A stretch of 64,000 nt of DNA from Methanothrix sp. (GTDB lineage: Archaea > Halobacteriota > Methanosarcinia > Methanotrichales > Methanotrichaceae), in NCBI RefSeq assembly GCF_030055635.1, contig NZ_JASFYM010000001.1, positions 104,462-168,461 of the forward strand, written 5' to 3'. Positions 1 through 64,000 of this stretch are shown here, piece after piece. The translations under genes and the position numbers were made by a program. A model generated the notes under the pieces. That model was not told where the DNA came from, searched no databases, and saw only the letters and a program-made list of their open reading frames with translations. How positions within the stretch are numbered: the stretch's first letter is position 1; every line of letters begins with the position of its first letter.

Positions 1-123
1 GACTGTCAGTATCTCGATGCCAACCAGGGAGACCCTGGCCCAGACATCGACCACTATTCCCTTGTCCAGGATCCTGTCGAGAACCTCGGCAAGGCTGGAC
101 GAATCAGGTGTTGATGTCACCAT
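1..123 (-). CDS. gvpA: Gas vesicle structural protein GvpA, copy 1 (cut by window edge)
   Basis: GvpA is the small hydrophobic protein that polymerises into the gas vesicle wall. Only the N-terminal ~41 residues are present; the rest lies left of the window. The visible part is identical to the next copy: a short polar N-terminus, then the first amphipathic helix ([16 protein letters not shown]) and the beta strand [15 protein letters not shown]. The start ATG (reverse of 121-123) follows a purine-rich GAGGTGAAGGAG. The stop codon of copy 2 lies 11 nt upstream, so the two are co-transcribed leftward with copy 2 first. Confidence 0.9.
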
Positions 124-134
124 TCTCCTTCACC

Positions 135-359
135 TCACGCAGAAGGTGCTGCGGCTATGGCAGCCTGCTCGATCTTCGCCATCTCCTCGGAGTAGTGGAG
201 GAACGTATCGACGGATGCAACCACCACTCTCGCCTCGACTGTCAGTATCTCGATGCCAACCAGGGAGACCCTGGCCCAGACATCGACCACTATTCCCTTG
301 TCCAGGATCCTGTCGAGAACCTCGGCAAGGCTGGACGAATCAGGTGTTGATGTCACCAT
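135..359 (-). CDS. gvpA: Gas vesicle structural protein GvpA, copy 2
   Basis: Complete 74-residue GvpA, the usual length for the main gas vesicle wall protein. It shows the family order helix-strand-strand-helix: [18 protein letters not shown], then [19 protein letters not shown], then a C-terminal helix and an alanine-rich tail. A GGAGGTGA Shine-Dalgarno sits 6 nt before the ATG. It is the first gene of a leftward unit that continues with an identical copy. A TATA-like CTTATAC on the minus strand near 452-458 could give a ~70-nt leader. The remaining gvp genes (gvpG to gvpF/L) are at 3546-6302 on the other strand, separated by regulatory genes. Confidence 0.95.
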
Positions 360-755
360 TCTCTTTCACCTCCGACAATTCTTTTCTCCAGAGATCTCTT
401 GGAGCATGATGTGTGAGAGCCCTCTTTCCGTTTGTTGCATGAGCCAGTCAGTATAAGGGGGATGATCGAGCTGGGCCCGACTCATCCCCGCAGGAGGCTC
501 TGGCCGTGTCCGACACCCGAGGGCGAAGACGGTATCATTGTAAATTGAGATCATCCAAACAGAGGTATACACTGATGGTTAAAATAAGTTATCATCTGTC
601 TAAAATAGTTTTAAATTTTGTTTCTGCATGTTTTTCCTGGCATTTGTCAACAAGAATATCATCTGATGAAAATTGGTAAACTATAGAAGATCCGGACGCT
701 CATACTGTATATCAAATCCGCATCTGATTCACGATGAAAGCCGGGATGGTGCAGA
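360..755. other. Intergenic control region between gvpA and the response regulator
   Basis: No convincing gene in about 400 bases. It should hold two divergent promoters. Leftward, a minus-strand TATA-like CTTATAC at 452-458 is about 95 bp before gvpA. Rightward, GTATATCAAA at about 705-714 sits roughly 45 bp before the response regulator ATG at 756. The middle (560-690) is AT-rich and could carry further control sites. A 68-codon minus ORF here has no recognisable features and I treat it as chance. Confidence 0.45.
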
Positions 756-1124
756 ATGAGGATACTGGTGGTCGATGATGCTCCTTTCATAGTGAGGGCG
801 CTTAGGGATGCCCTCGAAACACGGGGTTTTGAGGTTCACGATGTGCAGAGCGGCGAGGAGGCACTCTCAGTCTACCGCGATCTCATGCCAGATGTGGTAT
901 TGATGGATATTCTCATGCCAGGCATGAATGGAATATCAGTCACACAGGAGATCGTGAAAATAGACCCATCTGCCAATATCATCGTGATAACCGCGATAGG
1001 CAAGCCTGGGCTGGAGAAGGAGTGTATGGATGCAGGCGCGAGGGGTTTTCTTCTGAAGCCATTCAGGATGCAGGATCTACTGGATCTCATTGATTCTCTC
1101 CCGAGAAGAGGCGATGAGCAGTGA
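756..1124 (+). CDS. Response regulator, receiver domain only (CheY-like)
   Basis: Single-domain receiver of 122 residues, a phospho-acceptor that would be phosphorylated on aspartate by a histidine kinase. Visible features are the acidic pair D7-D8, phospho-acceptor D51 in VLMDILMPGMNG, switch T79 in VITA, and K101 in the FLLKPF motif. There is no output domain, so it must act by protein contact. It is the first gene between the two gas vesicle blocks. The following open frame is the tail of a histidine kinase that is now broken, so its cognate kinase may have been lost or be encoded elsewhere. A link to gas vesicle control is inference from position. Confidence 0.93.
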   Translation: MRILVVDDAPFIVRALRDALETRGFEVHDVQSGEEALSVYRDLMPDVVLMDILMPGMNGISVTQEIVKIDPSANIIVITAIGKPGLEKECMDAGARGFLLKPFRMQDLLDLIDSLPRRGDEQ

Positions 1125-1311
1125 GAGGGTTAGGAAGTTCTTTGTGATGAGCAACGAGGCGAGTGCAGATATGAGCATGGGTCTCGGCCTCTCCATAGCA
1201 GAGGATATTGTGGAGGCACATGGTGGACGGATGTGGTTCGAGAGCAGGGTCGGCTAGGGGAGCACATTCTGCCGCACTCTCCCTTGTGGTCAGAATGCTG
1301 AGCATTCTTAA
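1114..1311 (+). pseudogene. Histidine kinase C-terminal remnant with an in-frame stop
   Basis: The frame opening at ATG 1114, overlapping the response regulator stop, encodes the end of a HATPase_c domain: the G2-type motif GLGLSIAEDIVEAHGG and then MWFESRVG, ended by TAG at 1255-1257. Reading on in the same frame gives GSTFCRTLP, the expected continuation of the motif seen in kinases as VGKGSTFxxTLP. The stop therefore replaces the usual lysine codon (AAG to TAG would do it). The dimerisation helix, H-box and N-box are missing. I see a truncated relic left after deletion and mutation of a kinase once coded with the response regulator. Confidence 0.8.
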
Positions 1312-1936
1312 TATCTTCAGAAGAAAGCCCAGGGTGGTGCCACTCACCGAGCCTGTGAGCATGCGCATATCCAGGGAGCTATCTCGTGGCTCAGCTTATC
1401 TGATCAGGGAGAAAACGCCTGAGCTCAGCTTCCAGATCTTCTCGTCGCTTGTAAAAGGGCAGTGTGCGAGCTGCGAGCATCCTGATGCGTTTAACTGCGA
1501 GAGCATAGGTTGTGAAGAATGTACCCTCAAATGCCCGTGCAAGAGCTGCAGCCAGAAGAGAGCGCAAGGGCTCTGCTTCACCACCCAGCATCCTGAGCAG
1601 ATCAGAAACAGGTATGTGCTTCAGACCACGCCGATCTTCTGGATCAGCAGGCATGGCGAGAGTCAGATGGCCGTAAATAACCTGGAGATAATGGCGGATA
1701 TAACTGCCAGGTTCCTAGAGAAGAGCCACAACCCTGTGATTCTCCTGGATGGTCTGGAGCTTCTTGTGGTCATGAACGGCTTTGTCCAGGTCATCAGGTT
1801 TCTGCGCGACATAATGGAGATGGTTTTCATAAGCAGAGGGATACTGATTGTTCCTGTGAACCCATCCGCACTCTCCGCGAAGGAGATGGCGCTGATAGAG
1901 AGGGATATGCAGGAGATACCCGCAGGATGGAACTGA
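1295..1936 (+). CDS. DUF835 protein with cysteine-rich insertion
   Basis: 213 residues when started at ATG 1295; an upstream TTG frame only covers the kinase relic. The C-terminal half matches DUF835, a domain of archaeal signalling proteins: TTPIFWISRHGE, then VILLDGLELLVVMNGF, then GILIVPVNPSAL and ALIERDMQEIPAGW. Between the usual SYLI/LVKG and GLCFTTQHPEQIR segments sits about 34 extra residues with eight cysteines (C57, C60, C68, C73, C76, C80, C82, C85; C94 belongs to the normal GLC motif). That spacing suggests bound zinc or an iron-sulfur cluster. No DNA-binding domain is seen. It sits among regulators inside the gas vesicle region; a sensor role is inference. Confidence 0.8.
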   Translation: MLSILNIFRRKPRVVPLTEPVSMRISRELSRGSAYLIREKTPELSFQIFSSLVKGQCASCEHPDAFNCESIGCEECTLKCPCKSCSQKRAQGLCFTTQHPEQIRNRYVLQTTPIFWISRHGESQMAVNNLEIMADITARFLEKSHNPVILLDGLELLVVMNGFVQVIRFLRDIMEMVFISRGILIVPVNPSALSAKEMALIERDMQEIPAGWN

Positions 1937-2252
1937 AGGTTCTGCACTTTAGCGCATCACTGAGATCGGCAGCATATGAATTTGGGATCATGCGGTACCG
2001 GCCATCAAATGCCGATTCCTGACTTAGTCAGTTAGTCGAGACACCACCTCAGGTGCACCGCACCGACTGCTGCATCAGATCGCGCAAAGATCTGTTCAGT
2101 TGTGACCAGAGTTAATGCTGCAAATAAGAACCAGATGCAATCAAGGCTGTCTTTCTGATATGGAGATCTGATTAACTAAATCAAAATTGTTTCGAATCTT
2201 GAGAGATCGAGCATATCTTAAATACGTAACAAAGATAAGTATTTAGATCACT
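1937..2252. other. Intergenic region ahead of the padR-like gene
   Basis: About 316 bases with no gene. The last 40 bp hold an AT-rich promoter and an inverted repeat (separate entry). Upstream, I see no repeat or structured RNA. Confidence 0.4.
2212..2252 (+). promoter_or_regulatory. TATA promoter with likely PadR autoregulatory site
   Basis: ATATCTTAAATA (about 2212-2223) is a good archaeal TATA element 30-40 bp before ATG 2253, implying a very short or absent leader. AAATAC (2220-2225) and GTATTT (2239-2244) form an inverted repeat around the expected start site. PadR regulators commonly bind such ATAC/GTAT dyads. The related ATAAGTAT half-site occurs here at 2235-2242 and again in the palindrome before the subtilase gene at 9375-9395. 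Confidence 0.5.
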
Positions 2253-2642
2253 ATGTCTCTAGCATCTGTGGGAGGGGCTCTGATAGAAGAAACAAACCGC
2301 GGGCAGGATGACCGGGAGGAGATCCTGAGCAGGTTCGTGAAGCCGAACAAGGATATACTCATACTCTCCATACTAGGAGAGCGGCCGATGTGCGGCTACG
2401 ACCTCATCAAGGAGATATACAGGAGGTACAACGTCCTCCTGAGCCAGGGCGCTGTTTACCCCCTCCTATACTCGATGGAGGCGGAGGGTATTCTGAGAGC
2501 AGAGTACAGCAGAGGGAATATGAGGACAAAGTTCTACACCCTGACACCCAAGGGGCAAGAGGTGATGAGAAGTAAGATCGGGAACATGGTGTATGCTCTG
2601 GAGTACCTGCTGTCATATCTGAAGGGATCATGCTTAGGATGA
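2253..2642 (+). CDS. PadR-family transcriptional regulator
   Basis: 129 residues. The core (about 31-105) is a PadR winged helix: ILILSILGERPMCGYDLIKE, LSQGAVYPLLYSMEAEGIL, and the wing TKFYTLTPKGQEVM. The C-terminal helix LEYLLSYL would dimerise. PadR proteins are usually repressors that bind palindromes near their own promoters, and such a dyad lies just upstream. The gene overlaps the following KaiC-like ATPase gene, so the two are translated together, a pair known from methanogen signalling loci. Position between the two gvp blocks suggests, but does not prove, control of gas vesicle or cell-surface genes. Confidence 0.9.
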   Translation: MSLASVGGALIEETNRGQDDREEILSRFVKPNKDILILSILGERPMCGYDLIKEIYRRYNVLLSQGAVYPLLYSMEAEGILRAEYSRGNMRTKFYTLTPKGQEVMRSKIGNMVYALEYLLSYLKGSCLG

Positions 2643-3325
2643 GCGTTGAAGGACTGGACCGTGTCCTCGAGGCAGATCCGCCTGCTGGCTCAGTTCTGCT
2701 GGTCACCGGAGGTGAGGGCACACTGAAGTCCAGCCTGGTGCTTGCAATGATGTCCCGGTACCTCGAGGGCAGCGCGGAGCACGGACTTTACGCGAGCCTG
2801 GAACAGACGAGGGACAGCCATCTCAAAAACATGGAGAGCATCGGGATAAGATGGCATGAGAACCTCCACATCTTCGACTACAGAGATATGCGGGTGGAAT
2901 GGAAGGATCACAGCCTGGACATGTTCAGCATGACGAAGGACGTCCTGGATACATACATCGACAGGTACCGTGACCTCACGCTCTTCGCCATGGATTCCCT
3001 GAACGCCCTCTACGCCCTCTCCCCCAAAGCAAACCTCCGCAGAAACATTTACGATTTTCTGACCGCGCTCAGGGACAGGGGCCTCACATCCATTCTCATA
3101 CTCGAGACAGGGGGTGACGCCGAAAAGGGTGGCGAGAGGTTTCTCTCAGATGGCATCATAGAGCTGGGTGTGATTGAGAGCTACGATGGCGTTAAGAGGT
3201 ACCTGCAGATCAGAAAGATGCGCGGTGCGAGACATCAGATGGAGAAGCACCATCTTGTCGTGAAGCCAGGCGGCCTTGAGGTCCTAGGGCCGATATACGG
3301 CCCATCCATTACTTCGTGTGGATAG
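2630..3325 (+). CDS. KaiC/RecA-like ATPase, single domain
   Basis: 231 residues from ATG 2630; ATG 2639, whose ATGA overlaps the padR stop, is an equally possible start. Walker A is GGEGTLKSSL at about 27-36 and a Walker B-like segment is LTLFAMDSLNAL. The end carries the KaiC-type strand pattern IIELGVIESYDGVKRYLQIRKMRG. There is one ATPase domain, not the doubled domain of cyanobacterial KaiC. GvpD of haloarchaeal gas vesicle clusters also has a P-loop and modulates the gvp activator, so a GvpD-like role here is attractive but is inference from context. Translation is coupled to the PadR regulator. Confidence 0.85.
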   Translation: MLRMSVEGLDRVLEADPPAGSVLLVTGGEGTLKSSLVLAMMSRYLEGSAEHGLYASLEQTRDSHLKNMESIGIRWHENLHIFDYRDMRVEWKDHSLDMFSMTKDVLDTYIDRYRDLTLFAMDSLNALYALSPKANLRRNIYDFLTALRDRGLTSILILETGGDAEKGGERFLSDGIIELGVIESYDGVKRYLQIRKMRGARHQMEKHHLVVKPGGLEVLGPIYGPSITSCG

Positions 3326-3545
3326 GGTTCCAGCCCCAGCACGTGAGATCCGGGGAGCAGATCCGGTAAGGTACCGACCGGATTGAGGCATTCGGATGCT
3401 GCATCTATGATCGGCATCTTCACTTTCTCTCAGACTCTGAGAATTATCCCGACAAATTCCATGAGAAATATTACGAAAATATTTCAGACAGATGATAAGG
3501 TATTTTTCTATTCGATTTGAAGATACTCTCAGGAGGTCCTGCTGG

Positions 3546-3794
3546 TTGTTCATCATAGACGATCTTCTTCTGAGGAGCATCGGTATTTCCGTCCCGGGCC
3601 TGGATCTGATCTGGACGCTGGAGCAGATCAGAGGATACGCTCAGCGCGAGCTGTACAATCCTGAGCGGATCAGGAATCAGATAAAGGAGATCAGGCTGCT
3701 GTATGAGTTCGGAGAGATGAGCCGTGAGGAGTACGTGGAGAGGTCTGAGCAGCTGATGCAGCGGCTCAGGATAGCGGAGAAGATGGAGAGGTGA
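3546..3794 (+). CDS. gvpG: Gas vesicle protein GvpG
   Basis: 82 residues starting at TTG 3546, chosen because AGGAGGT (3531-3537) lies 8 nt upstream and because the family begins with FIIDDLLL. The longer ATG frame at 3492 would add an unrelated N-terminus and bury the ribosome site. The rest fits GvpG: IWTLEQIRGYAQREL, then IRLLYEFGEMSREEYVERSEQL, a charged helical pair. GvpG is a minor, essential assembly protein of gas vesicles. First of five closely packed gvp genes. Confidence 0.85.
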   Translation: MFIIDDLLLRSIGISVPGLDLIWTLEQIRGYAQRELYNPERIRNQIKEIRLLYEFGEMSREEYVERSEQLMQRLRIAEKMER

Positions 3795-3864
3795 TCTGCG
3801 GGACGAAGTGTGGATATCAACGGCTCTGTGTGCCAATCAGAGCCTTCTGACTGGAGGAGAATTG

Positions 3865-4245
3865 ATGGTACTTCCTGAGAAAAATTCGGACCGTGGGCTG
3901 GCCGGCGCGATCGACCGGATACTCGACAAGGGTCTGGTCATCAACGCGGACATCACAGTCTCTGTGGCCGGGGTTGAGCTGCTGGGAATTAAGGTGAGGG
4001 CTGCGCTCGCATCATTCGAGACCGCTGCTAAATACGGCCTGGAGTTCCCATCTGGGATCCGCTGCGAGACTGCTGCATGGCAGGAGGCGATGCTCGATAA
4101 GGAGGAATGCCCGCAGTGCGGGAAGAAGGTGCAGCGCGAGGAGCTGATGCACGAGTGCTGCCCGTGGTGTGGATGGACGAGTGCACTCGCGAGGGATCGG
4201 ATGCTGAAGATGCCTTTTGTTTTGAAGGACGATTATGGAACCTGA
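3865..4245 (+). CDS. gvpJ: GvpJ/GvpM-type gas vesicle protein with C-terminal zinc ribbon
   Basis: 126 residues from ATG 3865, 5 nt after GGAGGAG. Residues about 10-60 are a GvpA-family module (GLAGAIDRILDKGLVINADI, SVAGVELLGIKVRAALAS), the type found in minor wall proteins GvpJ and GvpM. Residues 80-104 form a zinc ribbon: C82PQC85, then C98C99PWC102 before GW. GvpJ/M proteins usually end in short helices, so a metal-binding tail is unusual and may mediate assembly contacts. It overlaps the next gvp gene by 11 nt. The gvpJ label is by family; J and M cannot be told apart safely here. Confidence 0.82.
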   Translation: MVLPEKNSDRGLAGAIDRILDKGLVINADITVSVAGVELLGIKVRAALASFETAAKYGLEFPSGIRCETAAWQEAMLDKEECPQCGKKVQREELMHECCPWCGWTSALARDRMLKMPFVLKDDYGT

Positions 4246-4927
4246 TAGATGCACAAACGCGGGCTTGGTCGATCTCCTGGACAGGATACTAACCAAGGGG
4301 GTCGTGCTGAACGCAGATGTCATAATCTCAGTTGCAGGGGTGCCTCTGCTTGGCCTCAACCTCAGGGCTGCGCTTGCGGGAATGGACACCATGATCAGGT
4401 ATGGCATATGGAGGGACTGGGATGCAGCTCAGAGAGCATGGGCGGCGGAGCAGCAGAGGCTAAAGGCGCTTAGCACGAATTTTCTGCTCAGGGGAGAGGA
4501 TATACGTCTCAGGACCTTTGGCTCGTACTGGTATTCTCATGGAATCTACCAGGCCTGGAGGCCTGGAGACGTGTGCGTGACGAACAGACGTATAATCGTT
4601 TGCAGAAAGGAGCCCCCTGATCTCCTGTTTGCAGCATATTACGAGGATATAGAGCGTTTTGCCCTGGAAAAGGGAGAGGTTGTCGCGAAGATGGAGACGG
4701 ATGTCCTGCGCATCTGCCTGAAAGACGGCACCGTGGCAAAGATCCATTCAGCAGAGATCCATGCCCTGAGAGATGCTGCAGAGCGTGAGATGCGCTCTCT
4801 CCGGTTGCTCCAGGATGCTGGGCCGGATGAACTCTATTCAGAGCATCTCACACCTCCAGAAATCCCCTCAAACATGAGCGCGACCTCCAGCGCGAAGAGC
4901 CAGATGGAATGCAAAATGCTGAGATGA
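4235..4927 (+). CDS. GvpM/GvpJ-type gas vesicle protein with GRAM/PH-like extension
   Basis: 230 residues. The N-terminus (about 9-60) is a second GvpA-family module: GLVDLLDRILTKGVVLNADV then SVAGVPLLGLNLRAALAG. After a linker, residues about 85-170 look like a bacterial PH/GRAM-type beta domain: RGEDIRLRTFGSYWYSH, WRPGDVCVTNRRIIVCR, YYEDIERFALEKG, then DVLRICLKDGTVAKIHS. The pattern 'translator of signal, V-T-N-R-R-I-I-V' is typical of those folds. The last ~40 residues look disordered. I know of no standard GvpM with such a tail; it may anchor vesicle nuclei to lipid or to other proteins. This is inference. Confidence 0.75.
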   Translation: MEPDRCTNAGLVDLLDRILTKGVVLNADVIISVAGVPLLGLNLRAALAGMDTMIRYGIWRDWDAAQRAWAAEQQRLKALSTNFLLRGEDIRLRTFGSYWYSHGIYQAWRPGDVCVTNRRIIVCRKEPPDLLFAAYYEDIERFALEKGEVVAKMETDVLRICLKDGTVAKIHSAEIHALRDAAEREMRSLRLLQDAGPDELYSEHLTPPEIPSNMSATSSAKSQMECKMLR

Positions 4928-4945
4928 GCAGCGGGAGCATGATAA

Positions 4946-5263
4946 ATGACCATCAATATCGATGAGAGCAACCTGAAGCATGGCATTCTTGGATTGGTCG
5001 TAGCGCTTGTCGAGGTGATACGGGATGCCCTCCGTATACAGGCATTGAGGCGCATGGAGTCGGGTGTTCTGACCGAGGAGGAGGTAAACAGGCTCGGCGA
5101 GGCGCTGATGGAGCTCGATATCGCCATAGACGAAATCAAAAGAGAGCATGGGGTGACAGAATCAGTAAAGGCGGTACGCGACGGTCTGGATGAGATCGTC
5201 GATGACGTACTCGATCGGATGCTGAACCCTGAGAGGTGGGAGGAGGCGCATGAAGGAAAGTGA
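4946..5263 (+). CDS. gvpK: Gas vesicle protein GvpK
   Basis: 105 residues with the full GvpK signature: LKHGILGLVVALVEVIRDAL, then QALRRMESGVLTEEEVNRLG and ALMELDIAIDEIKREHGV. GvpK is a small, mostly helical accessory protein required for vesicle formation. It follows the GRAM-tailed gene by 18 nt and overlaps gvpF/L by 14 nt, so it belongs to the same rightward operon. Confidence 0.9.
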   Translation: MTINIDESNLKHGILGLVVALVEVIRDALRIQALRRMESGVLTEEEVNRLGEALMELDIAIDEIKREHGVTESVKAVRDGLDEIVDDVLDRMLNPERWEEAHEGK

Positions 5264-6302
5264 TCTGAGGAATGCGATCGCGGAGATGGTCAGGGCTGAG
5301 ATCAAAGCGATCGGCGACGAGCTGGCTCCCGTGATATCAGAGGTGGTGCGAGCGGAGCTCATACCAGCACTCAGAGCTTCGATAAGAGATGCGGTACTCA
5401 AAGAGCTGAGCGGCTGTGCATCATATGGTGAAGCTGAGAGTGGTGATATCCGTGAAGGCGTCCCTCAGATCACTTTCCAGGAACCCGATGAGATTAAAAA
5501 AGAGACATCGGGAAAAGATGCAGCTGTGGTGGCTGTGCACTCGAATGAGAATGGGCTCTACCTCTACTGCCTTGCTGATGCGAGCGTGTCCACAGCATTG
5601 GGATGCATGGGTATCGATGGATGTGAGGTGTACACCATCGCGCACGAGGGGGTATCAGCGGTAGTTCACAGCTGCCCGCTGGAGCCGTACAGGAGTGATG
5701 ATGAGGAGACCGTGAAGAGATGGGTCAAGGCACACCAGCAGGTGGTTGATCTGGCAGCCGAGAGGTTTGGGACTGTGATGCCGTTCGGCTTCGATACGAT
5801 AATAGCGCCTAAGGAATCCTGCACTGCAGAGGAAGTTCTGAAGAGATGGATCTCTGATGAGCTCGATGAGATAAGGAGAAAGATGGAGAGGATAAGGGGC
5901 AGGAAGGAGTACGGAGTTCAGATATTCTACGATCCTGCAGTTTTCAGCGAGAGGATCGAAAATGAGAGTGAGGATGTGCGGAGAATCAAAGAGGAGATGT
6001 CATCAAAGCCTCCAGGTGTTGCGTACATGTACAGGCAGAGGCTCGAGGCGGCTGTGAGGAGGGAGCTGGATGAGCTCATGGGCACGTATTTCAAAGAGTT
6101 TTATGAAAGAATTCGGGGTAACGCTGAGGACATAAAGGTGGAGAAGGTCAGGAAATCCGACGGCAACATGGTGATGATGATGAACCTATCTGTGCTTGCC
6201 AGCGATGAGAAGGCTCTCGGCCAGGTGCTGGACGAAATAGCTGCAGAGCCCGGGATCTCGGTCTGCTTCACGGGGCCATGGCAGCCGTATTCATTTGTAT
6301 GA
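5250..6302 (+). CDS. gvpF: Gas vesicle protein GvpF/GvpL with N-terminal helical extension
   Basis: 350 residues. The GvpF/L domain begins at about residue 100 (GLYLYCLADA) and runs to the end, with VVHSCPLEPYR, the helix VKRWVKAHQQVVDLAAERFG, VMPFGFDTII, and the closing CFTGPWQPYSFV, all typical of this family. Residues 1-90 are extra: two charged amphipathic helices (AIAEMVRAEIKAIGDELAPV, ISEVVRAELIPALRASIRDA) and a polar linker. GvpF/L proteins bind GvpA and help nucleate the vesicle. It is the last gene of the gvpG-to-gvpF unit; whether F or L is meant cannot be decided. Confidence 0.88.
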   Translation: MKESDLRNAIAEMVRAEIKAIGDELAPVISEVVRAELIPALRASIRDAVLKELSGCASYGEAESGDIREGVPQITFQEPDEIKKETSGKDAAVVAVHSNENGLYLYCLADASVSTALGCMGIDGCEVYTIAHEGVSAVVHSCPLEPYRSDDEETVKRWVKAHQQVVDLAAERFGTVMPFGFDTIIAPKESCTAEEVLKRWISDELDEIRRKMERIRGRKEYGVQIFYDPAVFSERIENESEDVRRIKEEMSSKPPGVAYMYRQRLEAAVRRELDELMGTYFKEFYERIRGNAEDIKVEKVRKSDGNMVMMMNLSVLASDEKALGQVLDEIAAEPGISVCFTGPWQPYSFV

Positions 6303-6680
6303 ACTTCAAATCCTGCATGCAGAGGACTCGTTTGAATCACTGAAGAGACAGGCTCAATACCCAACGGCATGAGTTCCGTGGGGTCAAATGCCATTGATCT
6401 CAATGAACAAGTACACGAACCAGAACTCCCACAATGGCAGAAGGTCTAACTGACCATGTGTGGACACTAAAAGAACTTATGATGTTTCGGATACCAATTC
6501 AATGAATCAAGTACACGACCCAGCAACCCGTCTGCACAAAATTCAAGTTGTCGATCACATAGGAGCGAAGACGATAGCACCTCCGCCTCATCGCGAGGGT
6601 CCTATCTCCCGGCCGGATTCAGCTGGTGTTCAACCTTACCGATCGCTCCTGGCGAGGGCATCGTCTTCCTGATTTACCGG
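6303..6680. other. Intergenic region with a short direct repeat
   Basis: About 380 bases between convergent genes (gvpF/L and the lamin-tail gene). It holds two copies of a ~30-bp motif spaced exactly 100 bp apart (6391-6430 and 6494-6530) and otherwise no credible gene. A frame at 6460-6672 has no signal, motif or ribosome site. Confidence 0.4.
6391..6530. repeat. Pair of short direct repeats (third relative at 51261-51290)
   Basis: CAATGAACAAGTACACGA (6401-6418) and CAATGAATCAAGTACACGA-type sequence (6500-6518) are near-identical, with similar flanks (CCAT/CCAATTC before, CCAG after). A more diverged relative, TGATTCAACTACACGACC, is at 51271-51288. They may be worn ends of a mobile element. 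Confidence 0.4.
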
Positions 6681-7139
6681 TTATACCTTGACCGATATCG
6701 TGTTCGGCGCGCCCATCGTGCCCATCATGTACCCCCAGTCGCCTGCTGTATCTGTGTCGCGCCCGTCCGGGTACCTCCCCCACGTCATATCGTTCGCGAG
6801 CGTGTCTGTTCTGAGAGGAGATTCATCCACGATATTCCCGGCATCATCGATGAGCTGGACCGCGCCGCTGTTGTTGTGCATCCACTCCTTCCTGCCGGGG
6901 GCGACGTAGAAGCCGTGCGGCTCGATCAAGACGCCCTCCGGTATGCAGATCTCGCCGATCCAGCTTTCATCCATTATCCTCACGCACCATCCGCCGATCA
7001 TGACGCTCTCGTTCCCGGTGTTGTAGAGCTCAACCCACTCGCCCGAGCCCTCCGGCGGGCCGAGCTCCACCTCGTTCAGAACCACATCTGCTGCGCTGCA
7101 GCACGACAGAATCGATACCAGTATGATAATAGCTCTCAT
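6681..7139 (-). CDS. Secreted lamin-tail domain (LTD) protein
   Basis: 152 residues from the ATG at 7139, 8 nt after GAGGAG; a GTG at 7145 leaves no room for that ribosome site. A short signal peptide (MRAIIILVSILSCCSAAD) is followed by one lamin-tail domain: VVLNEVELGPPEGSGEWVEL, YNTGNESVMIGGWCVR, the glycine-rich strand pattern, and WGRYPDGRDTDTAGDW near the end. LTD domains in prokaryotes are exported, often attached to nucleases or surface proteins; here the domain is alone. Function unknown; probably a cell-surface binding module. Confidence 0.8.
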   Translation of the reverse strand: MRAIIILVSILSCCSAADVVLNEVELGPPEGSGEWVELYNTGNESVMIGGWCVRIMDESWIGEICIPEGVLIEPHGFYVAPGRKEWMHNNSGAVQLIDDAGNIVDESPLRTDTLANDMTWGRYPDGRDTDTAGDWGYMMGTMGAPNTISVKV

Positions 7140-7527
7140 GATCACATCTCCTCAGGCCATGCTTATTATAGGTGCGCCTCAGGGATGCGCAGAACTGCAG
7201 TGGTGCAAGCGACAGGGCCAATACAGCTCCAGCGACCTGGAGCGCCTGCCGGACCTTCCTGGTCGTGGATGTATCGCCAGAGTTTCTATTAAGCGATGCT
7301 AAAGCCATTCAAATCGTGACAGCTCATCTCGAACTCCTCCAGGAGCTGGTGGAGAACACTTCCACCGGCAGGAGGTGGATCAGCTGAGCAGCTTGGAGAA
7401 TCCGGCTGTCAGATCGATCCTTCATGTTGAGCAGACGGTGCTCTGTATTGCGCGCACCACCCCCTGCATGTTTCGACCCTGTCGCGGCCATCCAGCCCTT
7501 CAGAAAAGAGGGGCTGCCAGGAGACGG
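7140..7527. other. Intergenic region between two leftward secreted-protein genes
   Basis: About 390 bases with no gene found. A minus-strand CCTATAATAAGC near 7160-7172 is a likely TATA element for the lamin-tail gene. The rest shows no clear repeat or RNA. Confidence 0.35.
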
Positions 7528-8937
7528 CTACCTGGCCAGCTCCCGCCTCAGGAACTCGATCACCCTGGGCCACGAATCCCCAGCAGCCCTCGCAGCGCCC
7601 TCAGCTGTTCCGCCCAGACCCTCCCAGACGTTGACTGTGGGAAGATAGAACTGGCGCATCGTTGTTGGGTAATACGGATACGTGATCAGCATGTGCCCTC
7701 CCTGATCGTAGGAGAGAAGCTGGTACGTGCGGGAGTGGTTGTGGGATCGCAGCCGATCGATCGCTATCTGTGAGAGGATATCCGATGGCCACACCCCGTC
7801 TCCAGGGTTGCCTATGAGCAGAAATGCCGCCTCCGATCTCTCCAAGGGTATGGTGGCCTCATCGACGCGGGATCTCTGCATCTCCAGGCTGTAGAGGAAG
7901 GATGGCGCATCCAGATAGGGTGTGCCGCTCTTCTGGGCCTCCAGAAACTGCCTCTCCTGCTCCTCACCCATCATCGCCTTCAGATACGGAAATGCCCTGC
8001 CCTGATACGTCCACGCGGGGGCATCCGGGTTCTCTCCGATGCCCGACCATATGACTCCGCTCGGTGTGTACCCCACCACTGCCTTGATCTGAGGATATAT
8101 CGAGGCTGCGAGCAGGGCCAGCTCTCCACCACGCGATGCCCCGACGATTCCGATGTGGTCTCTGGCAACCAGGGGCTGCTGGTTCAGCCATTCGATCGCC
8201 CTTCCCACAGTCTCTACCGGTATGTTCTCAAGGGTCTGCGGCAACCCGGGTGCGCCGAAGTAGGCGAGCGCCAGAGTGGGCATGCGCGTCTTTGAGGCTA
8301 TCACGCTCGCCCAGCCCTCCTTGTACCCGCCCTCAGAGCCGCCCAGCACTATGATCGCCGGCGTGGGCTCCTTTATCTCCTCAGGTATCAGGAAAACCCC
8401 GACGATGGGCTCCGTCAGATTCTCCCTGGCGAGATCGATCTGGGCAGTCCGCTGGATCTCCATTCTCTCCACCTCCCGGCCATTCACGTACAGACTCACG
8501 GTGAGGCTGTGGATCACCGGGAATGCGGAAACAAACTCTCCAGTCTGATTGACGCTCATGGACCAGAAAAGCCCTGCCTGATCGATCCCCTGGTACGAGC
8601 CCTCCGCTGGAGCATCTCGAGATGTGTCTATTGTTCCACTTTCGTCAGCTATAAATGATGCCTCCGAGGACCATGTGTTTCCTAAGATGTCCTGGCCTGA
8701 GACCCGCAGCGTGGCAATCTGCCCTGCATCAAGCCCGCTTGCCCTTATGCTGATTGGATCGCCGATCAGCACGTATTGTGGTTCCACATCCAGTCTCATA
8801 ACATCCTCATCCTCCGCAGCGAAACACAGGAGAAGCATGCTTCCGATGGTGATAAAACATAGAACAGTCCTGCCCATATTAAAAAGCAATGAAAAATTCA
8901 TGGCAGATTCTGTTTCAGGTGTAATGAATCGTCTCAT
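7528..8937 (-). CDS. Exported BAAT/acyl-CoA thioesterase-like alpha/beta hydrolase
   Basis: 469 residues. Signal segment at about 21-40 (MGRTVLCFITIGSMLLLCFA). Residues 45-160 match the N-terminal beta domain of bile-acid-CoA:amino-acid N-acyltransferase and type I acyl-CoA thioesterases (GSYQGIDQAGLFWSM). The C-terminal hydrolase has the nucleophile in GASRGGE (S268), acid D380 in GNPGDGVWPS and base H415 in GGHMLITYPYYP. The nucleophile is serine, as in thioesterases, not the cysteine of the vertebrate amidating enzyme. Export makes a cytosolic CoA substrate unlikely, so it may cleave other esters or thioesters. Three methionines near the start leave the exact start uncertain. Confidence 0.82.
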   Translation of the reverse strand: MRRFITPETESAMNFSLLFNMGRTVLCFITIGSMLLLCFAAEDEDVMRLDVEPQYVLIGDPISIRASGLDAGQIATLRVSGQDILGNTWSSEASFIADESGTIDTSRDAPAEGSYQGIDQAGLFWSMSVNQTGEFVSAFPVIHSLTVSLYVNGREVERMEIQRTAQIDLARENLTEPIVGVFLIPEEIKEPTPAIIVLGGSEGGYKEGWASVIASKTRMPTLALAYFGAPGLPQTLENIPVETVGRAIEWLNQQPLVARDHIGIVGASRGGELALLAASIYPQIKAVVGYTPSGVIWSGIGENPDAPAWTYQGRAFPYLKAMMGEEQERQFLEAQKSGTPYLDAPSFLYSLEMQRSRVDEATIPLERSEAAFLLIGNPGDGVWPSDILSQIAIDRLRSHNHSRTYQLLSYDQGGHMLITYPYYPTTMRQFYLPTVNVWEGLGGTAEGAARAAGDSWPRVIEFLRRELAR

Positions 8938-9448
8938 GCGTTCTGCACCTTACTCGTACAAGATTTTCATCAGCGAACCTGTCCCAAAACAGCCAGCCGC
9001 CCAGATACCAATAAGACCCAGGATCACGAAGTCGTTTTGAATCCTGCAGACGGCCAGCGCATTTTTGAGACAGACATAATAGCCGCAGCTCATATCTATT
9101 AAAGATTTGGCTCATGTCCGCAGGCAGCAGTTGTGGCCAGGGGAGAGTTCTTCTCGGATGAGCAAGTTCTTTTTCGTATCACCCTGACCGATCGATGAGT
9201 GTTCGGCATGGATCTGTACAGATTATCATGGGGTTTTCATGGCGTTTCTATCGTTTTTGCGTCCTGTTTAACATCAGCATGTGGAACAAATTTGCCTGAA
9301 CAGTTCAGCGCACGACCTGCAAATAAATGCGCAAATATCTATACATATTAAATTAAATTATACTCTTACTAGAAATACTTATGTATGATAAGTATCTAAA
9401 TTACTTATCGTAATTACGTATCGTAGGTATGCGGTGGAGGTGATGTGA
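8938..9448. other. Divergent intergenic region before the subtilase gene
   Basis: About 510 bases. The right end (9320-9448) is strongly AT-rich and holds the subtilase promoter and a palindrome (separate entry). The left 350 bases show no gene; several short frames lack motifs and ribosome sites. Confidence 0.4.
9345..9425 (+). promoter_or_regulatory. Subtilase promoter with ATACTTAT palindrome
   Basis: ATACTTAT (9375-9382) and ATAAGTAT (9388-9395) form a perfect 8-bp inverted repeat with a 5-bp spacer, followed by further TTACTTATCG and TTACGTATCG direct repeats up to about 9425. AT-rich TATA candidates flank it (TTAAATTAAATTATA, 9348-9362; TATCTAAATTAC, 9393-9404). The ATAAGTAT half-site also occurs before the padR-like gene at 2253, making that protein a candidate regulator. 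Confidence 0.5.
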
Positions 9449-12394
9449 ATGGATCCAAAAAGATGCGTTCTTCTCATTGCTGTGCTCCTCTCGATGCCCA
9501 CAGCATGTGCGATATCCGTGAGCTACGGCTCCAGCGGCTATGGCGGATCTGTGACGCTCTCTGAGAGCTACGAGCTGGACACCTCCACGGGGCTATCGGA
9601 GTCGACTGGCCTGGGCCAGGGATCGGTGGAGCAGACGAAGAGCGCCTCTGGAACAGGAGCCAACCGCATCTCCACCTCCATATCGTCAAAGGGATATGCT
9701 GCTGGCACCAGCGTGGAAAGCACATCATCCCTCTCGCTGTCCAGCGCTGTTGCTGGAGATGGCAGCGTGGCTGGAATTTCCCAGGCTCTATCTGCCTCGG
9801 GCTCCGTAACTGCATCCCTGACAGGCGTCGCAGGTGATCTGGAGGCCGTGCACAGCACAGGTATTGAGTCTGGCCTGCTCTCATCCGCTCAGAGCATTGG
9901 AGTGGGAAAGGGCGTTTCAGCAATGGAGAGCACCCGGATCGCAGGCATGAACGGATATATCTCTGCAGGATTCTCGAGTAAGGAAGGGGCCGGGGAGGTG
10001 GCTTCCACGGTCTCCCGGGGAGCGCTGTCTGGCTTCCTCGGATCAGATAGCTCCACTGTGTACGGAGATCTCGCCCTGAGCGGCCCTGGAAGCCTGACAG
10101 CATCCGCCTCTGATGTGAAGAGCAGCAGCAGGCACGAGATCCTGATGGAGGATGAGGGAAGTGACGCAGATGAAATGGCATCAACGACGCTCCTGGCCTC
10201 CACCGGAGGATACGCCCTTTCAGGTGCATCTGTGGTCGCGACCGGGGACGGGGTGAGCCTGAGCTCGGTCATATCCAACCCGAAGGGTAGCATGGTCACA
10301 AAGGAGGCGCAGAGCGGTGTGTCCAAGCCGATGAGCTCACAGTCTCTGGGCGTGGCCACCGGAAGCAGCGTGACCACAACCTGGAGCAGGTCCGGAAGGG
10401 GCAGGATCTCTCCGATCTCATCGACCTATAAGAGCACAGATGGAACGAAATCTGTATCGAACAGCGTGAGCGGCACGGGATATCCATACAGCATAGCAGG
10501 CTCAGCCACATACAGCGAGAGCAGCGCTGCGATGTACCAGACGCTGAGCAGCACGAACGGCGCGCTCACAACATCCCAGAGCGCGTGGTCGAGAAGCAAC
10601 GGCGAGGAGCTCAGAGCAGCCAGCTCTCTCGCCTCATCAGGCACCATCTCAGGCACCCAGATCGCCATCTCGGATCCAATCAAGGTCATCAGCTCGCAGT
10701 CCCTCACAGTAACAGGCAAAGCGACAGCGGCATCATCCTCTAGAGCGAGCTCTAACGGAGATAGCTCCTCTGCATCCGCGAGCATAAGCGGTGCAAAGGC
10801 CATGATGCTCACAACGCTCGCGGATGCATCGAACACCAGATACAGCAACGAGCTCCACCACAGAACCAGCGCTTTCGTTGACACCTCAGGATATGCGACA
10901 TCGATAAAGGCTGACTCCTCTGCATCATATCTCAACAACTTCGCGAGATCCCACGGTGAGTGGACGAAGGCAGGCTCAGGAGAGCTCACGGTCAGCGCTG
11001 AGACCGTGAAGAGCGCGGTCTCGGATGTGGAGATCAAGACAGGAAGCGATGCCGCATTATCATACACGCAGTCAGGCACAGGATCGACCGTGAAGAGCGG
11101 GCTGTACTCATATGCGGCCACACGATCCGGCGGCGATGTGTACCTGTACCAGAGCCACCTCTACTCGCATGCTTACCCGAAGAACGACCACCACAGCATG
11201 GATGAGTACGTATCCACAGCATCCTCGGCCATATCAGCGAAGAATTCTGACATGAAGATACAGCAGTGGGAGAATGGCAAGTGGGTGGCAGCAAAGAACT
11301 ACTACAGCTCGGGAAGCTACACAGCTGCGGTTAGAGCTAATGATATAGTGACCTCGTCATACAAGTGGGACAGGCTCTGGGAGGTGCAGCCGAGGAGCAG
11401 GACGCCATACGACCGGGTGCCATGGGGAGTGGAGTACATGTACAGCAGCTCCTCGCTCTCCAGGACCTACGGCGGCGAGGGGATCGATGTCGCGATAATA
11501 GACACAGGCGCTGACACTCTACATCCTGACCTGCTCATGAGGATCGAGGACTTCGCTGATGCATACGGTCCGGGAGAGTACTCACAGTCCGACACCCAGG
11601 GCCACGGGACGCATGTGGCGGGCACGATAGTTGCCGATGGCGGATTCGATGGGAAGGGAATCTACGGGATGGCACCTGAGGCAGATCTCAGGGTTTACAG
11701 CACCAACTTCTATTACAGCGATGTCGCCAGCGGGATCTACAGGGCCACGGATCTCGGAGCTGAGATAATATCGATGTCCCTCGGCGGCTCTGTCGAGTCC
11801 ATCACGCTCAACAGAGCCCTCGATTACGCGATGGCAAACGGCGTTCTTGTCGTCGCTGCAGCCGGAAACGGTCTGCCGGGCAATCCGACGATGGCAACGC
11901 CAGCCCGCTACCCAGGGGTCATCGGCGTCGGCGCCATAGACAGCTCAGGAAATGCGATATGGTGGTCTTCACCGGGAGCAAACGACGGCGATTACGTCCC
12001 TGAGGGGAACGAGGTCGCATTCGGAGCTCCCGGCGTGAGCGTTTACTCGACGTACCCGACATCCAGCGGGTACTACGCAACGATGAGCGGCACGAGCATG
12101 GCAACGCCACACATCGCCGGGACTGCTGCGAGCCTCTGGTCCAGGTACCTCATCTACGGAGACGGTGCGAACGATATCAAGACCATCATGATGAACTGCG
12201 CGAAGCAGAACGATGTCACCACCGTGAAGGTGACTCCTGAGTCAGTATGGTACAGAAGCCATGCAGAGCCGTACTCCAACTCCGGATATTACAAGATGGT
12301 ATATCCATACATGGACGGCTCGACACATTACCTGAAAATCCTCCAGGGCGATGATATTCTCACAGGGCTGGGGGTTCCGAGAATAACACTGTAG
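9449..12394 (+). CDS. Large secreted subtilisin-like serine protease with Ser/Gly-rich N-terminal half
   Basis: 981 residues. Signal peptide MDPKRCVLLIAVLLSMPTAC-A. Residues about 25-640 are rich in Ser, Gly, Ala and Thr with recurring strand-like units and no known catalytic motif; they resemble a surface or pro-region. The S8 peptidase domain spans about 670-940: Asp685 in IIDTGAD, His719 in GHGTHVAGT, oxyanion Asn in AAAGNG, Ser883 in SGTSMATPH. All three catalytic residues are present, so it should be active outside the cell. GGAGGTGAT precedes the ATG. The metalloprotease at 14555 has a similar N-terminal region. A strong hairpin follows the stop codon. Confidence 0.93.
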   Translation: MDPKRCVLLIAVLLSMPTACAISVSYGSSGYGGSVTLSESYELDTSTGLSESTGLGQGSVEQTKSASGTGANRISTSISSKGYAAGTSVESTSSLSLSSAVAGDGSVAGISQALSASGSVTASLTGVAGDLEAVHSTGIESGLLSSAQSIGVGKGVSAMESTRIAGMNGYISAGFSSKEGAGEVASTVSRGALSGFLGSDSSTVYGDLALSGPGSLTASASDVKSSSRHEILMEDEGSDADEMASTTLLASTGGYALSGASVVATGDGVSLSSVISNPKGSMVTKEAQSGVSKPMSSQSLGVATGSSVTTTWSRSGRGRISPISSTYKSTDGTKSVSNSVSGTGYPYSIAGSATYSESSAAMYQTLSSTNGALTTSQSAWSRSNGEELRAASSLASSGTISGTQIAISDPIKVISSQSLTVTGKATAASSSRASSNGDSSSASASISGAKAMMLTTLADASNTRYSNELHHRTSAFVDTSGYATSIKADSSASYLNNFARSHGEWTKAGSGELTVSAETVKSAVSDVEIKTGSDAALSYTQSGTGSTVKSGLYSYAATRSGGDVYLYQSHLYSHAYPKNDHHSMDEYVSTASSAISAKNSDMKIQQWENGKWVAAKNYYSSGSYTAAVRANDIVTSSYKWDRLWEVQPRSRTPYDRVPWGVEYMYSSSSLSRTYGGEGIDVAIIDTGADTLHPDLLMRIEDFADAYGPGEYSQSDTQGHGTHVAGTIVADGGFDGKGIYGMAPEADLRVYSTNFYYSDVASGIYRATDLGAEIISMSLGGSVESITLNRALDYAMANGVLVVAAAGNGLPGNPTMATPARYPGVIGVGAIDSSGNAIWWSSPGANDGDYVPEGNEVAFGAPGVSVYSTYPTSSGYYATMSGTSMATPHIAGTAASLWSRYLIYGDGANDIKTIMMNCAKQNDVTTVKVTPESVWYRSHAEPYSNSGYYKMVYPYMDGSTHYLKILQGDDILTGLGVPRITL

Positions 12395-12405
12395 GGGAGT
12401 GGCGG

Positions 12406-12442
12406 CATGTGCGTGGCAGGAGTTCAAACCTGCACGCACATG
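12406..12442 (+). terminator. Strong hairpin after the subtilase gene
   Basis: CATGTGCGTGGCAGG (12406-12420) pairs with CCTGCACGCACATG (12429-12442): 14 base pairs with a single bulged G and an 8-nt loop, 12 bp after the stop codon. There is no T-run after it, so it may end transcription or protect the mRNA 3' end. Its function is inferred from position. Confidence 0.45.
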
Positions 12443-12597
12443 TTACTGATGATTGTCACAGCAGCCAGGATCCTGTACGTGGTGATGTGCACTTCCATCA
12501 ACGGGTGCTGTTAAGCAATGCGTTTTGGATTCGCGTGACCTCCTATGCGACCTGAGGGCCAGTATTTGCTCAATGCGCTCATCAGGTCGATATGCCT

Positions 12598-13785
12598 TCA
12601 AAGAGAATCCAGGGTATGCTGGACAGGGGGCCTTCTCACCCCCAGACAGCGCTCGGCTGCTCTTGCGACCCTCTCCCTGTGTTCCTTGATTGTGTAAACA
12701 CCAAGCCTCCATGTCGCCCTGTGTGCATCCTCCAGCATCCTTATCACAGGCGAGATCTCCCGGAGCTGGAGAACCTCATCATCGACCATCACAGGGAAAC
12801 TCCCCTCTGGAACCTCAGGCGCTGGCGGGCTGTCCAGGAGCACGTACCTCTGATCGACGCCTGCCTCTGATGCGATCTCCTCTGCAAGCCTCCTCTCGCT
12901 TCCAGCCTTTGGCACGAACTCCAGGGATTCGGCGCCGACGTAAAGCGCCCTCTTGAAGAGCCTCCTGGTCTTGATCCGCTCCGCGATCTCAGAGGCGTAT
13001 CCTCCTGCGGATCTCATGGCCGCAAAGAGCTCGATGTCGTCCATTCTCAGAATTGATGATGGATCAAAGCCGAGATCCTCGATCATGTATCTCAGCGCAC
13101 ATGCAACCATGCACTCGGAGATCCTGCAGACGTGGTGCTGATAGACAGTGGGCTGCATGAGAAGTCTCGAGAGAAGAAGAGACTCGGCAGCATGAACACC
13201 TCCTGAGTCGATCATGAGCTTGCCTGCGGATAGATGCATCCTCTCGATGAGCCTGAGGTGGTCGAACACTCCATAAGCAACGCCTGTGTAGTGCGCATCT
13301 CTTATCAGATAATCCATCCTGTCCACATCTATCTCCCCCGAGACTATCTTCCCCAGCTCTGTTCCGCCCTTTATGAGCCTCTGTATCTCCTCAGGCGTTA
13401 TTCCGTAATGCTCGAGGCGAGCACGGATATCCTCAGATCTGAGCAGATCCATGATGCTCTCATGCCCGCGGCGGAGGTACCTGGAGAGCATCGGCTCTGT
13501 CACATGCGAGAGGGGGCCGTGGCCGATGTCATGGAGAAGAGCCGCAGCCTTTATCTTCATCGCGTCGTCATCGCTGAGCCCCAGCCGGTCGCTGAGGATC
13601 ACCGCAAGATGATATGAGCCCAAGCTGTGCTCGAACCTGGAGTGAGATGCTCCTGGATACACAAGACACGCAAGCCCGAGCTGCCTGATCCAGCGGAGCC
13701 TCTGAAGCTGCGGGGCGTCCAGCAGCGAGAGGCACAGCCCATCTATCTTCACATACCCGTGAACGGGATCCCTGATCTCCACCAT
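12598..13785 (-). CDS. HD-domain phosphohydrolase (dGTPase-like)
   Basis: 395 residues from ATG 13785 (MVEIRDPVHGYVKI), the usual family start; a longer frame from 13845 would run through the TATA element. The HD core is visible: H in FEHSLGSYHLA, then LLHDIGHGPLSH, and D in GEIDVDRMDYLIRD. The family (COG1078) cleaves nucleoside triphosphates such as dGTP, or acts as a phosphohydrolase of unknown substrate. The C-terminus carries a basic helix and a winged tail common in the family. A shared TATA box 25 bp upstream implies a leaderless message. Confidence 0.9.
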   Translation of the reverse strand: MVEIRDPVHGYVKIDGLCLSLLDAPQLQRLRWIRQLGLACLVYPGASHSRFEHSLGSYHLAVILSDRLGLSDDDAMKIKAAALLHDIGHGPLSHVTEPMLSRYLRRGHESIMDLLRSEDIRARLEHYGITPEEIQRLIKGGTELGKIVSGEIDVDRMDYLIRDAHYTGVAYGVFDHLRLIERMHLSAGKLMIDSGGVHAAESLLLSRLLMQPTVYQHHVCRISECMVACALRYMIEDLGFDPSSILRMDDIELFAAMRSAGGYASEIAERIKTRRLFKRALYVGAESLEFVPKAGSERRLAEEIASEAGVDQRYVLLDSPPAPEVPEGSFPVMVDDEVLQLREISPVIRMLEDAHRATWRLGVYTIKEHRERVARAAERCLGVRRPPVQHTLDSL

Positions 13786-13805
13786 GCGATCATCGATGGT
13801 GCAGA

Positions 13806-13815
13806 TTATAAATAA
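13806..13815. promoter_or_regulatory. Single TATA element serving two divergent genes
   Basis: TTATAAATAA reads as TTATTTATAA on the other strand, so it can seat TBP either way. Its centre is about 25 bp from the HD-gene start at 13785 and 26 bp from ATG 13836 of the rightward gene, the distance from TATA to transcription start in archaea. Both genes would then be leaderless. Confidence 0.55.
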
Positions 13816-13835
13816 TGGCATCCCATCATCAGGTG

Positions 13836-14408
13836 ATGACTGCAAGGAGATATGCTGCTCTGATCACGATGATGCTGATCTCGATACTGGTCTCACTTCT
13901 CCCAGCACATGCAGCAGATATCACGGGGCTCTGGGACTTCAGGTATGATGTCGCCTGGTCGACCACATCTGATATGCTCGGGAGCTCGATCTTCTCGATC
14001 GTCCAGAACGGCAGCGTCATAGCGGGAGATGCATACATCGAGGAGCCGGAGCAGATGAATGGAAGGATCGCAGGCACCTGGGCTCCTGATGGCTTTCAGA
14101 TCACAGCAACGATGTACAGGAAACGTCTTCTCATAATATCCCTAAAGGGCAGCAGCCAGGATTCCGGCATCCTCAGGGGAAGCTTCGTCGCAGCATCATC
14201 CGATGGCAGGGCATGGAGGGGCAGCTTCATAGCCACGCTCACAAACCCTGATCCCAGCTTCCTCAACGTCACATCTATGACAGGCAAAAATGAGGTTGCA
14301 GCCGAATCAAAGGCTGCGCCGAGCACAACCGGCTCCGCAGCAAAAAGCAGGTTCTTCGAGATACACTACTCGAGGGATGAGACGATATACCCGAGGCCTG
14401 TGATGTGA
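13836..14408 (+). CDS. Secreted protein of unknown function
   Basis: 190 residues from ATG 13836; the in-frame ATG at 13815 lies inside the TATA element and is rejected. A clear signal peptide (about 1-27, ending PAHAAD) leads into a beta-rich domain beginning ITGLWDFRYDV, with repeated G-x-W/F-x-G strands such as GRIAGTWAPDGFQ and GRAWRGSFIATL, resembling small lipocalin-like or sugar-binding barrels. The last 45 residues are Ser/Ala-rich. No catalytic motif seen. Divergent from the HD-domain gene. Confidence 0.7.
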   Translation: MTARRYAALITMMLISILVSLLPAHAADITGLWDFRYDVAWSTTSDMLGSSIFSIVQNGSVIAGDAYIEEPEQMNGRIAGTWAPDGFQITATMYRKRLLIISLKGSSQDSGILRGSFVAASSDGRAWRGSFIATLTNPDPSFLNVTSMTGKNEVAAESKAAPSTTGSAAKSRFFEIHYSRDETIYPRPVM

Positions 14409-14554
14409 TCTCATGCGTGCATCCGCTTATTGTCATGACAGGAGCCACTCTGGGATAAATCGCTGTCACTGTGCTGCCGGAGGGCGCAAGTTATATATCA
14501 AACAGTAATCATTTTAAAATAGATGAGTGGGAGTCAATGCAGGGAGTTGATCTC

Positions 14555-15814
14555 ATGAAATTTTTGCTTGCACTTGTTGCCCTTCTCATGCTGATTGCCG
14601 CTCCTGCCTGCTCTATATCGGTCACTTCGAGCACTGCTGGCAGCGCTGGAGGGGCGACAGCACATGGGACGTACAGCCTCGCAAACGATGCATCTCTTGT
14701 CTCGGACGTAACTCTGGGAGGCGGCGCGCTTTCCAGGCAGTCTGCGTCTGCCGGACCCGGCATGATCGCTGAGGGCGTCTCCAGCGGATCAGGCTCTGTG
14801 AGCAGAACGGTGGCAGCTGACGGCTCGTTAAGCTACGCGGCCAGCGATGATGCCTCTGGGGCAGCTGTCTCGTCGGGAATGCAGGCCTCGCTCAGCGGAT
14901 CCGCAGGGATCTTCTCAGCGGTCTCCAGCGGCGCTGAGAACGAGATGACCGTGGCCGGAGGATTCCTTGGGGAGGGCGGGGATATGAGCGTCTCGCTCAC
15001 ATCCGTTGCCGCAGATCAGGCCATGACAACCGGCGAGGCCTTCGCCCTCGGAACCCAGTGCTTAAACGGGGAGCTTACGCAGGGGATAGCCGGCCAGGAT
15101 GCTGCTGTGAGCGTCCACGCACTGTATGTCTCAGATGATAAGAATATAGGGGAGTTCGGGGTCGTCGCACAGAACGCGAAGGGTGGGGCTACCGCAAAGC
15201 CCGCGCCTTCAGAGCCCTCATACAAGCTGACAGGCTACAGGTGGAGCAGGAATCCGCAAATCGTTATAACTGTTTCCTCAATAGATTTACCATCCTCGAT
15301 TTCCGCGGGAGATGTGAAATCGCAAATCACATCTGCAGAAATTAGTTGGGACACTGTAGCTGCTGAGGCCCTTTTCGGGAATGTTGCAGAAGCAAGCGAT
15401 GGATTCAACCGTGACTTTGGAAAATACGGCACACGTGACTACAAAAATGTGCACATGTGGACCACGGATACACGCCTCTCTGATAGTACAATAGCCATGA
15501 CCATCACATGGTACACAAGATCAAAGATTGTAACAGGTGCTGACGGCAAGCTGTATTCTCAGGCGGTTGAATCCGACTGCTGGTACAACGACAGACTTAG
15601 CTGGCGCATTGATCAGGATGAAGGTAATAAGGCGAGCAGCTTCGACATCCGCACAATCGCCCTGCACGAGCTCGGACACACGCTGGGTCTCAAGGATCTG
15701 TACGACAGCAGTAACACAGACCAGATCATGTACGGATACAACGACGGGACCTCACGATGGACGCTGGGCAGTGGGGATATCGCAGGAATCCAGAAGCTCT
15801 ACGGTGCACCCTGA
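14555..15814 (+). CDS. Secreted zinc metalloprotease, matrixin/snapalysin-like
   Basis: 419 residues from ATG 14555, which has GGGAG 8 nt upstream; an ATG at 14537 is possible. Signal peptide MKFLLALVALLMLIAAPACS. Residues 25-220 are Ser/Gly/Ala-rich like the N-terminal part of the subtilase at 9449. The catalytic domain (about 225-419) has H371ELGH375TLGLKD381, so the third zinc ligand is Asp rather than the matrixin His, as in snapalysins. A methionine turn (MYGY) and the closing SGDIAGIQKLYG follow, matching archaeal matrixin-like proteases. A TATATATC promoter lies near 14490. A hairpin and T-run terminate it. Confidence 0.88.
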   Translation: MKFLLALVALLMLIAAPACSISVTSSTAGSAGGATAHGTYSLANDASLVSDVTLGGGALSRQSASAGPGMIAEGVSSGSGSVSRTVAADGSLSYAASDDASGAAVSSGMQASLSGSAGIFSAVSSGAENEMTVAGGFLGEGGDMSVSLTSVAADQAMTTGEAFALGTQCLNGELTQGIAGQDAAVSVHALYVSDDKNIGEFGVVAQNAKGGATAKPAPSEPSYKLTGYRWSRNPQIVITVSSIDLPSSISAGDVKSQITSAEISWDTVAAEALFGNVAEASDGFNRDFGKYGTRDYKNVHMWTTDTRLSDSTIAMTITWYTRSKIVTGADGKLYSQAVESDCWYNDRLSWRIDQDEGNKASSFDIRTIALHELGHTLGLKDLYDSSNTDQIMYGYNDGTSRWTLGSGDIAGIQKLYGAP

Positions 15815-15843
15815 GGACCGAAGGGTCCCATTTCTTTTTTTTT
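15815..15843 (+). terminator. Hairpin plus T-tract terminator of the metalloprotease gene
   Basis: GGACC (15815-15819), loop GAAG, GGTCC (15824-15828), then CATTTCTTTTTTTTT. The stem begins right at the stop codon. The run of nine T residues is the most convincing intrinsic terminator in this window. Confidence 0.75.
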
Positions 15844-15891
15844 GATTCTCTGTACGCCGTCATATCCGGAACTTCGATTGATTGCGCCCCT

Positions 15892-17601
15892 TCAAACCTC
15901 AGTCCCATCCCGCAGCTCCACGGCCACGCCGCGTCTGGAGGCGACCATCTCCCACCCGCTCATCCTGGCCCTTCCTGTCCCGAGGAAACCATCTCCGACA
16001 ACGATAACCTCATCCCCGGGCCGGATCTGCTCGTCAGCGTCGACCACTCCGGGCGCCAGCACGGTTCCTCTGGGCGTGAAATCACCTATGCGCACTGTGT
16101 AAGCTTTGAGCGGCAGCAGCCTCCTCGCGCCCTCCAGCGTGAGCGCGATCCTGCCGCTGCTGATGGAGGCGAGTGCTCTTCCCTCTGAATCAAAGAGCCT
16201 GCTCCCCTTCACCCTCGTGCCCTGAATGAGGGCATCTCCAGCTCCAGATCCGAAATAGAAGTCGACCTTCGCCCTGAACTCCTGGAGCCTGAAGTTTCCG
16301 ATGGGCCTGGTACCGGTGCAGGCAGTCTCCAGCGCCTCCCTGAGCCTCTCGAGATCCTCCGGCCCTGTTCCGCCGCCCGTGTACACAGCCTCAATCCCGC
16401 CATCACGCAGCGTCTCGCACAGCTCGCCCTCCACATGCGCAACGATGCGGGAGTACCTGTGCCTCTCCAGGTATGATCTCAGAGAGCTCATGAGCCAGGC
16501 CCTCTCTTCCAAATCCCATACACCTGTAACGGGTGTGTCGTAGTGCGCTGCAGGGTACACATCCTCAAGCTCCCTTGGGACTATCGCGAGCGGCGAGGTA
16601 AGAATGAGCTCGTGGACGAATCTGCGCATCCCGCCCATGACAGATCGAAACAGCCTGTGGCTCCTCGACTCGGAGTAGGGCTTCCTGGCGGAGCATGGGA
16701 GGAGGAGAAGAACATCGCTCTCAGGCGGCCTGTACCTGGTGAGCACCCTGCTGACGAACCTCCGGACCTCGACCCGGCGCAGCGACTCCGAGGTGTTCGC
16801 ATACATCACACCTCCTCTGTGCGTCGGAGTCCTGCGCTCCAGGTAACTCTCATGCATGTCCGCGAGCCGGAGCGCCGCGGTCATCCACGGCACGCATCTG
16901 ACCTGCCGCTCCACATACTCCCTGAGGGTGCCGGATCTTATACAATTCCTGACCCACGCCAGCTCCTCCTCGAGCTTCAGGATGTTGTGCGCCGCTACGT
17001 CTCCAGAGGAGCAGTGCTCACACCTGCACGGTAGCTCAGAGATATCCTCTCTTTGAAAGATACCATCCCTCGTATGATACCTGTTGTAGTGACCGTCCAT
17101 CTCCACCCTCACAGAGTCGACGATATCCACGCCAAGGTAGATGAGCAGCGAGAGGTTCGATGGGGTAGCGAGCGCAGGGGTGTAGAGTGCAGAGTCAGGG
17201 GGTATCGACTCCCGGATCTCTATCAGCGTATCGACGAGATCCCTCGCAGCTGCGATGGTCCCCGCTGCCGTGAGGACATACACGTCCGCATCTTTTTGAG
17301 CGTCTTTTTTAACGGATGAAACGTCTGTAACCACAGCCCTTGGCGCATCGATATCCATATCGATATCCTGCGCCACATCAGATGGATACGGAAGAACTAT
17401 GAGCTTCCTGCCGTCCGATAGGGATCTTGCCAGAAAGATCGTGGCGTCCCTCGCCTCCTCCGGGCTTCTGTACCTGAAGACGCTTCCTGCGCTCACATAG
17501 TCCTCTGGCGATATGATGCATGGCGTCGTGATGTTCCGGTATAGCATCAGCCTGCCAAGGCGCGCAGGCCCGTCCCTTCTGAGGACCTCAAAGAACCGCA
17601 T
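15892..17601 (-). CDS. arcS: Archaeosine synthase ArcS
   Basis: 569 residues. ArcS converts preQ0 at position 15 of archaeal tRNA toward archaeosine, acting after TgtA. It keeps a degenerate TGT-like N-terminal part with a CRCEHCSSGD cysteine cluster, then the ArcS core with the signature LLLLPCSARKPYSESRSH, and a C-terminal PUA domain (VRIGDFTPRGTVLAPGVV, DADEQIRPGDEVIVVGDGFL). It overlaps the tgtA gene upstream by 14 nt on the same strand, so both enzymes of the pathway are made together. Confidence 0.93.
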   Translation of the reverse strand: MRFFEVLRRDGPARLGRLMLYRNITTPCIISPEDYVSAGSVFRYRSPEEARDATIFLARSLSDGRKLIVLPYPSDVAQDIDMDIDAPRAVVTDVSSVKKDAQKDADVYVLTAAGTIAAARDLVDTLIEIRESIPPDSALYTPALATPSNLSLLIYLGVDIVDSVRVEMDGHYNRYHTRDGIFQREDISELPCRCEHCSSGDVAAHNILKLEEELAWVRNCIRSGTLREYVERQVRCVPWMTAALRLADMHESYLERRTPTHRGGVMYANTSESLRRVEVRRFVSRVLTRYRPPESDVLLLLPCSARKPYSESRSHRLFRSVMGGMRRFVHELILTSPLAIVPRELEDVYPAAHYDTPVTGVWDLEERAWLMSSLRSYLERHRYSRIVAHVEGELCETLRDGGIEAVYTGGGTGPEDLERLREALETACTGTRPIGNFRLQEFRAKVDFYFGSGAGDALIQGTRVKGSRLFDSEGRALASISSGRIALTLEGARRLLPLKAYTVRIGDFTPRGTVLAPGVVDADEQIRPGDEVIVVGDGFLGTGRARMSGWEMVASRRGVAVELRDGTEV

Positions 17602-19018
17602 CCCTGCAGCCCTCCAGATAGCTTATCTCAACATGGAACTCCGCGCCCGGGTTCTCTCTGATGAGTGATCTGAGCGCATCAAGCGCCTCCTTTACAGCAT
17701 CCTCATCCATCTCATCAGGCAGCTCAGCATTCAGGGGGTACATCTCCTCCAGGCCAAGCGGGTACGGCCCGAATGGAGGGAGGAAACCCAGGATGTGATC
17801 GTATCCGTTGCATTCCTCCTCTCCAGGACTCCTGTCCGTCACCAGGACCCTTCCCCTAAGATCCAGCCTGCAGATTCGCTTTCTGTACCTCAGGACCTCA
17901 GGCCTCCTCGCAGACTCGCTGCTCAGGTAAAACGGAGTCGATTTCGAGACACGATCTAGTCTTTCTAAATACTCCGCGTATCTTGAGAGATGCTTGAACG
18001 CCTGGTACATCCTCGGGTGGGATCTGCATCTCCTCTCAAGATGCTCCCAGAGAGATCCCTCGTGGATGCTCTGCCTCACAGCCCTGATCTCCTGGAATGA
18101 TACCGCTAGGTTGTGGCGGGCGAGAAGCTCCACCCTCTTAGGGTTTTCGCTGAGAGATTCAGGTGTGTGCTTTCTGCACACCTCGCACGAGCAGGGCAGA
18201 TATCTCAGCTCAGAAAGCCTGTATGTGCCGGTTGGTGTGAGGTATCTCCCATCACGCGCGTAAAGCGCATACGCCGCGGAATCGAAGAGATCGCACCCCA
18301 GGGCTGCTGCAAGTGCGAAGACCATCGGATGGCCGGCGCCGAAGAGATGGACAGGCACCCCAGGACCCAGTCCGGTCTTCGATGCGACCACGACATCGAC
18401 GAGCTCCCTGAACCTGTAGCTCTCCATTAGCGGAACGACCGCGCCGATCGGATACACATCGAATCCCATATCCCTCAGCCTGCGCGCCGCAGACTCTCTT
18501 AGATCAGGGTAAACGCCGCCCTGCACCGGCCCTGCGAGAAGGAGATCATCCCTCCTGTGCTCCACAGCCTCCCTGAGCCGCCTCTCTGTCTCCGCGAGCT
18601 CCCTCTCGGCCTGCTCTCTCGGAGCATCAGGAGATGTTGGTATGTCCAGCGGCACGGAGATGTCTGAGCGGATCTCCCGCTGGAACTCGAGTATCTCAAG
18701 AGGCTCTATGTCCACACTACCGTAAACGGAGAGCTGGAATGCGCCTGAGTCTGTCATAACCGGCCCGTCGAAGTTCAGAAGCCCGTGAACCCCGCTCTCG
18801 AGCGCCGTCTCCCTTAGCACCTGATCCTGATGGATGATGTAGCTGTTTGTTATGATCATCTCAGCGCCGAGGTCAGCCAGCTGCTGGGGGTCAAGCAGAA
18901 GCACGTGTGGGTTCACCACAGGCATGAGCGCCGGCGTCTCCACAGTGCCGTGGGGCGTGTGCAGCCTCCCTATCCTGCCGGCCAGGTCTTTGTGTAAGAT
19001 CTCAAAGCAGCCCTGCAT
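17588..19018 (-). CDS. tgtA: tRNA-guanine(15) transglycosylase
   Basis: 476 residues from the ATG at 19018 (MQGCFEILHKD); the longer frame from 19072 would cross a minus-strand TATTTATG box about 27 bp upstream. The enzyme swaps guanine-15 in the tRNA D-loop for preQ0. Visible: VMTDSGAFQLS with the catalytic Asp, GPVQGGVYPDLR, and the zinc site CSCEVC with a later ARHN histidine. Substrate-loop GAVVPLMESYRF is present. The PUA part sits in the neighbouring arcS, and the two genes overlap. Confidence 0.94.
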   Translation of the reverse strand: MQGCFEILHKDLAGRIGRLHTPHGTVETPALMPVVNPHVLLLDPQQLADLGAEMIITNSYIIHQDQVLRETALESGVHGLLNFDGPVMTDSGAFQLSVYGSVDIEPLEILEFQREIRSDISVPLDIPTSPDAPREQAERELAETERRLREAVEHRRDDLLLAGPVQGGVYPDLRESAARRLRDMGFDVYPIGAVVPLMESYRFRELVDVVVASKTGLGPGVPVHLFGAGHPMVFALAAALGCDLFDSAAYALYARDGRYLTPTGTYRLSELRYLPCSCEVCRKHTPESLSENPKRVELLARHNLAVSFQEIRAVRQSIHEGSLWEHLERRCRSHPRMYQAFKHLSRYAEYLERLDRVSKSTPFYLSSESARRPEVLRYRKRICRLDLRGRVLVTDRSPGEEECNGYDHILGFLPPFGPYPLGLEEMYPLNAELPDEMDEDAVKEALDALRSLIRENPGAEFHVEISYLEGCRDAVL

Positions 19019-19083
19019 ATCCAATCGGCTCCACGGATAGACATAAATAGGTTGGGACCGATGGCGATACAAAGCCAGATATT

Positions 19084-19593
19084 ATGGGGGTACATCAAAA
19101 TATGAGATGTATGGCATTATTATTACTGCTGTGCCTGGTTGGGGGGGCGGCTGCGGATGCCATGTCCGAGCCTCAGTACAGCAGAAACCAGCTGATTTAC
19201 CTCAACGGTCCGGACACAGGCAGCTTCCAGCAGGATGTTCAGAACTACTGGAACACCTATATCGAGAAGGGTACAGGCAGCACAGAGGCAAGCAAGAGCA
19301 TGAGCATATGGTTCAACACATTCCCGCTCAAGTTCGAGAGCCCTGTTAAGCTCGGAGAGTCGACGTTCGCAATGGGCACATTCACTGCGAAGAACGTCAG
19401 CCCGACGGTCTGGAACAGCATAATGCTCGAGAGGGAGACTGTGTACAAGTTCGGCCTTGATAGAAGCTCGGCTTACATGCCGCTCTCTCTTCCCTCCAGC
19501 TTCCAGACCGTAGAATCATCAGGAAGCTCCTCAGCACAGGAGTCCCAGGGGCAGATAATCACCCAGAGCATAATCGCAAGATTAGGTGTGTGA
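19084..19593 (+). CDS. Secreted protein of unknown function
   Basis: 169 residues with a signal peptide (CMALLLLLCLVGGAAAD). The mature part includes YSRNQLIYLNGPDTGSF, SMSIWFNTFPLKFESP, LGESTFAMGTFTAKNVSPT and a Ser-rich tail ending IITQSIIARLGV. ATG 19102 is a possible start, with GGGGGT nine bases before it. Divergent from tgtA. I do not recognise the family. Comparable orphan secreted proteins recur through this window. Confidence 0.65.
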   Translation: MGVHQNMRCMALLLLLCLVGGAAADAMSEPQYSRNQLIYLNGPDTGSFQQDVQNYWNTYIEKGTGSTEASKSMSIWFNTFPLKFESPVKLGESTFAMGTFTAKNVSPTVWNSIMLERETVYKFGLDRSSAYMPLSLPSSFQTVESSGSSSAQESQGQIITQSIIARLGV

Positions 19594-19924
19594 GATACGC
19601 GCCCGACAGGCGCTGCTCACAATTTATGAACCTGTGCGCATGAATGAATTGCTTCACGCTCCTGTGTGTTCGTAGAGGGCAAGAAAGCAGGTTGCTGGAA
19701 CTACACATTCATTCATCAATAACACATAGCAGGGCAGTGCCTATTCTAAATCATCATATGGACAAGAGCGTTGCTGCATAACCGCCGGCTTGAGCGCAGG
19801 CTGAAATGTGATGTACTTGGAGTTCCCAATGTAGCAGTCTTAGTGAGACCTGCATCAGGCTCTGAAGGAAATCCCTCCAAGTTGATCCTACTCTATGCGA
19901 CAGAGGCCCAGTCGCACAGAGATG
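19594..19924. other. Intergenic region with dispersed repeat copy
   Basis: About 330 bases with no gene. It contains 19689-19770, an 82-bp sequence related to 41481-41563 in another intergenic region. The last 50 bases (ATGCGACAGAGGCCCAGT) weakly resemble 12548-12567. Confidence 0.4.
19689..19770. repeat. Degenerate intergenic repeat, copy 1
   Basis: Shares GGTTGCTGGAA, then CAA-AAC-CAT-GCAG at the same 16-base distance, then ATCA-ATG-A-AAGAGCG, with 41481-41563. By eye about 35 of the first 46 positions and 15 of the last 18 agree. It could be a worn mobile element or a small-RNA family. Confidence 0.5.
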
Positions 19925-20422
19925 CTACTGTTTCTCAGACATCATGAGTTTCAGGTTTTGCAGAAGCTTCTCGTATGTTGCCCTGATGTGCTCCGGTATC
20001 ACCCGTGTGTCGGCCAGAACAGGCATGAAGTTCGTATCACCCTTCCATCTCGGAACGATGTGAAGATGGATGTGCTCCGCGATGCCAGCGCCTGCAACCT
20101 CTCCCATGTTGATTCCCAGATTGAAGCCGTCGGGCCGCATTGTTCTCTGGAGCACGGATACACAAAGATCAGCAAGCTCCATGAACTCCTGAAGCTCATC
20201 CCCGCTCCATCCCGATAGAGTCGATGTGTGCCGGTAGGGAACAACCATCATGTGGCCGTTGTTGTACGGAAAGGCGTTCATTATCACGAAGTGGTTTCTT
20301 CCGCGATAGAGTATCAGGTTCTCGGGGTCCCTGTTCTCCCTGGGCTTCTCGCAGAATATGCAGCCCTTCCCCTTCTCGCTCAGTATGTAATCGATGCGCC
20401 AAGGCGCCCACAGAACGTCCAT
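19925..20422 (-). CDS. HIT-family nucleotide hydrolase/transferase
   Basis: 165 residues. It begins WAPWRIDYI, then CIFC (C21, C24), GRNHFVIMNAFPYNNGHMMV, and the active-site HIT motif H117IH119LH121 in AEHIHLHIVPRW. The family acts on dinucleoside polyphosphates or AMP conjugates. The layout (CxxC near the N-terminus, WRxxY start) fits the Ap4A-phosphorylase-like bacterial/archaeal HIT branch. It lies about 60 nt after purN on the same strand, likely in one unit with alba and purN. Confidence 0.9.
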   Translation of the reverse strand: MDVLWAPWRIDYILSEKGKGCIFCEKPRENRDPENLILYRGRNHFVIMNAFPYNNGHMMVVPYRHTSTLSGWSGDELQEFMELADLCVSVLQRTMRPDGFNLGINMGEVAGAGIAEHIHLHIVPRWKGDTNFMPVLADTRVIPEHIRATYEKLLQNLKLMMSEKQ

Positions 20423-20482
20423 CTGCCGCCTCCCTCTCTCCTGGATCCTATGCCTCCCGGTCGCTACATCCTTTGCACCTAC

Positions 20483-21148
20483 TTAAGGTCCAGCGCTATT
20501 GCAATCAGATACCTGCCTCTCAAACACCACCCTCCGTCCCTCTATCCTCGGCCTCCCCTCGAGAAACATCTTGATGGCCTTCGGATACGCCCTGTACTCT
20601 GCCCTCTGGATCCTGGCCTTGAGGCTCTCATGCGTGTCATCCGGCTTCACCGGCACTGGCACCTGGTACACGATGGGACCGTGATCGACCTCCTCGTCGA
20701 CGATGTGTATCGTCGTTCCGGTCCATCTCACCCCGTAGTCCAGAGCCTGCTGGAAGGCGTCCACTCCCCTGAAAGAGGGCAGGAGAGCAGGATGTATGTT
20801 CAGAATCCTGTTCCTGTAGTGCCGCACAAACTCAGGAGAGAGGATGCGCATGTAGCCTGTCAGGACCACCAGATCGACCCGTGCATCATCGAGCCTTTTG
20901 ATGAGAAGCCTGTCGTAATCCTCTCTGGACAGGCCTGTTGGGTCGATGAACTCAGCCGGAACGCCAAACTCCCTGGCTATTCTGAGAGCTCCAGCGTCCG
21001 GCTGGTTGGCCAGGACAAGCACCACCTCTGCCCTCAGGTAACCTGACCTGGTGGCCTTTATTATGTACCTGAGATTCTCCCCGCGCCCTGAGGAGATGAC
21101 ACCAATGCGCGAAAGGGGCGTCGAGCCGGTAAAGGTTTCACTTTCCAA
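20483..21148 (-). CDS. purN: Phosphoribosylglycinamide formyltransferase
   Basis: 221 residues. PurN formylates GAR in purine synthesis using 10-formyl-tetrahydrofolate; in methanogens the source of that cofactor differs. Seen: [14 protein letters not shown] (phosphate loop), [13 protein letters not shown], and the catalytic Asn-His pair in [15 protein letters not shown], then [18 protein letters not shown] with the conserved Asp. The last 30 residues (IEGRRVVF) are as usual for the family. Overlaps the alba gene by 11 nt on the same strand. Confidence 0.9.
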
Positions 21149-21407
21149 GTACGATCTCTATCGCAGAGACGTTGGTCTCCCCTCTGTCCGTGTTCAACGT
21201 CTCGGTCGATATCTTTATGTCCTTTACCACAACATCGCCCAGGAACCTGCTGCGTGAGACCTCAGCGACATCGACGGCTCTGGAGATCGCACGCCCTCTT
21301 GCCATTATCCTGACTTCCTTCGCACCGCTGTTGAACTGGGTCACTACAGCCAGCACATAGTTCATCACTGGTTTATTGCCGACGAACACCACATCATCTT
21401 CTGCCAT
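21138..21407 (-). CDS. albA: Alba nucleic-acid binding chromatin protein
   Basis: 89 residues, full length. Starts [19 protein letters not shown], then [34 protein letters not shown] and AIEIVLGK. Alba coats DNA and RNA as a dimer in archaea. GNKP and [10 protein letters not shown] are the family's nucleic acid contacting parts; the lysine of GNKP is the residue normally acetylated. First gene of the leftward alba-purN-HIT unit. Confidence 0.96.
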
Positions 21408-21819
21408 GGTTGGTCACCACCTTGGAACTAACTTCACAGTGTTTGATGGTATCATAGCCAAGCATCTGATGCCTGATCAATCCGCTGATCCGGCGAATAG
21501 GCACTATCACTTGGCCAGGAGCCCGGTCCTCGCTGGTCGCGCCGGACAGGGCCTCCACGGCCGGTATGATAGGACACCGCCATTCAGGATGGATCTCATG
21601 AGATATATAGACTGTGGTGTCATTAAGGCATGACGGAGATGTTATATCGTATCATATTCAAAACCTCCCTGCCGGAGAGCAGGGCTTTATCCGCAGGTCG
21701 GAGCGAGCTGCCTTTCAGTGCTTTGATGGAGGCCGGTAAAGGTGAACGTCCGGAGAACGCACCCGGGCAGGCAGTGAGCTCTCCTGCCGCATTACGCATG
21801 ATGCTGAGGGTGTTAATGG
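21408..21819. other. Divergent alba/mtrA intergenic region with long mtrA-side leader
   Basis: About 412 bases. It carries the alba promoter on the left and a rightward TATA at 21601-21609 (GATATATAG) or 21643-21658 (TTATATCGTATC). From there to ATG 21820 is a GC-rich, foldable stretch of 145-190 nt (separate entry). Confidence 0.45.
21665..21819 (+). ncRNA. Possible structured 5' leader of the mtrA-mtrH unit
   Basis: CCCTGC (21668-21673) pairs with GCAGGG (21680-21685) around a CGGAGA loop. Further on, GGCAGG (about 21769-21774) can pair with CCTGCC (about 21782-21787), with GCCGG and CCGG complementary segments between. GC content jumps compared with the AT-rich sequence just before it. 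It could be a riboswitch-like element or simply a long untranslated leader; I cannot match it to a known class. No B12 box is seen. Confidence 0.35.
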
Positions 21820-22398
21820 ATGGACGAGTGGCATGATGACTGGCCGCCGCTTCGCGGTGATTACAGGGTTGGCGACAGGAGACGGGGCGTCGCGGTGGTC
21901 ACACTTGCAAGCAGCCTGGATATCAGAGGGGCAGCTATAGTCGGGACATGCAAGACCGAGAATCTCGGGGTGGAGAAGATCGTGGCGAACCTGATCTCCA
22001 ACCCGAACATAAGGTACCTGATCGTCTGCGGCGCTGAGTCGCGGGGTCATCTGCCCGGCGACGCGATAATATCCCTTCACAGAAACGGCACTGACAGCAG
22101 CGGCAGAATCATAGGCGCTGCAGGAGCGATACCTTTCATACAGAACCTCCAGCGCGAAGCCGTGGAGCGATTCCGCAGGCAGATCGATGTGGTGGATATG
22201 AGAGGGGTTGAGGATATCGCTGAGATCGAGAGGGCTGTTGAACACTACAGCGAGATCGCAGAGCCGTTTCAGGAGCCGCCGTTTGAGGTCGTCAAAAAAA
22301 CGCATAGGTCAAGCCCACAGCCGGGCGGTATCGACGTCAGCCTCGGACCTGATGTGTGTCTGGATGTGGATGCATGGGCAGTGTTTCTGCTGACCTGA
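21820..22398 (+). CDS. MtrA-like corrinoid subunit, soluble form
   Basis: 192 residues. Close to MtrA of the tetrahydromethanopterin:coenzyme M methyltransferase: WPPLRGDYRVGD, VAVVTLASSLDIRGAAIVGT, CKTENLGVEKIVANLISNPN, IVCGAESRGHLPGDAI with cobalt-ligand His77, and GAAGAIPFIQNLQREAVERF. The membrane helix that anchors normal MtrA is missing; the tail is short and polar. It lies immediately before an MtrH-like gene and away from any other mtr gene, so it is a paralogue, likely carrying methyl groups between a methyltransferase and tetrahydromethanopterin or another acceptor. Confidence 0.88.
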   Translation: MDEWHDDWPPLRGDYRVGDRRRGVAVVTLASSLDIRGAAIVGTCKTENLGVEKIVANLISNPNIRYLIVCGAESRGHLPGDAIISLHRNGTDSSGRIIGAAGAIPFIQNLQREAVERFRRQIDVVDMRGVEDIAEIERAVEHYSEIAEPFQEPPFEVVKKTHRSSPQPGGIDVSLGPDVCLDVDAWAVFLLT

Positions 22399-22405
22399 GC
22401 TGGTG

Positions 22406-23320
22406 ATGTGTTTGTTCAGATTTGCCAGGGATCAGTCGGTGATCAACATCGCAGGCCTTCGCATCGGAGGCCAGCCGGGGGAGCTGCCAACAGCCCTGGC
22501 CGGGACTGTTTTCTACCATGGCCATAACATAATCTCCAATGAGGAGATGGGCATATTCGATGTTAAGCGGGCTGAGGAGCTCATAAACAGGCAGGCTGAG
22601 ATCTCAGAGGAGACCGGAAATCCGGGGATGCTGCACATATTCGCGAGCACCCGGCGCGCTTTTGAGAGGTACCTCGATTTCATCGATCCCATCTGGAACG
22701 GACCCCTGATAATAGACTCATTCGATCCGGAGACAAGGGCGGAAATGGCGATGCATGTGACCGAGGTCGGATACGCGGACCGGACAGTATACAACAGCAT
22801 AGGTCTGGCATCCACTGAGAGGGAGATGCGCCTGCTGAGGGAATCGGATATCGACTCGGCGATACTGCTCGCCTTCAGCCCCAATGCATCGAGCGTTGAG
22901 TCAAGGATGGAGCTGCTGAGCCGTGAGGGCGGTCTCCTGGCAATTGCCAGAGGGGCAGGTATAAACAACATGCTGCTCGACCCGGGCGTGGCGCCTCTCG
23001 GGAACGGGGCCGGTGCCGCGCTCAGGTTCGCTATCGTCGCAAAGGCGAAGCTCGGCCTTCCCGTCTGCTCAGGTATGCACAATGCTGCGAGCTCGTGGGA
23101 GTGGCTGAGATCAAAGGAGAGATGCGTGAGGAACGCATGCGATGCATCCACAGCAGCCCTTGCAGCATCTTTCTGCTCCAGCCTCGTCCTCTACGGCCCG
23201 ATCGAGAATGCAGGGATTGTTTTTCCTGTTGTAGCCATGACAGACATCATGATTTCAGAGGCGCTGGAGGAGATGGAGGTGTGGCCGGTGTGGTCGCACC
23301 CCAGGAACAGAATGGTATAA
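22406..23320 (+). CDS. MtrH-like methyltransferase
   Basis: 304 residues from ATG 22406 (GTG 22403 also possible). Matches MtrH, which moves the methyl group from methyl-tetrahydromethanopterin to the corrinoid of MtrA: INIAGLRIGGQPGELPTALA, GTVFYHGHNIISNEE, GIFDVKRAEELINRQAEI, LIIDSFDPETRAEMAMHVTE and NNMLLDPGVAPLGNG. All belong to the TIM-barrel DHPS-like fold. It directly follows mtrA-like, so MtrA-MtrH could form a small two-component methyl carrier separate from the membrane complex. Isolated mtrAH pairs are known in some methanogens beside methyltransferases. Confidence 0.9.
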   Translation: MCLFRFARDQSVINIAGLRIGGQPGELPTALAGTVFYHGHNIISNEEMGIFDVKRAEELINRQAEISEETGNPGMLHIFASTRRAFERYLDFIDPIWNGPLIIDSFDPETRAEMAMHVTEVGYADRTVYNSIGLASTEREMRLLRESDIDSAILLAFSPNASSVESRMELLSREGGLLAIARGAGINNMLLDPGVAPLGNGAGAALRFAIVAKAKLGLPVCSGMHNAASSWEWLRSKERCVRNACDASTAALAASFCSSLVLYGPIENAGIVFPVVAMTDIMISEALEEMEVWPVWSHPRNRMV

Positions 23321-23504
23321 GATGAACGCACAGAAACGCGCTCAGAACTCCACGATGCTGCCACCTACCAAGGAAATATCAAGGGAATATGGCGGGGAGA
23401 GCATCTCCCAGCGCCATGAAGATTCAGATCCCCACTCTCGCTGCCCTCTGGCTTTTGCGTGTCGATCTCACAGCATCCAGATCCAATAGCCTGGGTATCC
23501 CAGA

Positions 23505-24206
23505 TCAGCTCACGATCTCGTAGGTGACCAGCACTGTCGTCTTCACCTCGACCATGCCAGGCTCTGTCGTGCTCGGCTCGACTGATGGGCCGAAGATGCC
23601 GAACGGTATGTCCCACAGGTAAAGCGGGCTCTCTGTGATGTCCACGATCTTTCCAAGCCTCCCGCCTGCTGCGCTGACCATCGCCTCTGCTGTCGCCCTG
23701 GCGTTCTCAACCGCCTTCTTCCGCGCCTCGTTCTTTGCATTTGTGGCATCGCTCAGCGCATAGCCTGTCACCGCTGCATACACACCTGTGCTCTCTGCAG
23801 TTTGCTTGATGCTCTCTATGGTGCTCTGCGTCGGGTTCGCAAGACGTATCGAAGCAGATACGGTCACAATGGTCTGGTTCACGCATATGCTCTCATTCGA
23901 TGCGCCTCTGCTGCATACCTTTGTGCTCTGAATCCCTGTGGAGTATCCCTGGAGTATCTCACAGTTCCTGGTGCACGCATCCCTTATGGCATCGAGGCTG
24001 CCGTTCAGCTTCTCAGAGCTCTCCGCATACGCCTCTGTCACGTTCTCATTATCGCTTGATGCCGATACAGAGATGTACACGACATCCGCAGGCACCGTCA
24101 CACTGCCCTCCCCAACAACTGTTATCGTGGGAACGTCAGCTGCAGATGCCAGTGATACAGCAGATACAGAAATCAGCATCAGTACCGCGACATATTTCAA
24201 ATCCAT
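23505..24206 (-). CDS. Secreted SIMPL (DUF541) domain protein
   Basis: 233 residues with a signal peptide (about 1-22, ending SLASAAD). The mature part is a SIMPL domain: ITVVGEGSVTVPADVVYISV, then a long helix with EAYAESSEKLNGSLDAI, STGIQSTKV, and AVENARATAEAMVSAAGGRL before KIVDITESP. The family is periplasmic or surface-located and poorly understood. A minus-strand TTTTAATATGG about 35 bp upstream is a good TATA box. Confidence 0.85.
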   Translation of the reverse strand: MDLKYVAVLMLISVSAVSLASAADVPTITVVGEGSVTVPADVVYISVSASSDNENVTEAYAESSEKLNGSLDAIRDACTRNCEILQGYSTGIQSTKVCSRGASNESICVNQTIVTVSASIRLANPTQSTIESIKQTAESTGVYAAVTGYALSDATNAKNEARKKAVENARATAEAMVSAAGGRLGKIVDITESPLYLWDIPFGIFGPSVEPSTTEPGMVEVKTTVLVTYEIVS

Positions 24207-24490
24207 AACCGATCCCCCATCGTTGATTAACGTAATCCATATTAAAAGAATTCGGTCTGATGTGGAAATTTGTGCACGCTGTTACGTGACAACCTGCCAG
24301 TATAGGTCCGGCCATACGTTTCTGGCGATGAATGCTTCCCGCAATCGAGACCCCAGATTTGATGATCGCACAGCAGCGTTTTTGCATCTGGTGATGGGAG
24401 ATCGCCAGAACCGGCACTCGACCTGACGGCTGGGAGCAGCTACCGTTCACAGTCTTCGAAGAGCCGCCTACACAGCCCGTAGCCTCCAGC
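24207..24490. other. Spacer between SIMPL gene and oxidoreductase genes
   Basis: About 284 bases holding the minus-strand promoter of the SIMPL gene near its left end. No gene, repeat or RNA recognised. Confidence 0.35.
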
Positions 24491-34292: not shown

Positions 34293-35132
34293 ATGCCACA
34301 GAGATCTGAGAGCATCAAATATGAGTTTCTGCTCGATCTGAAGAGGCTCAGCGATGCCTGCAGCGGATTCGAGCGCAGAGTATCTGCCCTGGATGCGCTG
34401 GCGATCGCCATCGCTCTTTACATCATCTTCATACCGCTCGGCCTTGTGGCTTACTTCAGGTTCTACTGGAGCGGCACGCCGCTCGAGCAGGCTCCAGTCG
34501 TGCTATCGCTCATCCTCGGCGTGATCCTCTCGCATATCGTAAGAAGAAGGCGCAGGATCAGCGTCTTCGACCTCTTTGAGGAGGAGCTCTCCGAGAAGCT
34601 TAAAGCAGCTTACGATAATCGGTTTCATGACAGCATAGTGATGAGGAGCCTCGCGCAGGACCTCAGGCACATCCTTTCCGGGATCTCGGAGAGGGACGTA
34701 ATCGACACCAGCAGGATCCACAGGAGAGTGCTGCTGGTATTCGTCATGCTGGCGCTTGCGGTTGTGGTATCCAGCAGCATCTCTGAAGAGATCACGCCCG
34801 CGAATCTCGGAGTTGTCGGCGGGATAAGAGATCTCGCTGAGGATGTTCTCAGCTCAAAGCAGCCGGTCTCTGAGATAAGGGATAACGTAAGCATATACGG
34901 CAAGCCGTCTCTTGCTGTGCTCTCTGAGACCAGACTGGAGCTGGAGCTCTACCCGGGATCTGGCGTTGGATCCAGGGCAAGGCCCACAGAGGCGACAGAG
35001 CGGCTTTTCAGAGAAGGGCCGCCGGGCCAGGGGGTTGCGGTCCCATCTGAGGTGTATATCGAGAGCCTGCCACCAAAGCACAGGGAGATAATCAGGAGGT
35101 ACTTCACGCTTCTGAGCGAGGCTCAGAGCTGA
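34293..35132 (+). CDS. Membrane protein of unknown function
   Basis: 279 residues from ATG 34293 (TTG 34290 precedes it). Three likely membrane helices: about 34-58 (ALDALAIAIALYIIFIPLGL), 67-83 (PVVLSLILGVILSHIV) and 146-164 (VLLVFVMLALAVVVSS). The loop between the second and third is a charged, cytoplasmic helical region (FEEELSEKLKAAYDNRFHDS). The C-terminal 100 residues are soluble. Related membrane proteins occur near MoxR/DUF58 genes in methanogens, and such genes lie at 41654 here, but I do not recognise a named family. Confidence 0.6.
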   Translation: MPQRSESIKYEFLLDLKRLSDACSGFERRVSALDALAIAIALYIIFIPLGLVAYFRFYWSGTPLEQAPVVLSLILGVILSHIVRRRRRISVFDLFEEELSEKLKAAYDNRFHDSIVMRSLAQDLRHILSGISERDVIDTSRIHRRVLLVFVMLALAVVVSSSISEEITPANLGVVGGIRDLAEDVLSSKQPVSEIRDNVSIYGKPSLAVLSETRLELELYPGSGVGSRARPTEATERLFREGPPGQGVAVPSEVYIESLPPKHREIIRRYFTLLSEAQS

Positions 35133-35378
35133 GGGCGCGCTTTTGTCGAACATGCATCAAAACAGCCAGATGTCATCGGTGGTTGCATGGTCCCAGTGGG
35201 GAGTACTGGAGGCTATCGCGGCGGATTGGTGATGTATTTTTGAGGCTTCTTGATAGATGCGCCGGCGCACATGCCATCTGACAGATAGCCTCTGCGTTGA
35301 TAGAGTAACAGGGCGCAAACTCCGGTCTTCGGGCCGGATAGGAAGTCACTTTTGTAAGTCTTGAAGAACTCGATGTGA

Positions 35379-35451
35379 TGGACAGGTCGGGATTCGGACC
35401 CGAGGCCTCTACCATGCCAAGGTAGCGATCTTCCAGCTGATCTACCTGCCC
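35379..35451 (-). tRNA. tRNA-Ala (anticodon GGC)
   Basis: 73-nt cloverleaf on the minus strand. Acceptor GGGCAGG pairs with CCTGTCC including a G3-U70 wobble, the alanine identity pair; discriminator is A73. D-stem GATC/GATC, anticodon stem CTACC/GGTAG with loop TTGGCAT (anticodon GGC), T-arm TCGGG-TTCGAAT-CCCGA. No intron and no encoded CCA. A TATA-like box lies about 25-30 bp upstream. Confidence 0.95.
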
Positions 35452-35499
35452 TCACTGGATAGAGAACAGAAGGGTCAGATAAACGTATCGGTGCTGACC

Positions 35500-35544
35500 G
35501 GGAACCTGTCCGGATAAGATGAAAACCAGAACTGAGAATAATAT
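35500..35544. repeat. 45-bp dispersed repeat, copy 1
   Basis: GGGAACCTGTCCGGATAAG followed by ATGAAAACCAGAACTGAG and AATAATAT. A second copy at 43999-44042 differs at only a handful of positions. Both are intergenic. Confidence 0.5.
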
Positions 35545-35780
35545 CCCAAATTCCGCATTAACGCTCCAGTCCGTAGCTTTTTCGCATTCTGGTCCGAACA
35601 GTTTGATGATCGACGACCTTCCAGATCCGAGAAAATGCTGAAAATCAAACGGGGTCAACCATCTTGACCATGCTCCCACAACCTGTCCTGCCACAGTATG
35701 GACAATCCCCGTTCCAGCAGAACGATCCGGCTGAGACCAACTCGCTGATTCAGAATCCTTCCCTGGACCTCCCTCTTCCC

Positions 35781-36734
35781 CTACGCGAATCTGGATGCAA
35801 ACTCCTTGGCGTAGTAGGTGATTATCATATCAGCGCCCGCTCTTTTTATGGACGTCAGCGCCTCCAGCATCGCTCCATCTCTATCAATCCAGTTCCTCTC
35901 TGCAGCTGCCATGATCATGCTGTACTCCCCGCTGACCTGGTAAGCGGCAGTCGGCATCCTGAACGTGTCCTTGACCATCCGGAGTATGTCCAGATACGGC
36001 ATCGCAGGCTTGACCATGACCATATCAGCGCCCTCCTCTATATCGAGCTGGACCTCCCAGAGGGCCTCGTTCGCATTTGCCGGGTCCATCTGGTAGCTCC
36101 GGCGATCCCCGAACGCGAATCCGGACTCGGCCGCCTCTCTGAACGGTCCGTAGAAGTGTGATGCGTATTTTGCAGCGTATGAGAGGATCGCGACATCGCT
36201 ATATCCAGCATCATCGAGAGCAGATCTTATAGCTCTCACCATGTGATCCATCATCCCGCTCGGAGCGACGATATCAGCGCCGGCCTCTGCCTGGCTCACG
36301 GCCGTTCTTCCGAGGATGGGAAGCGTCTCATCGTTAATTATCTCCTGACCGCGAACCACGCCGCAGTGGCCGTGGCTGGTGTACTCGCAGAGGCAGAGGT
36401 CTGTTATGACAGCAAGATCTGTGGACTCCTTGATGCGCCTCACGGCTTTCTGTATAACACCCTCACGATCATAAGCTCCGGATCCTGTATCATCCTTACT
36501 GGACGGTATCCCGAAGAGTATCACCGCCGGGATGCCGAGATCCTCGATGCGTCCAGCCTCCTCTGCCACCGTCTTCAGGCTCTGCCGCATCTGTCCTGGC
36601 ATTGAGCTTATCGGAACAGGCTCATCGATGCGCTCATCCACAAATACCGGCATTATGAGATCCCTGACGGAGAGCCTTGTCTCTGCGACCATCTCCCTGA
36701 TGCCGGGCTTTCTCAAGCGCCTCATGCGTCTCAA
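35781..36734 (-). CDS. hemB: Delta-aminolevulinic acid dehydratase (porphobilinogen synthase)
   Basis: 317 residues from TTG 36734, chosen because AGGAGG lies 7 nt upstream and its TTGA overlaps the hemA stop. HemB joins two ALA into porphobilinogen. Zinc site: [14 protein letters not shown]. Schiff-base lysines: [14 protein letters not shown] and [18 protein letters not shown] with three cysteines indicates zinc use. Last gene of ahbB-sirC-hemA-hemB. Confidence 0.95.
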
Positions 36735-37984
36735 TCAGATCCCTCCTGGTTCAGCCTGAAGAGATCCGCAGCATACCTGAGCATCTCGGTGTCGCCCCTC
36801 TCAGCAGCGGCTTTCAGGGCCTTTGTCGGCTCTGCGAATATCTTGTTTACAATCGAGTGGCTCATGTCCATGAGAACCTTCTGCTCTATCTCCCCCAGGG
36901 TGTGATAGGCGCTGAGCTTGTTCATCGCCCTCCTGACCTCCTGCTCCTTTATCTTCTCAGCCTCTGAGTAGATCCTCGCAAGCAGCTCCTCGGCCTCCTT
37001 TCTCTTGTACTTGGCCCTGAGAAGCTCGAGCTCCTCCTCTATTATTGCCTCGACCTTCTCGATCTCCTTCATCCTCAGCCGCATGTTCTCGTCACTTATC
37101 TGCTTCAGGCTGTCTATATTGTGAAGCTCCACCCCCTCGATCTCGCGCACCGCCTCATCCACATCCCTGGGATTTGCAATGTCTATGATCAGAAGCTTGT
37201 TCTTCCGGCCCTCCATCGCGCGCTCGATATCCTCCTTGAGAAGTATGTAGTGGGGCGCCGAGGTCGCGCTTATCACAACATCCGCATCCCTTATCTTTCT
37301 CTTCATCTCCTCATATGGCACAGCTGTGCCCCCGAGAGATGCGGCAAGGGAGAGCGCAGTTCCGAATGTGCGGTTTGTCACATAGAGGGCGCCTATGTTC
37401 TTTGATACCAGTGCTTTCGATATCAGCTCCCCGGTCTCGCCTGCGCCTATTACCAGTACAGATTTTCCCTCAAGACTCCCAAGTATCTGCTCGGCGAGAT
37501 CGACAGCTGCAGATCCAACGGAGACAGAGCGCTCGTTGATGGCGGTCTCCTTCCGGACGCGCTTTCCAACCTGGATGGCCTTCTTGAATGCGGTATCCAG
37601 GACCCAGCCTGTGTATCCGAGGCTCTTCGCGATCCTGTAGAGCTCCTTCATCTGGCCGAGTATCTGGTCCTCTCCTATTATCATGGACTCCAGGCCTGAG
37701 GCGAGCCTGAGAAGGTGGAGAAGCGACTCGTCATGGTCATGGATGTCTATTATCCTGGAGGAGACCCGGGCCTTCTTTGCTATCTCGAAGAGGACCTTCT
37801 CACCGCGGGGGGAGACCACGTATATCTCGACGCGGTTGCACGTCTTGAGGACCGCGCACTCCTCGACGGTGTCATGCGAGGAGACCCACTTCAGGAGAGC
37901 CTCGACATCGCCATGCCACGCATTCTCGATCTCACTTATCGAGGCCTTCTTGTGAGTCACCAGCATCGAGGTTATCCTGCTCAT
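36731..37984 (-). CDS. hemA: Glutamyl-tRNA reductase
   Basis: 417 residues. First enzyme of tetrapyrrole synthesis, reducing glutamyl-tRNA to glutamate semialdehyde. Catalytic C49 in [10 protein letters not shown], then [20 protein letters not shown], and NADPH-binding [18 protein letters not shown] long C-terminal helix forms the dimer. Its start overlaps the sirC gene upstream by 53 nt and its stop overlaps hemB start by 4 nt. Tetrapyrroles here feed cobamide, F430 and heme. Confidence 0.96.
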
Positions 37985-38636
37985 CTGGCGTGAGATTCTC
38001 CCGGACTCTCATATAGGCCTTTTCATGGGCTCCTGCGATATCGCCATTCTCCAGGCATGACCATATGGATTTATCGGAGACCACAGACCAGAGCAGATCC
38101 CGCCTCCTGCTCTGCGGCTCCACGTTCTTTTTCAGATCTTCTCTTATACTGCTCAGTAGATCTGCCATCAGAGCGTACAGCTCCACATCACGCTCCAGCC
38201 TCATGCGGATGTACCTCGAGAGCGCCGGTATCCCCGTTGATATCGCGAGGACAACGGATCCCTTTTCTATGATGGATGGCACCACGACCTCCCCCTCCCT
38301 GTCGACGCTGTTCACGAGCACACCCTTTCTGCGCGCGATATCCTCCAGAGCTGCATTCAGCGCCTGATTGCTTGTTGCAGGCACCGCGATGAACGCCCCA
38401 TCCAGAGCTCTCACCGCAATCTCAAGACCATCCTCGCTCATGAGGTCCGCCTTCAAGATCTTAAGCAATCCCTCAGATGCCATTCTGAGAACAGCCGGAG
38501 AGAATTCCCTGCTCACAACCAAGAGATCACCGTGGGAGAAAAGCCTGGCCTTGCGCGCTGCCACACCCCCACCGCCGAATATGACAACGCGCCTTCCCTT
38601 CAGGTCTATCAAAAGAGGAACGTGGCTTCTGCTCAT
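37932..38636 (-). CDS. sirC: Precorrin-2 dehydrogenase (SirC/CysG N-terminal type)
   Basis: 234 residues. NAD-binding GRRVVIFGGGGVAARKARLF at the N-terminus, then FIAVPATSNQALNAALED and GVLVNSVDREGEVVVPSI with the catalytic aspartate, and the helical end AISTGIPALSRYIRMRLERD. This enzyme makes sirohydrochlorin, the branch point to siroheme, F430 and cobamides. It is flanked by ahbB and hemA. Overlap with hemA start: 53 nt, unusually long. Confidence 0.9.
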   Translation of the reverse strand: MSRSHVPLLIDLKGRRVVIFGGGGVAARKARLFSHGDLLVVSREFSPAVLRMASEGLLKILKADLMSEDGLEIAVRALDGAFIAVPATSNQALNAALEDIARRKGVLVNSVDREGEVVVPSIIEKGSVVLAISTGIPALSRYIRMRLERDVELYALMADLLSSIREDLKKNVEPQSRRRDLLWSVVSDKSIWSCLENGDIAGAHEKAYMRVRENLTPDEQDNLDAGDSQEGLDK

Positions 38637-39100
38637 ATCCTCGCGCTCGTCTTCTTGTACTCCCTCTCGCTGAAGAGTACTCTGTACTCCTTCACGCCGG
38701 TGGCTTCAGATATTCTGGATGCGATCTTCTCGCACTCCTCCCTGCTTCTTGAATGCACGACCGTGTATAGGTTGTATGGCCACTCCTCGCATGTAGCCCT
38801 CTGGTAGCAGTGTGTGACCTCCTCGAAGGAGGCCATTATGCCTCCAATCCTCTCGATATCACCCTCGACCCTCCAGACGATCATCGCGTTAGCGACAATC
38901 CCGAGAGCCCTGTGCCCTATCGTGGCCGCGAACCTTCTCACAACCCCGGATTCGCGGAGAGCTCTGAGCCTTGATATCACAGTCCCCTCATCAAGCCCGA
39001 GCCTCTCTCCGAGCTCTCTGAAAGGATGGGGAACGATTGGTATCCCATCCTGAGCTGCCCTGAGCAGCGCGAGATCCGTCGGATCCATATCCTCGTACAT
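38633..39100 (-). CDS. ahbB: Siroheme decarboxylase subunit (AhbA/AhbB family, Lrp-like fold)
   Basis: 155 residues from ATG 39100, just after AGGAGGAG. The N-terminus is an Lrp/AsnC-like helix-turn-helix (LGLDEGTVISRLRALRESG) and the rest the RAM-like fold seen in AhbB: VRRFAATIGHRALGIVANAM, CYQRATCEEWPYNLYTVVHS. AhbA/B decarboxylate siroheme to didecarboxysiroheme on the alternative heme route. Clustering with sirC, hemA and hemB supports this over a plain Lrp regulator. The partner AhbA is not in this window. ATGA overlap with sirC. Confidence 0.85.
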   Translation of the reverse strand: MYEDMDPTDLALLRAAQDGIPIVPHPFRELGERLGLDEGTVISRLRALRESGVVRRFAATIGHRALGIVANAMIVWRVEGDIERIGGIMASFEEVTHCYQRATCEEWPYNLYTVVHSRSREECEKIASRISEATGVKEYRVLFSEREYKKTSARI

Positions 39101-39126
39101 ATCTCCTCCTGCGTGCGCTGAACCTC

Positions 39127-41187
39127 TCAGGGCAGAGCGGATGACCTCCATCCGCTGTCCCTCTCGAACGGGTAGCGGTCCACGCCCCTCGATGGCACGG
39201 TCCTCGGAGAGTCTCCGGGGTTACCTCTCACCTGGTGATCCGACCAGTAATTTCCTCCGATCTCCGGCCCCATGTCCCAGAGGTTGCTCCCGTTGTCCAC
39301 TGCGTTCTGTCCGAACATGGAACCGTTATCGATGAAGCTGTTGTGGTAAATTCTGTTGTCGTTGCAGTCGGTCAGGCTCAGGCCGACCATGCCGTTGCCC
39401 ACGAACCTGTTATCGGTTATGTTGCACCCTGAGCTGCTTCCCATTCGCATGCCGAATCTCTCGTTCATGCTGATGCTGTTGCCGATGAACTGGAACCCAC
39501 GCACGCCGTTCACGAATATCCCCTCCCTGTTCCGGAGAGCGGTGTTATCAGCGGCAGATCCTCCAGATAGCTGCTCGATTCTTATCCCTATGGCGTTGCC
39601 GCTCGCGTTGTTCATCGCGAGGACGCACTGGTTCGAGCCAGAGATAGCTATACCGTTGCTGTTTCCTGTCACCTCATTCTCATTCACCGTTGATCTGTGC
39701 GATCTCACAAGTCTTATCCCATCCTCTCTGTTCGACAAAATTCTGGAACGAGCGATCTCTGAGGACAGGGCATCGAGGAGATGCATCCCGGCAGTGCAGT
39801 TCTCCGCCCGGGAGTCTGTTATCCTCGACCTCCTGTCGCCCTCGAGCCTGAATCCGCTCTCAGTGCAGTCCAGCGCAGCGCTGCTTCTCATAAGAATATC
39901 CTGCGAGCGACCGAACCAGAAGCCGATCCCGCAGGCCTCTGCGGTCGTGTTCTCCACCATACAATCTCCTGAATCAAGTATCGACAGGCCTATCTCGCTT
40001 CTGGTGAGCCTGCAGTCAGAGATCCTGGAGCTCACCACTCCCACGAGCATGATGGCTGCGCTGCTGTTTGATATGCTCTGGTTTCTCACAGTGATGTTCT
40101 CGCAGTCTATGAGACCCACGAAGCCGTATCTCTTATCTATCGAAATGTTGCGTGCACCGACCAGATAAAGAACCGGCCTGCCATCTATCCTGTTCGACTC
40201 GTCAATGCTCTGGTTGAAGGAGTTGTCGTCCATTCTGGCCCTTGGATCTGATATGAGCCTGAGGTCGCCGAGGTTGCCTGCTTCTATTCTGAGGTTGTAT
40301 CTGTTTGAGACCAGCAGGTTCTCCCTGAGCATGTTTCCGCCTGAGCCCTTCATCGATATCCCGTACTCGTTCCTCTCCACGATGTTGCCGATTATACTGT
40401 TCCCGGAGGATGATTTCATGAGGAGACCGTTGCCGTTGCGGAGAAGCATGTTCGAGGATATGCTGTTGTTCCTCGAGTCCTCCAGATAAACCCCGGCTAT
40501 CCTGTTGCTCTCGCATGTGTTGTTCATTATCATGTTGCTCTTCGCCGACTTCAGGCGTATGCCTATGTTTGATTTGGAGAGGTTGTTGGAAACAATGCTG
40601 TTGTTGTGTCCGGCCACATCTATCGCATTTCCTGCAGAGGTCACGGTGTTACCGATGATCGTGGAGTCATTGCATCTCACCTCTATGCCAGCTCCCAGCG
40701 GTCCTGATATCGTGTTCTCCTCGACGATCGCGGAGCCGTTCAGCCTGATCCCGTATGCAGTGGCTGAGATGGTGTTGTTAGATACCACCCCTCTGTATGC
40801 CGCGATTCCTGTGGAGGAGTTTTTGATGCTGCAGCCGGTCACATACGCATATCCCTCTATGACGACCGCCGGCTCCCTGCCGCTCCCGAGGATCGTGAGG
40901 TTGGATATGCTGCTTCCGTGGGATATCATCCTGAAGGTCGTCCGGCCCATGCCGTCGATGGTGGCGCCGTATCCCTTTATGGATACCAGCTTGTTGACCT
41001 CCACGCTCTCCCTGTAGTAACCCTGCATGACGAGTATCTCATCTCCATCCTGCGCATTTGCGAGCGCCGCGTTCACGCTTCTGATCGCGCCGGTCTTCCC
41101 CTGGTCTACAACAAGAGTCCTCGCGCTGGAGGCTGATACTATTACGACCATCAGAACCACGATCAGTGCAGATCTCCACAGGCTCAC
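39127..41187 (-). CDS. Secreted right-handed beta-helix (NosD-like) protein
   Basis: 686 residues with signal peptide (about 1-22). From about 28 to 660 it is an unbroken run of parallel beta-helix (PbH1) coils with N-G/NS turns such as SNLTILGS, GNSIIGNIVERNEYG, NITDNRFVGNGM and RIYHNSFIDNGS; NosD and carbohydrate-binding proteins share this fold. The end has GSNLWDMGPEIGGNYWSDH, a conserved closing motif of archaeal NosD-like surface proteins. Probably on the cell surface; ligand unknown. Promoter entry at 41277. Confidence 0.85.
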   Translation of the reverse strand: MSLWRSALIVVLMVVIVSASSARTLVVDQGKTGAIRSVNAALANAQDGDEILVMQGYYRESVEVNKLVSIKGYGATIDGMGRTTFRMISHGSSISNLTILGSGREPAVVIEGYAYVTGCSIKNSSTGIAAYRGVVSNNTISATAYGIRLNGSAIVEENTISGPLGAGIEVRCNDSTIIGNTVTSAGNAIDVAGHNNSIVSNNLSKSNIGIRLKSAKSNMIMNNTCESNRIAGVYLEDSRNNSISSNMLLRNGNGLLMKSSSGNSIIGNIVERNEYGISMKGSGGNMLRENLLVSNRYNLRIEAGNLGDLRLISDPRARMDDNSFNQSIDESNRIDGRPVLYLVGARNISIDKRYGFVGLIDCENITVRNQSISNSSAAIMLVGVVSSRISDCRLTRSEIGLSILDSGDCMVENTTAEACGIGFWFGRSQDILMRSSAALDCTESGFRLEGDRRSRITDSRAENCTAGMHLLDALSSEIARSRILSNREDGIRLVRSHRSTVNENEVTGNSNGIAISGSNQCVLAMNNASGNAIGIRIEQLSGGSAADNTALRNREGIFVNGVRGFQFIGNSISMNERFGMRMGSSSGCNITDNRFVGNGMVGLSLTDCNDNRIYHNSFIDNGSMFGQNAVDNGSNLWDMGPEIGGNYWSDHQVRGNPGDSPRTVPSRGVDRYPFERDSGWRSSALP

Positions 41188-41276
41188 ACTAACTCCTCCA
41201 GATGAGTGTAAACCTGCTGGATGATATAGTTTCGCCGGAGCGTATCAGCAAACGTCTAATCCTATCAGGCCAGTTT

Positions 41277-41313
41277 GTTACGAAATCTTTAAATAATATT
41301 ACGAAAACGTAAC
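41277..41313 (-). promoter_or_regulatory. Promoter with GTTACG/CGTAAC dyad for the NosD-like gene
   Basis: A minus-strand TATTATTTAAAG TATA element (41287-41298) is framed by GTTACG (41277-41282) and CGTAAC (41308-41313), an exact inverted repeat. TTACGAAA also occurs twice (41278-41285, 41299-41306). A regulator bound there would block the promoter. About 90 bp lead to the gene start. Confidence 0.45.
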
Positions 41314-41480
41314 CGTGGAGGCGACCAGTTTTAACAGCTGCGGGCCGGGGCAGTCCTCCACCCTGCGGGCCCGCAACCTCCTTGCCAATTCACGGGTGTA
41401 GGAAATGCGCCATAGGACCCACATGTTGTGGCATTTCACTTACTCTCTTATGTATAAAGCAACCTGGAGGCCATGCAAGG

Positions 41481-41563
41481 CGGTTGCTGGAAGCACTCAC
41501 TCAATCGCCAAGAACGCATGGCAGCACCACAATCTCTCCGAGCCTATCAGATGAATAAGAGCG
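41481..41563. repeat. Degenerate intergenic repeat, copy 2
   Basis: Partner of 19689-19770; GGTTGCTGGAA, CAA-AAC-CAT-GCAG and AAGAGCG are conserved at nearly equal spacing. Neither copy lies near a gene of the same type. Confidence 0.5.
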
Positions 41564-41653
41564 CTCTTAATGAGTCCCCGATCGCCCGGAGGCAACCTGC
41601 TTCCAAAAGATTAAATTGTATGCGCCCGAGTTGAGCTGGGACCGGAGAGATAG

Positions 41654-42610
41654 ATGTCAGAGGATCTGAGTAGCATTTACGCAAGGGCCCCTGCCATATT
41701 CCGGGGCATACGTGGCGAGATAGAGAAGGTGATGGTCGGGCAGAGGGTTGCGATAGAGCAGCTTCTTGCAGCCATAATCGCTGGAGGGCATGCGCTGCTC
41801 GAGTCCAACCCCGGCCTCGGGAAGACCCTGCTGATAAAGACCACAGCGAAGACCATGAGCCTGAGCTTCAGCCGGATACAGTGCACACCTGATCTGATGC
41901 CGGCTGATATCACAGGTACCACGATCATCGAGGAGGTTGACGGGGAGAAGAGGTTCAGGTTCGAGCCCGGGCCGATATTCGCCAACATAGTCCTGGCGGA
42001 CGAGATAAACAGAGCTTCGCCAAAGACGCAGTCTGCGATGCTCGAGTCGATGCAGGAGAAGCAGGTGACTGTTGGAAACAGAACCTACAGGCTCGATGAT
42101 CCTTTCTTCGTCCTGGCAACACAGAACCCGATAGAGATGGAGGGGACGTTCCCACTGCCAGAGGCGCAGCTCGACAGGTTCCTCATGAAGATAAAGATGG
42201 ACTATCCCTCGCCTGATGAGGAGTTCCAGATCATGGAGCGGTACACAGGGCGTGTGGAGCCCCGGGTCCAGAGCGTCGCTAGCAAGGAGGAGATCCTCGG
42301 GCTGCAGCAGATAGCGAGAGAGGTGCCGATATCCGAGGATCTCAGGAAGGCGGCGGTGCGGCTCGTGGTATCCACAAGGAAATGGGATGGTGTGAGATAC
42401 GGGGCCAGCCCCAGGGCCAGCATAGGTCTCATCCTCGCAGCCAAATCGAGAGCGCTGCTCGATGGCAGGAACTACGTCTCCAGGGAGGATCTCCACGTCA
42501 TGGCCTATCCTGTCCTTAGGCACAGGCTCATACTGACATTCGAGGCTGAGCGGCGTGGCCTGACCCAGGACCAGGTGATAACCGACATACTGAAAGAGTT
42601 GAAAATCTGA
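41654..42610 (+). CDS. MoxR-type AAA ATPase
   Basis: 318 residues. Walker A ESNPGLGKTLL, Walker B NIVLADEINRASPKTQSAML, sensor ATQNPIEMEGTFPLPEAQLD and RFLMKIKMDYP. MoxR ATPases act as chaperones that mature cofactor-containing or complex proteins, usually with a von Willebrand-type DUF58 partner, as here. The next gene starts one base after the stop codon. A promoter GATTAAATTG is about 35 bp upstream. Confidence 0.95.
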   Translation: MSEDLSSIYARAPAIFRGIRGEIEKVMVGQRVAIEQLLAAIIAGGHALLESNPGLGKTLLIKTTAKTMSLSFSRIQCTPDLMPADITGTTIIEEVDGEKRFRFEPGPIFANIVLADEINRASPKTQSAMLESMQEKQVTVGNRTYRLDDPFFVLATQNPIEMEGTFPLPEAQLDRFLMKIKMDYPSPDEEFQIMERYTGRVEPRVQSVASKEEILGLQQIAREVPISEDLRKAAVRLVVSTRKWDGVRYGASPRASIGLILAAKSRALLDGRNYVSREDLHVMAYPVLRHRLILTFEAERRGLTQDQVITDILKELKI

Positions 42611-42611
42611 T

Positions 42612-43466
42612 ATGGACACGGAGTTCTTCAAGGAGCTTGAGCGTTTCAGCCTGCTTGTAAGAAAGCGGGTGTCCACAGCTCATATCGGATCCAGAAGGTC
42701 CATCAGGTTCGGCCATGGGATAAGCCCTGTGGGATACCGTGAGTACAGGAAAGGGGATGACTTCAAGCTCGTCGACTGGAAGGTGTATGCGAGGACAGAG
42801 CGGCTCTACGTCAGAGAGCACGAGGAGGAGAGGAGCCTGCTTGTTCACATCCTGCTGGACTCGAGCGGCAGCATGCGCTTCAACAGAAAGTTCGATCTCG
42901 CATCGAGAATTGCAGCAGGCTTTGCGTTCATCGCCACACAGGAGAACGAGAAGTTCTCCGTCTCCACATTCGGCGAGGATCTCAGAGCAGGCGAGCCTGT
43001 GAGGGGCGTTGGAAACCTCCTGAAGGTGATAGATCTGCTGGACAGCACGGAGCCCTCTGGTGGCACGGATATCCTGAAGGCATCTGACCAGTTCGACAGG
43101 ATGATCTCGACGACCAGCCTTGTTGTTCTCATATCAGACATGCTAGATGATCTTGATAAGGTGGAGACAGCGATCTACAGATTGTCACGCCATGACCTCA
43201 TCGTCGTGCAGATACTCTCCCATGAGGAGCGCGATCTCGGAATAGCGGGGGATGCGAGATTCATCGATATGGAGAGCGGAGAGGCACTGATAACGAGAGT
43301 GAGCCAGAGGCTAAGAGACGATTACAGATCCAGGCTCGAGGCGCACAATGCCAGGATATCAGATATATGTGATTCCGTGGGATGCAGTCGATTCCTCTTC
43401 GATTCAGAGATGCAGGTGTTCGATGCATTCTTTGAGATACTGAGATCGGGAGTGCTCAAGGTCTGA
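42612..43466 (+). CDS. DUF58 / von Willebrand-type protein, MoxR partner
   Basis: 284 residues. DUF58 domain: R-F-G-H-G-I-S-P, VGYREYRKGDDFKLVDWKVY and ARTERLYVREHEEERSLL; then a VWA-like metal site HILLDSSGSMRF (DxSxS), with EPSGGTDILKA and VLISDMLDDL. DUF58 proteins are clients or adaptors of MoxR ATPases. It is translated with moxR. No membrane segments, so cytoplasmic. Confidence 0.93.
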   Translation: MDTEFFKELERFSLLVRKRVSTAHIGSRRSIRFGHGISPVGYREYRKGDDFKLVDWKVYARTERLYVREHEEERSLLVHILLDSSGSMRFNRKFDLASRIAAGFAFIATQENEKFSVSTFGEDLRAGEPVRGVGNLLKVIDLLDSTEPSGGTDILKASDQFDRMISTTSLVVLISDMLDDLDKVETAIYRLSRHDLIVVQILSHEERDLGIAGDARFIDMESGEALITRVSQRLRDDYRSRLEAHNARISDICDSVGCSRFLFDSEMQVFDAFFEILRSGVLKV

Positions 43467-43656
43467 TGCTGGAATAAAGCCATTCTGAACCCAAAAGCCT
43501 GAATCGATCTTCTTAAAGGCGGCAGCCCCAAAAATCATATCTCTCCAGCCCAGATCCCATATCTCAGTTGCATGTGACCCCAGGATATCCCTGACAACCT
43601 CTACAAAAATGGTAGTGTGAACCCCGCTGATTCAGGCATGCAGGGCTGCCAGAGCA

Positions 43657-43932
43657 TCAGCAGAACAGGCTTCTCACGACCTCTGTCAGTATTGGTCCGG
43701 CAGTGTCTATGATCTTCGCCTCGAATATCCAGCCCTTGCCCTCTGGAAGCTTTCCGGTCACCATTATCGCGCATCCCTCGTACTGGCTCAGATCTATCTC
43801 ATGCGATGCAGCAAGCTCTTCTGCAGAGGTCGCCGGTTTGACTATCTGAGTAAGCCTCACGGTGCAGCAGTGCTCGCGCGGCATCATGATGTTCAGTCTG
43901 CCATTTTCAACAATCCCCAGAAACCGATCCAT
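43657..43932 (-). CDS. Conserved small protein of unknown function
   Basis: 91 residues. Shows a compact beta-rich pattern (GRLNIMMPREHCCTVRLTQI, then EGCAIMVTGKLPEGKGWIFE, AKIIDTAGPILTEVVRSLF) that resembles a single OB-like barrel. GGGGGT stands 8 nt before the ATG and a minus-strand CATATATG about 26-35 bp upstream. I cannot name the family. Confidence 0.65.
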   Translation of the reverse strand: MDRFLGIVENGRLNIMMPREHCCTVRLTQIVKPATSAEELAASHEIDLSQYEGCAIMVTGKLPEGKGWIFEAKIIDTAGPILTEVVRSLFC

Positions 43933-43998
43933 GTGCTTAAACCCCCATGTGAACTACATATATGAAAGGTATGATTAAAAAACTTTGCGATGAATCAT

Positions 43999-44042
43999 GG
44001 GGACCTGTCCGAAAGATAAAAAACAGGAACTGAGTATAAAAT
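43999..44042. repeat. 45-bp dispersed repeat, copy 2
   Basis: GGGGACCTGTCCGAAAGATA then AAAAACAGGAACTGAGTATA, aligned with 35500-35544 over its length with one gap. Confidence 0.5.
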
Positions 44043-44279
44043 TAATTTAAGGAAATTTATAAATACTATTTCAGATAATCCAGATCTCTGATTTCTGCGG
44101 GATCAGATGGTGTAGATCTCAATGATATGAGTATGCACTGCCTCTTTGGCGAATCGGAAATCGATGTGGTGGCACCGTTCGGTACAGCATATCTGTTCTG
44201 GCGTGGGGAAAAAGCCAGGCGGAACGGCGCTTATAGCTCCTTGAACCATCGATTGACTGTTCTGGATATATGCATGCAT

Positions 44280-44310
44280 GTTCGTTCGCCTACATATTTT
44301 TAAATCGTTC
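44280..44310 (+). promoter_or_regulatory. GTTC-box promoter A
   Basis: GTTC at 44280-44283 and 44307-44310, 27 bp apart start to start, around TATTTTTAAAT (about 44295-44305). A second GTTC (44284-44287) overlaps the first region. Matches the spacing seen at 45224/45251 and 49436/49463. Serves the secreted-protein gene at 44378. Confidence 0.6.
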
Positions 44311-44377
44311 AAAAAAAAAGCTGGGGCTGTCAGCTCTGAGCTGTCTGTGAGGAGCTGGCATCAAATGGAGGTATCAT

Positions 44378-44944
44378 ATGAGGCACTGGAAGATAGTAAT
44401 GGGTATCCCAAGACTGCTTTTGTTGATCTGCATGATTTGTCTTGTACAGATGGCATGCGGCGAGACCATCGATCTGGGTCCTGTTAGTGTATATATGGAT
44501 CTGGAGGATCTTAAGGTCCAAAGTGTTGAGAAGGAAGATGCAATTTCAATGGATCACAGCAAAGGTGGCGTTGAGTTTCAGTACACGATATATCCTGCCA
44601 CCATCACCATGGAGGACGGTCACAGGATCTGGATCGAGGTCCACCAGATGAACGCTCCAGTCCCACTCGATGCTCCAATCTCTGAGCGAGAGGATGCTAC
44701 AGGGATTGAGCACTGCATCATGGAGTCGAGTATGATGCCCCGTCGTGTGAGTTTCGAGAAGGAAGTGCGCACCATAGATGGACAGGATGGATGGCTTTTC
44801 ACCATCAACAATGGGGCTCTCTACATAGCTGGATGGAGTCCGGATCAGGTGAATGGATCCGGATCAATCATATGCATTGTGGGGTCTGATCTGCCATGGG
44901 AGAGTACCGAGGGGATCTTCGGTTCGCTGAGGACAGATTTTTAG
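44378..44944 (+). CDS. Secreted protein of unknown function
   Basis: 188 residues from ATG 44378, 6 nt after GGAGG. A signal peptide (about 10-28: PRLLLLICMICLVQMACG) contains a possible lipobox QMAC-G, so it may be a lipoprotein. The mature part has beta strands and GHRIWIEVHQMNAPV, IDGQDGWLFTINNGALYIAG and ICIVGSDLPWESTEGIFGSL. I do not recognise the family. It has a GTTC-box promoter like its downstream neighbours, hinting at shared control. Confidence 0.62.
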   Translation: MRHWKIVMGIPRLLLLICMICLVQMACGETIDLGPVSVYMDLEDLKVQSVEKEDAISMDHSKGGVEFQYTIYPATITMEDGHRIWIEVHQMNAPVPLDAPISEREDATGIEHCIMESSMMPRRVSFEKEVRTIDGQDGWLFTINNGALYIAGWSPDQVNGSGSIICIVGSDLPWESTEGIFGSLRTDF

Positions 44945-45299
44945 CATCACCTCTTCTTTTTAGGGAAGGCATATCAAACCCCGCATGCAAACAGGATACG
45001 CGTGCCCGATGGAAGGCGTTTTAGGGCTGTGGGCTTGAACAGCCATGAGCAGGACATCAGGCATCGATGGTCTCTGGCGAGAAGATCCATGGAGCTTGCA
45101 GGGAGAAGCCATGGCACTATCGATGATCCAGTACAAGGATCCTGACATCGTGCATTGAGGCTTGCCTGAGAGCTCTCATGTGACCTTTGCTGCGAAACGG
45201 AACGATATGTACGTTCGCCGTACGTTCGATCGGTGTATACTTTATCTATCGTTCCGCTGATCTCTGAACAGTTTCCGTGGGAACCGTGGTGATGCTGGA
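44945..45299. other. Intergenic region upstream of the ABC operon
   Basis: About 355 bases. The first 250 show no gene, only short frames without motifs. The last 100 contain the GTTC-box promoter of the macB-type operon (45200-45256). Confidence 0.4.
45200..45256 (+). promoter_or_regulatory. GTTC-box promoter B with flanking dyad
   Basis: GTTC at 45213, 45224 and 45251; the last two are exactly 27 bp apart and bracket TATACTTTATC (45236-45246). CGGAACGATA (45198-45207) and TATCGTTCCG (45247-45256) form a perfect 10-bp inverted repeat around it. A protein binding such repeats would control the ABC operon at 45300. Confidence 0.65.
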
Positions 45300-45992
45300 T
45301 TGAGGGTTATATCGCTCAGTGACATAAGAAAGACATACATCATAGGCGATGCAGAGCTTCCTGTGCTGAAGGGGATCAACCTCAGCATAGAGTCTGGAGA
45401 TTTTCTGGCGCTTATGGGGCCTTCTGGCAGCGGGAAGTCAACGCTCATGAACATCATCGGATGTCTTGACAGACCAACCGCGGGCACCTACCTGCTCCTC
45501 GATCGTGATATAAGCAAAGCATCCGAGGAGGAGCTCGCGATGGTACGAAGAGACAGAATAGGCTTCATATTTCAGGCGTTCAATCTCATCGGGCGAATAT
45601 CTGTGCTCAAGAATGTCGAGCTTCCGATGATGTTAAAAGGTATGCCATGTGACGAGCGGAGATCCAGAGCGCTTCAGCTGCTGGAATCCGTTGGCGTGGC
45701 CCACAGGGCGGATTTCAGCCCGCTCAACATCTCCGGAGGAGAGAGGCAGAGGGTTGCGATAGCACGGGCGCTAGCAAACAACCCAGAGATCATAATCGCG
45801 GACGAGCCCACGGGGAATCTCGATCTCAAAAGCACCGAGGAGGTGATGGATATTCTGAGCGGTCTGAACAGGGAAGGGCGGACGATCATAATGGTTACAC
45901 ACAACCCTGAGATCACAAAGTACTGCAATCGGGTCATCAGAATGAGGGACGGCAGAATACTTGATCAGTCATCTGTGGGGCAATCATCATGA
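45300..45992 (+). CDS. ABC transporter ATP-binding protein (MacB/LolD type)
   Basis: 230 residues from TTG 45300. Walker A MGPSGSGKSTLMNIIGCLDR, Q-loop GFIFQAFNLI, signature NISGGERQRVAIARALANNP, Walker B IIIADEPTGNLD, and VTHNPEITKYC. The sub-family drives MacB-like or LolCDE-like transporters that move proteins, peptides or drugs across the envelope. The following genes encode an exported COG1361-type protein and the permease, overlapping by ATGA. Confidence 0.94.
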   Translation: MRVISLSDIRKTYIIGDAELPVLKGINLSIESGDFLALMGPSGSGKSTLMNIIGCLDRPTAGTYLLLDRDISKASEEELAMVRRDRIGFIFQAFNLIGRISVLKNVELPMMLKGMPCDERRSRALQLLESVGVAHRADFSPLNISGGERQRVAIARALANNPEIIIADEPTGNLDLKSTEEVMDILSGLNREGRTIIMVTHNPEITKYCNRVIRMRDGRILDQSSVGQSS

Positions 45993-46846
45993 GATTACTG
46001 TTGTGGATGATATCATTGCTGCTCATCTCTTCAGGTGCATTCGCTTACATATATCACATGCCTGTGAACATACACTCATCCGTGGACCCGGCGGTTCTCA
46101 TGCCCGGGGATGAGGCGATAATCGCCATAGAGCTTGAGAACGGCGCAGCCAACTACGGCGCTGGCGGGGAATCGGTCGCAGGAACCTCAGCGCACAGCAC
46201 GCTCATCTCGACCCCCCTCAATACCACAAAACTCACAGGCACTGACATGATCGAGGTTCTCACAGAGGATTACCATAACCTCGGGATGATCGGCCCCACC
46301 GACAGGATCACAATCTACTACAAGATCAGGGCCTCCGGGAATGCCACGAGGGGCACGCATCTTCTCGACTTCGAGGTGCAGGGCGGTTACGATAGCATAA
46401 AAATCCACAGAACGATACCTGTGAAGGTGGATCCAGCAGCTGTCACCCTGACGCGAGCTGAGGATACAACCATGGGCACCATCAACCTCAACGTCGCCAA
46501 CCCGCGCGAGAACAAGGTGAATGCAGTCACAATAATTCCGTCTGCGAGGGGCGTCAGGTTCTCGCCCGAGGAGTACTACATCGGTACCATGGACCCAGAC
46601 GAGGTCTTCACGATAAGCTTCAAGGTGGATTCCATGGGGCTGGCAGAGCTGAATTCACCCCTGAACCTGAGCTTTGTGGCGAGGTTCAAGAACGGCGAGA
46701 CCTGGCATGAGTCTGAGGCATATGAGACACGATACTCTCCTCCAAAAGTCGAGCCGAGGCGGAACAATCTTGTCCTTGCTGGCGTGGCGGTTCTGCTCCT
46801 GATACCAGCCGCCTATATCTACAGACGAAAGAGGATGAAGGTTTAG
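45989..46846 (+). CDS. Exported, membrane-tethered COG1361-like protein of ABC operon
   Basis: 285 residues. Signal peptide (about 1-19), an extracellular region with two immunoglobulin-like beta modules (VNIHSSVDPAVLMPGDEAII; LNVANPRENKVNAVTIIPSA), and a C-terminal membrane helix (LVLAGVAVLLLIPAAYIY) before RRKR. This matches S-layer-related COG1361 proteins that accompany MacB-type transporters in archaea and may act as the substrate-binding or adaptor subunit. ATGA overlap with the ATPase; permease follows 17 nt later. Confidence 0.8.
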   Translation: MRLLLWMISLLLISSGAFAYIYHMPVNIHSSVDPAVLMPGDEAIIAIELENGAANYGAGGESVAGTSAHSTLISTPLNTTKLTGTDMIEVLTEDYHNLGMIGPTDRITIYYKIRASGNATRGTHLLDFEVQGGYDSIKIHRTIPVKVDPAAVTLTRAEDTTMGTINLNVANPRENKVNAVTIIPSARGVRFSPEEYYIGTMDPDEVFTISFKVDSMGLAELNSPLNLSFVARFKNGETWHESEAYETRYSPPKVEPRRNNLVLAGVAVLLLIPAAYIYRRKRMKV

Positions 46847-46862
46847 GGCCAGGGGCTGCAAC

Positions 46863-48071
46863 ATGAAGCTTTACGATATCCTGGATCTGATATCGATAGG
46901 GTTCAAGGCTGATCGCTTCAAGACCCTGATGTCCAGCCTTGGGATAATAATAGGAGTCATGGCCATAGTGGTCATGCTCTCCGTTGGCGAGGGTCTTTAC
47001 TCAGGAGTCTCATCACAGTTCAGCACGCTGGACCTCGATGTCGTACATGTGTTTCCAGGCAGGTTCACCTTTGGGGGGCCGCCGGGCAGGAGCCCGGAGG
47101 AGCCGGCCAGGTTCACAGACAAGGACACAAAGCTCCTGGAGAACATACCTGGAGTGAGAAATGTTGCTCCCCAGACCTCCGCAGGTGTGATAGTCAGCTT
47201 CAGGAATACAAACGCCTCCGCCACTCTGATCGGGGTCGATCCGGAAAAGGAGCACGATCTCAAATCGAAGATCTCTCAGGGGAGATTTCTCACAGAATCC
47301 GACTACACATCGATCGTGATAGGCAGCGGTGTCGCCGATGGGCTCTTCAGAATGAGGATCTCGCCTGGGAACAGGATAATGATATACTATGAGGATAACC
47401 ACATGGACTTCAAGGTTGTGGGGGTTCTCAGGGAGGAGGAGTCCTCCGGAATGAGAGCGGGCAACATCAACACACAGATGTATGTCACGCATAAGGCCAT
47501 GAAGGAGCTTTTGGGAAGGGAGAACTACTACTATGGAACTTTCCAGGTGACGGTCGATGATCCTGAGAGCGTCGATGAGGTGGTCGACCGGATAAAGCTC
47601 GATCTCGAGAGGTATCACAAGGACGAGGCATATGATGCAACGACAGCGAGGGATATGCTCTCATCCCTGATGAGCATACTTAGCATGATCAAGTATGCGC
47701 TTGCCGGAATAGGCGCGATATCGCTTGTCGTTGGCGGGATAGGCATCGCAAATGTGATGATGCTCACTGTGAAGGAGAGGATTCGCGAGATAGGGGTCAT
47801 GAAGGCACTCGGCGCAACGACGCGTGATATCCGCATCCAGTACCTGCTGGAGGCCGGTATGCTTGGTGTGGTCAGCAGCATCATCGGGATAGTGCTCGGC
47901 ATCGTAATATCATTTGCAATAGGATCTCTTGCAGGTCTGCCCTCCGCAATAAGGATACAGTCGATGCTCATAGGGATGCTCTTCGGAGCACTATCAACAA
48001 TAATAGCAGGAGTTTACCCTGCCAACAGGGCAGCAATGCTGGATCCGATCGAGGCGCTGAGGAGCGAGTGA
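46863..48071 (+). CDS. ABC transporter permease (MacB/FtsX type)
   Basis: 402 residues. N-terminal TM, a large periplasm-type MacB-PCD domain (GVDPEKEHDLKSKISQGRF, VIGSGVADGLFR), and the FtsX domain with three TMs: ALAGIGAISLVVGGIGIANV, LEAGMLGVVSSIIGIVLG and SMLIGMLFGALSTIIAGVYP; VKERIREIGVMKALGATTRD is the typical coupling segment. Third gene of the operon. Substrate unknown. Confidence 0.93.
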   Translation: MKLYDILDLISIGFKADRFKTLMSSLGIIIGVMAIVVMLSVGEGLYSGVSSQFSTLDLDVVHVFPGRFTFGGPPGRSPEEPARFTDKDTKLLENIPGVRNVAPQTSAGVIVSFRNTNASATLIGVDPEKEHDLKSKISQGRFLTESDYTSIVIGSGVADGLFRMRISPGNRIMIYYEDNHMDFKVVGVLREEESSGMRAGNINTQMYVTHKAMKELLGRENYYYGTFQVTVDDPESVDEVVDRIKLDLERYHKDEAYDATTARDMLSSLMSILSMIKYALAGIGAISLVVGGIGIANVMMLTVKERIREIGVMKALGATTRDIRIQYLLEAGMLGVVSSIIGIVLGIVISFAIGSLAGLPSAIRIQSMLIGMLFGALSTIIAGVYPANRAAMLDPIEALRSE

Positions 48072-48335
48072 GAAACAACAAATGCTAAAGAAACGATCCA
48101 AAATGAGGAGAATGATCGATGATGAGATCTCAGGCCAGTGATTTGTAAGCCGCATTTGAGCACCTTCACGGTAATTTAGTAATATTTCAAGGGGACCGGC
48201 CACAGAGCATGTCATTATAACATCTTCATAGATTAAGCTTAATTCGTGTGATGCCAACATCACTTTCGACATCGAAAACCATTTCTACATATTGAAGCAA
48301 GTAGACCTCAGAAGATCAGCGCATGTGAAGGCAGT

Positions 48336-49400
48336 ATGAATCGAAAGTCCAGGCTGTTTATCAGAGCTGCGAAGGCCCTATGGCTTTGTACCCTCGTTCT
48401 GCTTGTAATGAGCACTGCTGCCATCTCAGCCTATGATAACCGATCTCTCGTCCTGAATGTTTACCTGGACTGGACCGGAAAGGCTCTCATAACCGGATAT
48501 GCAGACGGCATTGAGGGGCTTCCATTCCTGAACTCATCCCAGTACAGCTATGACAACTCCACATCTCAGCTCTATGCCCTCACAAACACGCTAACATCTA
48601 AGGCCGGAGATGCATGGACCCTCCAGATCCAGTCATATGGATTTTACGAGCGGTACAGCATGATGCTGTATCTTCCGGGAGATGCCATGCTCAGCAGCAT
48701 AAGCCCCTCAGATGGCCTGAGCTATCTTGTATCATCCACAAACCAGTCACTGGCTGTCGATCTTCAGGGATACGATCTCGTGGATCCTTCTGTGGTTATC
48801 GAATACAGGCAGCCGCTCCTGACAGCATCAAACCTCTCATCGATAAATACATCTCTCCCGCCGGCAAAGAGGAGCCAGGCGTATTTTGCAGTTGCAGCGG
48901 CGTCTCTGATACTGGTCGCATGTGGCAGCGCCTTCTTGATCCTGAGGAGACGAATGGGATCAATAACACCGCGACCTGAGCCGCAGGCGAGCAGCCCGCA
49001 GGATATCCCACGGAAGGAACCGGATGGATCGCTCCGCTCTGAAAGCGCCACTGATGATAATGAGATGCACGATGGCACGTTGGATGTCGATCAGCCTGCC
49101 GAGGAGATCCCAAGAGCTCCGTTCATCCCGGGCTCTGAGCCGATAGAGATAACGAGTGAGATGGCTGCGGTGATAGAGACTCTGACCGCCAGGGAGAAAG
49201 CTGTCATGGAGGCTCTCCTGAAGAGGAGCGGGCGCATGACCCAGGCGGATCTGAGATACGAGACCGGCATCCCCAAGTCGTCCCTGAGCGGCATTCTGAA
49301 CTCTCTGGAGAGGAGAAAGCTGATAAAAAAGAGAGAATGGGGGAGAACAAACGTTATAGAGATCTCGGAGTGGTTTGTTTCCAGAAAAGAACATTCCTGA
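48336..49400 (+). CDS. Membrane-anchored winged-helix regulator
   Basis: 354 residues. Signal anchor (about 14-33), an exported beta-rich domain to ~170 (LVLNVYLDWTGKALITGYAD), a second TM at about 187-207 (FAVAAASLILVACGSAFLIL) with RRR after it, an acidic linker, and a cytoplasmic MarR/DUF7343-like helix-turn-helix at about 285-345: LTAREKAVMEALLKRSGRMT, LRYETGIPKSSLSGILNSLE, RRKLIKKREWGRTNVI. It resembles sensors that read the outside and bind DNA directly. It sits between promoters with paired GTTC boxes, so it is the leading candidate for their regulator. Confidence 0.85.
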   Translation: MNRKSRLFIRAAKALWLCTLVLLVMSTAAISAYDNRSLVLNVYLDWTGKALITGYADGIEGLPFLNSSQYSYDNSTSQLYALTNTLTSKAGDAWTLQIQSYGFYERYSMMLYLPGDAMLSSISPSDGLSYLVSSTNQSLAVDLQGYDLVDPSVVIEYRQPLLTASNLSSINTSLPPAKRSQAYFAVAAASLILVACGSAFLILRRRMGSITPRPEPQASSPQDIPRKEPDGSLRSESATDDNEMHDGTLDVDQPAEEIPRAPFIPGSEPIEITSEMAAVIETLTAREKAVMEALLKRSGRMTQADLRYETGIPKSSLSGILNSLERRKLIKKREWGRTNVIEISEWFVSRKEHS

Positions 49401-49435
49401 ACATTCTGATCTCAAAGGGGAATCAAAAAAAGAAC

Positions 49436-49466
49436 GTTCGTCCTGCATGCCTCTTTTATATCGTTC
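49436..49466 (+). promoter_or_regulatory. GTTC-box promoter C
   Basis: GAACGTTCG (49432-49440) and ATCGTTCG (49460-49467): GTTC starts 27 bp apart (49436, 49463), enclosing CTTTTATA (49453-49460) as TATA element. About 40 bp upstream of GTG 49506. Confidence 0.65.
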
Positions 49467-49505
49467 GGTCAGAGCTGATCCTGTCCGAGAGGACGAGGTG
49501 ATGAT

Positions 49506-50213
49506 GTGTCGAAACTGAAGATTATGGGTGTGCTGGCGCTCACAGCGCTTCTTGCTGTGCCAGCGATGGCCATGCATGGGTGGATGCGCGGCGGATTTGA
49601 CGATCGCGGATGGGGTCCTGAGGTTGGGCCCGGTGGCATCTGGCTCCTCATGGATGATATCACTCAGGAGGAGCTCGAGAACATGACGCTCGCTGAGATC
49701 AGAGAGCTCAGGGAGAAGAAGAGGGCTGAGCTGGAGAACATGACGCTCGCGGAGATCAGGGAGCTCAGAGAGAAAAAGCTTGCACAGATGAACAACATGA
49801 CGCTTGCAGAGATGAGGGGAAAGGGCCCGGGCTACACGGAGTGCCCATACTGGCCCATGGGTGGAGCGCAGGGTCCGACGGGATTCAGAGGAATGGGGCC
49901 ATGTGATGCAGAGACATGTGTGGGGTCCATCGGAGGCATCTGGCTCCTGATGGATGACCTCACGCAGGAGGAGCTCGACAACATGACGCTAGCGGAGATC
50001 AGGGAGCTCAGGGAGAAGAAGAGGGCCGAGCTGGAGAACATGACGCTCGCAGAGATCAGGGAGCTCAGAGAGAAAAAGCTTGCAGAGATGAACAGCACGA
50101 CGCTTGCGGAGATGAGGGGAAAGGGCCCGGGCTACACGGAGTGCCCATACTGGCCCATGGGCGGAGCGCAGGGTCCGATGGGAGGACCAAGATTCGGAAA
50201 GATGCAGAGATGA
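49506..50213 (+). CDS. Secreted protein with duplicated N-M-T-L-A-E-I helical repeats
   Basis: 235 residues from GTG 49506. Signal peptide (about 5-22, ending PAMAM), then a methionine- and glycine-rich stretch, and two near-identical ~95-residue units. Each unit has GGIWLLMDD, then NMTLAEIRELREKK repeated twice and a shorter NMTLAEMRGKGPG, closing with YTECPYWPMGGAQGP. The six N-M/S-T triplets are N-glycosylation sequons. I know no such family; the helices are amphipathic and charged (REKKRAELE). The neighbouring gene shares a related NMSLEEIQSEIS motif. A surface role linked to the ABC operon is a guess from the shared promoter motif. Confidence 0.75.
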   Translation: MSKLKIMGVLALTALLAVPAMAMHGWMRGGFDDRGWGPEVGPGGIWLLMDDITQEELENMTLAEIRELREKKRAELENMTLAEIRELREKKLAQMNNMTLAEMRGKGPGYTECPYWPMGGAQGPTGFRGMGPCDAETCVGSIGGIWLLMDDLTQEELDNMTLAEIRELREKKRAELENMTLAEIRELREKKLAEMNSTTLAEMRGKGPGYTECPYWPMGGAQGPMGGPRFGKMQR

Positions 50214-50364
50214 CTATGATATGGGGTTCCCCTGCAGGATTGCTGGCCTGCTGAGGTCCAGCAATCCTGGTAACCTTTATGTCATGATCTCCCATTGCAT
50301 ATTTATCCATGCACCTGGAGTAGATCTGTATATTCCACAGGAGCATCTGGGCGTGGTGTGATTG

Positions 50365-51012
50365 ATGCATAAACTGGCAGTAGCCCTGATCGTGGGATTC
50401 ATTGTTATAGGCTCATCCTCTTGCATCTCATTCTCAGGCTTGAGCATGGATGCACCTTCGGATATGCCTCCGCCAGGTCCTCCGCAGGAGCTGGACACGC
50501 TGCGGCATGGGATGTGCATACAGGAGGGCTGCATGATCCCGATGCTTCATTACCGTGGTTTCGCTCTGCGCGAAAACACATCCTCCATGCTGAGCGTCTG
50601 GGTCGAGGGCATGAGGGAGGTGGAGCCGGCCAGGGCGAGGGAGCTGCTCTCATCGAACATGAGCCTCGAGGAGATACAGTCGGAGATAAGCAGGAGCAAC
50701 ATCACATACAGAGGTGTTCTCCGGATTGCGCAGGATGTTTACCAGATGAGGGGGATTGCCCTCACACGATCTGGAAATATAACCAGAATAGATGCGGAGC
50801 TGGCCAGAATCAGCTTCAGAGATGCGAGATCTGGGGAGGAAGCTGGTGAGGTTGTTGGCAACATAAGTCTCACGATCGACGATGATCTGATGCTCGGCAA
50901 GGGGAGCATGAGGATCAACTCGGGCGGCGCGAGGGGCAGCTACAGCATCATCCTCGAGATTGTTCCAGAGGGAATGAGAAAAGGCTGGCATCATCAGGCC
51001 CCTCGCGTTTGA
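50365..51012 (+). CDS. Secreted protein related to the duplicated-repeat protein
   Basis: 215 residues from ATG 50365. Signal peptide (ALIVGFIVIGSSSCIS) with a possible lipobox SSSC. The mature part has a proline-rich start, MCIQEGCMIPMLHYRG, and the helix SSNMSLEEIQSEISRSNITY like the NMTLAEIRELREKK units of its neighbour, then ITRIDAELARISF. The last third is beta-rich. N-glycosylation sequons are common (NMS, NIT, NIS). Its promoter lacks the GTTC pair. Function unknown; I link it to the preceding gene by sequence likeness. Confidence 0.65.
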   Translation: MHKLAVALIVGFIVIGSSSCISFSGLSMDAPSDMPPPGPPQELDTLRHGMCIQEGCMIPMLHYRGFALRENTSSMLSVWVEGMREVEPARARELLSSNMSLEEIQSEISRSNITYRGVLRIAQDVYQMRGIALTRSGNITRIDAELARISFRDARSGEEAGEVVGNISLTIDDDLMLGKGSMRINSGGARGSYSIILEIVPEGMRKGWHHQAPRV

Positions 51013-51398
51013 TATGTGTGATCGACGGGTGCAGAACCGAGAGGCCCGAACCGGCAACGGAATACTGAGTTTTATGTAACCTGACACCCCCTCTCATCAA
51101 TCGAAAGCCTGCCTGTAGAGGCACCGGTCCTGCTATGCGCTCCTGTTGATCTCAGCGATACAAGCACGCAACCTTGGCCAGGTACTAAGATCATCGAACT
51201 CAACTGGATGTGCATGCAGGATTTGTGATCTGTTGCGTCTGAGAATGCCGATTCCCGAATTTCCATTCGGTGATTCAACTACACGACCACCTTCTGTTAC
51301 GTCGCTCAGATACGAGCACCCAAGATCGACATCTGAGTTAAACTTTTTTGATACATAATCAAGTAATCTTTATATATCTGGTACACGGATCAGGGCTC
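51013..51398. other. Intergenic region before the cobalt transporter
   Basis: About 386 bases. Holds a distant relative of the 6391 repeat (51261-51290) and the cbiM promoter. No gene or cobalamin riboswitch seen. Confidence 0.4.
51368..51378 (+). promoter_or_regulatory. cbiM TATA promoter
   Basis: CTTTATATATC ends 21 bp before ATG 51399 and is centred about 26 bp from it, the TATA-to-start distance, so the cbiMNQO message should begin at or near the start codon. TTGATACATAATCAAG (51349-51364) just upstream forms a TTGAT/ATCAA dyad that could be a regulator site. Confidence 0.55.
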
Positions 51399-52088
51399 AT
51401 GCACATCATGGAGGGGTTTCTCCCGCATCCCTGGTGGGAGATCTGGTTTGCGGCATCGCTTCCTTTCGTGGCCTATGGAGTGAGCAGGATTGGCAGAATG
51501 GCGCGCGAGCGGCGCGAGACCCTGCCGCTTCTCGCAGTTGCCGGAGCATTCATATTCGTGCTCTCCTCCCTGAAGCTTCCCTCTGTCACAGGGAGCTGCT
51601 CGCATCCCACAGGCACCGGGATAGGAGCGATACTCTTCGGGCCATGGATAACATCCGTACTTTCCACAATCGTTCTCCTGTACCAGGCGCTCTTTCTCGC
51701 GCACGGGGGCCTGAGCACTCTTGGAGCGAACGTCTTCTCCATGGGGATCGCCGGGCCTGTCGTGGGTTATATGGTGTACAGAGCTGCACAGAGATTCAAC
51801 CTCTACCTGGCGGTCTTCCTGGCAGCTGCACTGGCAGATCTCGCAACATACATCGTGACGTCGCTGCAGCTCGCGCTTGCATTTCCTGCTGCTGATGGTG
51901 GCGTTCTTCTCTCACTGAAGGCATTCGCTGCGGTTTTCGCGATCACGCAGGTGCCGCTGGCGGGTATTGAGGGCGTGATCTCAGCACTGATGTTCAAGTA
52001 CATACTCCAGGCGAGGGGTGAGGTTCTGCTGAGGCTCAACGTGATATCAAAACCGGATCTTTTGAGGCTGCAGGAGGGTGCGACATGA
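51399..52088 (+). CDS. cbiM: Cobalt transport protein CbiM
   Basis: 229 residues from ATG 51399, giving the classic N-terminus MHIMEGFLPHPWW whose first histidine coordinates the metal. Other family parts: FVLSSLKLPSVTGSCSHPTG, GIGAILFGPW, YQALFLAHGGLSTLGANVFSM and ITQVPLAGIEGVISALM. CbiM is the substrate-binding membrane subunit of the ECF-type cobalt importer. Methanogens need cobalt for corrinoid methyltransferases. Overlaps cbiN by 4 nt. Confidence 0.96.
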   Translation: MHIMEGFLPHPWWEIWFAASLPFVAYGVSRIGRMARERRETLPLLAVAGAFIFVLSSLKLPSVTGSCSHPTGTGIGAILFGPWITSVLSTIVLLYQALFLAHGGLSTLGANVFSMGIAGPVVGYMVYRAAQRFNLYLAVFLAAALADLATYIVTSLQLALAFPAADGGVLLSLKAFAAVFAITQVPLAGIEGVISALMFKYILQARGEVLLRLNVISKPDLLRLQEGAT

Positions 52089-52369
52089 AGGGAGAGCTCA
52101 TAGCAATCGCATCGATTCTCATATTCTTCCTGGCATTCCTCTGGACCAGCCAGAGCGGCCTGCACGAATGGGAGGGAGCTGACTCGAAGGCTGAGGGTGT
52201 GATAGAGGAGATAACAGGCGGAAGCTACAGCCCGTGGCTTAAACCCCTCTGGGAGCCACCGAGTGGAGAGATCGAGAGCCTCTTCTTCAGCATCCAGGCT
52301 GCGATCGGCGGCCTGGTCATAGGGTACTTCCTGGGATACTACAGAAGGAAAGCTGGAGATGAAAACTAG
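52085..52369 (+). CDS. cbiN: Cobalt transport protein CbiN
   Basis: 94 residues with two membrane helices, about 5-20 (IAIASILIFFLAFLW) and 72-86 (AAIGGLVIGYFLGYY), separated by an external loop ending KPLWEPPSGEIESLFFSIQA, the CbiN signature. CbiN helps CbiM load cobalt. ATGA-type overlap with cbiM; cbiQ starts 3 nt after its stop. Confidence 0.9.
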   Translation: MKGELIAIASILIFFLAFLWTSQSGLHEWEGADSKAEGVIEEITGGSYSPWLKPLWEPPSGEIESLFFSIQAAIGGLVIGYFLGYYRRKAGDEN

Positions 52370-52372
52370 GGC

Positions 52373-53137
52373 ATGCACAGGCTCCTTGACGACTATGCGC
52401 ATGAGAACGGGTTGAGAGATGTAAGCCCGAGGCTCAAGCTCGCTGTAGGCGCATTCTCCATAATCGCATGCATCGCATCCCCAACGCCCGCTGTGCCCCT
52501 TGCGGTGTCAGCATGTCTGGGCGCTGCCGTGATCGCGCTGGCCAGGATACCCTGGAGGGTGTACATCGGCATCACAGCAGTACCCCTCTCCTTCGCTCTC
52601 CTGAGCGCCGCGATCGTCGCGCTCCTGAGCCCGGGGGAGGTGCTGATGAGCATCGGCGCTCTCAGGCTCAGCCGCGAGGGTTTGTGGCTCGGACTGCTTC
52701 TGGTATCGAGAACGATCGGCGGCACTTCCTCCCTATTCTTCATGGCCCTCACAACCCCGATGACCGAGATCTTCGCCATTCTCAGGTCCATAGGAATGCC
52801 GGAGTCGCTGGTGGAGCTCTCGATGCTCATATACCGCTATATCTTCGTCCTTCTCGAGGAGGCGATGATGGTGCACAGCGCTCAGGAGATGAGGATGGGT
52901 CACTCCAGCGTCAGGCGTTCCATCAGCTCCTTCGCGATGCTCGCAAGCGTTCTCTTCATAAGAGCCTGGGAGAGGGGAGAGAGGCTGATGGTGGCCATGG
53001 ACTCCAGGTGCTATAACGGGAGGATGCCTCTGGGTGAGAGCCATGCTGTGAGGCCGGGTCATCTTGTGGCATCTCTTATTTACATCCTCTCGATCACAGC
53101 GCTTCTCCTGGCGGTTGTGAGGGGTGGATCTGCTTGA
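52373..53137 (+). CDS. cbiQ: Cobalt transport permease CbiQ
   Basis: 254 residues with about five membrane helices. It has the CbiQ/EcfT coupling motifs S-R-x-x-G (LLLVSRTIGGTSSLFFMAL) and the second signature AMDSRCYNGRMP near the end, plus LSPGEVLMSIGALRLSREG. It transmits ATP energy from CbiO to CbiM. Overlaps cbiO by 4 nt. Confidence 0.92.
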   Translation: MHRLLDDYAHENGLRDVSPRLKLAVGAFSIIACIASPTPAVPLAVSACLGAAVIALARIPWRVYIGITAVPLSFALLSAAIVALLSPGEVLMSIGALRLSREGLWLGLLLVSRTIGGTSSLFFMALTTPMTEIFAILRSIGMPESLVELSMLIYRYIFVLLEEAMMVHSAQEMRMGHSSVRRSISSFAMLASVLFIRAWERGERLMVAMDSRCYNGRMPLGESHAVRPGHLVASLIYILSITALLLAVVRGGSA

Positions 53138-54330
53138 GCGAGATACTGGGTCTCAGGGATGTGTGCTACATCTACGGCGATGGGCATGCTGCTCTCAGGA
53201 ATGTCACGCTCTCCATAGAGAGCGGCAGCAAGGTCGCCCTAGTCGGGCCAAACGGCGCTGGAAAGTCCACGCTGCTGCTGATGCTGAATGGTACCCTGAG
53301 GCCATCGTCCGGGGTGGTCCTGTTCAGGGGCGAGCCGATGAGGTACGATTCTCGCTCTCTTATGGCCATCAGAAAGAGTGTGGGCATGGTCTTTCAGAAT
53401 TCCGATGACCAGCTCTTCGCCCCCACGGTTGAGCAGGATATCGCATTCGGTCCTCTTAATCTCGGATATCCGAAGGAGAAGATCACGAGATACGTCGGAT
53501 ATGCTCTGAGCTATGTGGGTCTTGAGGAGCACCGGAACCGACCTCCACATCATCTCAGCGGTGGGGAGAAGAAGCGGGTCGCCATAGCAGGGGTCCTTGT
53601 TATGGAGCCTGAGGTCTTGGTTCTCGATGAGCCGACGAGCAACCTGGATCCCGCGACATCCGAGGAGATCATGGAGATGCTCGATGAGCTCAACCTCTAC
53701 GGTAAGACCGTTGTGATCTCCACCCATGATGTGGAGCTTGCGTACCGCTGGGCTGATGAGGTCGTTCTGATGGACAAAGGGGAGATCGTGCGGACCGGCG
53801 CGCCTGAGAATGTGTTCGCGGATCCCGATACGCTCAGGAAGGCGCGCCTGAAGCTCCCCGCGGTCCTGGAGATCTACAGGGAGATGCTCGGGAGGGGTCT
53901 TCTGGCACCTGTGGATGAGCTGCCCAGGAACATTGTGGATCTGATGCACCTGATAGAATCTGCTGCTGGAATATCGGGGAGAAAACCAGGCAGGATATAC
54001 ATATGCGATATATCAGGCACCCCGCCCTCAAAGATTCGCGATATCCTCTCATCGGGCGCTGTGAGCTACATCGGCGCGATGGGAACGAAGGCCAAGATGG
54101 TCGCAAGCGAAGAGCTTCTGGAGCTCGATTTCTCATATGGAGTCGTGGACAAGTGCGTGCTCAAGGCGATAGCAGGCAAGAGCTCTCTCATCATAACATC
54201 CGGTGGCATGGTGGAGCATGCTGAGCGCAGGATCCGGTCCTACGCGGAGGAGTTCGGCATCGAGATAGAGGTGATCATCCTTCCCAGGGTGCGAACATCC
54301 GCAACAGTGGATAGTATTAATTTATATTAA
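53134..54330 (+). CDS. cbiO: Cobalt transport ATPase CbiO with C-terminal extension
   Basis: 398 residues from TTG 53134. ATPase part (1-270): Walker A VGPNGAGKSTLLLMLNG, Q-loop GMVFQNSDDQLFAPTV, signature HHLSGGEKKRVAIAGVLVM, Walker B VLVLDEPTSNLD, H-loop STHD. After the usual ~275 residues comes an extra ~120: GRIYICDISGTPPSKIRDIL, YIGAMGTKAKMVASEELLEL and GVVDKCVLKAIAGKSSLIIT, an alpha/beta domain that is not needed for transport. Such tails occur in some methanogen CbiO proteins; it may sense a cobamide precursor. Confidence 0.93.
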   Translation: MSEILGLRDVCYIYGDGHAALRNVTLSIESGSKVALVGPNGAGKSTLLLMLNGTLRPSSGVVLFRGEPMRYDSRSLMAIRKSVGMVFQNSDDQLFAPTVEQDIAFGPLNLGYPKEKITRYVGYALSYVGLEEHRNRPPHHLSGGEKKRVAIAGVLVMEPEVLVLDEPTSNLDPATSEEIMEMLDELNLYGKTVVISTHDVELAYRWADEVVLMDKGEIVRTGAPENVFADPDTLRKARLKLPAVLEIYREMLGRGLLAPVDELPRNIVDLMHLIESAAGISGRKPGRIYICDISGTPPSKIRDILSSGAVSYIGAMGTKAKMVASEELLELDFSYGVVDKCVLKAIAGKSSLIITSGGMVEHAERRIRSYAEEFGIEIEVIILPRVRTSATVDSINLY

Positions 54331-54454
54331 TATTATGTAATCTTTTATTTGTGCACATGCAGAGCAAAAATCAAAATTTATGATTATGGTTCATGGCATC
54401 AAAATATTATCATCAATGGAAAGTTATTAATACTCTTATTACAACCATGTACAT

Positions 54455-54571
54455 ATGAAACAGATGAAGTGCACTAAATGTGGATACCAGTGGGTGGCGA
54501 GGGTGAGCAAGCCGAAGGCGTGTCCGAGATGCAAGGCACGGCTCGACATCAAGAGGAGGAGACGCATCTGA
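54455..54571 (+). CDS. Small zinc-ribbon protein (38 aa)
   Basis: A short frame from ATG 54455: MKQMKCTKCGYQWVARV, then SKPKACPRCKARLDIKRR and a basic tail. C6TKC9 and C23PRC26 give a complete zinc ribbon. TTATTAATAC (54424-54433) is a good TATA box about 25 bp upstream, supporting a leaderless transcript. Its Zn ribbon and basic tail suggest nucleic acid binding. It sits between cbiO and the insertion element. Similar mini-ribbons occur in haloarchaea and methanogens and are often missed in annotations. Confidence 0.75.
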   Translation: MKQMKCTKCGYQWVARVSKPKACPRCKARLDIKRRRRI

Positions 54572-54698
54572 GGGCAGGCTGTGCCCTCCAGATCTCCCCA
54601 TGGGAGGATCGCATTTGCTTTGGGCTTGCAGGCAAGGGGTACTGGAAAACTGTCTCAGAAATGTAACTGCCCCTGTATCTCCGGCATCTCTCGGCAGC

Positions 54699-55999
54699 GT
54701 GCCGAATTTTCTGTAATTTGATGGTAATGATGAATAAGGGTCCTGTATCCCATAACATGTAAGGAAAACGGAGACAGGACCATGATACCTGTAGACCTCC
54801 TGGAAGATTACCTTATCGATCAGGAAGAGGGTTTGAAGAAGCTGTTGACCTACTTTTTGAATCTGGTCATGCAGCTTGAAGCGATTCAGCAGTCGGGTGC
54901 GGAGCCGTATCAGCGATCGGAATCGCGCAAAGCGCACAGGAACGGTTACAAGGAGAGGTCGTTGAAGACACGCGTGGGAGAGATCACACTCAAGAAGCCG
55001 CAGTTCCGCGAGATGCCGTTTGAGACCAAGGTCTTTGAGAGGTACTCGCGGGTTGAGAAGGCACTTATCAGTGCGGTGGCAGAATCGTATATCCAGGGCG
55101 TATCAACCAGACGGATAAAGTCCGTCGTATCTCAGTTAGGTCTCGAGTACCTCTCAGCATCAAGCGTTTCGCGGTTAGCTAAAGAGCTCGATGATAAGGT
55201 CGAGGAGTTCCTGAAAAGGCCGATAGAGCGACCAGTTCCGTATATCTTCGTCGATGCAAGCTACTTCAAGGTCAGGGATGGCCCAATGTACGTAACCAAG
55301 GCATTCATGATCGTTACAGGAATCCGGGATGACGGATATCGCGAGATACTTGGTGCGAGGATCGCGGATGGAGAGGATGAGAACTTCTGGTATGGTCTGT
55401 TCCAGGAGCTGAAGGACCGTGGCCTCTCAGGAGTGAAGCTCGTCGTATCCGATGGCCATAAAGGGATACAAAGCGCTGTTGAAAGCTCATTTCTGGGTGC
55501 GTCTTGGCAAATGTGCCACTCTCGACTACGTCGAGAGGCTTCGACGAAGTCGAAGCACGTTCACTTCATAAGAGCTGTCCTGAGAAATGTGGCCAGGAAA
55601 GATCTGAAAGAGATTGCCGACAAGCTCAAACTCGCACTCGAACACGAAAGCATGATGGATGTGCTGGTCGGTGAACTGGAAGATAGAGGATATTCAAAAG
55701 CCATCGATACCATCGACCGGTTCAGGTTCGGATTGTGGAACTACAAGTCATTCCCCAGGGAGCACTGGAAAAGAATACAGACCACAAACAGCATGGAGCG
55801 AATACATAAAGAACTCAAACGAAGATCAAGAGTCGTCGGTGCATTCCCAAGCGACAACGCATTTATCAGGCTCGCTGTATCGATCCTGATGGACATCAAC
55901 GAAGAATGGATGACCAGTAAAAGGTATTTAACCATGGATAACAGCAAATGAAAACAGGGATTGCAGGACTCACGATCAAAATTACAGCAAAATCGGCAC
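54699..55999 (+). mobile_element. IS256-family insertion sequence
   Basis: About 1.3 kb with imperfect ~25-bp inverted ends: GTGCCGAATTTTCTGTAATT (from 54699) against the reverse complement of the right end, GTGCCGATTTTGCTGTAATT (55980-55999). It encloses one transposase gene (54782-55951). No matching target duplication is visible at the two sides (TCGGCAGC left, ACTACCAC right), so it may be old or rearranged. Sits between the cobalt operon and the ribosomal cluster. Confidence 0.85.
54782..55951 (+). CDS. IS256-family (mutator-type) transposase
   Basis: 389 residues, apparently intact. DDE residues: Asp in YIFVDASYFKV, Asp in LVVSDGHKGI and Glu in NSMERIHKELKRR. Start LLTYFLNLVMQLE and RKAHRNGYKERSLKTRVG fit the family. 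Odd point: the usual W-Q-x-C-x-V-H-F block is split. Here WQMCH is followed by about 12 extra residues encoded by two small palindromes (CTCGACTACGTCGAG at 55521-55535; CTTCGACGAAGTCGAAG at 55539-55555) before VHFIRAVLRNV, in frame. The insert may or may not block activity. Confidence 0.9.
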   Translation: MIPVDLLEDYLIDQEEGLKKLLTYFLNLVMQLEAIQQSGAEPYQRSESRKAHRNGYKERSLKTRVGEITLKKPQFREMPFETKVFERYSRVEKALISAVAESYIQGVSTRRIKSVVSQLGLEYLSASSVSRLAKELDDKVEEFLKRPIERPVPYIFVDASYFKVRDGPMYVTKAFMIVTGIRDDGYREILGARIADGEDENFWYGLFQELKDRGLSGVKLVVSDGHKGIQSAVESSFLGASWQMCHSRLRREASTKSKHVHFIRAVLRNVARKDLKEIADKLKLALEHESMMDVLVGELEDRGYSKAIDTIDRFRFGLWNYKSFPREHWKRIQTTNSMERIHKELKRRSRVVGAFPSDNAFIRLAVSILMDINEEWMTSKRYLTMDNSK

Positions 56000-56089
56000 A
56001 CTACCACGATCCTTTCCTGTGAGGAAAAATAACCATCGATCGTGCAAACCTTTTTATATACGATACCTCCCCTGAGAGAAGGACATCTG

Positions 56090-56923
56090 ATGAGCGGTCC
56101 TTGCGAGCGGTCCATACTGATACCGTCCTCGTACACGATGGAGACGGCGGATCTGCGCCTTCGCACCGCGAAGGTCGGGCTTATCGCGAGGGCTGCGGCG
56201 GTCTTCCGCATCGACCGGATCGTCGTGTATCGCGATGATGAGTTCGACGATTCCAGGTTCATAAGCACAGTGCTGCGGTATGCAGAGACTCCGCAGTACC
56301 TGCGGAAGCTCCTCTTCCCCAGGATGAGGGAGCTGAGGCATGCGGGAGTTCTGCCGCCGCTGAGAACCGCTCATCATCCAGTGGGCTCCAGAAGCTCAAC
56401 GCTCAAGGTAGGCGAGATAAGAGTCGGAGTGGTAGTAGAAAGCGTCGGATCTGATGGTGGCGCCTGGGTTGAGGTCGGTCTCGACCGCCCTGTACCCCTT
56501 AAGTCAGACAGGAGATTCCAGAAGGGGCAGCGCCTGAACGTCAGGATCTTTTCGCTGAGTCCACTCGCCGCTGAGCCTGTGGACCGGAGTGAGATACCCG
56601 GATACTGGGGCTACGAGACGACGGTCGTGGAGAGCGCGGAGGAGTACCTCCGCTCCAGGGACGAGTTCATCGTGGCCACATCCAGAAGGGGGACTCCGGT
56701 GAGCTTTGATCTGCTCAACCACATAGGGAGATCAAGCTCAAAGGGGCTTGCGGTGGTGTTCGGCTCCCCCGCACGGGGCGTTGATGCGTTTCTGAGCCGC
56801 GAGATGCTGGAGAGATGCTGCGTGATCAACACAATTCCGCATCAGGGAACTGAGACGGTTCGTGTCGAGGAGGCCGTCTTCTCGACGCTTGCCCTGCTGA
56901 ACCTGGTGCGTCTGGAGGAGTAA
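56090..56923 (+). CDS. SPOUT-family RNA methyltransferase upstream of uL3
   Basis: 277 residues from ATG 56090; the upstream frame from 56042 begins inside the promoter CTTTTTATATACG. Typical archaeal protein next to rpl3: SILIPSSYTMETADLRLRTA, KVGLIARAAAVFRIDRIVVY, RYAETPQYLRKLLFP, an OB-like insert (about 90-165), and the SPOUT knot region VVFGSPARGVDAFL, VINTIPHQGTETVRVEEAVF. Putative RNA (uridine) methyltransferase whose close ties to ribosomal genes imply rRNA as the target. It ends right at the uL3 start codon. Confidence 0.88.
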   Translation: MSGPCERSILIPSSYTMETADLRLRTAKVGLIARAAAVFRIDRIVVYRDDEFDDSRFISTVLRYAETPQYLRKLLFPRMRELRHAGVLPPLRTAHHPVGSRSSTLKVGEIRVGVVVESVGSDGGAWVEVGLDRPVPLKSDRRFQKGQRLNVRIFSLSPLAAEPVDRSEIPGYWGYETTVVESAEEYLRSRDEFIVATSRRGTPVSFDLLNHIGRSSSKGLAVVFGSPARGVDAFLSREMLERCCVINTIPHQGTETVRVEEAVFSTLALLNLVRLEE

Positions 56924-57931
56924 ATGGCAAAGATACACCGACCGAGGCGGGGTTCGCTGGCCTTCAGCCCCAGGAAGAGGGCCAAGAGCGAGGTTCCAAG
57001 GATAAGATCCTGGGTCTCAGAAGAGAGGGCCGGAATGGCCGGCTTTGCCGGATACAAAGCTGGCATGACACATGTCATGATGATAGATGACAGGCCGAGA
57101 AGCCTCACAGAGGGCATGGAGATCAGCGTGCCTGTGACAGTGGTGGAGGTGCCGCCCATGAGCATAGCAGCGCTCAGGGTGTACGAGACGTACAACGGTG
57201 GCATCAGGCCTGCAGGGGAGCTCTGGGCTGAAAACCTGAGCCAGGATCTGGCCAGAGCGATAACGGTTCCAAAGGCGAGAAGGGGCACATCCCTGGAGGA
57301 TATCGAGTCCAGGGTGGATGAGCTCTGCGAGATCAGGGTTCTGGCCCACACAAATCCAGGTCTGGTGACGGGCATACCCAAGAAGGTGCCTGAGATCATG
57401 GAGATACCTGTCACAGGGCGATCTGTGGAGGAGCAGCTCAAAGCAGCGGAGGGGCTTCTCGGCAGCCAGGTGGCTGTGGGCAGCATCTTCAGCGTTGGCG
57501 ACTGGATTGATGTAACTGCAGTCACAAAGGGAAAGGGAACCCAGGGTCCGGTGAAGCGCTGGGGGATAATGCTCCAGAAGAGAAAGCACTCGCGCACCGG
57601 CAAGCTCAGACATGTCGGGAACCTCGGGCCGTGGCACCCGGCGAGGATAAGCTGGAGGGTTCCGCAGCTCGGTCAGACCGGGTACCACCAGAGGACCGAG
57701 TTCAACAAGAGGATACTGGCCATAGGCACTAACGGCATGGACATAACCCCCGATGGTGGCTTTGTCGGCTATGGTGTTGTGAGAAACGAGTACATGCTGA
57801 TAAAGGGAAGCATCCCGGGACCTGTGAAGAGGCTGGTCAGGATGCGCAGGGCGATCAGGCCAGGCGCAGCATTCGGGCCGAAGGCGCCTCAGATACTGTA
57901 TGTCAGCAGGGAGTCCCAGCAGGGAGTCTGA
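56924..57931 (+). CDS. rpl3: Ribosomal protein uL3
   Basis: 335 residues. Starts AKIHRPRRGSLAFSPRKRAK, with GFAGYKAGMTHVMMIDD and WIDVTAVTKGKGTQGPVKRW. The archaeal/eukaryal N-terminus and C-terminal extension are complete. First gene of the S10-type cluster, directly after the SPOUT gene (adjacent stop and start). Confidence 0.97.
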   Translation: MAKIHRPRRGSLAFSPRKRAKSEVPRIRSWVSEERAGMAGFAGYKAGMTHVMMIDDRPRSLTEGMEISVPVTVVEVPPMSIAALRVYETYNGGIRPAGELWAENLSQDLARAITVPKARRGTSLEDIESRVDELCEIRVLAHTNPGLVTGIPKKVPEIMEIPVTGRSVEEQLKAAEGLLGSQVAVGSIFSVGDWIDVTAVTKGKGTQGPVKRWGIMLQKRKHSRTGKLRHVGNLGPWHPARISWRVPQLGQTGYHQRTEFNKRILAIGTNGMDITPDGGFVGYGVVRNEYMLIKGSIPGPVKRLVRMRRAIRPGAAFGPKAPQILYVSRESQQGV

Positions 57932-57943
57932 TCGGGGATCACG

Positions 57944-58699
57944 ATGAACGCTAAGATTATCGATATTTCAGGAAATCCGGTCGGCGAGATTGTGCTCCCG
58001 GGGATCTTTGAGGAGGAGTACAGGCCGGATCTCATAAAGAAGGCGGTGCTTGCAGCCCAGGCCAACAGGCTGCAGCCCTACGGGCCGCATTTCTACGCTG
58101 GCATGAACACCTCAGCGAGGTCATGGGGGCCGGGTCACGGCGTGTCCAGGGTGCCGAGGATCGTCACGGGAAGGAGAGCTGCTGCTGTGCCCATGGCACG
58201 AGGCGGGCGTGCGTCCCATCCTCCGGTGCCATCGAAGGTCTTGAGCGAGAAGATCAACGAGAAGGAGAGGATCAAGGCGATAAGGTCTGCTGTGGCAGCT
58301 ACAGCGAGATCAGATCTTGTGGCCGCTAGGGGGCATGTGTTCAACGGAGAACTTCCGATAGTTGTCAGGGCCGAGATCGAGAGCGTATCAAAGACATCTG
58401 AGCTGCGGAAGTTTCTGATGGCTGCGGGCCTCTGGGATGACGTTCTGAGGGCAAAAAATGGAAGAAAGGTGCGGGCCGGAAAGGGCAAGCTCAGGGGAAG
58501 GAGGTTCAGGCAGCCCAGGAGCATTCTGATCGTGGCAGCAGAAGATAACGGCATAGGGAGGGCAGCGCGCAACCTCCCGGGTGTCGATTTCGTGACCGCC
58601 GATAAGCTGAACGCTGAGCTTCTGGCGCCAGGGACTCACGCTGGCAGGCTCACAGTGTGGAGCGAGCCGTCTCTCAAGGTTCTGGAGGAGAGGCTATGA
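57944..58699 (+). CDS. rpl4: Ribosomal protein uL4
   Basis: 251 residues with the archaeal L4 layout: [60 protein letters not shown], and the tunnel loop [12 protein letters not shown]. The ATGA at its end starts uL23. Confidence 0.97.
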
Positions 58700-58944
58700 T
58701 AATCAAATGCCCTTATGTCCCTGAGAAGGTCACCGGTATGATCGATAGGGACAACACCATAGAGTTCATTGTGGATCTGAAGGCGACAAAGCCGCAGATC
58801 AAGAAGGAGATCGAGGAGCTCTATGATGTTGAGGTTATCGATATCAGAACCATGATAACACCCCGGGGCGAGAAGAAGGCTGTTGTAAGGCTGGCTGGTG
58901 ATAAGACCGCAAATGAGCTTGCCACCAGGCTGGGCCTGCTGTAA
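58696..58944 (+). CDS. rpl23: Ribosomal protein uL23
   Basis: 82 residues from ATG 58696, overlapping the uL4 stop as ATGA; a longer frame into uL4 is rejected. [58 protein letters not shown] are typical. Binds at the tunnel exit as the SRP contact. Confidence 0.96.
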
Positions 58945-58954
58945 GGTGGTTGCG

Positions 58955-59665
58955 ATGGGCAAGAGAATAATATCACAGAACAGGGGCAAGGGAACACCCA
59001 CATACCGTGCGCCATCACACAGATACAGGGCTGATATAAAGCACATCAAGTTCAGCGGTGATCTTGTTCGCGGTGTTGTGGAGGAGATCGTGCACGACCC
59101 TGCCAGAACGGCTCCTGTGGCGCTTGTGAGGCTCGAGAACGGCGAGAAGCAGTATGTTCTCGCCACAGAGGGGACGTATGTCGGTCAGGAGATCGCCTGC
59201 GGGCCTGCTGCGGAGATACAGCCCGGCAACACCCTGCCGCTGGCGAGCATACCTGAGGGCATGCCTATATGCAATATAGAGTCGAAGCCAGGCCATGGTG
59301 GACAGTTCGCCAGGGCCAGCGGTGTCTACGGGATACTTGTGGCTCACGACGTGGGTGCGACCGTGGTCCAGCTTCCGAGTGGAGAGATGAAGTGGCTGAA
59401 CCCGAACTGCATGGCGACCATAGGCGTCGTCGCGGGCGGCGGAAGGACGGAGAAGCCCCTGGTGAAGGCCGGAAAGAGCTTTTACAAGTACAGATCGAAG
59501 GCTGCGAAGTGGCCAAAGGTCAGGGGTGTGGCCATGAACGCTGTGGACCATCCCTTTGGCGGCGGCGGGCGCCAGCATCCGGGCAGGCCCAAGACCGTGA
59601 GCAGGGGCACACCTCCTGGGCGTAAGGTCGGATCGATAGCGGCTCGCAGGACGGGCAAACGCTAG
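58955..59665 (+). CDS. rpl2: Ribosomal protein uL2
   Basis: 236 residues from ATG 58955 (GKRIISQNRGKGTPTYRAPS). Core RGVVEEIVHDPARTAPVALV, GPAAEIQPGNTLPLASIPEG, and the peptidyl-transferase-near AVDHPFGGGGRQHPGRPK. Complete. Confidence 0.97.
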   Translation: MGKRIISQNRGKGTPTYRAPSHRYRADIKHIKFSGDLVRGVVEEIVHDPARTAPVALVRLENGEKQYVLATEGTYVGQEIACGPAAEIQPGNTLPLASIPEGMPICNIESKPGHGGQFARASGVYGILVAHDVGATVVQLPSGEMKWLNPNCMATIGVVAGGGRTEKPLVKAGKSFYKYRSKAAKWPKVRGVAMNAVDHPFGGGGRQHPGRPKTVSRGTPPGRKVGSIAARRTGKR

Positions 59666-59677
59666 GAGGAGATAGTT

Positions 59678-60088
59678 GTGGCGAAGAGAGCAGGATCCAA
59701 GCTTCCCAAGAGGAAGGAGGAGTTCACCTACAGGGGCTACAGGGTATCTGAGCTCGCAAAGATGCGTCTCGAGGAGATCGCAGAGCTTCTGCCATCAAGG
59801 CAGCGGAGATCGCTCAGGCGGGGTCTCTCGAAGGAGCACAGGAAGTTCATGGCGAAGCTCAAGTCAAGAGGAACCGCAAAGACTCACCTGAGGGATGCGA
59901 TAGTGCTCCCTGAGATGGTCGGGAAGGTCGTGGAGATACACAACGGGAAGACCTTCCAGCGCGTTGAGATCATTCCTGAGATGATAGGCCATTACCTTGG
60001 AGAGTACGCTCTCACGAGGGCCAGGGTGATCCACGGCGCTGCAGGCGTCGGAGCAACGCGGTCGAGCAAGTTCGTGCCGCTCAAGTGA
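59678..60088 (+). CDS. rps19: Ribosomal protein uS19
   Basis: 136 residues from GTG 59678, six bases after GGAGGAG. Archaeal extension [20 protein letters not shown], then the core ETHNGKTF-like [40 protein letters not shown]. Confidence 0.96.
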
Positions 60089-60097
60089 GGTGTGCTC

Positions 60098-60556
60098 GTG
60101 GGAAGACTGAACTACTCAATTACCCCTGAGGGGCGGTTTGCCAGGGCGATGGGCGTGGAGCTGCCCATCTCTCCGAAGCATGCCAGGGAGATCTGCAGGG
60201 CGATAAGGGGAATGAAGGTCGAGGCCGCGGAGAGGTACCTCCAGGACGTCATAGCCCTGAAGAGGGCGGTGCCGTTCCGGCGGTACAACAGGAACGTGCC
60301 ACACAGGCGCGGCCTGGTGGGCTGGCCGTCCGGCAGGTTCCCGCAGAAGGCAGCAAGGGCTGTGCTCAGGGTGCTGAAGAATGCGATCGGAAACGCGGAG
60401 TACAAGGGTCTCGAGAAGGAGAAGCTGATGATTGGCTATGCCAACACGAAGAAGGGCAGGACTTTCAGGGGATGGATGCCGAGGGCCATGGGCAGGGCCA
60501 CTCCGAAGAACCAGGAGACCGTATCCATAGAGATGATACTGACAGAGGTGAGATAG
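60098..60556 (+). CDS. rpl22: Ribosomal protein uL22
   Basis: 152 residues from GTG 60098 ([19 protein letters not shown]), since AGGTG lies 5 nt before it; GTG 60092 is the alternative. [13 protein letters not shown]-like start [34 protein letters not shown] and the C-terminal [20 protein letters not shown]. Lines the exit tunnel. Confidence 0.95.
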
Positions 60557-60557
60557 T

Positions 60558-61376
60558 TTGGCTGTTGAGAAGAAGTTCGTCCAGGAGGGGTTCACCAAGG
60601 CGCTCGTGGATGAGTATCTTGCGAAGGAGCTGGACCGGGCTGGATACGGCGGCATGGTCATGAACCGCACCCCAATGGGCACTCAGATCACGGTTTATGC
60701 TGAGAAGCCCGGCATGGTCATAGGAAAGGGCGGGAAGCTGATACGCAAGATCACCAGAGACCTCGAGAGGAGGTTCAGGCTCGACAACCCGCAGATAGAT
60801 GTCCAGGACGTCGGGAAGGGCGACCTGAACGCGAGGGTTGTGGCGAACAGGCTCGCAAGCTCGCTGGAGCACGGCTGGTACTTCCGCAAGGCGGGCCAGT
60901 CGATGCTGCGCAGGGTCATGGACTCCGGAGCGCTCGGGTGCGAGATAGTGATCAGCGGCAAGCTGACCGGCCCGAGGGCGCGGGTTGAGAAGTTCCTCGC
61001 CGGTTACATAAAACACTCAGGAAAGCCGGCTGAGGAGATAGTCGACACAGGCTATGCTGTTGCTGTGAAGAAGCTCGGCGCGATCGGCTGCCAGGTCAGG
61101 ATCGTTCCGCCAGGCGCTGTTCTGCCGGACGACTTCCAGATAAAGGCGCCTCCGAAGGAGCCTGAGGTGAAGGAGGCCGCGCCTGAGGCTGCGGCAGCGG
61201 CTCCAGCAGGGGAGACGCAGGAGCAGAGGGTCGAGGAGAAGAAGAGCGAGCTTGATAAGCTCCTCGATGAGCCGGTGGATACGCCTTCGGCGACGGAAGT
61301 GGACCAGGAGCAGGCTCCCCAGGAGCCGGATAGCGGGATGAGCGAGGCTGAGGCCCATGGCGATATTCAGGATTGA
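60558..61376 (+). CDS. rps3: Ribosomal protein uS3 with acidic tail
   Basis: 272 residues from TTG 60558. KH domain with [19 protein letters not shown], then the uS3 C domain [20 protein letters not shown]. After about residue 200 comes a ~65-residue Pro/Glu/Ala-rich acidic tail ([20 protein letters not shown]), longer than in many archaea. Overlaps uL29 by 20 nt. Confidence 0.96.
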
Positions 61377-61560
61377 TGAGATCAGGAACATGAGCTCAGA
61401 GGAGCTCGAGGAGGAGCTCCGCAAGCTTGAGGTGGAGCTTATACGCGAGCGGGGTGCTGTGAGGGCAGGTGGCGCTCCTGAGAAGCCCGGAAGGATCAGA
61501 GAGATCCGCCGGACGATCGCCAGGATGAAGACGGTACAGAGGGAGCGCGTCAGGAAGTGA
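61357..61560 (+). CDS. rpl29: Ribosomal protein uL29
   Basis: 67 residues: [20 protein letters not shown], then [36 protein letters not shown] helical hairpin near the tunnel exit. Coupled with uS3 and rnp1. Confidence 0.95.
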
Positions 61561-61850
61561 TGATCAGTCCCGAGAACATAGCCAGGCATGAGCTGATAGG
61601 TTTGACGGTCGAGGTGATCGATACCCCAAACCGCACCATGGCTGGCATGAGAGGCTTGGTGGTGGATGAGACGAGGAACACCTTCGTTATCGAGACGCAG
61701 CGCGGCCTGAGGCGCGTCCCAAAGGCCCACACAAGCTTCATCTTTACGCTGCCTGATGGGCAGAAGGTGAGGATCGCGGGCTCTGTTTTGATCTCACAAC
61801 CCGAGAACAGAATAAATAAAAGGATGCAGATATCGAGGTGGAAGATATGA
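61560..61850 (+). CDS. rnp1: RNase P protein component 1 (Rpp29)
   Basis: 96 residues from ATG 61560 (GTG 61557 possible). Rpp29 of archaeal RNase [56 protein letters not shown]. It stabilises the RNA subunit and processes tRNA 5' ends. It is regularly found between uL29 and uS17 in archaea, as here. Confidence 0.94.
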
Positions 61851-62167
61851 GAGATATAGGACTGGACGTGAGCGCGCCCCAGCAGGCCTGCAACGATCCA
61901 AAGTGTCCCTTCCACGGCAGGCTACCGGTTCGCGGCCAGGTCCTAGAAGGGGTCGTGGTCAGCGATAAGATGGCCAGAACCGTGGTTGTCATGAGAGAGT
62001 TCAAAAAGAGAATAGCAAAGTACGAGCGGTACGAGAAACGCAGATCCAAGATCCATGCGCACAACCCGCCGTGCCTGGCCGCAAAGGTTGGGGATAGGGT
62101 AAGGATAGCTGAGTGCAGACCTCTCAGCAAGACCAAGTCGTTTGTCGTTGTGGAGGTCGTGCGATGA
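61847..62167 (+). CDS. rps17: Ribosomal protein uS17
   Basis: 106 residues from ATG 61847 (ATGA over the rnp1 stop), which has GGTGGAAG just upstream. [20 protein letters not shown] is the archaeal start, then [15 protein letters not shown] and [20 protein letters not shown]. Complete. Confidence 0.96.
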
Positions 62168-62562
62168 GGGGGAACAAGGCAAAGATCCCGAGGTCGATAA
62201 ACACCGGGACGTATCTCGAGTGCGCGGACAACACGGGCGCCAGGACGCTGTTCGTCGTCTCCGTGAAGAAGTACCGCGGGGTCAAGAACAGGCAGCCCTG
62301 CGCTGGCATAGGGGACATGGTAGTGGTCTCCGTTAAGAAAGGAACTCCTGAGATGAGGAAGCAGATATTCAACGCTGTGATAATCAGACAGAAGAAGGAG
62401 TTCAGGAGGCCAGATGGTCTCAGGGTCAAGTTCGAGGACAACGCTGCGGTCATAACAGATGACGAGGGCGTTCCGAAGGGATCCGAGATCAAGGGACCTG
62501 TGGCCAGGGAAGTGGCTGAGCGGTTCGGGAAGATCGCCTCATCGGCAGCTATGATAGTGTGA
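62164..62562 (+). CDS. rpl14: Ribosomal protein uL14
   Basis: 132 residues from ATG 62164 (ATGA over uS17 stop). [60 protein letters not shown], and [20 protein letters not shown]. Complete. Confidence 0.97.
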
Positions 62563-62567
62563 TGGTT

Positions 62568-62918
62568 ATGATCAGCAAGCAACCACGGAAGCAGAGGAAG
62601 GCCAGGTTCAACGCCCCGCTCCACATGAGGCAGAAGCTGATGCACGCGATGCTGAGCCCGGAGCTCAGGAAGGAGTACGGTAAGAGGAGCGCTCAGGTCA
62701 AGAAGGGCGATACAGTGAAGGTTATGCGTGGCGATAACGCGGGCGTCGAGGGCGAGGTTCTGAGCGTGGATCTGAAGAGAGGTGTGATAACAGTCACCGG
62801 CGTCAGCAACTTCCGTGCTGACGGGACAGAGGTCCCACGCCCCATACATCCATCAAATGTCATGATCACAAAGCTTGAACTCGACGACGACGAGCGCGAG
62901 AAGATATTCTCCAGGTGA
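62568..62918 (+). CDS. rpl24: Ribosomal protein uL24
   Basis: 116 residues from ATG 62568, matching the family start [21 protein letters not shown] 62562 is possible. KOW motif [20 protein letters not shown], then [20 protein letters not shown]. Complete. Confidence 0.95.
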
Positions 62919-62923
62919 TTCAG

Positions 62924-63625
62924 GTGCACAAGAAGAGAGTCACGATACCCAGGAGCTGGCCAGTACCGAGGAAGACCAGCAAGTGGATAGCAACGCCGAG
63001 ACCTGGCCCGCACTCAGCTGAGGAGAGCCTGCCTCTGATGGTCGTTGTCAGGGATCTTTTGAAGCTGGCGGACAACGCGCGCGAGGTCAAGAGGATCCTT
63101 CACGAGGGCGGTGTGCTGGTGGACGGAGCTGTGAGAAAGGATGCGAGGTTCCCCGTGGGGCTATTCGACGTCGTAACAGTTCCAGCCCTCAACAAGCAGT
63201 ACAGGGTGATCAAGAGCACGAAGGGATACTTTGTGCTCATAGAGATCCAGCCAGATAAGCCGAGAAAGCTGGTCAGGATAGAGAACAAAACAACCCTGAA
63301 GGGCAACCGCACACAGCTGAACCTGAGTGATGGATCAAACATAATCGCAGAGGGCGAGTTCAGGACCGGCGATTCACTGCTGATATCACTGCCGGAGAGA
63401 AGCATCGAGGACGTCATAAAGTTCGAGGTCGGTAACCTGGCGATGGTGACTGGCGGATCTCATACAGGAAAGACAGGCCGCATCAAATCCGTGCAGATAG
63501 TGAGAAGCTCTATGCCGAACAGGGTCACAATATCCACAGATGACAGGGACATAGATACGATCGTCGACTATGTTTTCATGATAGGCAGGGACGCACCTGT
63601 TATTGAGCTGGAGGCTGGAAGATGA
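62924..63625 (+). CDS. rps4e: Ribosomal protein eS4
   Basis: 233 residues from GTG 62924, with AGGTGAT just before it; a GTG at 62915 would add three residues. [21 protein letters not shown]4-like [20 protein letters not shown] and a KOW-like [20 protein letters not shown]. Overlaps uL5 by ATGA. Confidence 0.95.
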
Positions 63626-64000
63626 ACCTGGAGCCCAGGATAGACAAGGTCGTTGTCCATATAGGTGTGGGCGAGAGCGGCCAGAGGCTTGTCAATGCGG
63701 AGACGATTCTCTCAGAGATCACAGGCCAGACCCCCATCAGGTCCAGGGCGAAGAAGACCCTTCCGGCATTCGGGATAAAAAAGAGAGAGCCTATAGGCAC
63801 GCGTGTGACGCTCAGAGGCAGGGCAGCCGAGGAATTTCTGGAGACGGCGTTCAAGGTGGTTGGAAGCACAATAAAGAGGAGCCAGTTCGATGAGAACGGC
63901 AACTTTGCCTTCGGAATCGAGGAGCACACAGACTTTCCGGGAATGAAGTACGATCCGGAGATAGGGATCTTCGGCATGGATGTGGCGGTATCGCTGAGGA
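63622..64000 (+). CDS. rpl5: Ribosomal protein uL5 (cut by window edge)
   Basis: The first 126 residues are present from ATG 63622 (ATGA over the eS4 stop). Archaeal L5 features: [13 protein letters not shown]-like [58 protein letters not shown] and [19 protein letters not shown]. The rest is to the right of the window. Confidence 0.95.

Follow-up and report, generated by a model that had tools for sequence, protein, structure and literature searches.

The window analysed here, a stretch of 64,000 nucleotides from a Methanothrix genome, contains three promoters that share a pair of short boxes around the TATA element and, nearby, a gene for a putative membrane-bound regulator. The arrangement raises the question of whether this protein controls the three promoters directly, as the initial annotation of the window had proposed. 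The promoter elements concerned are the following:

44280..44310, + strand: promoter element A (GTTCGTTCGCCTACATATTTTTAAATCGTTC), 5' of a secreted protein gene
45198..45207, - strand: inverted box CGGAACGATA, left dyad arm of promoter B; GGAACGAT retained in four of five congeners
45211..45217, + strand: extra ACGTTCG box, 11 bp 5' of the first box of promoter B
45224..45254, + strand: promoter element B (GTTCGATCGGTGTATACTTTATCTATCGTTC), kept in five congeners
49436..49466, + strand: promoter element C (GTTCGTCCTGCATGCCTCTTTTATATCGTTC), 36 bp 3' of the regulator stop codon

The GTTC pairs lie where the initial annotation had placed them, at 44280/44307, 45224/45251 and 49436/49463, with a spacing of 27 bp from start to start and a TATA-like stretch between the boxes in all three promoters. 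A better description of the repeat is TCGTTC at a 23-bp distance, occupying motif positions 3-8 and 26-31; its upstream copy carries a mismatch in promoters B and C. The 10-bp dyad described for promoter B is real as well (CGGAACGATA at 45198-45207, TATCGTTCCG at 45247-45256). Its arms GGAACGAT...ATCGTTCC are retained in G003, G004 and G005 and partially lost in G001 and G002 of the same genus, while the extra box reads ACGTTC in all six genus genomes, with the final G in two. Element A recurs at homologous genes in six other genomes and element C has an identical location in five of five congeners. The region upstream of the regulator gene itself is free of the motif, as had been stated; the best match there has 8 mismatches of 17 positions. 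Around promoter A (44243-44400), 84% identity over 160 bp was observed with a promoter in G001 (L170) that drives a different gene, encoding a KSMMDGR-repeat protein: the same promoter with a swapped gene.

The spaced boxes as such, GTTC-N23-GTTC, did not hold up as a special pattern, since 132 copies were counted in the genome versus 98 for a reversed control pattern. In the window seven copies stand against 1.16 expected from shuffles; being too common, the bare pattern was dropped as evidence. A scan of this and of related genomes had been suggested in the initial annotation, and with the longer element GTTCG-N19-ATCGTTC it singled out precisely the named promoters: the three exact matches in the 1.76-Mb genome are A, B and C, all within 5.2 kb. 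Allowing one mismatch added 12 further matches, compared with six for the control pattern.

Among 50 genomes of Methanothrix and its relatives, hereafter the family, the motif is widespread, with 121 exact matches to GTTCG-N19-ATCGTTC versus eight to the control pattern. The core TTCGG-N14-ATCGTTC extends to genera without the first box. Genera g9 and g5, taken at one stage to be motif-free, wrongly so, carry this core ahead of their ABC operon or repeat-protein genes. Pooling both pattern forms, 132 TATA-bearing sites were found in 49 of the 50 genomes, dispersed over contigs in other genera. The consensus of 83 non-redundant sites, GTTCGTTCGGYT[CA]TAnTTTTWTATATCGTTC, has sharp edges and consists of two TCGTTC boxes at 23-bp spacing with the TATA box between them; its anchored positions were set by the search and an AT filter acted on positions 16-24, while positions 6-10 and the T-rich pattern were touched only partly by anchoring and filter. 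Box spacing is essentially invariant among the fetched loci, a statistic that is inflated because some motif-based loci were picked via the motif.

The genes downstream of the three elements are:

44378..44944, + strand: secreted protein, function not assigned (target A), signal-peptide-like N-terminus
45300..45992, + strand: ABC transporter ATPase of the MacB/LolD type (target B), Pfam ABC_tran 6.6e-32
45989..46846, + strand: membrane-anchored extracytoplasmic protein of the ABC operon
46863..48071, + strand: MacB/FtsX-type permease, MacB_PCD 1.9e-36, FtsX 1.8e-20
49506..50213, + strand: secreted NMTLAEI-repeat protein with tandem duplication (target C), 3' of promoter C
50362..51012, + strand: secreted small beta-domain protein, second gene after promoter C

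The initial annotation had guessed at export and repeat-protein functions, and the targets do comprise an exporter operon of MacB-like type together with genes for secreted or envelope proteins. Target A, which has no match in Pfam or NCBIfam, has homologs as the first gene 3' of the motif in seven genomes, this one included. The ABC operon combines a MacB_PCD and FtsX permease with a MacB/LolD-type ATPase and is thus of the MacB type, under the equivalog cut-off for MacB proper; the best NCBIfam matches of the ATPase are MacB and LolD, both under cut-off. The protein encoded between ATPase and permease (45989..46846) matches no Pfam or NCBIfam family and has homologs in 41 of the 50 family genomes (E <= 0.001), a number that includes some weak and partial matches. 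A structure search with the small beta-domain protein (50362..51012) gave no match at E <= 0.001. For the repeat protein of target C, alignments from G004 and G005 suggest a single unit. A gene for an IS256/Mutator-family transposase lies close by in the window (54782-55951).

Counted over the family sites whose downstream genes were read, a secreted repeat protein is the first gene after the motif at 25 sites, and the ABC operon follows directly or one small gene later at about 15; the g9 and g5 sites likewise lie 5' of repeat-protein or ABC genes. An exported two-cluster ferredoxin-like protein follows the motif at several sites. The small ferredoxin-like protein seen in this position at L142, L150, L163 and L166 has an N-terminus resembling a signal peptide and is apparently exported. 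In several genera the third gene of the repeat-protein operon encodes a secreted soluble copy of the regulator's sensor domain (e.g., L078:9784-10227, L087:3749-4207). Within genus g2 (L144, L151, L160, L165, L168) the ABC operon opens with a small HTH-like protein (KHKPCLRGQILDRGELKRVAQACGLSPQ), and some of these operons also encode an AbrB-like protein.

The candidate regulator is encoded at:

48336..49400, + strand: transmembrane regulator, 354 aa, Pfam DUF7343 7.2e-14

Its profile match to DUF7343 (PF24034) reaches 51.8 bits against a curated cut-off of 27.6, it also matches MarR_2 (1.9e-07), and no other protein of the genome passes the DUF7343 cut-off. The layout claimed initially, an exported domain, two membrane spans and a cytoplasmic winged helix, agrees with this match and with an AlphaFold2 model built from an alignment of 24 orthologs, in which two helices (3-31 and 182-207) enclose a confident beta-sandwich (36-158) and the second helix is followed by a disordered linker and then the winged helix (274-349). 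Hydrophobic stretches match both helix places in those aligned orthologs that reach these regions. The beta-sandwich is predicted to be extracytoplasmic and the C-terminal winged helix cytoplasmic. With a DNA-binding domain and at least one membrane helix predicted in the same chain, the protein can be placed among the transmembrane transcription regulators (TTRs). By structure comparison the nearest folds of the winged helix are MarR/ArsR-like; a sequence search of solved structures yielded no match to the regulator. The fold of the sensor domain matched a yeast oligosaccharyltransferase subunit weakly (E 4e-5, TM about 0.26), and no function was drawn from this.

Across the family, a motif site lies 33-85 bp 3' of the regulator gene on the same strand for 32 of the 54 winged-helix copies, compared with 0.009 expected by chance. 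The other 22 copies have no directly following site, so that in those genomes the linkage is one of presence alone. In G019 and G011, duplicated regulators come with a site of their own. G019 (L084) has three tandem regulator copies, with a one-mismatch motif following the first.

A test independent of the motif was obtained from GTDB loci that were fetched via the regulator protein alone. Full-length orthologs were found in another order, in Methanophagales (ANME-1) and related MAGs. There, the motif occurs in a variant form, [AG]TT[AC]GTTC[TG]G...TTTTTATATCGTTC, which follows the regulator by 27-37 bp in 18 of 23 loci versus 3 of 435 control stretches (threshold at most 4 of 17 mismatches). 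Because of relatedness among the MAGs, the figure of 18 overstates the separate observations; differences above 10% separate 11 of the 18 site sequences. Three of the remaining loci have the motif one gene later, one site has diverged (five mismatches), and one locus, L363, is probably from a Methanothrix relative, judging by its g9-type site and the same contig place as in G042, which would leave 18 of 22 for ANME-1. The notion that the system is limited to the family was wrong, since the motif occurs in ANME-1 with an altered upstream box. Those genomes have hardly any site besides this one, and the next gene is mostly a homolog of the 50362 gene. A palindrome, GAACGATTCGTTC, was seen only in ANME-1. 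Identity to the ANME-1 copies amounts to 68-76% for the winged helix and 45-55% for the sensor domain, as expected if the DNA sequence that is read is constrained. In one ANME-1 genome (G436, ANME-1-THS) the regulon seems to be enlarged to four sites, one of which (L382) lies ahead of a gene for a secreted, glutamine-rich coiled-coil-like protein.

Natural loss provides a further view of the system. G012 is the only one of the 50 family genomes without an intact TATA-bearing site, and its regulator is a remnant broken by frame changes that has no winged helix. As the 50362 homolog is broken too and a search for the ABC operon in G012 detected none, this co-decay, seen in one genome, may reflect loss of the whole system. 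Conversely, G052 (93% complete) and G058 (56% complete) have sites and no detected winged helix; for G052 an assembly gap is possibly the reason.

Gene, motif and targets have thus remained associated, both within the family and in another order, and G012 has neither an intact regulator nor an intact TATA-bearing site. The linkage seen in both archaeal orders and the co-decay in this single genome support the direct control postulated initially. The product of 48336-49400 is very probably a membrane-anchored one-component regulator, which would directly control a small regulon through TCGTTC boxes around TATA.

Other readings of the same data have to be weighed. Binding of the regulator to the motif is predicted from sequence, 22 of 54 regulator copies are without an adjacent site, and in G052 sites occur with the winged helix undetected; the motif might then serve as operator for some other regulator, a soluble trans-acting factor co-occurring with the membrane protein, which would only share the neighbourhood. 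We regard this as unlikely: loci picked by protein alone still show the linkage in another order, the duplicated regulators of G019 and G011 have their own site, and G012 is without both intact regulator and sites. The boxes immediately flank TATA at a spacing without tolerance, which would also suit a BREu/BREd-like extension of the core promoter, recognised by an alternative TFB, in place of an operator. However, the distance of the upstream box from TATA exceeds that of a usual BRE by about 6 bp, conservation is poor at the BRE positions themselves, the element is present at only a handful of promoters in each genome, and its linkage partner is a winged-helix regulator gene; we consider such a core promoter very improbable.

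Chance or local duplication, by which the three promoters would be alike through copying and without regulatory meaning, could draw on the position of the three sites within 5.2 kb and on the 84% identity of promoter A to the promoter of another gene in G001. Sites A, B and C nevertheless differ widely beyond the 12 anchored bases, sites are scattered over contigs in other genera and the motif is conserved across orders, and we give this explanation hardly any credence.

Under direct control by the membrane-anchored regulator, a signal would be received by the beta-sandwich outside the membrane, and the cytoplasmic DUF7343 winged helix would bind the TCGTTC boxes that flank TATA at a fixed 23-bp spacing. 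The regulon would comprise secreted repeat proteins, the MacB-like ABC operon and other exported proteins. It is the predicted topology and the type of target from which we infer that the regulator senses the envelope. An archaeal TATA box is usually located near -30 to -23; if this holds here, GTTCGTTCGG would lie at about -46 to -37 and ATCGTTC at about -22 to -16, counted from the expected start. Given the invariant spacing, the protein may share this stretch of DNA with TBP/TFB, acting jointly with them or against them. In the family consensus the bases at the expected BRE place, just upstream of TATA, are pyrimidine-rich. As this looks like a weak BRE and resembles the case of EarA (see below), we lean slightly towards activation rather than repression as the mode of control. 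MarR/ArsR-like dimers usually bind palindromes, and the best-supported operators here are direct repeats, which counts against the proposed binding by this regulator.

More tentatively, and with somewhat less than even confidence, the data can be read in a wider sense. The membrane-fixed protein may grip both sides of TATA at rigid spacing, so that an outside signal gates TBP/TFB directly, with the secreted copy of the sensor domain providing feedback; it would represent a new class of archaeal membrane-tethered regulators, and a core unit of regulator, site and one secreted protein would be common to acetate-using methanogens and anaerobic methane oxidisers.

A literature search, covering mainly papers available without subscription, retrieved no paper describing DUF7343, a Methanothrix promoter motif or this architecture. 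By its predicted features the protein is a new transmembrane one-component regulator with operator and regulon, not described in the literature searched. Few archaeal regulons have a known operator, and to our knowledge the functionally known membrane-bound archaeal regulators are almost only ArnR/ArnR1 of Sulfolobus. The analysis supplies a regulator, a sharp operator and a target list for Methanothrix relatives and for ANME-1 methane oxidisers. Since we know of no pure cultures of ANME-1, the computed operator is one of few handles on regulation in this group. It also becomes testable how a membrane-fixed protein reaches and controls an archaeal core promoter.

Among known systems, the bacterial Cpx/CpxP envelope stress response is a two-component system, and the likeness to it lies in the target type alone, an envelope-linked regulon. 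EarA is an archaellum regulator without the membrane architecture of the present protein. It is described as a wHTH protein that binds upstream of the promoter, and BRE mutations bypass the activator (PMC13286277); the likeness is that of a wHTH protein at promoters where BRE strength matters. MsvR of methanogens recognises TTCG-containing boxes near BRE/TATA, which are inverted (TTCG-N7-9-CGAA) and tolerate changes in spacing, and it has a V4R domain (PMC3729527). Here, in contrast, direct TCGTTC repeats occur at a rigid 23-bp spacing, the protein is a membrane protein and its Pfam search gave no V4R match; MsvR was rejected as the binder on account of these differences in boxes and domain. 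ArnR and ArnR1 of Sulfolobus acidocaldarius are membrane-bound one-component HTH regulators of surface-structure genes (PMC6396743; PMC13286277). Their HTH is located in the N-terminal region (PMC13286277), whereas it is C-terminal in the present protein, which in addition has a large predicted extracytoplasmic domain and targets other than archaella. The TTRs of bacteria and archaea combine a DNA-binding domain and membrane helices in one polypeptide (PMC10269533). The regulator shares this one-chain design and differs in its predicted architecture of signal-anchor, beta-sandwich, second helix, long linker and C-terminal DUF7343 wHTH, to which a computed operator and regulon can be assigned.
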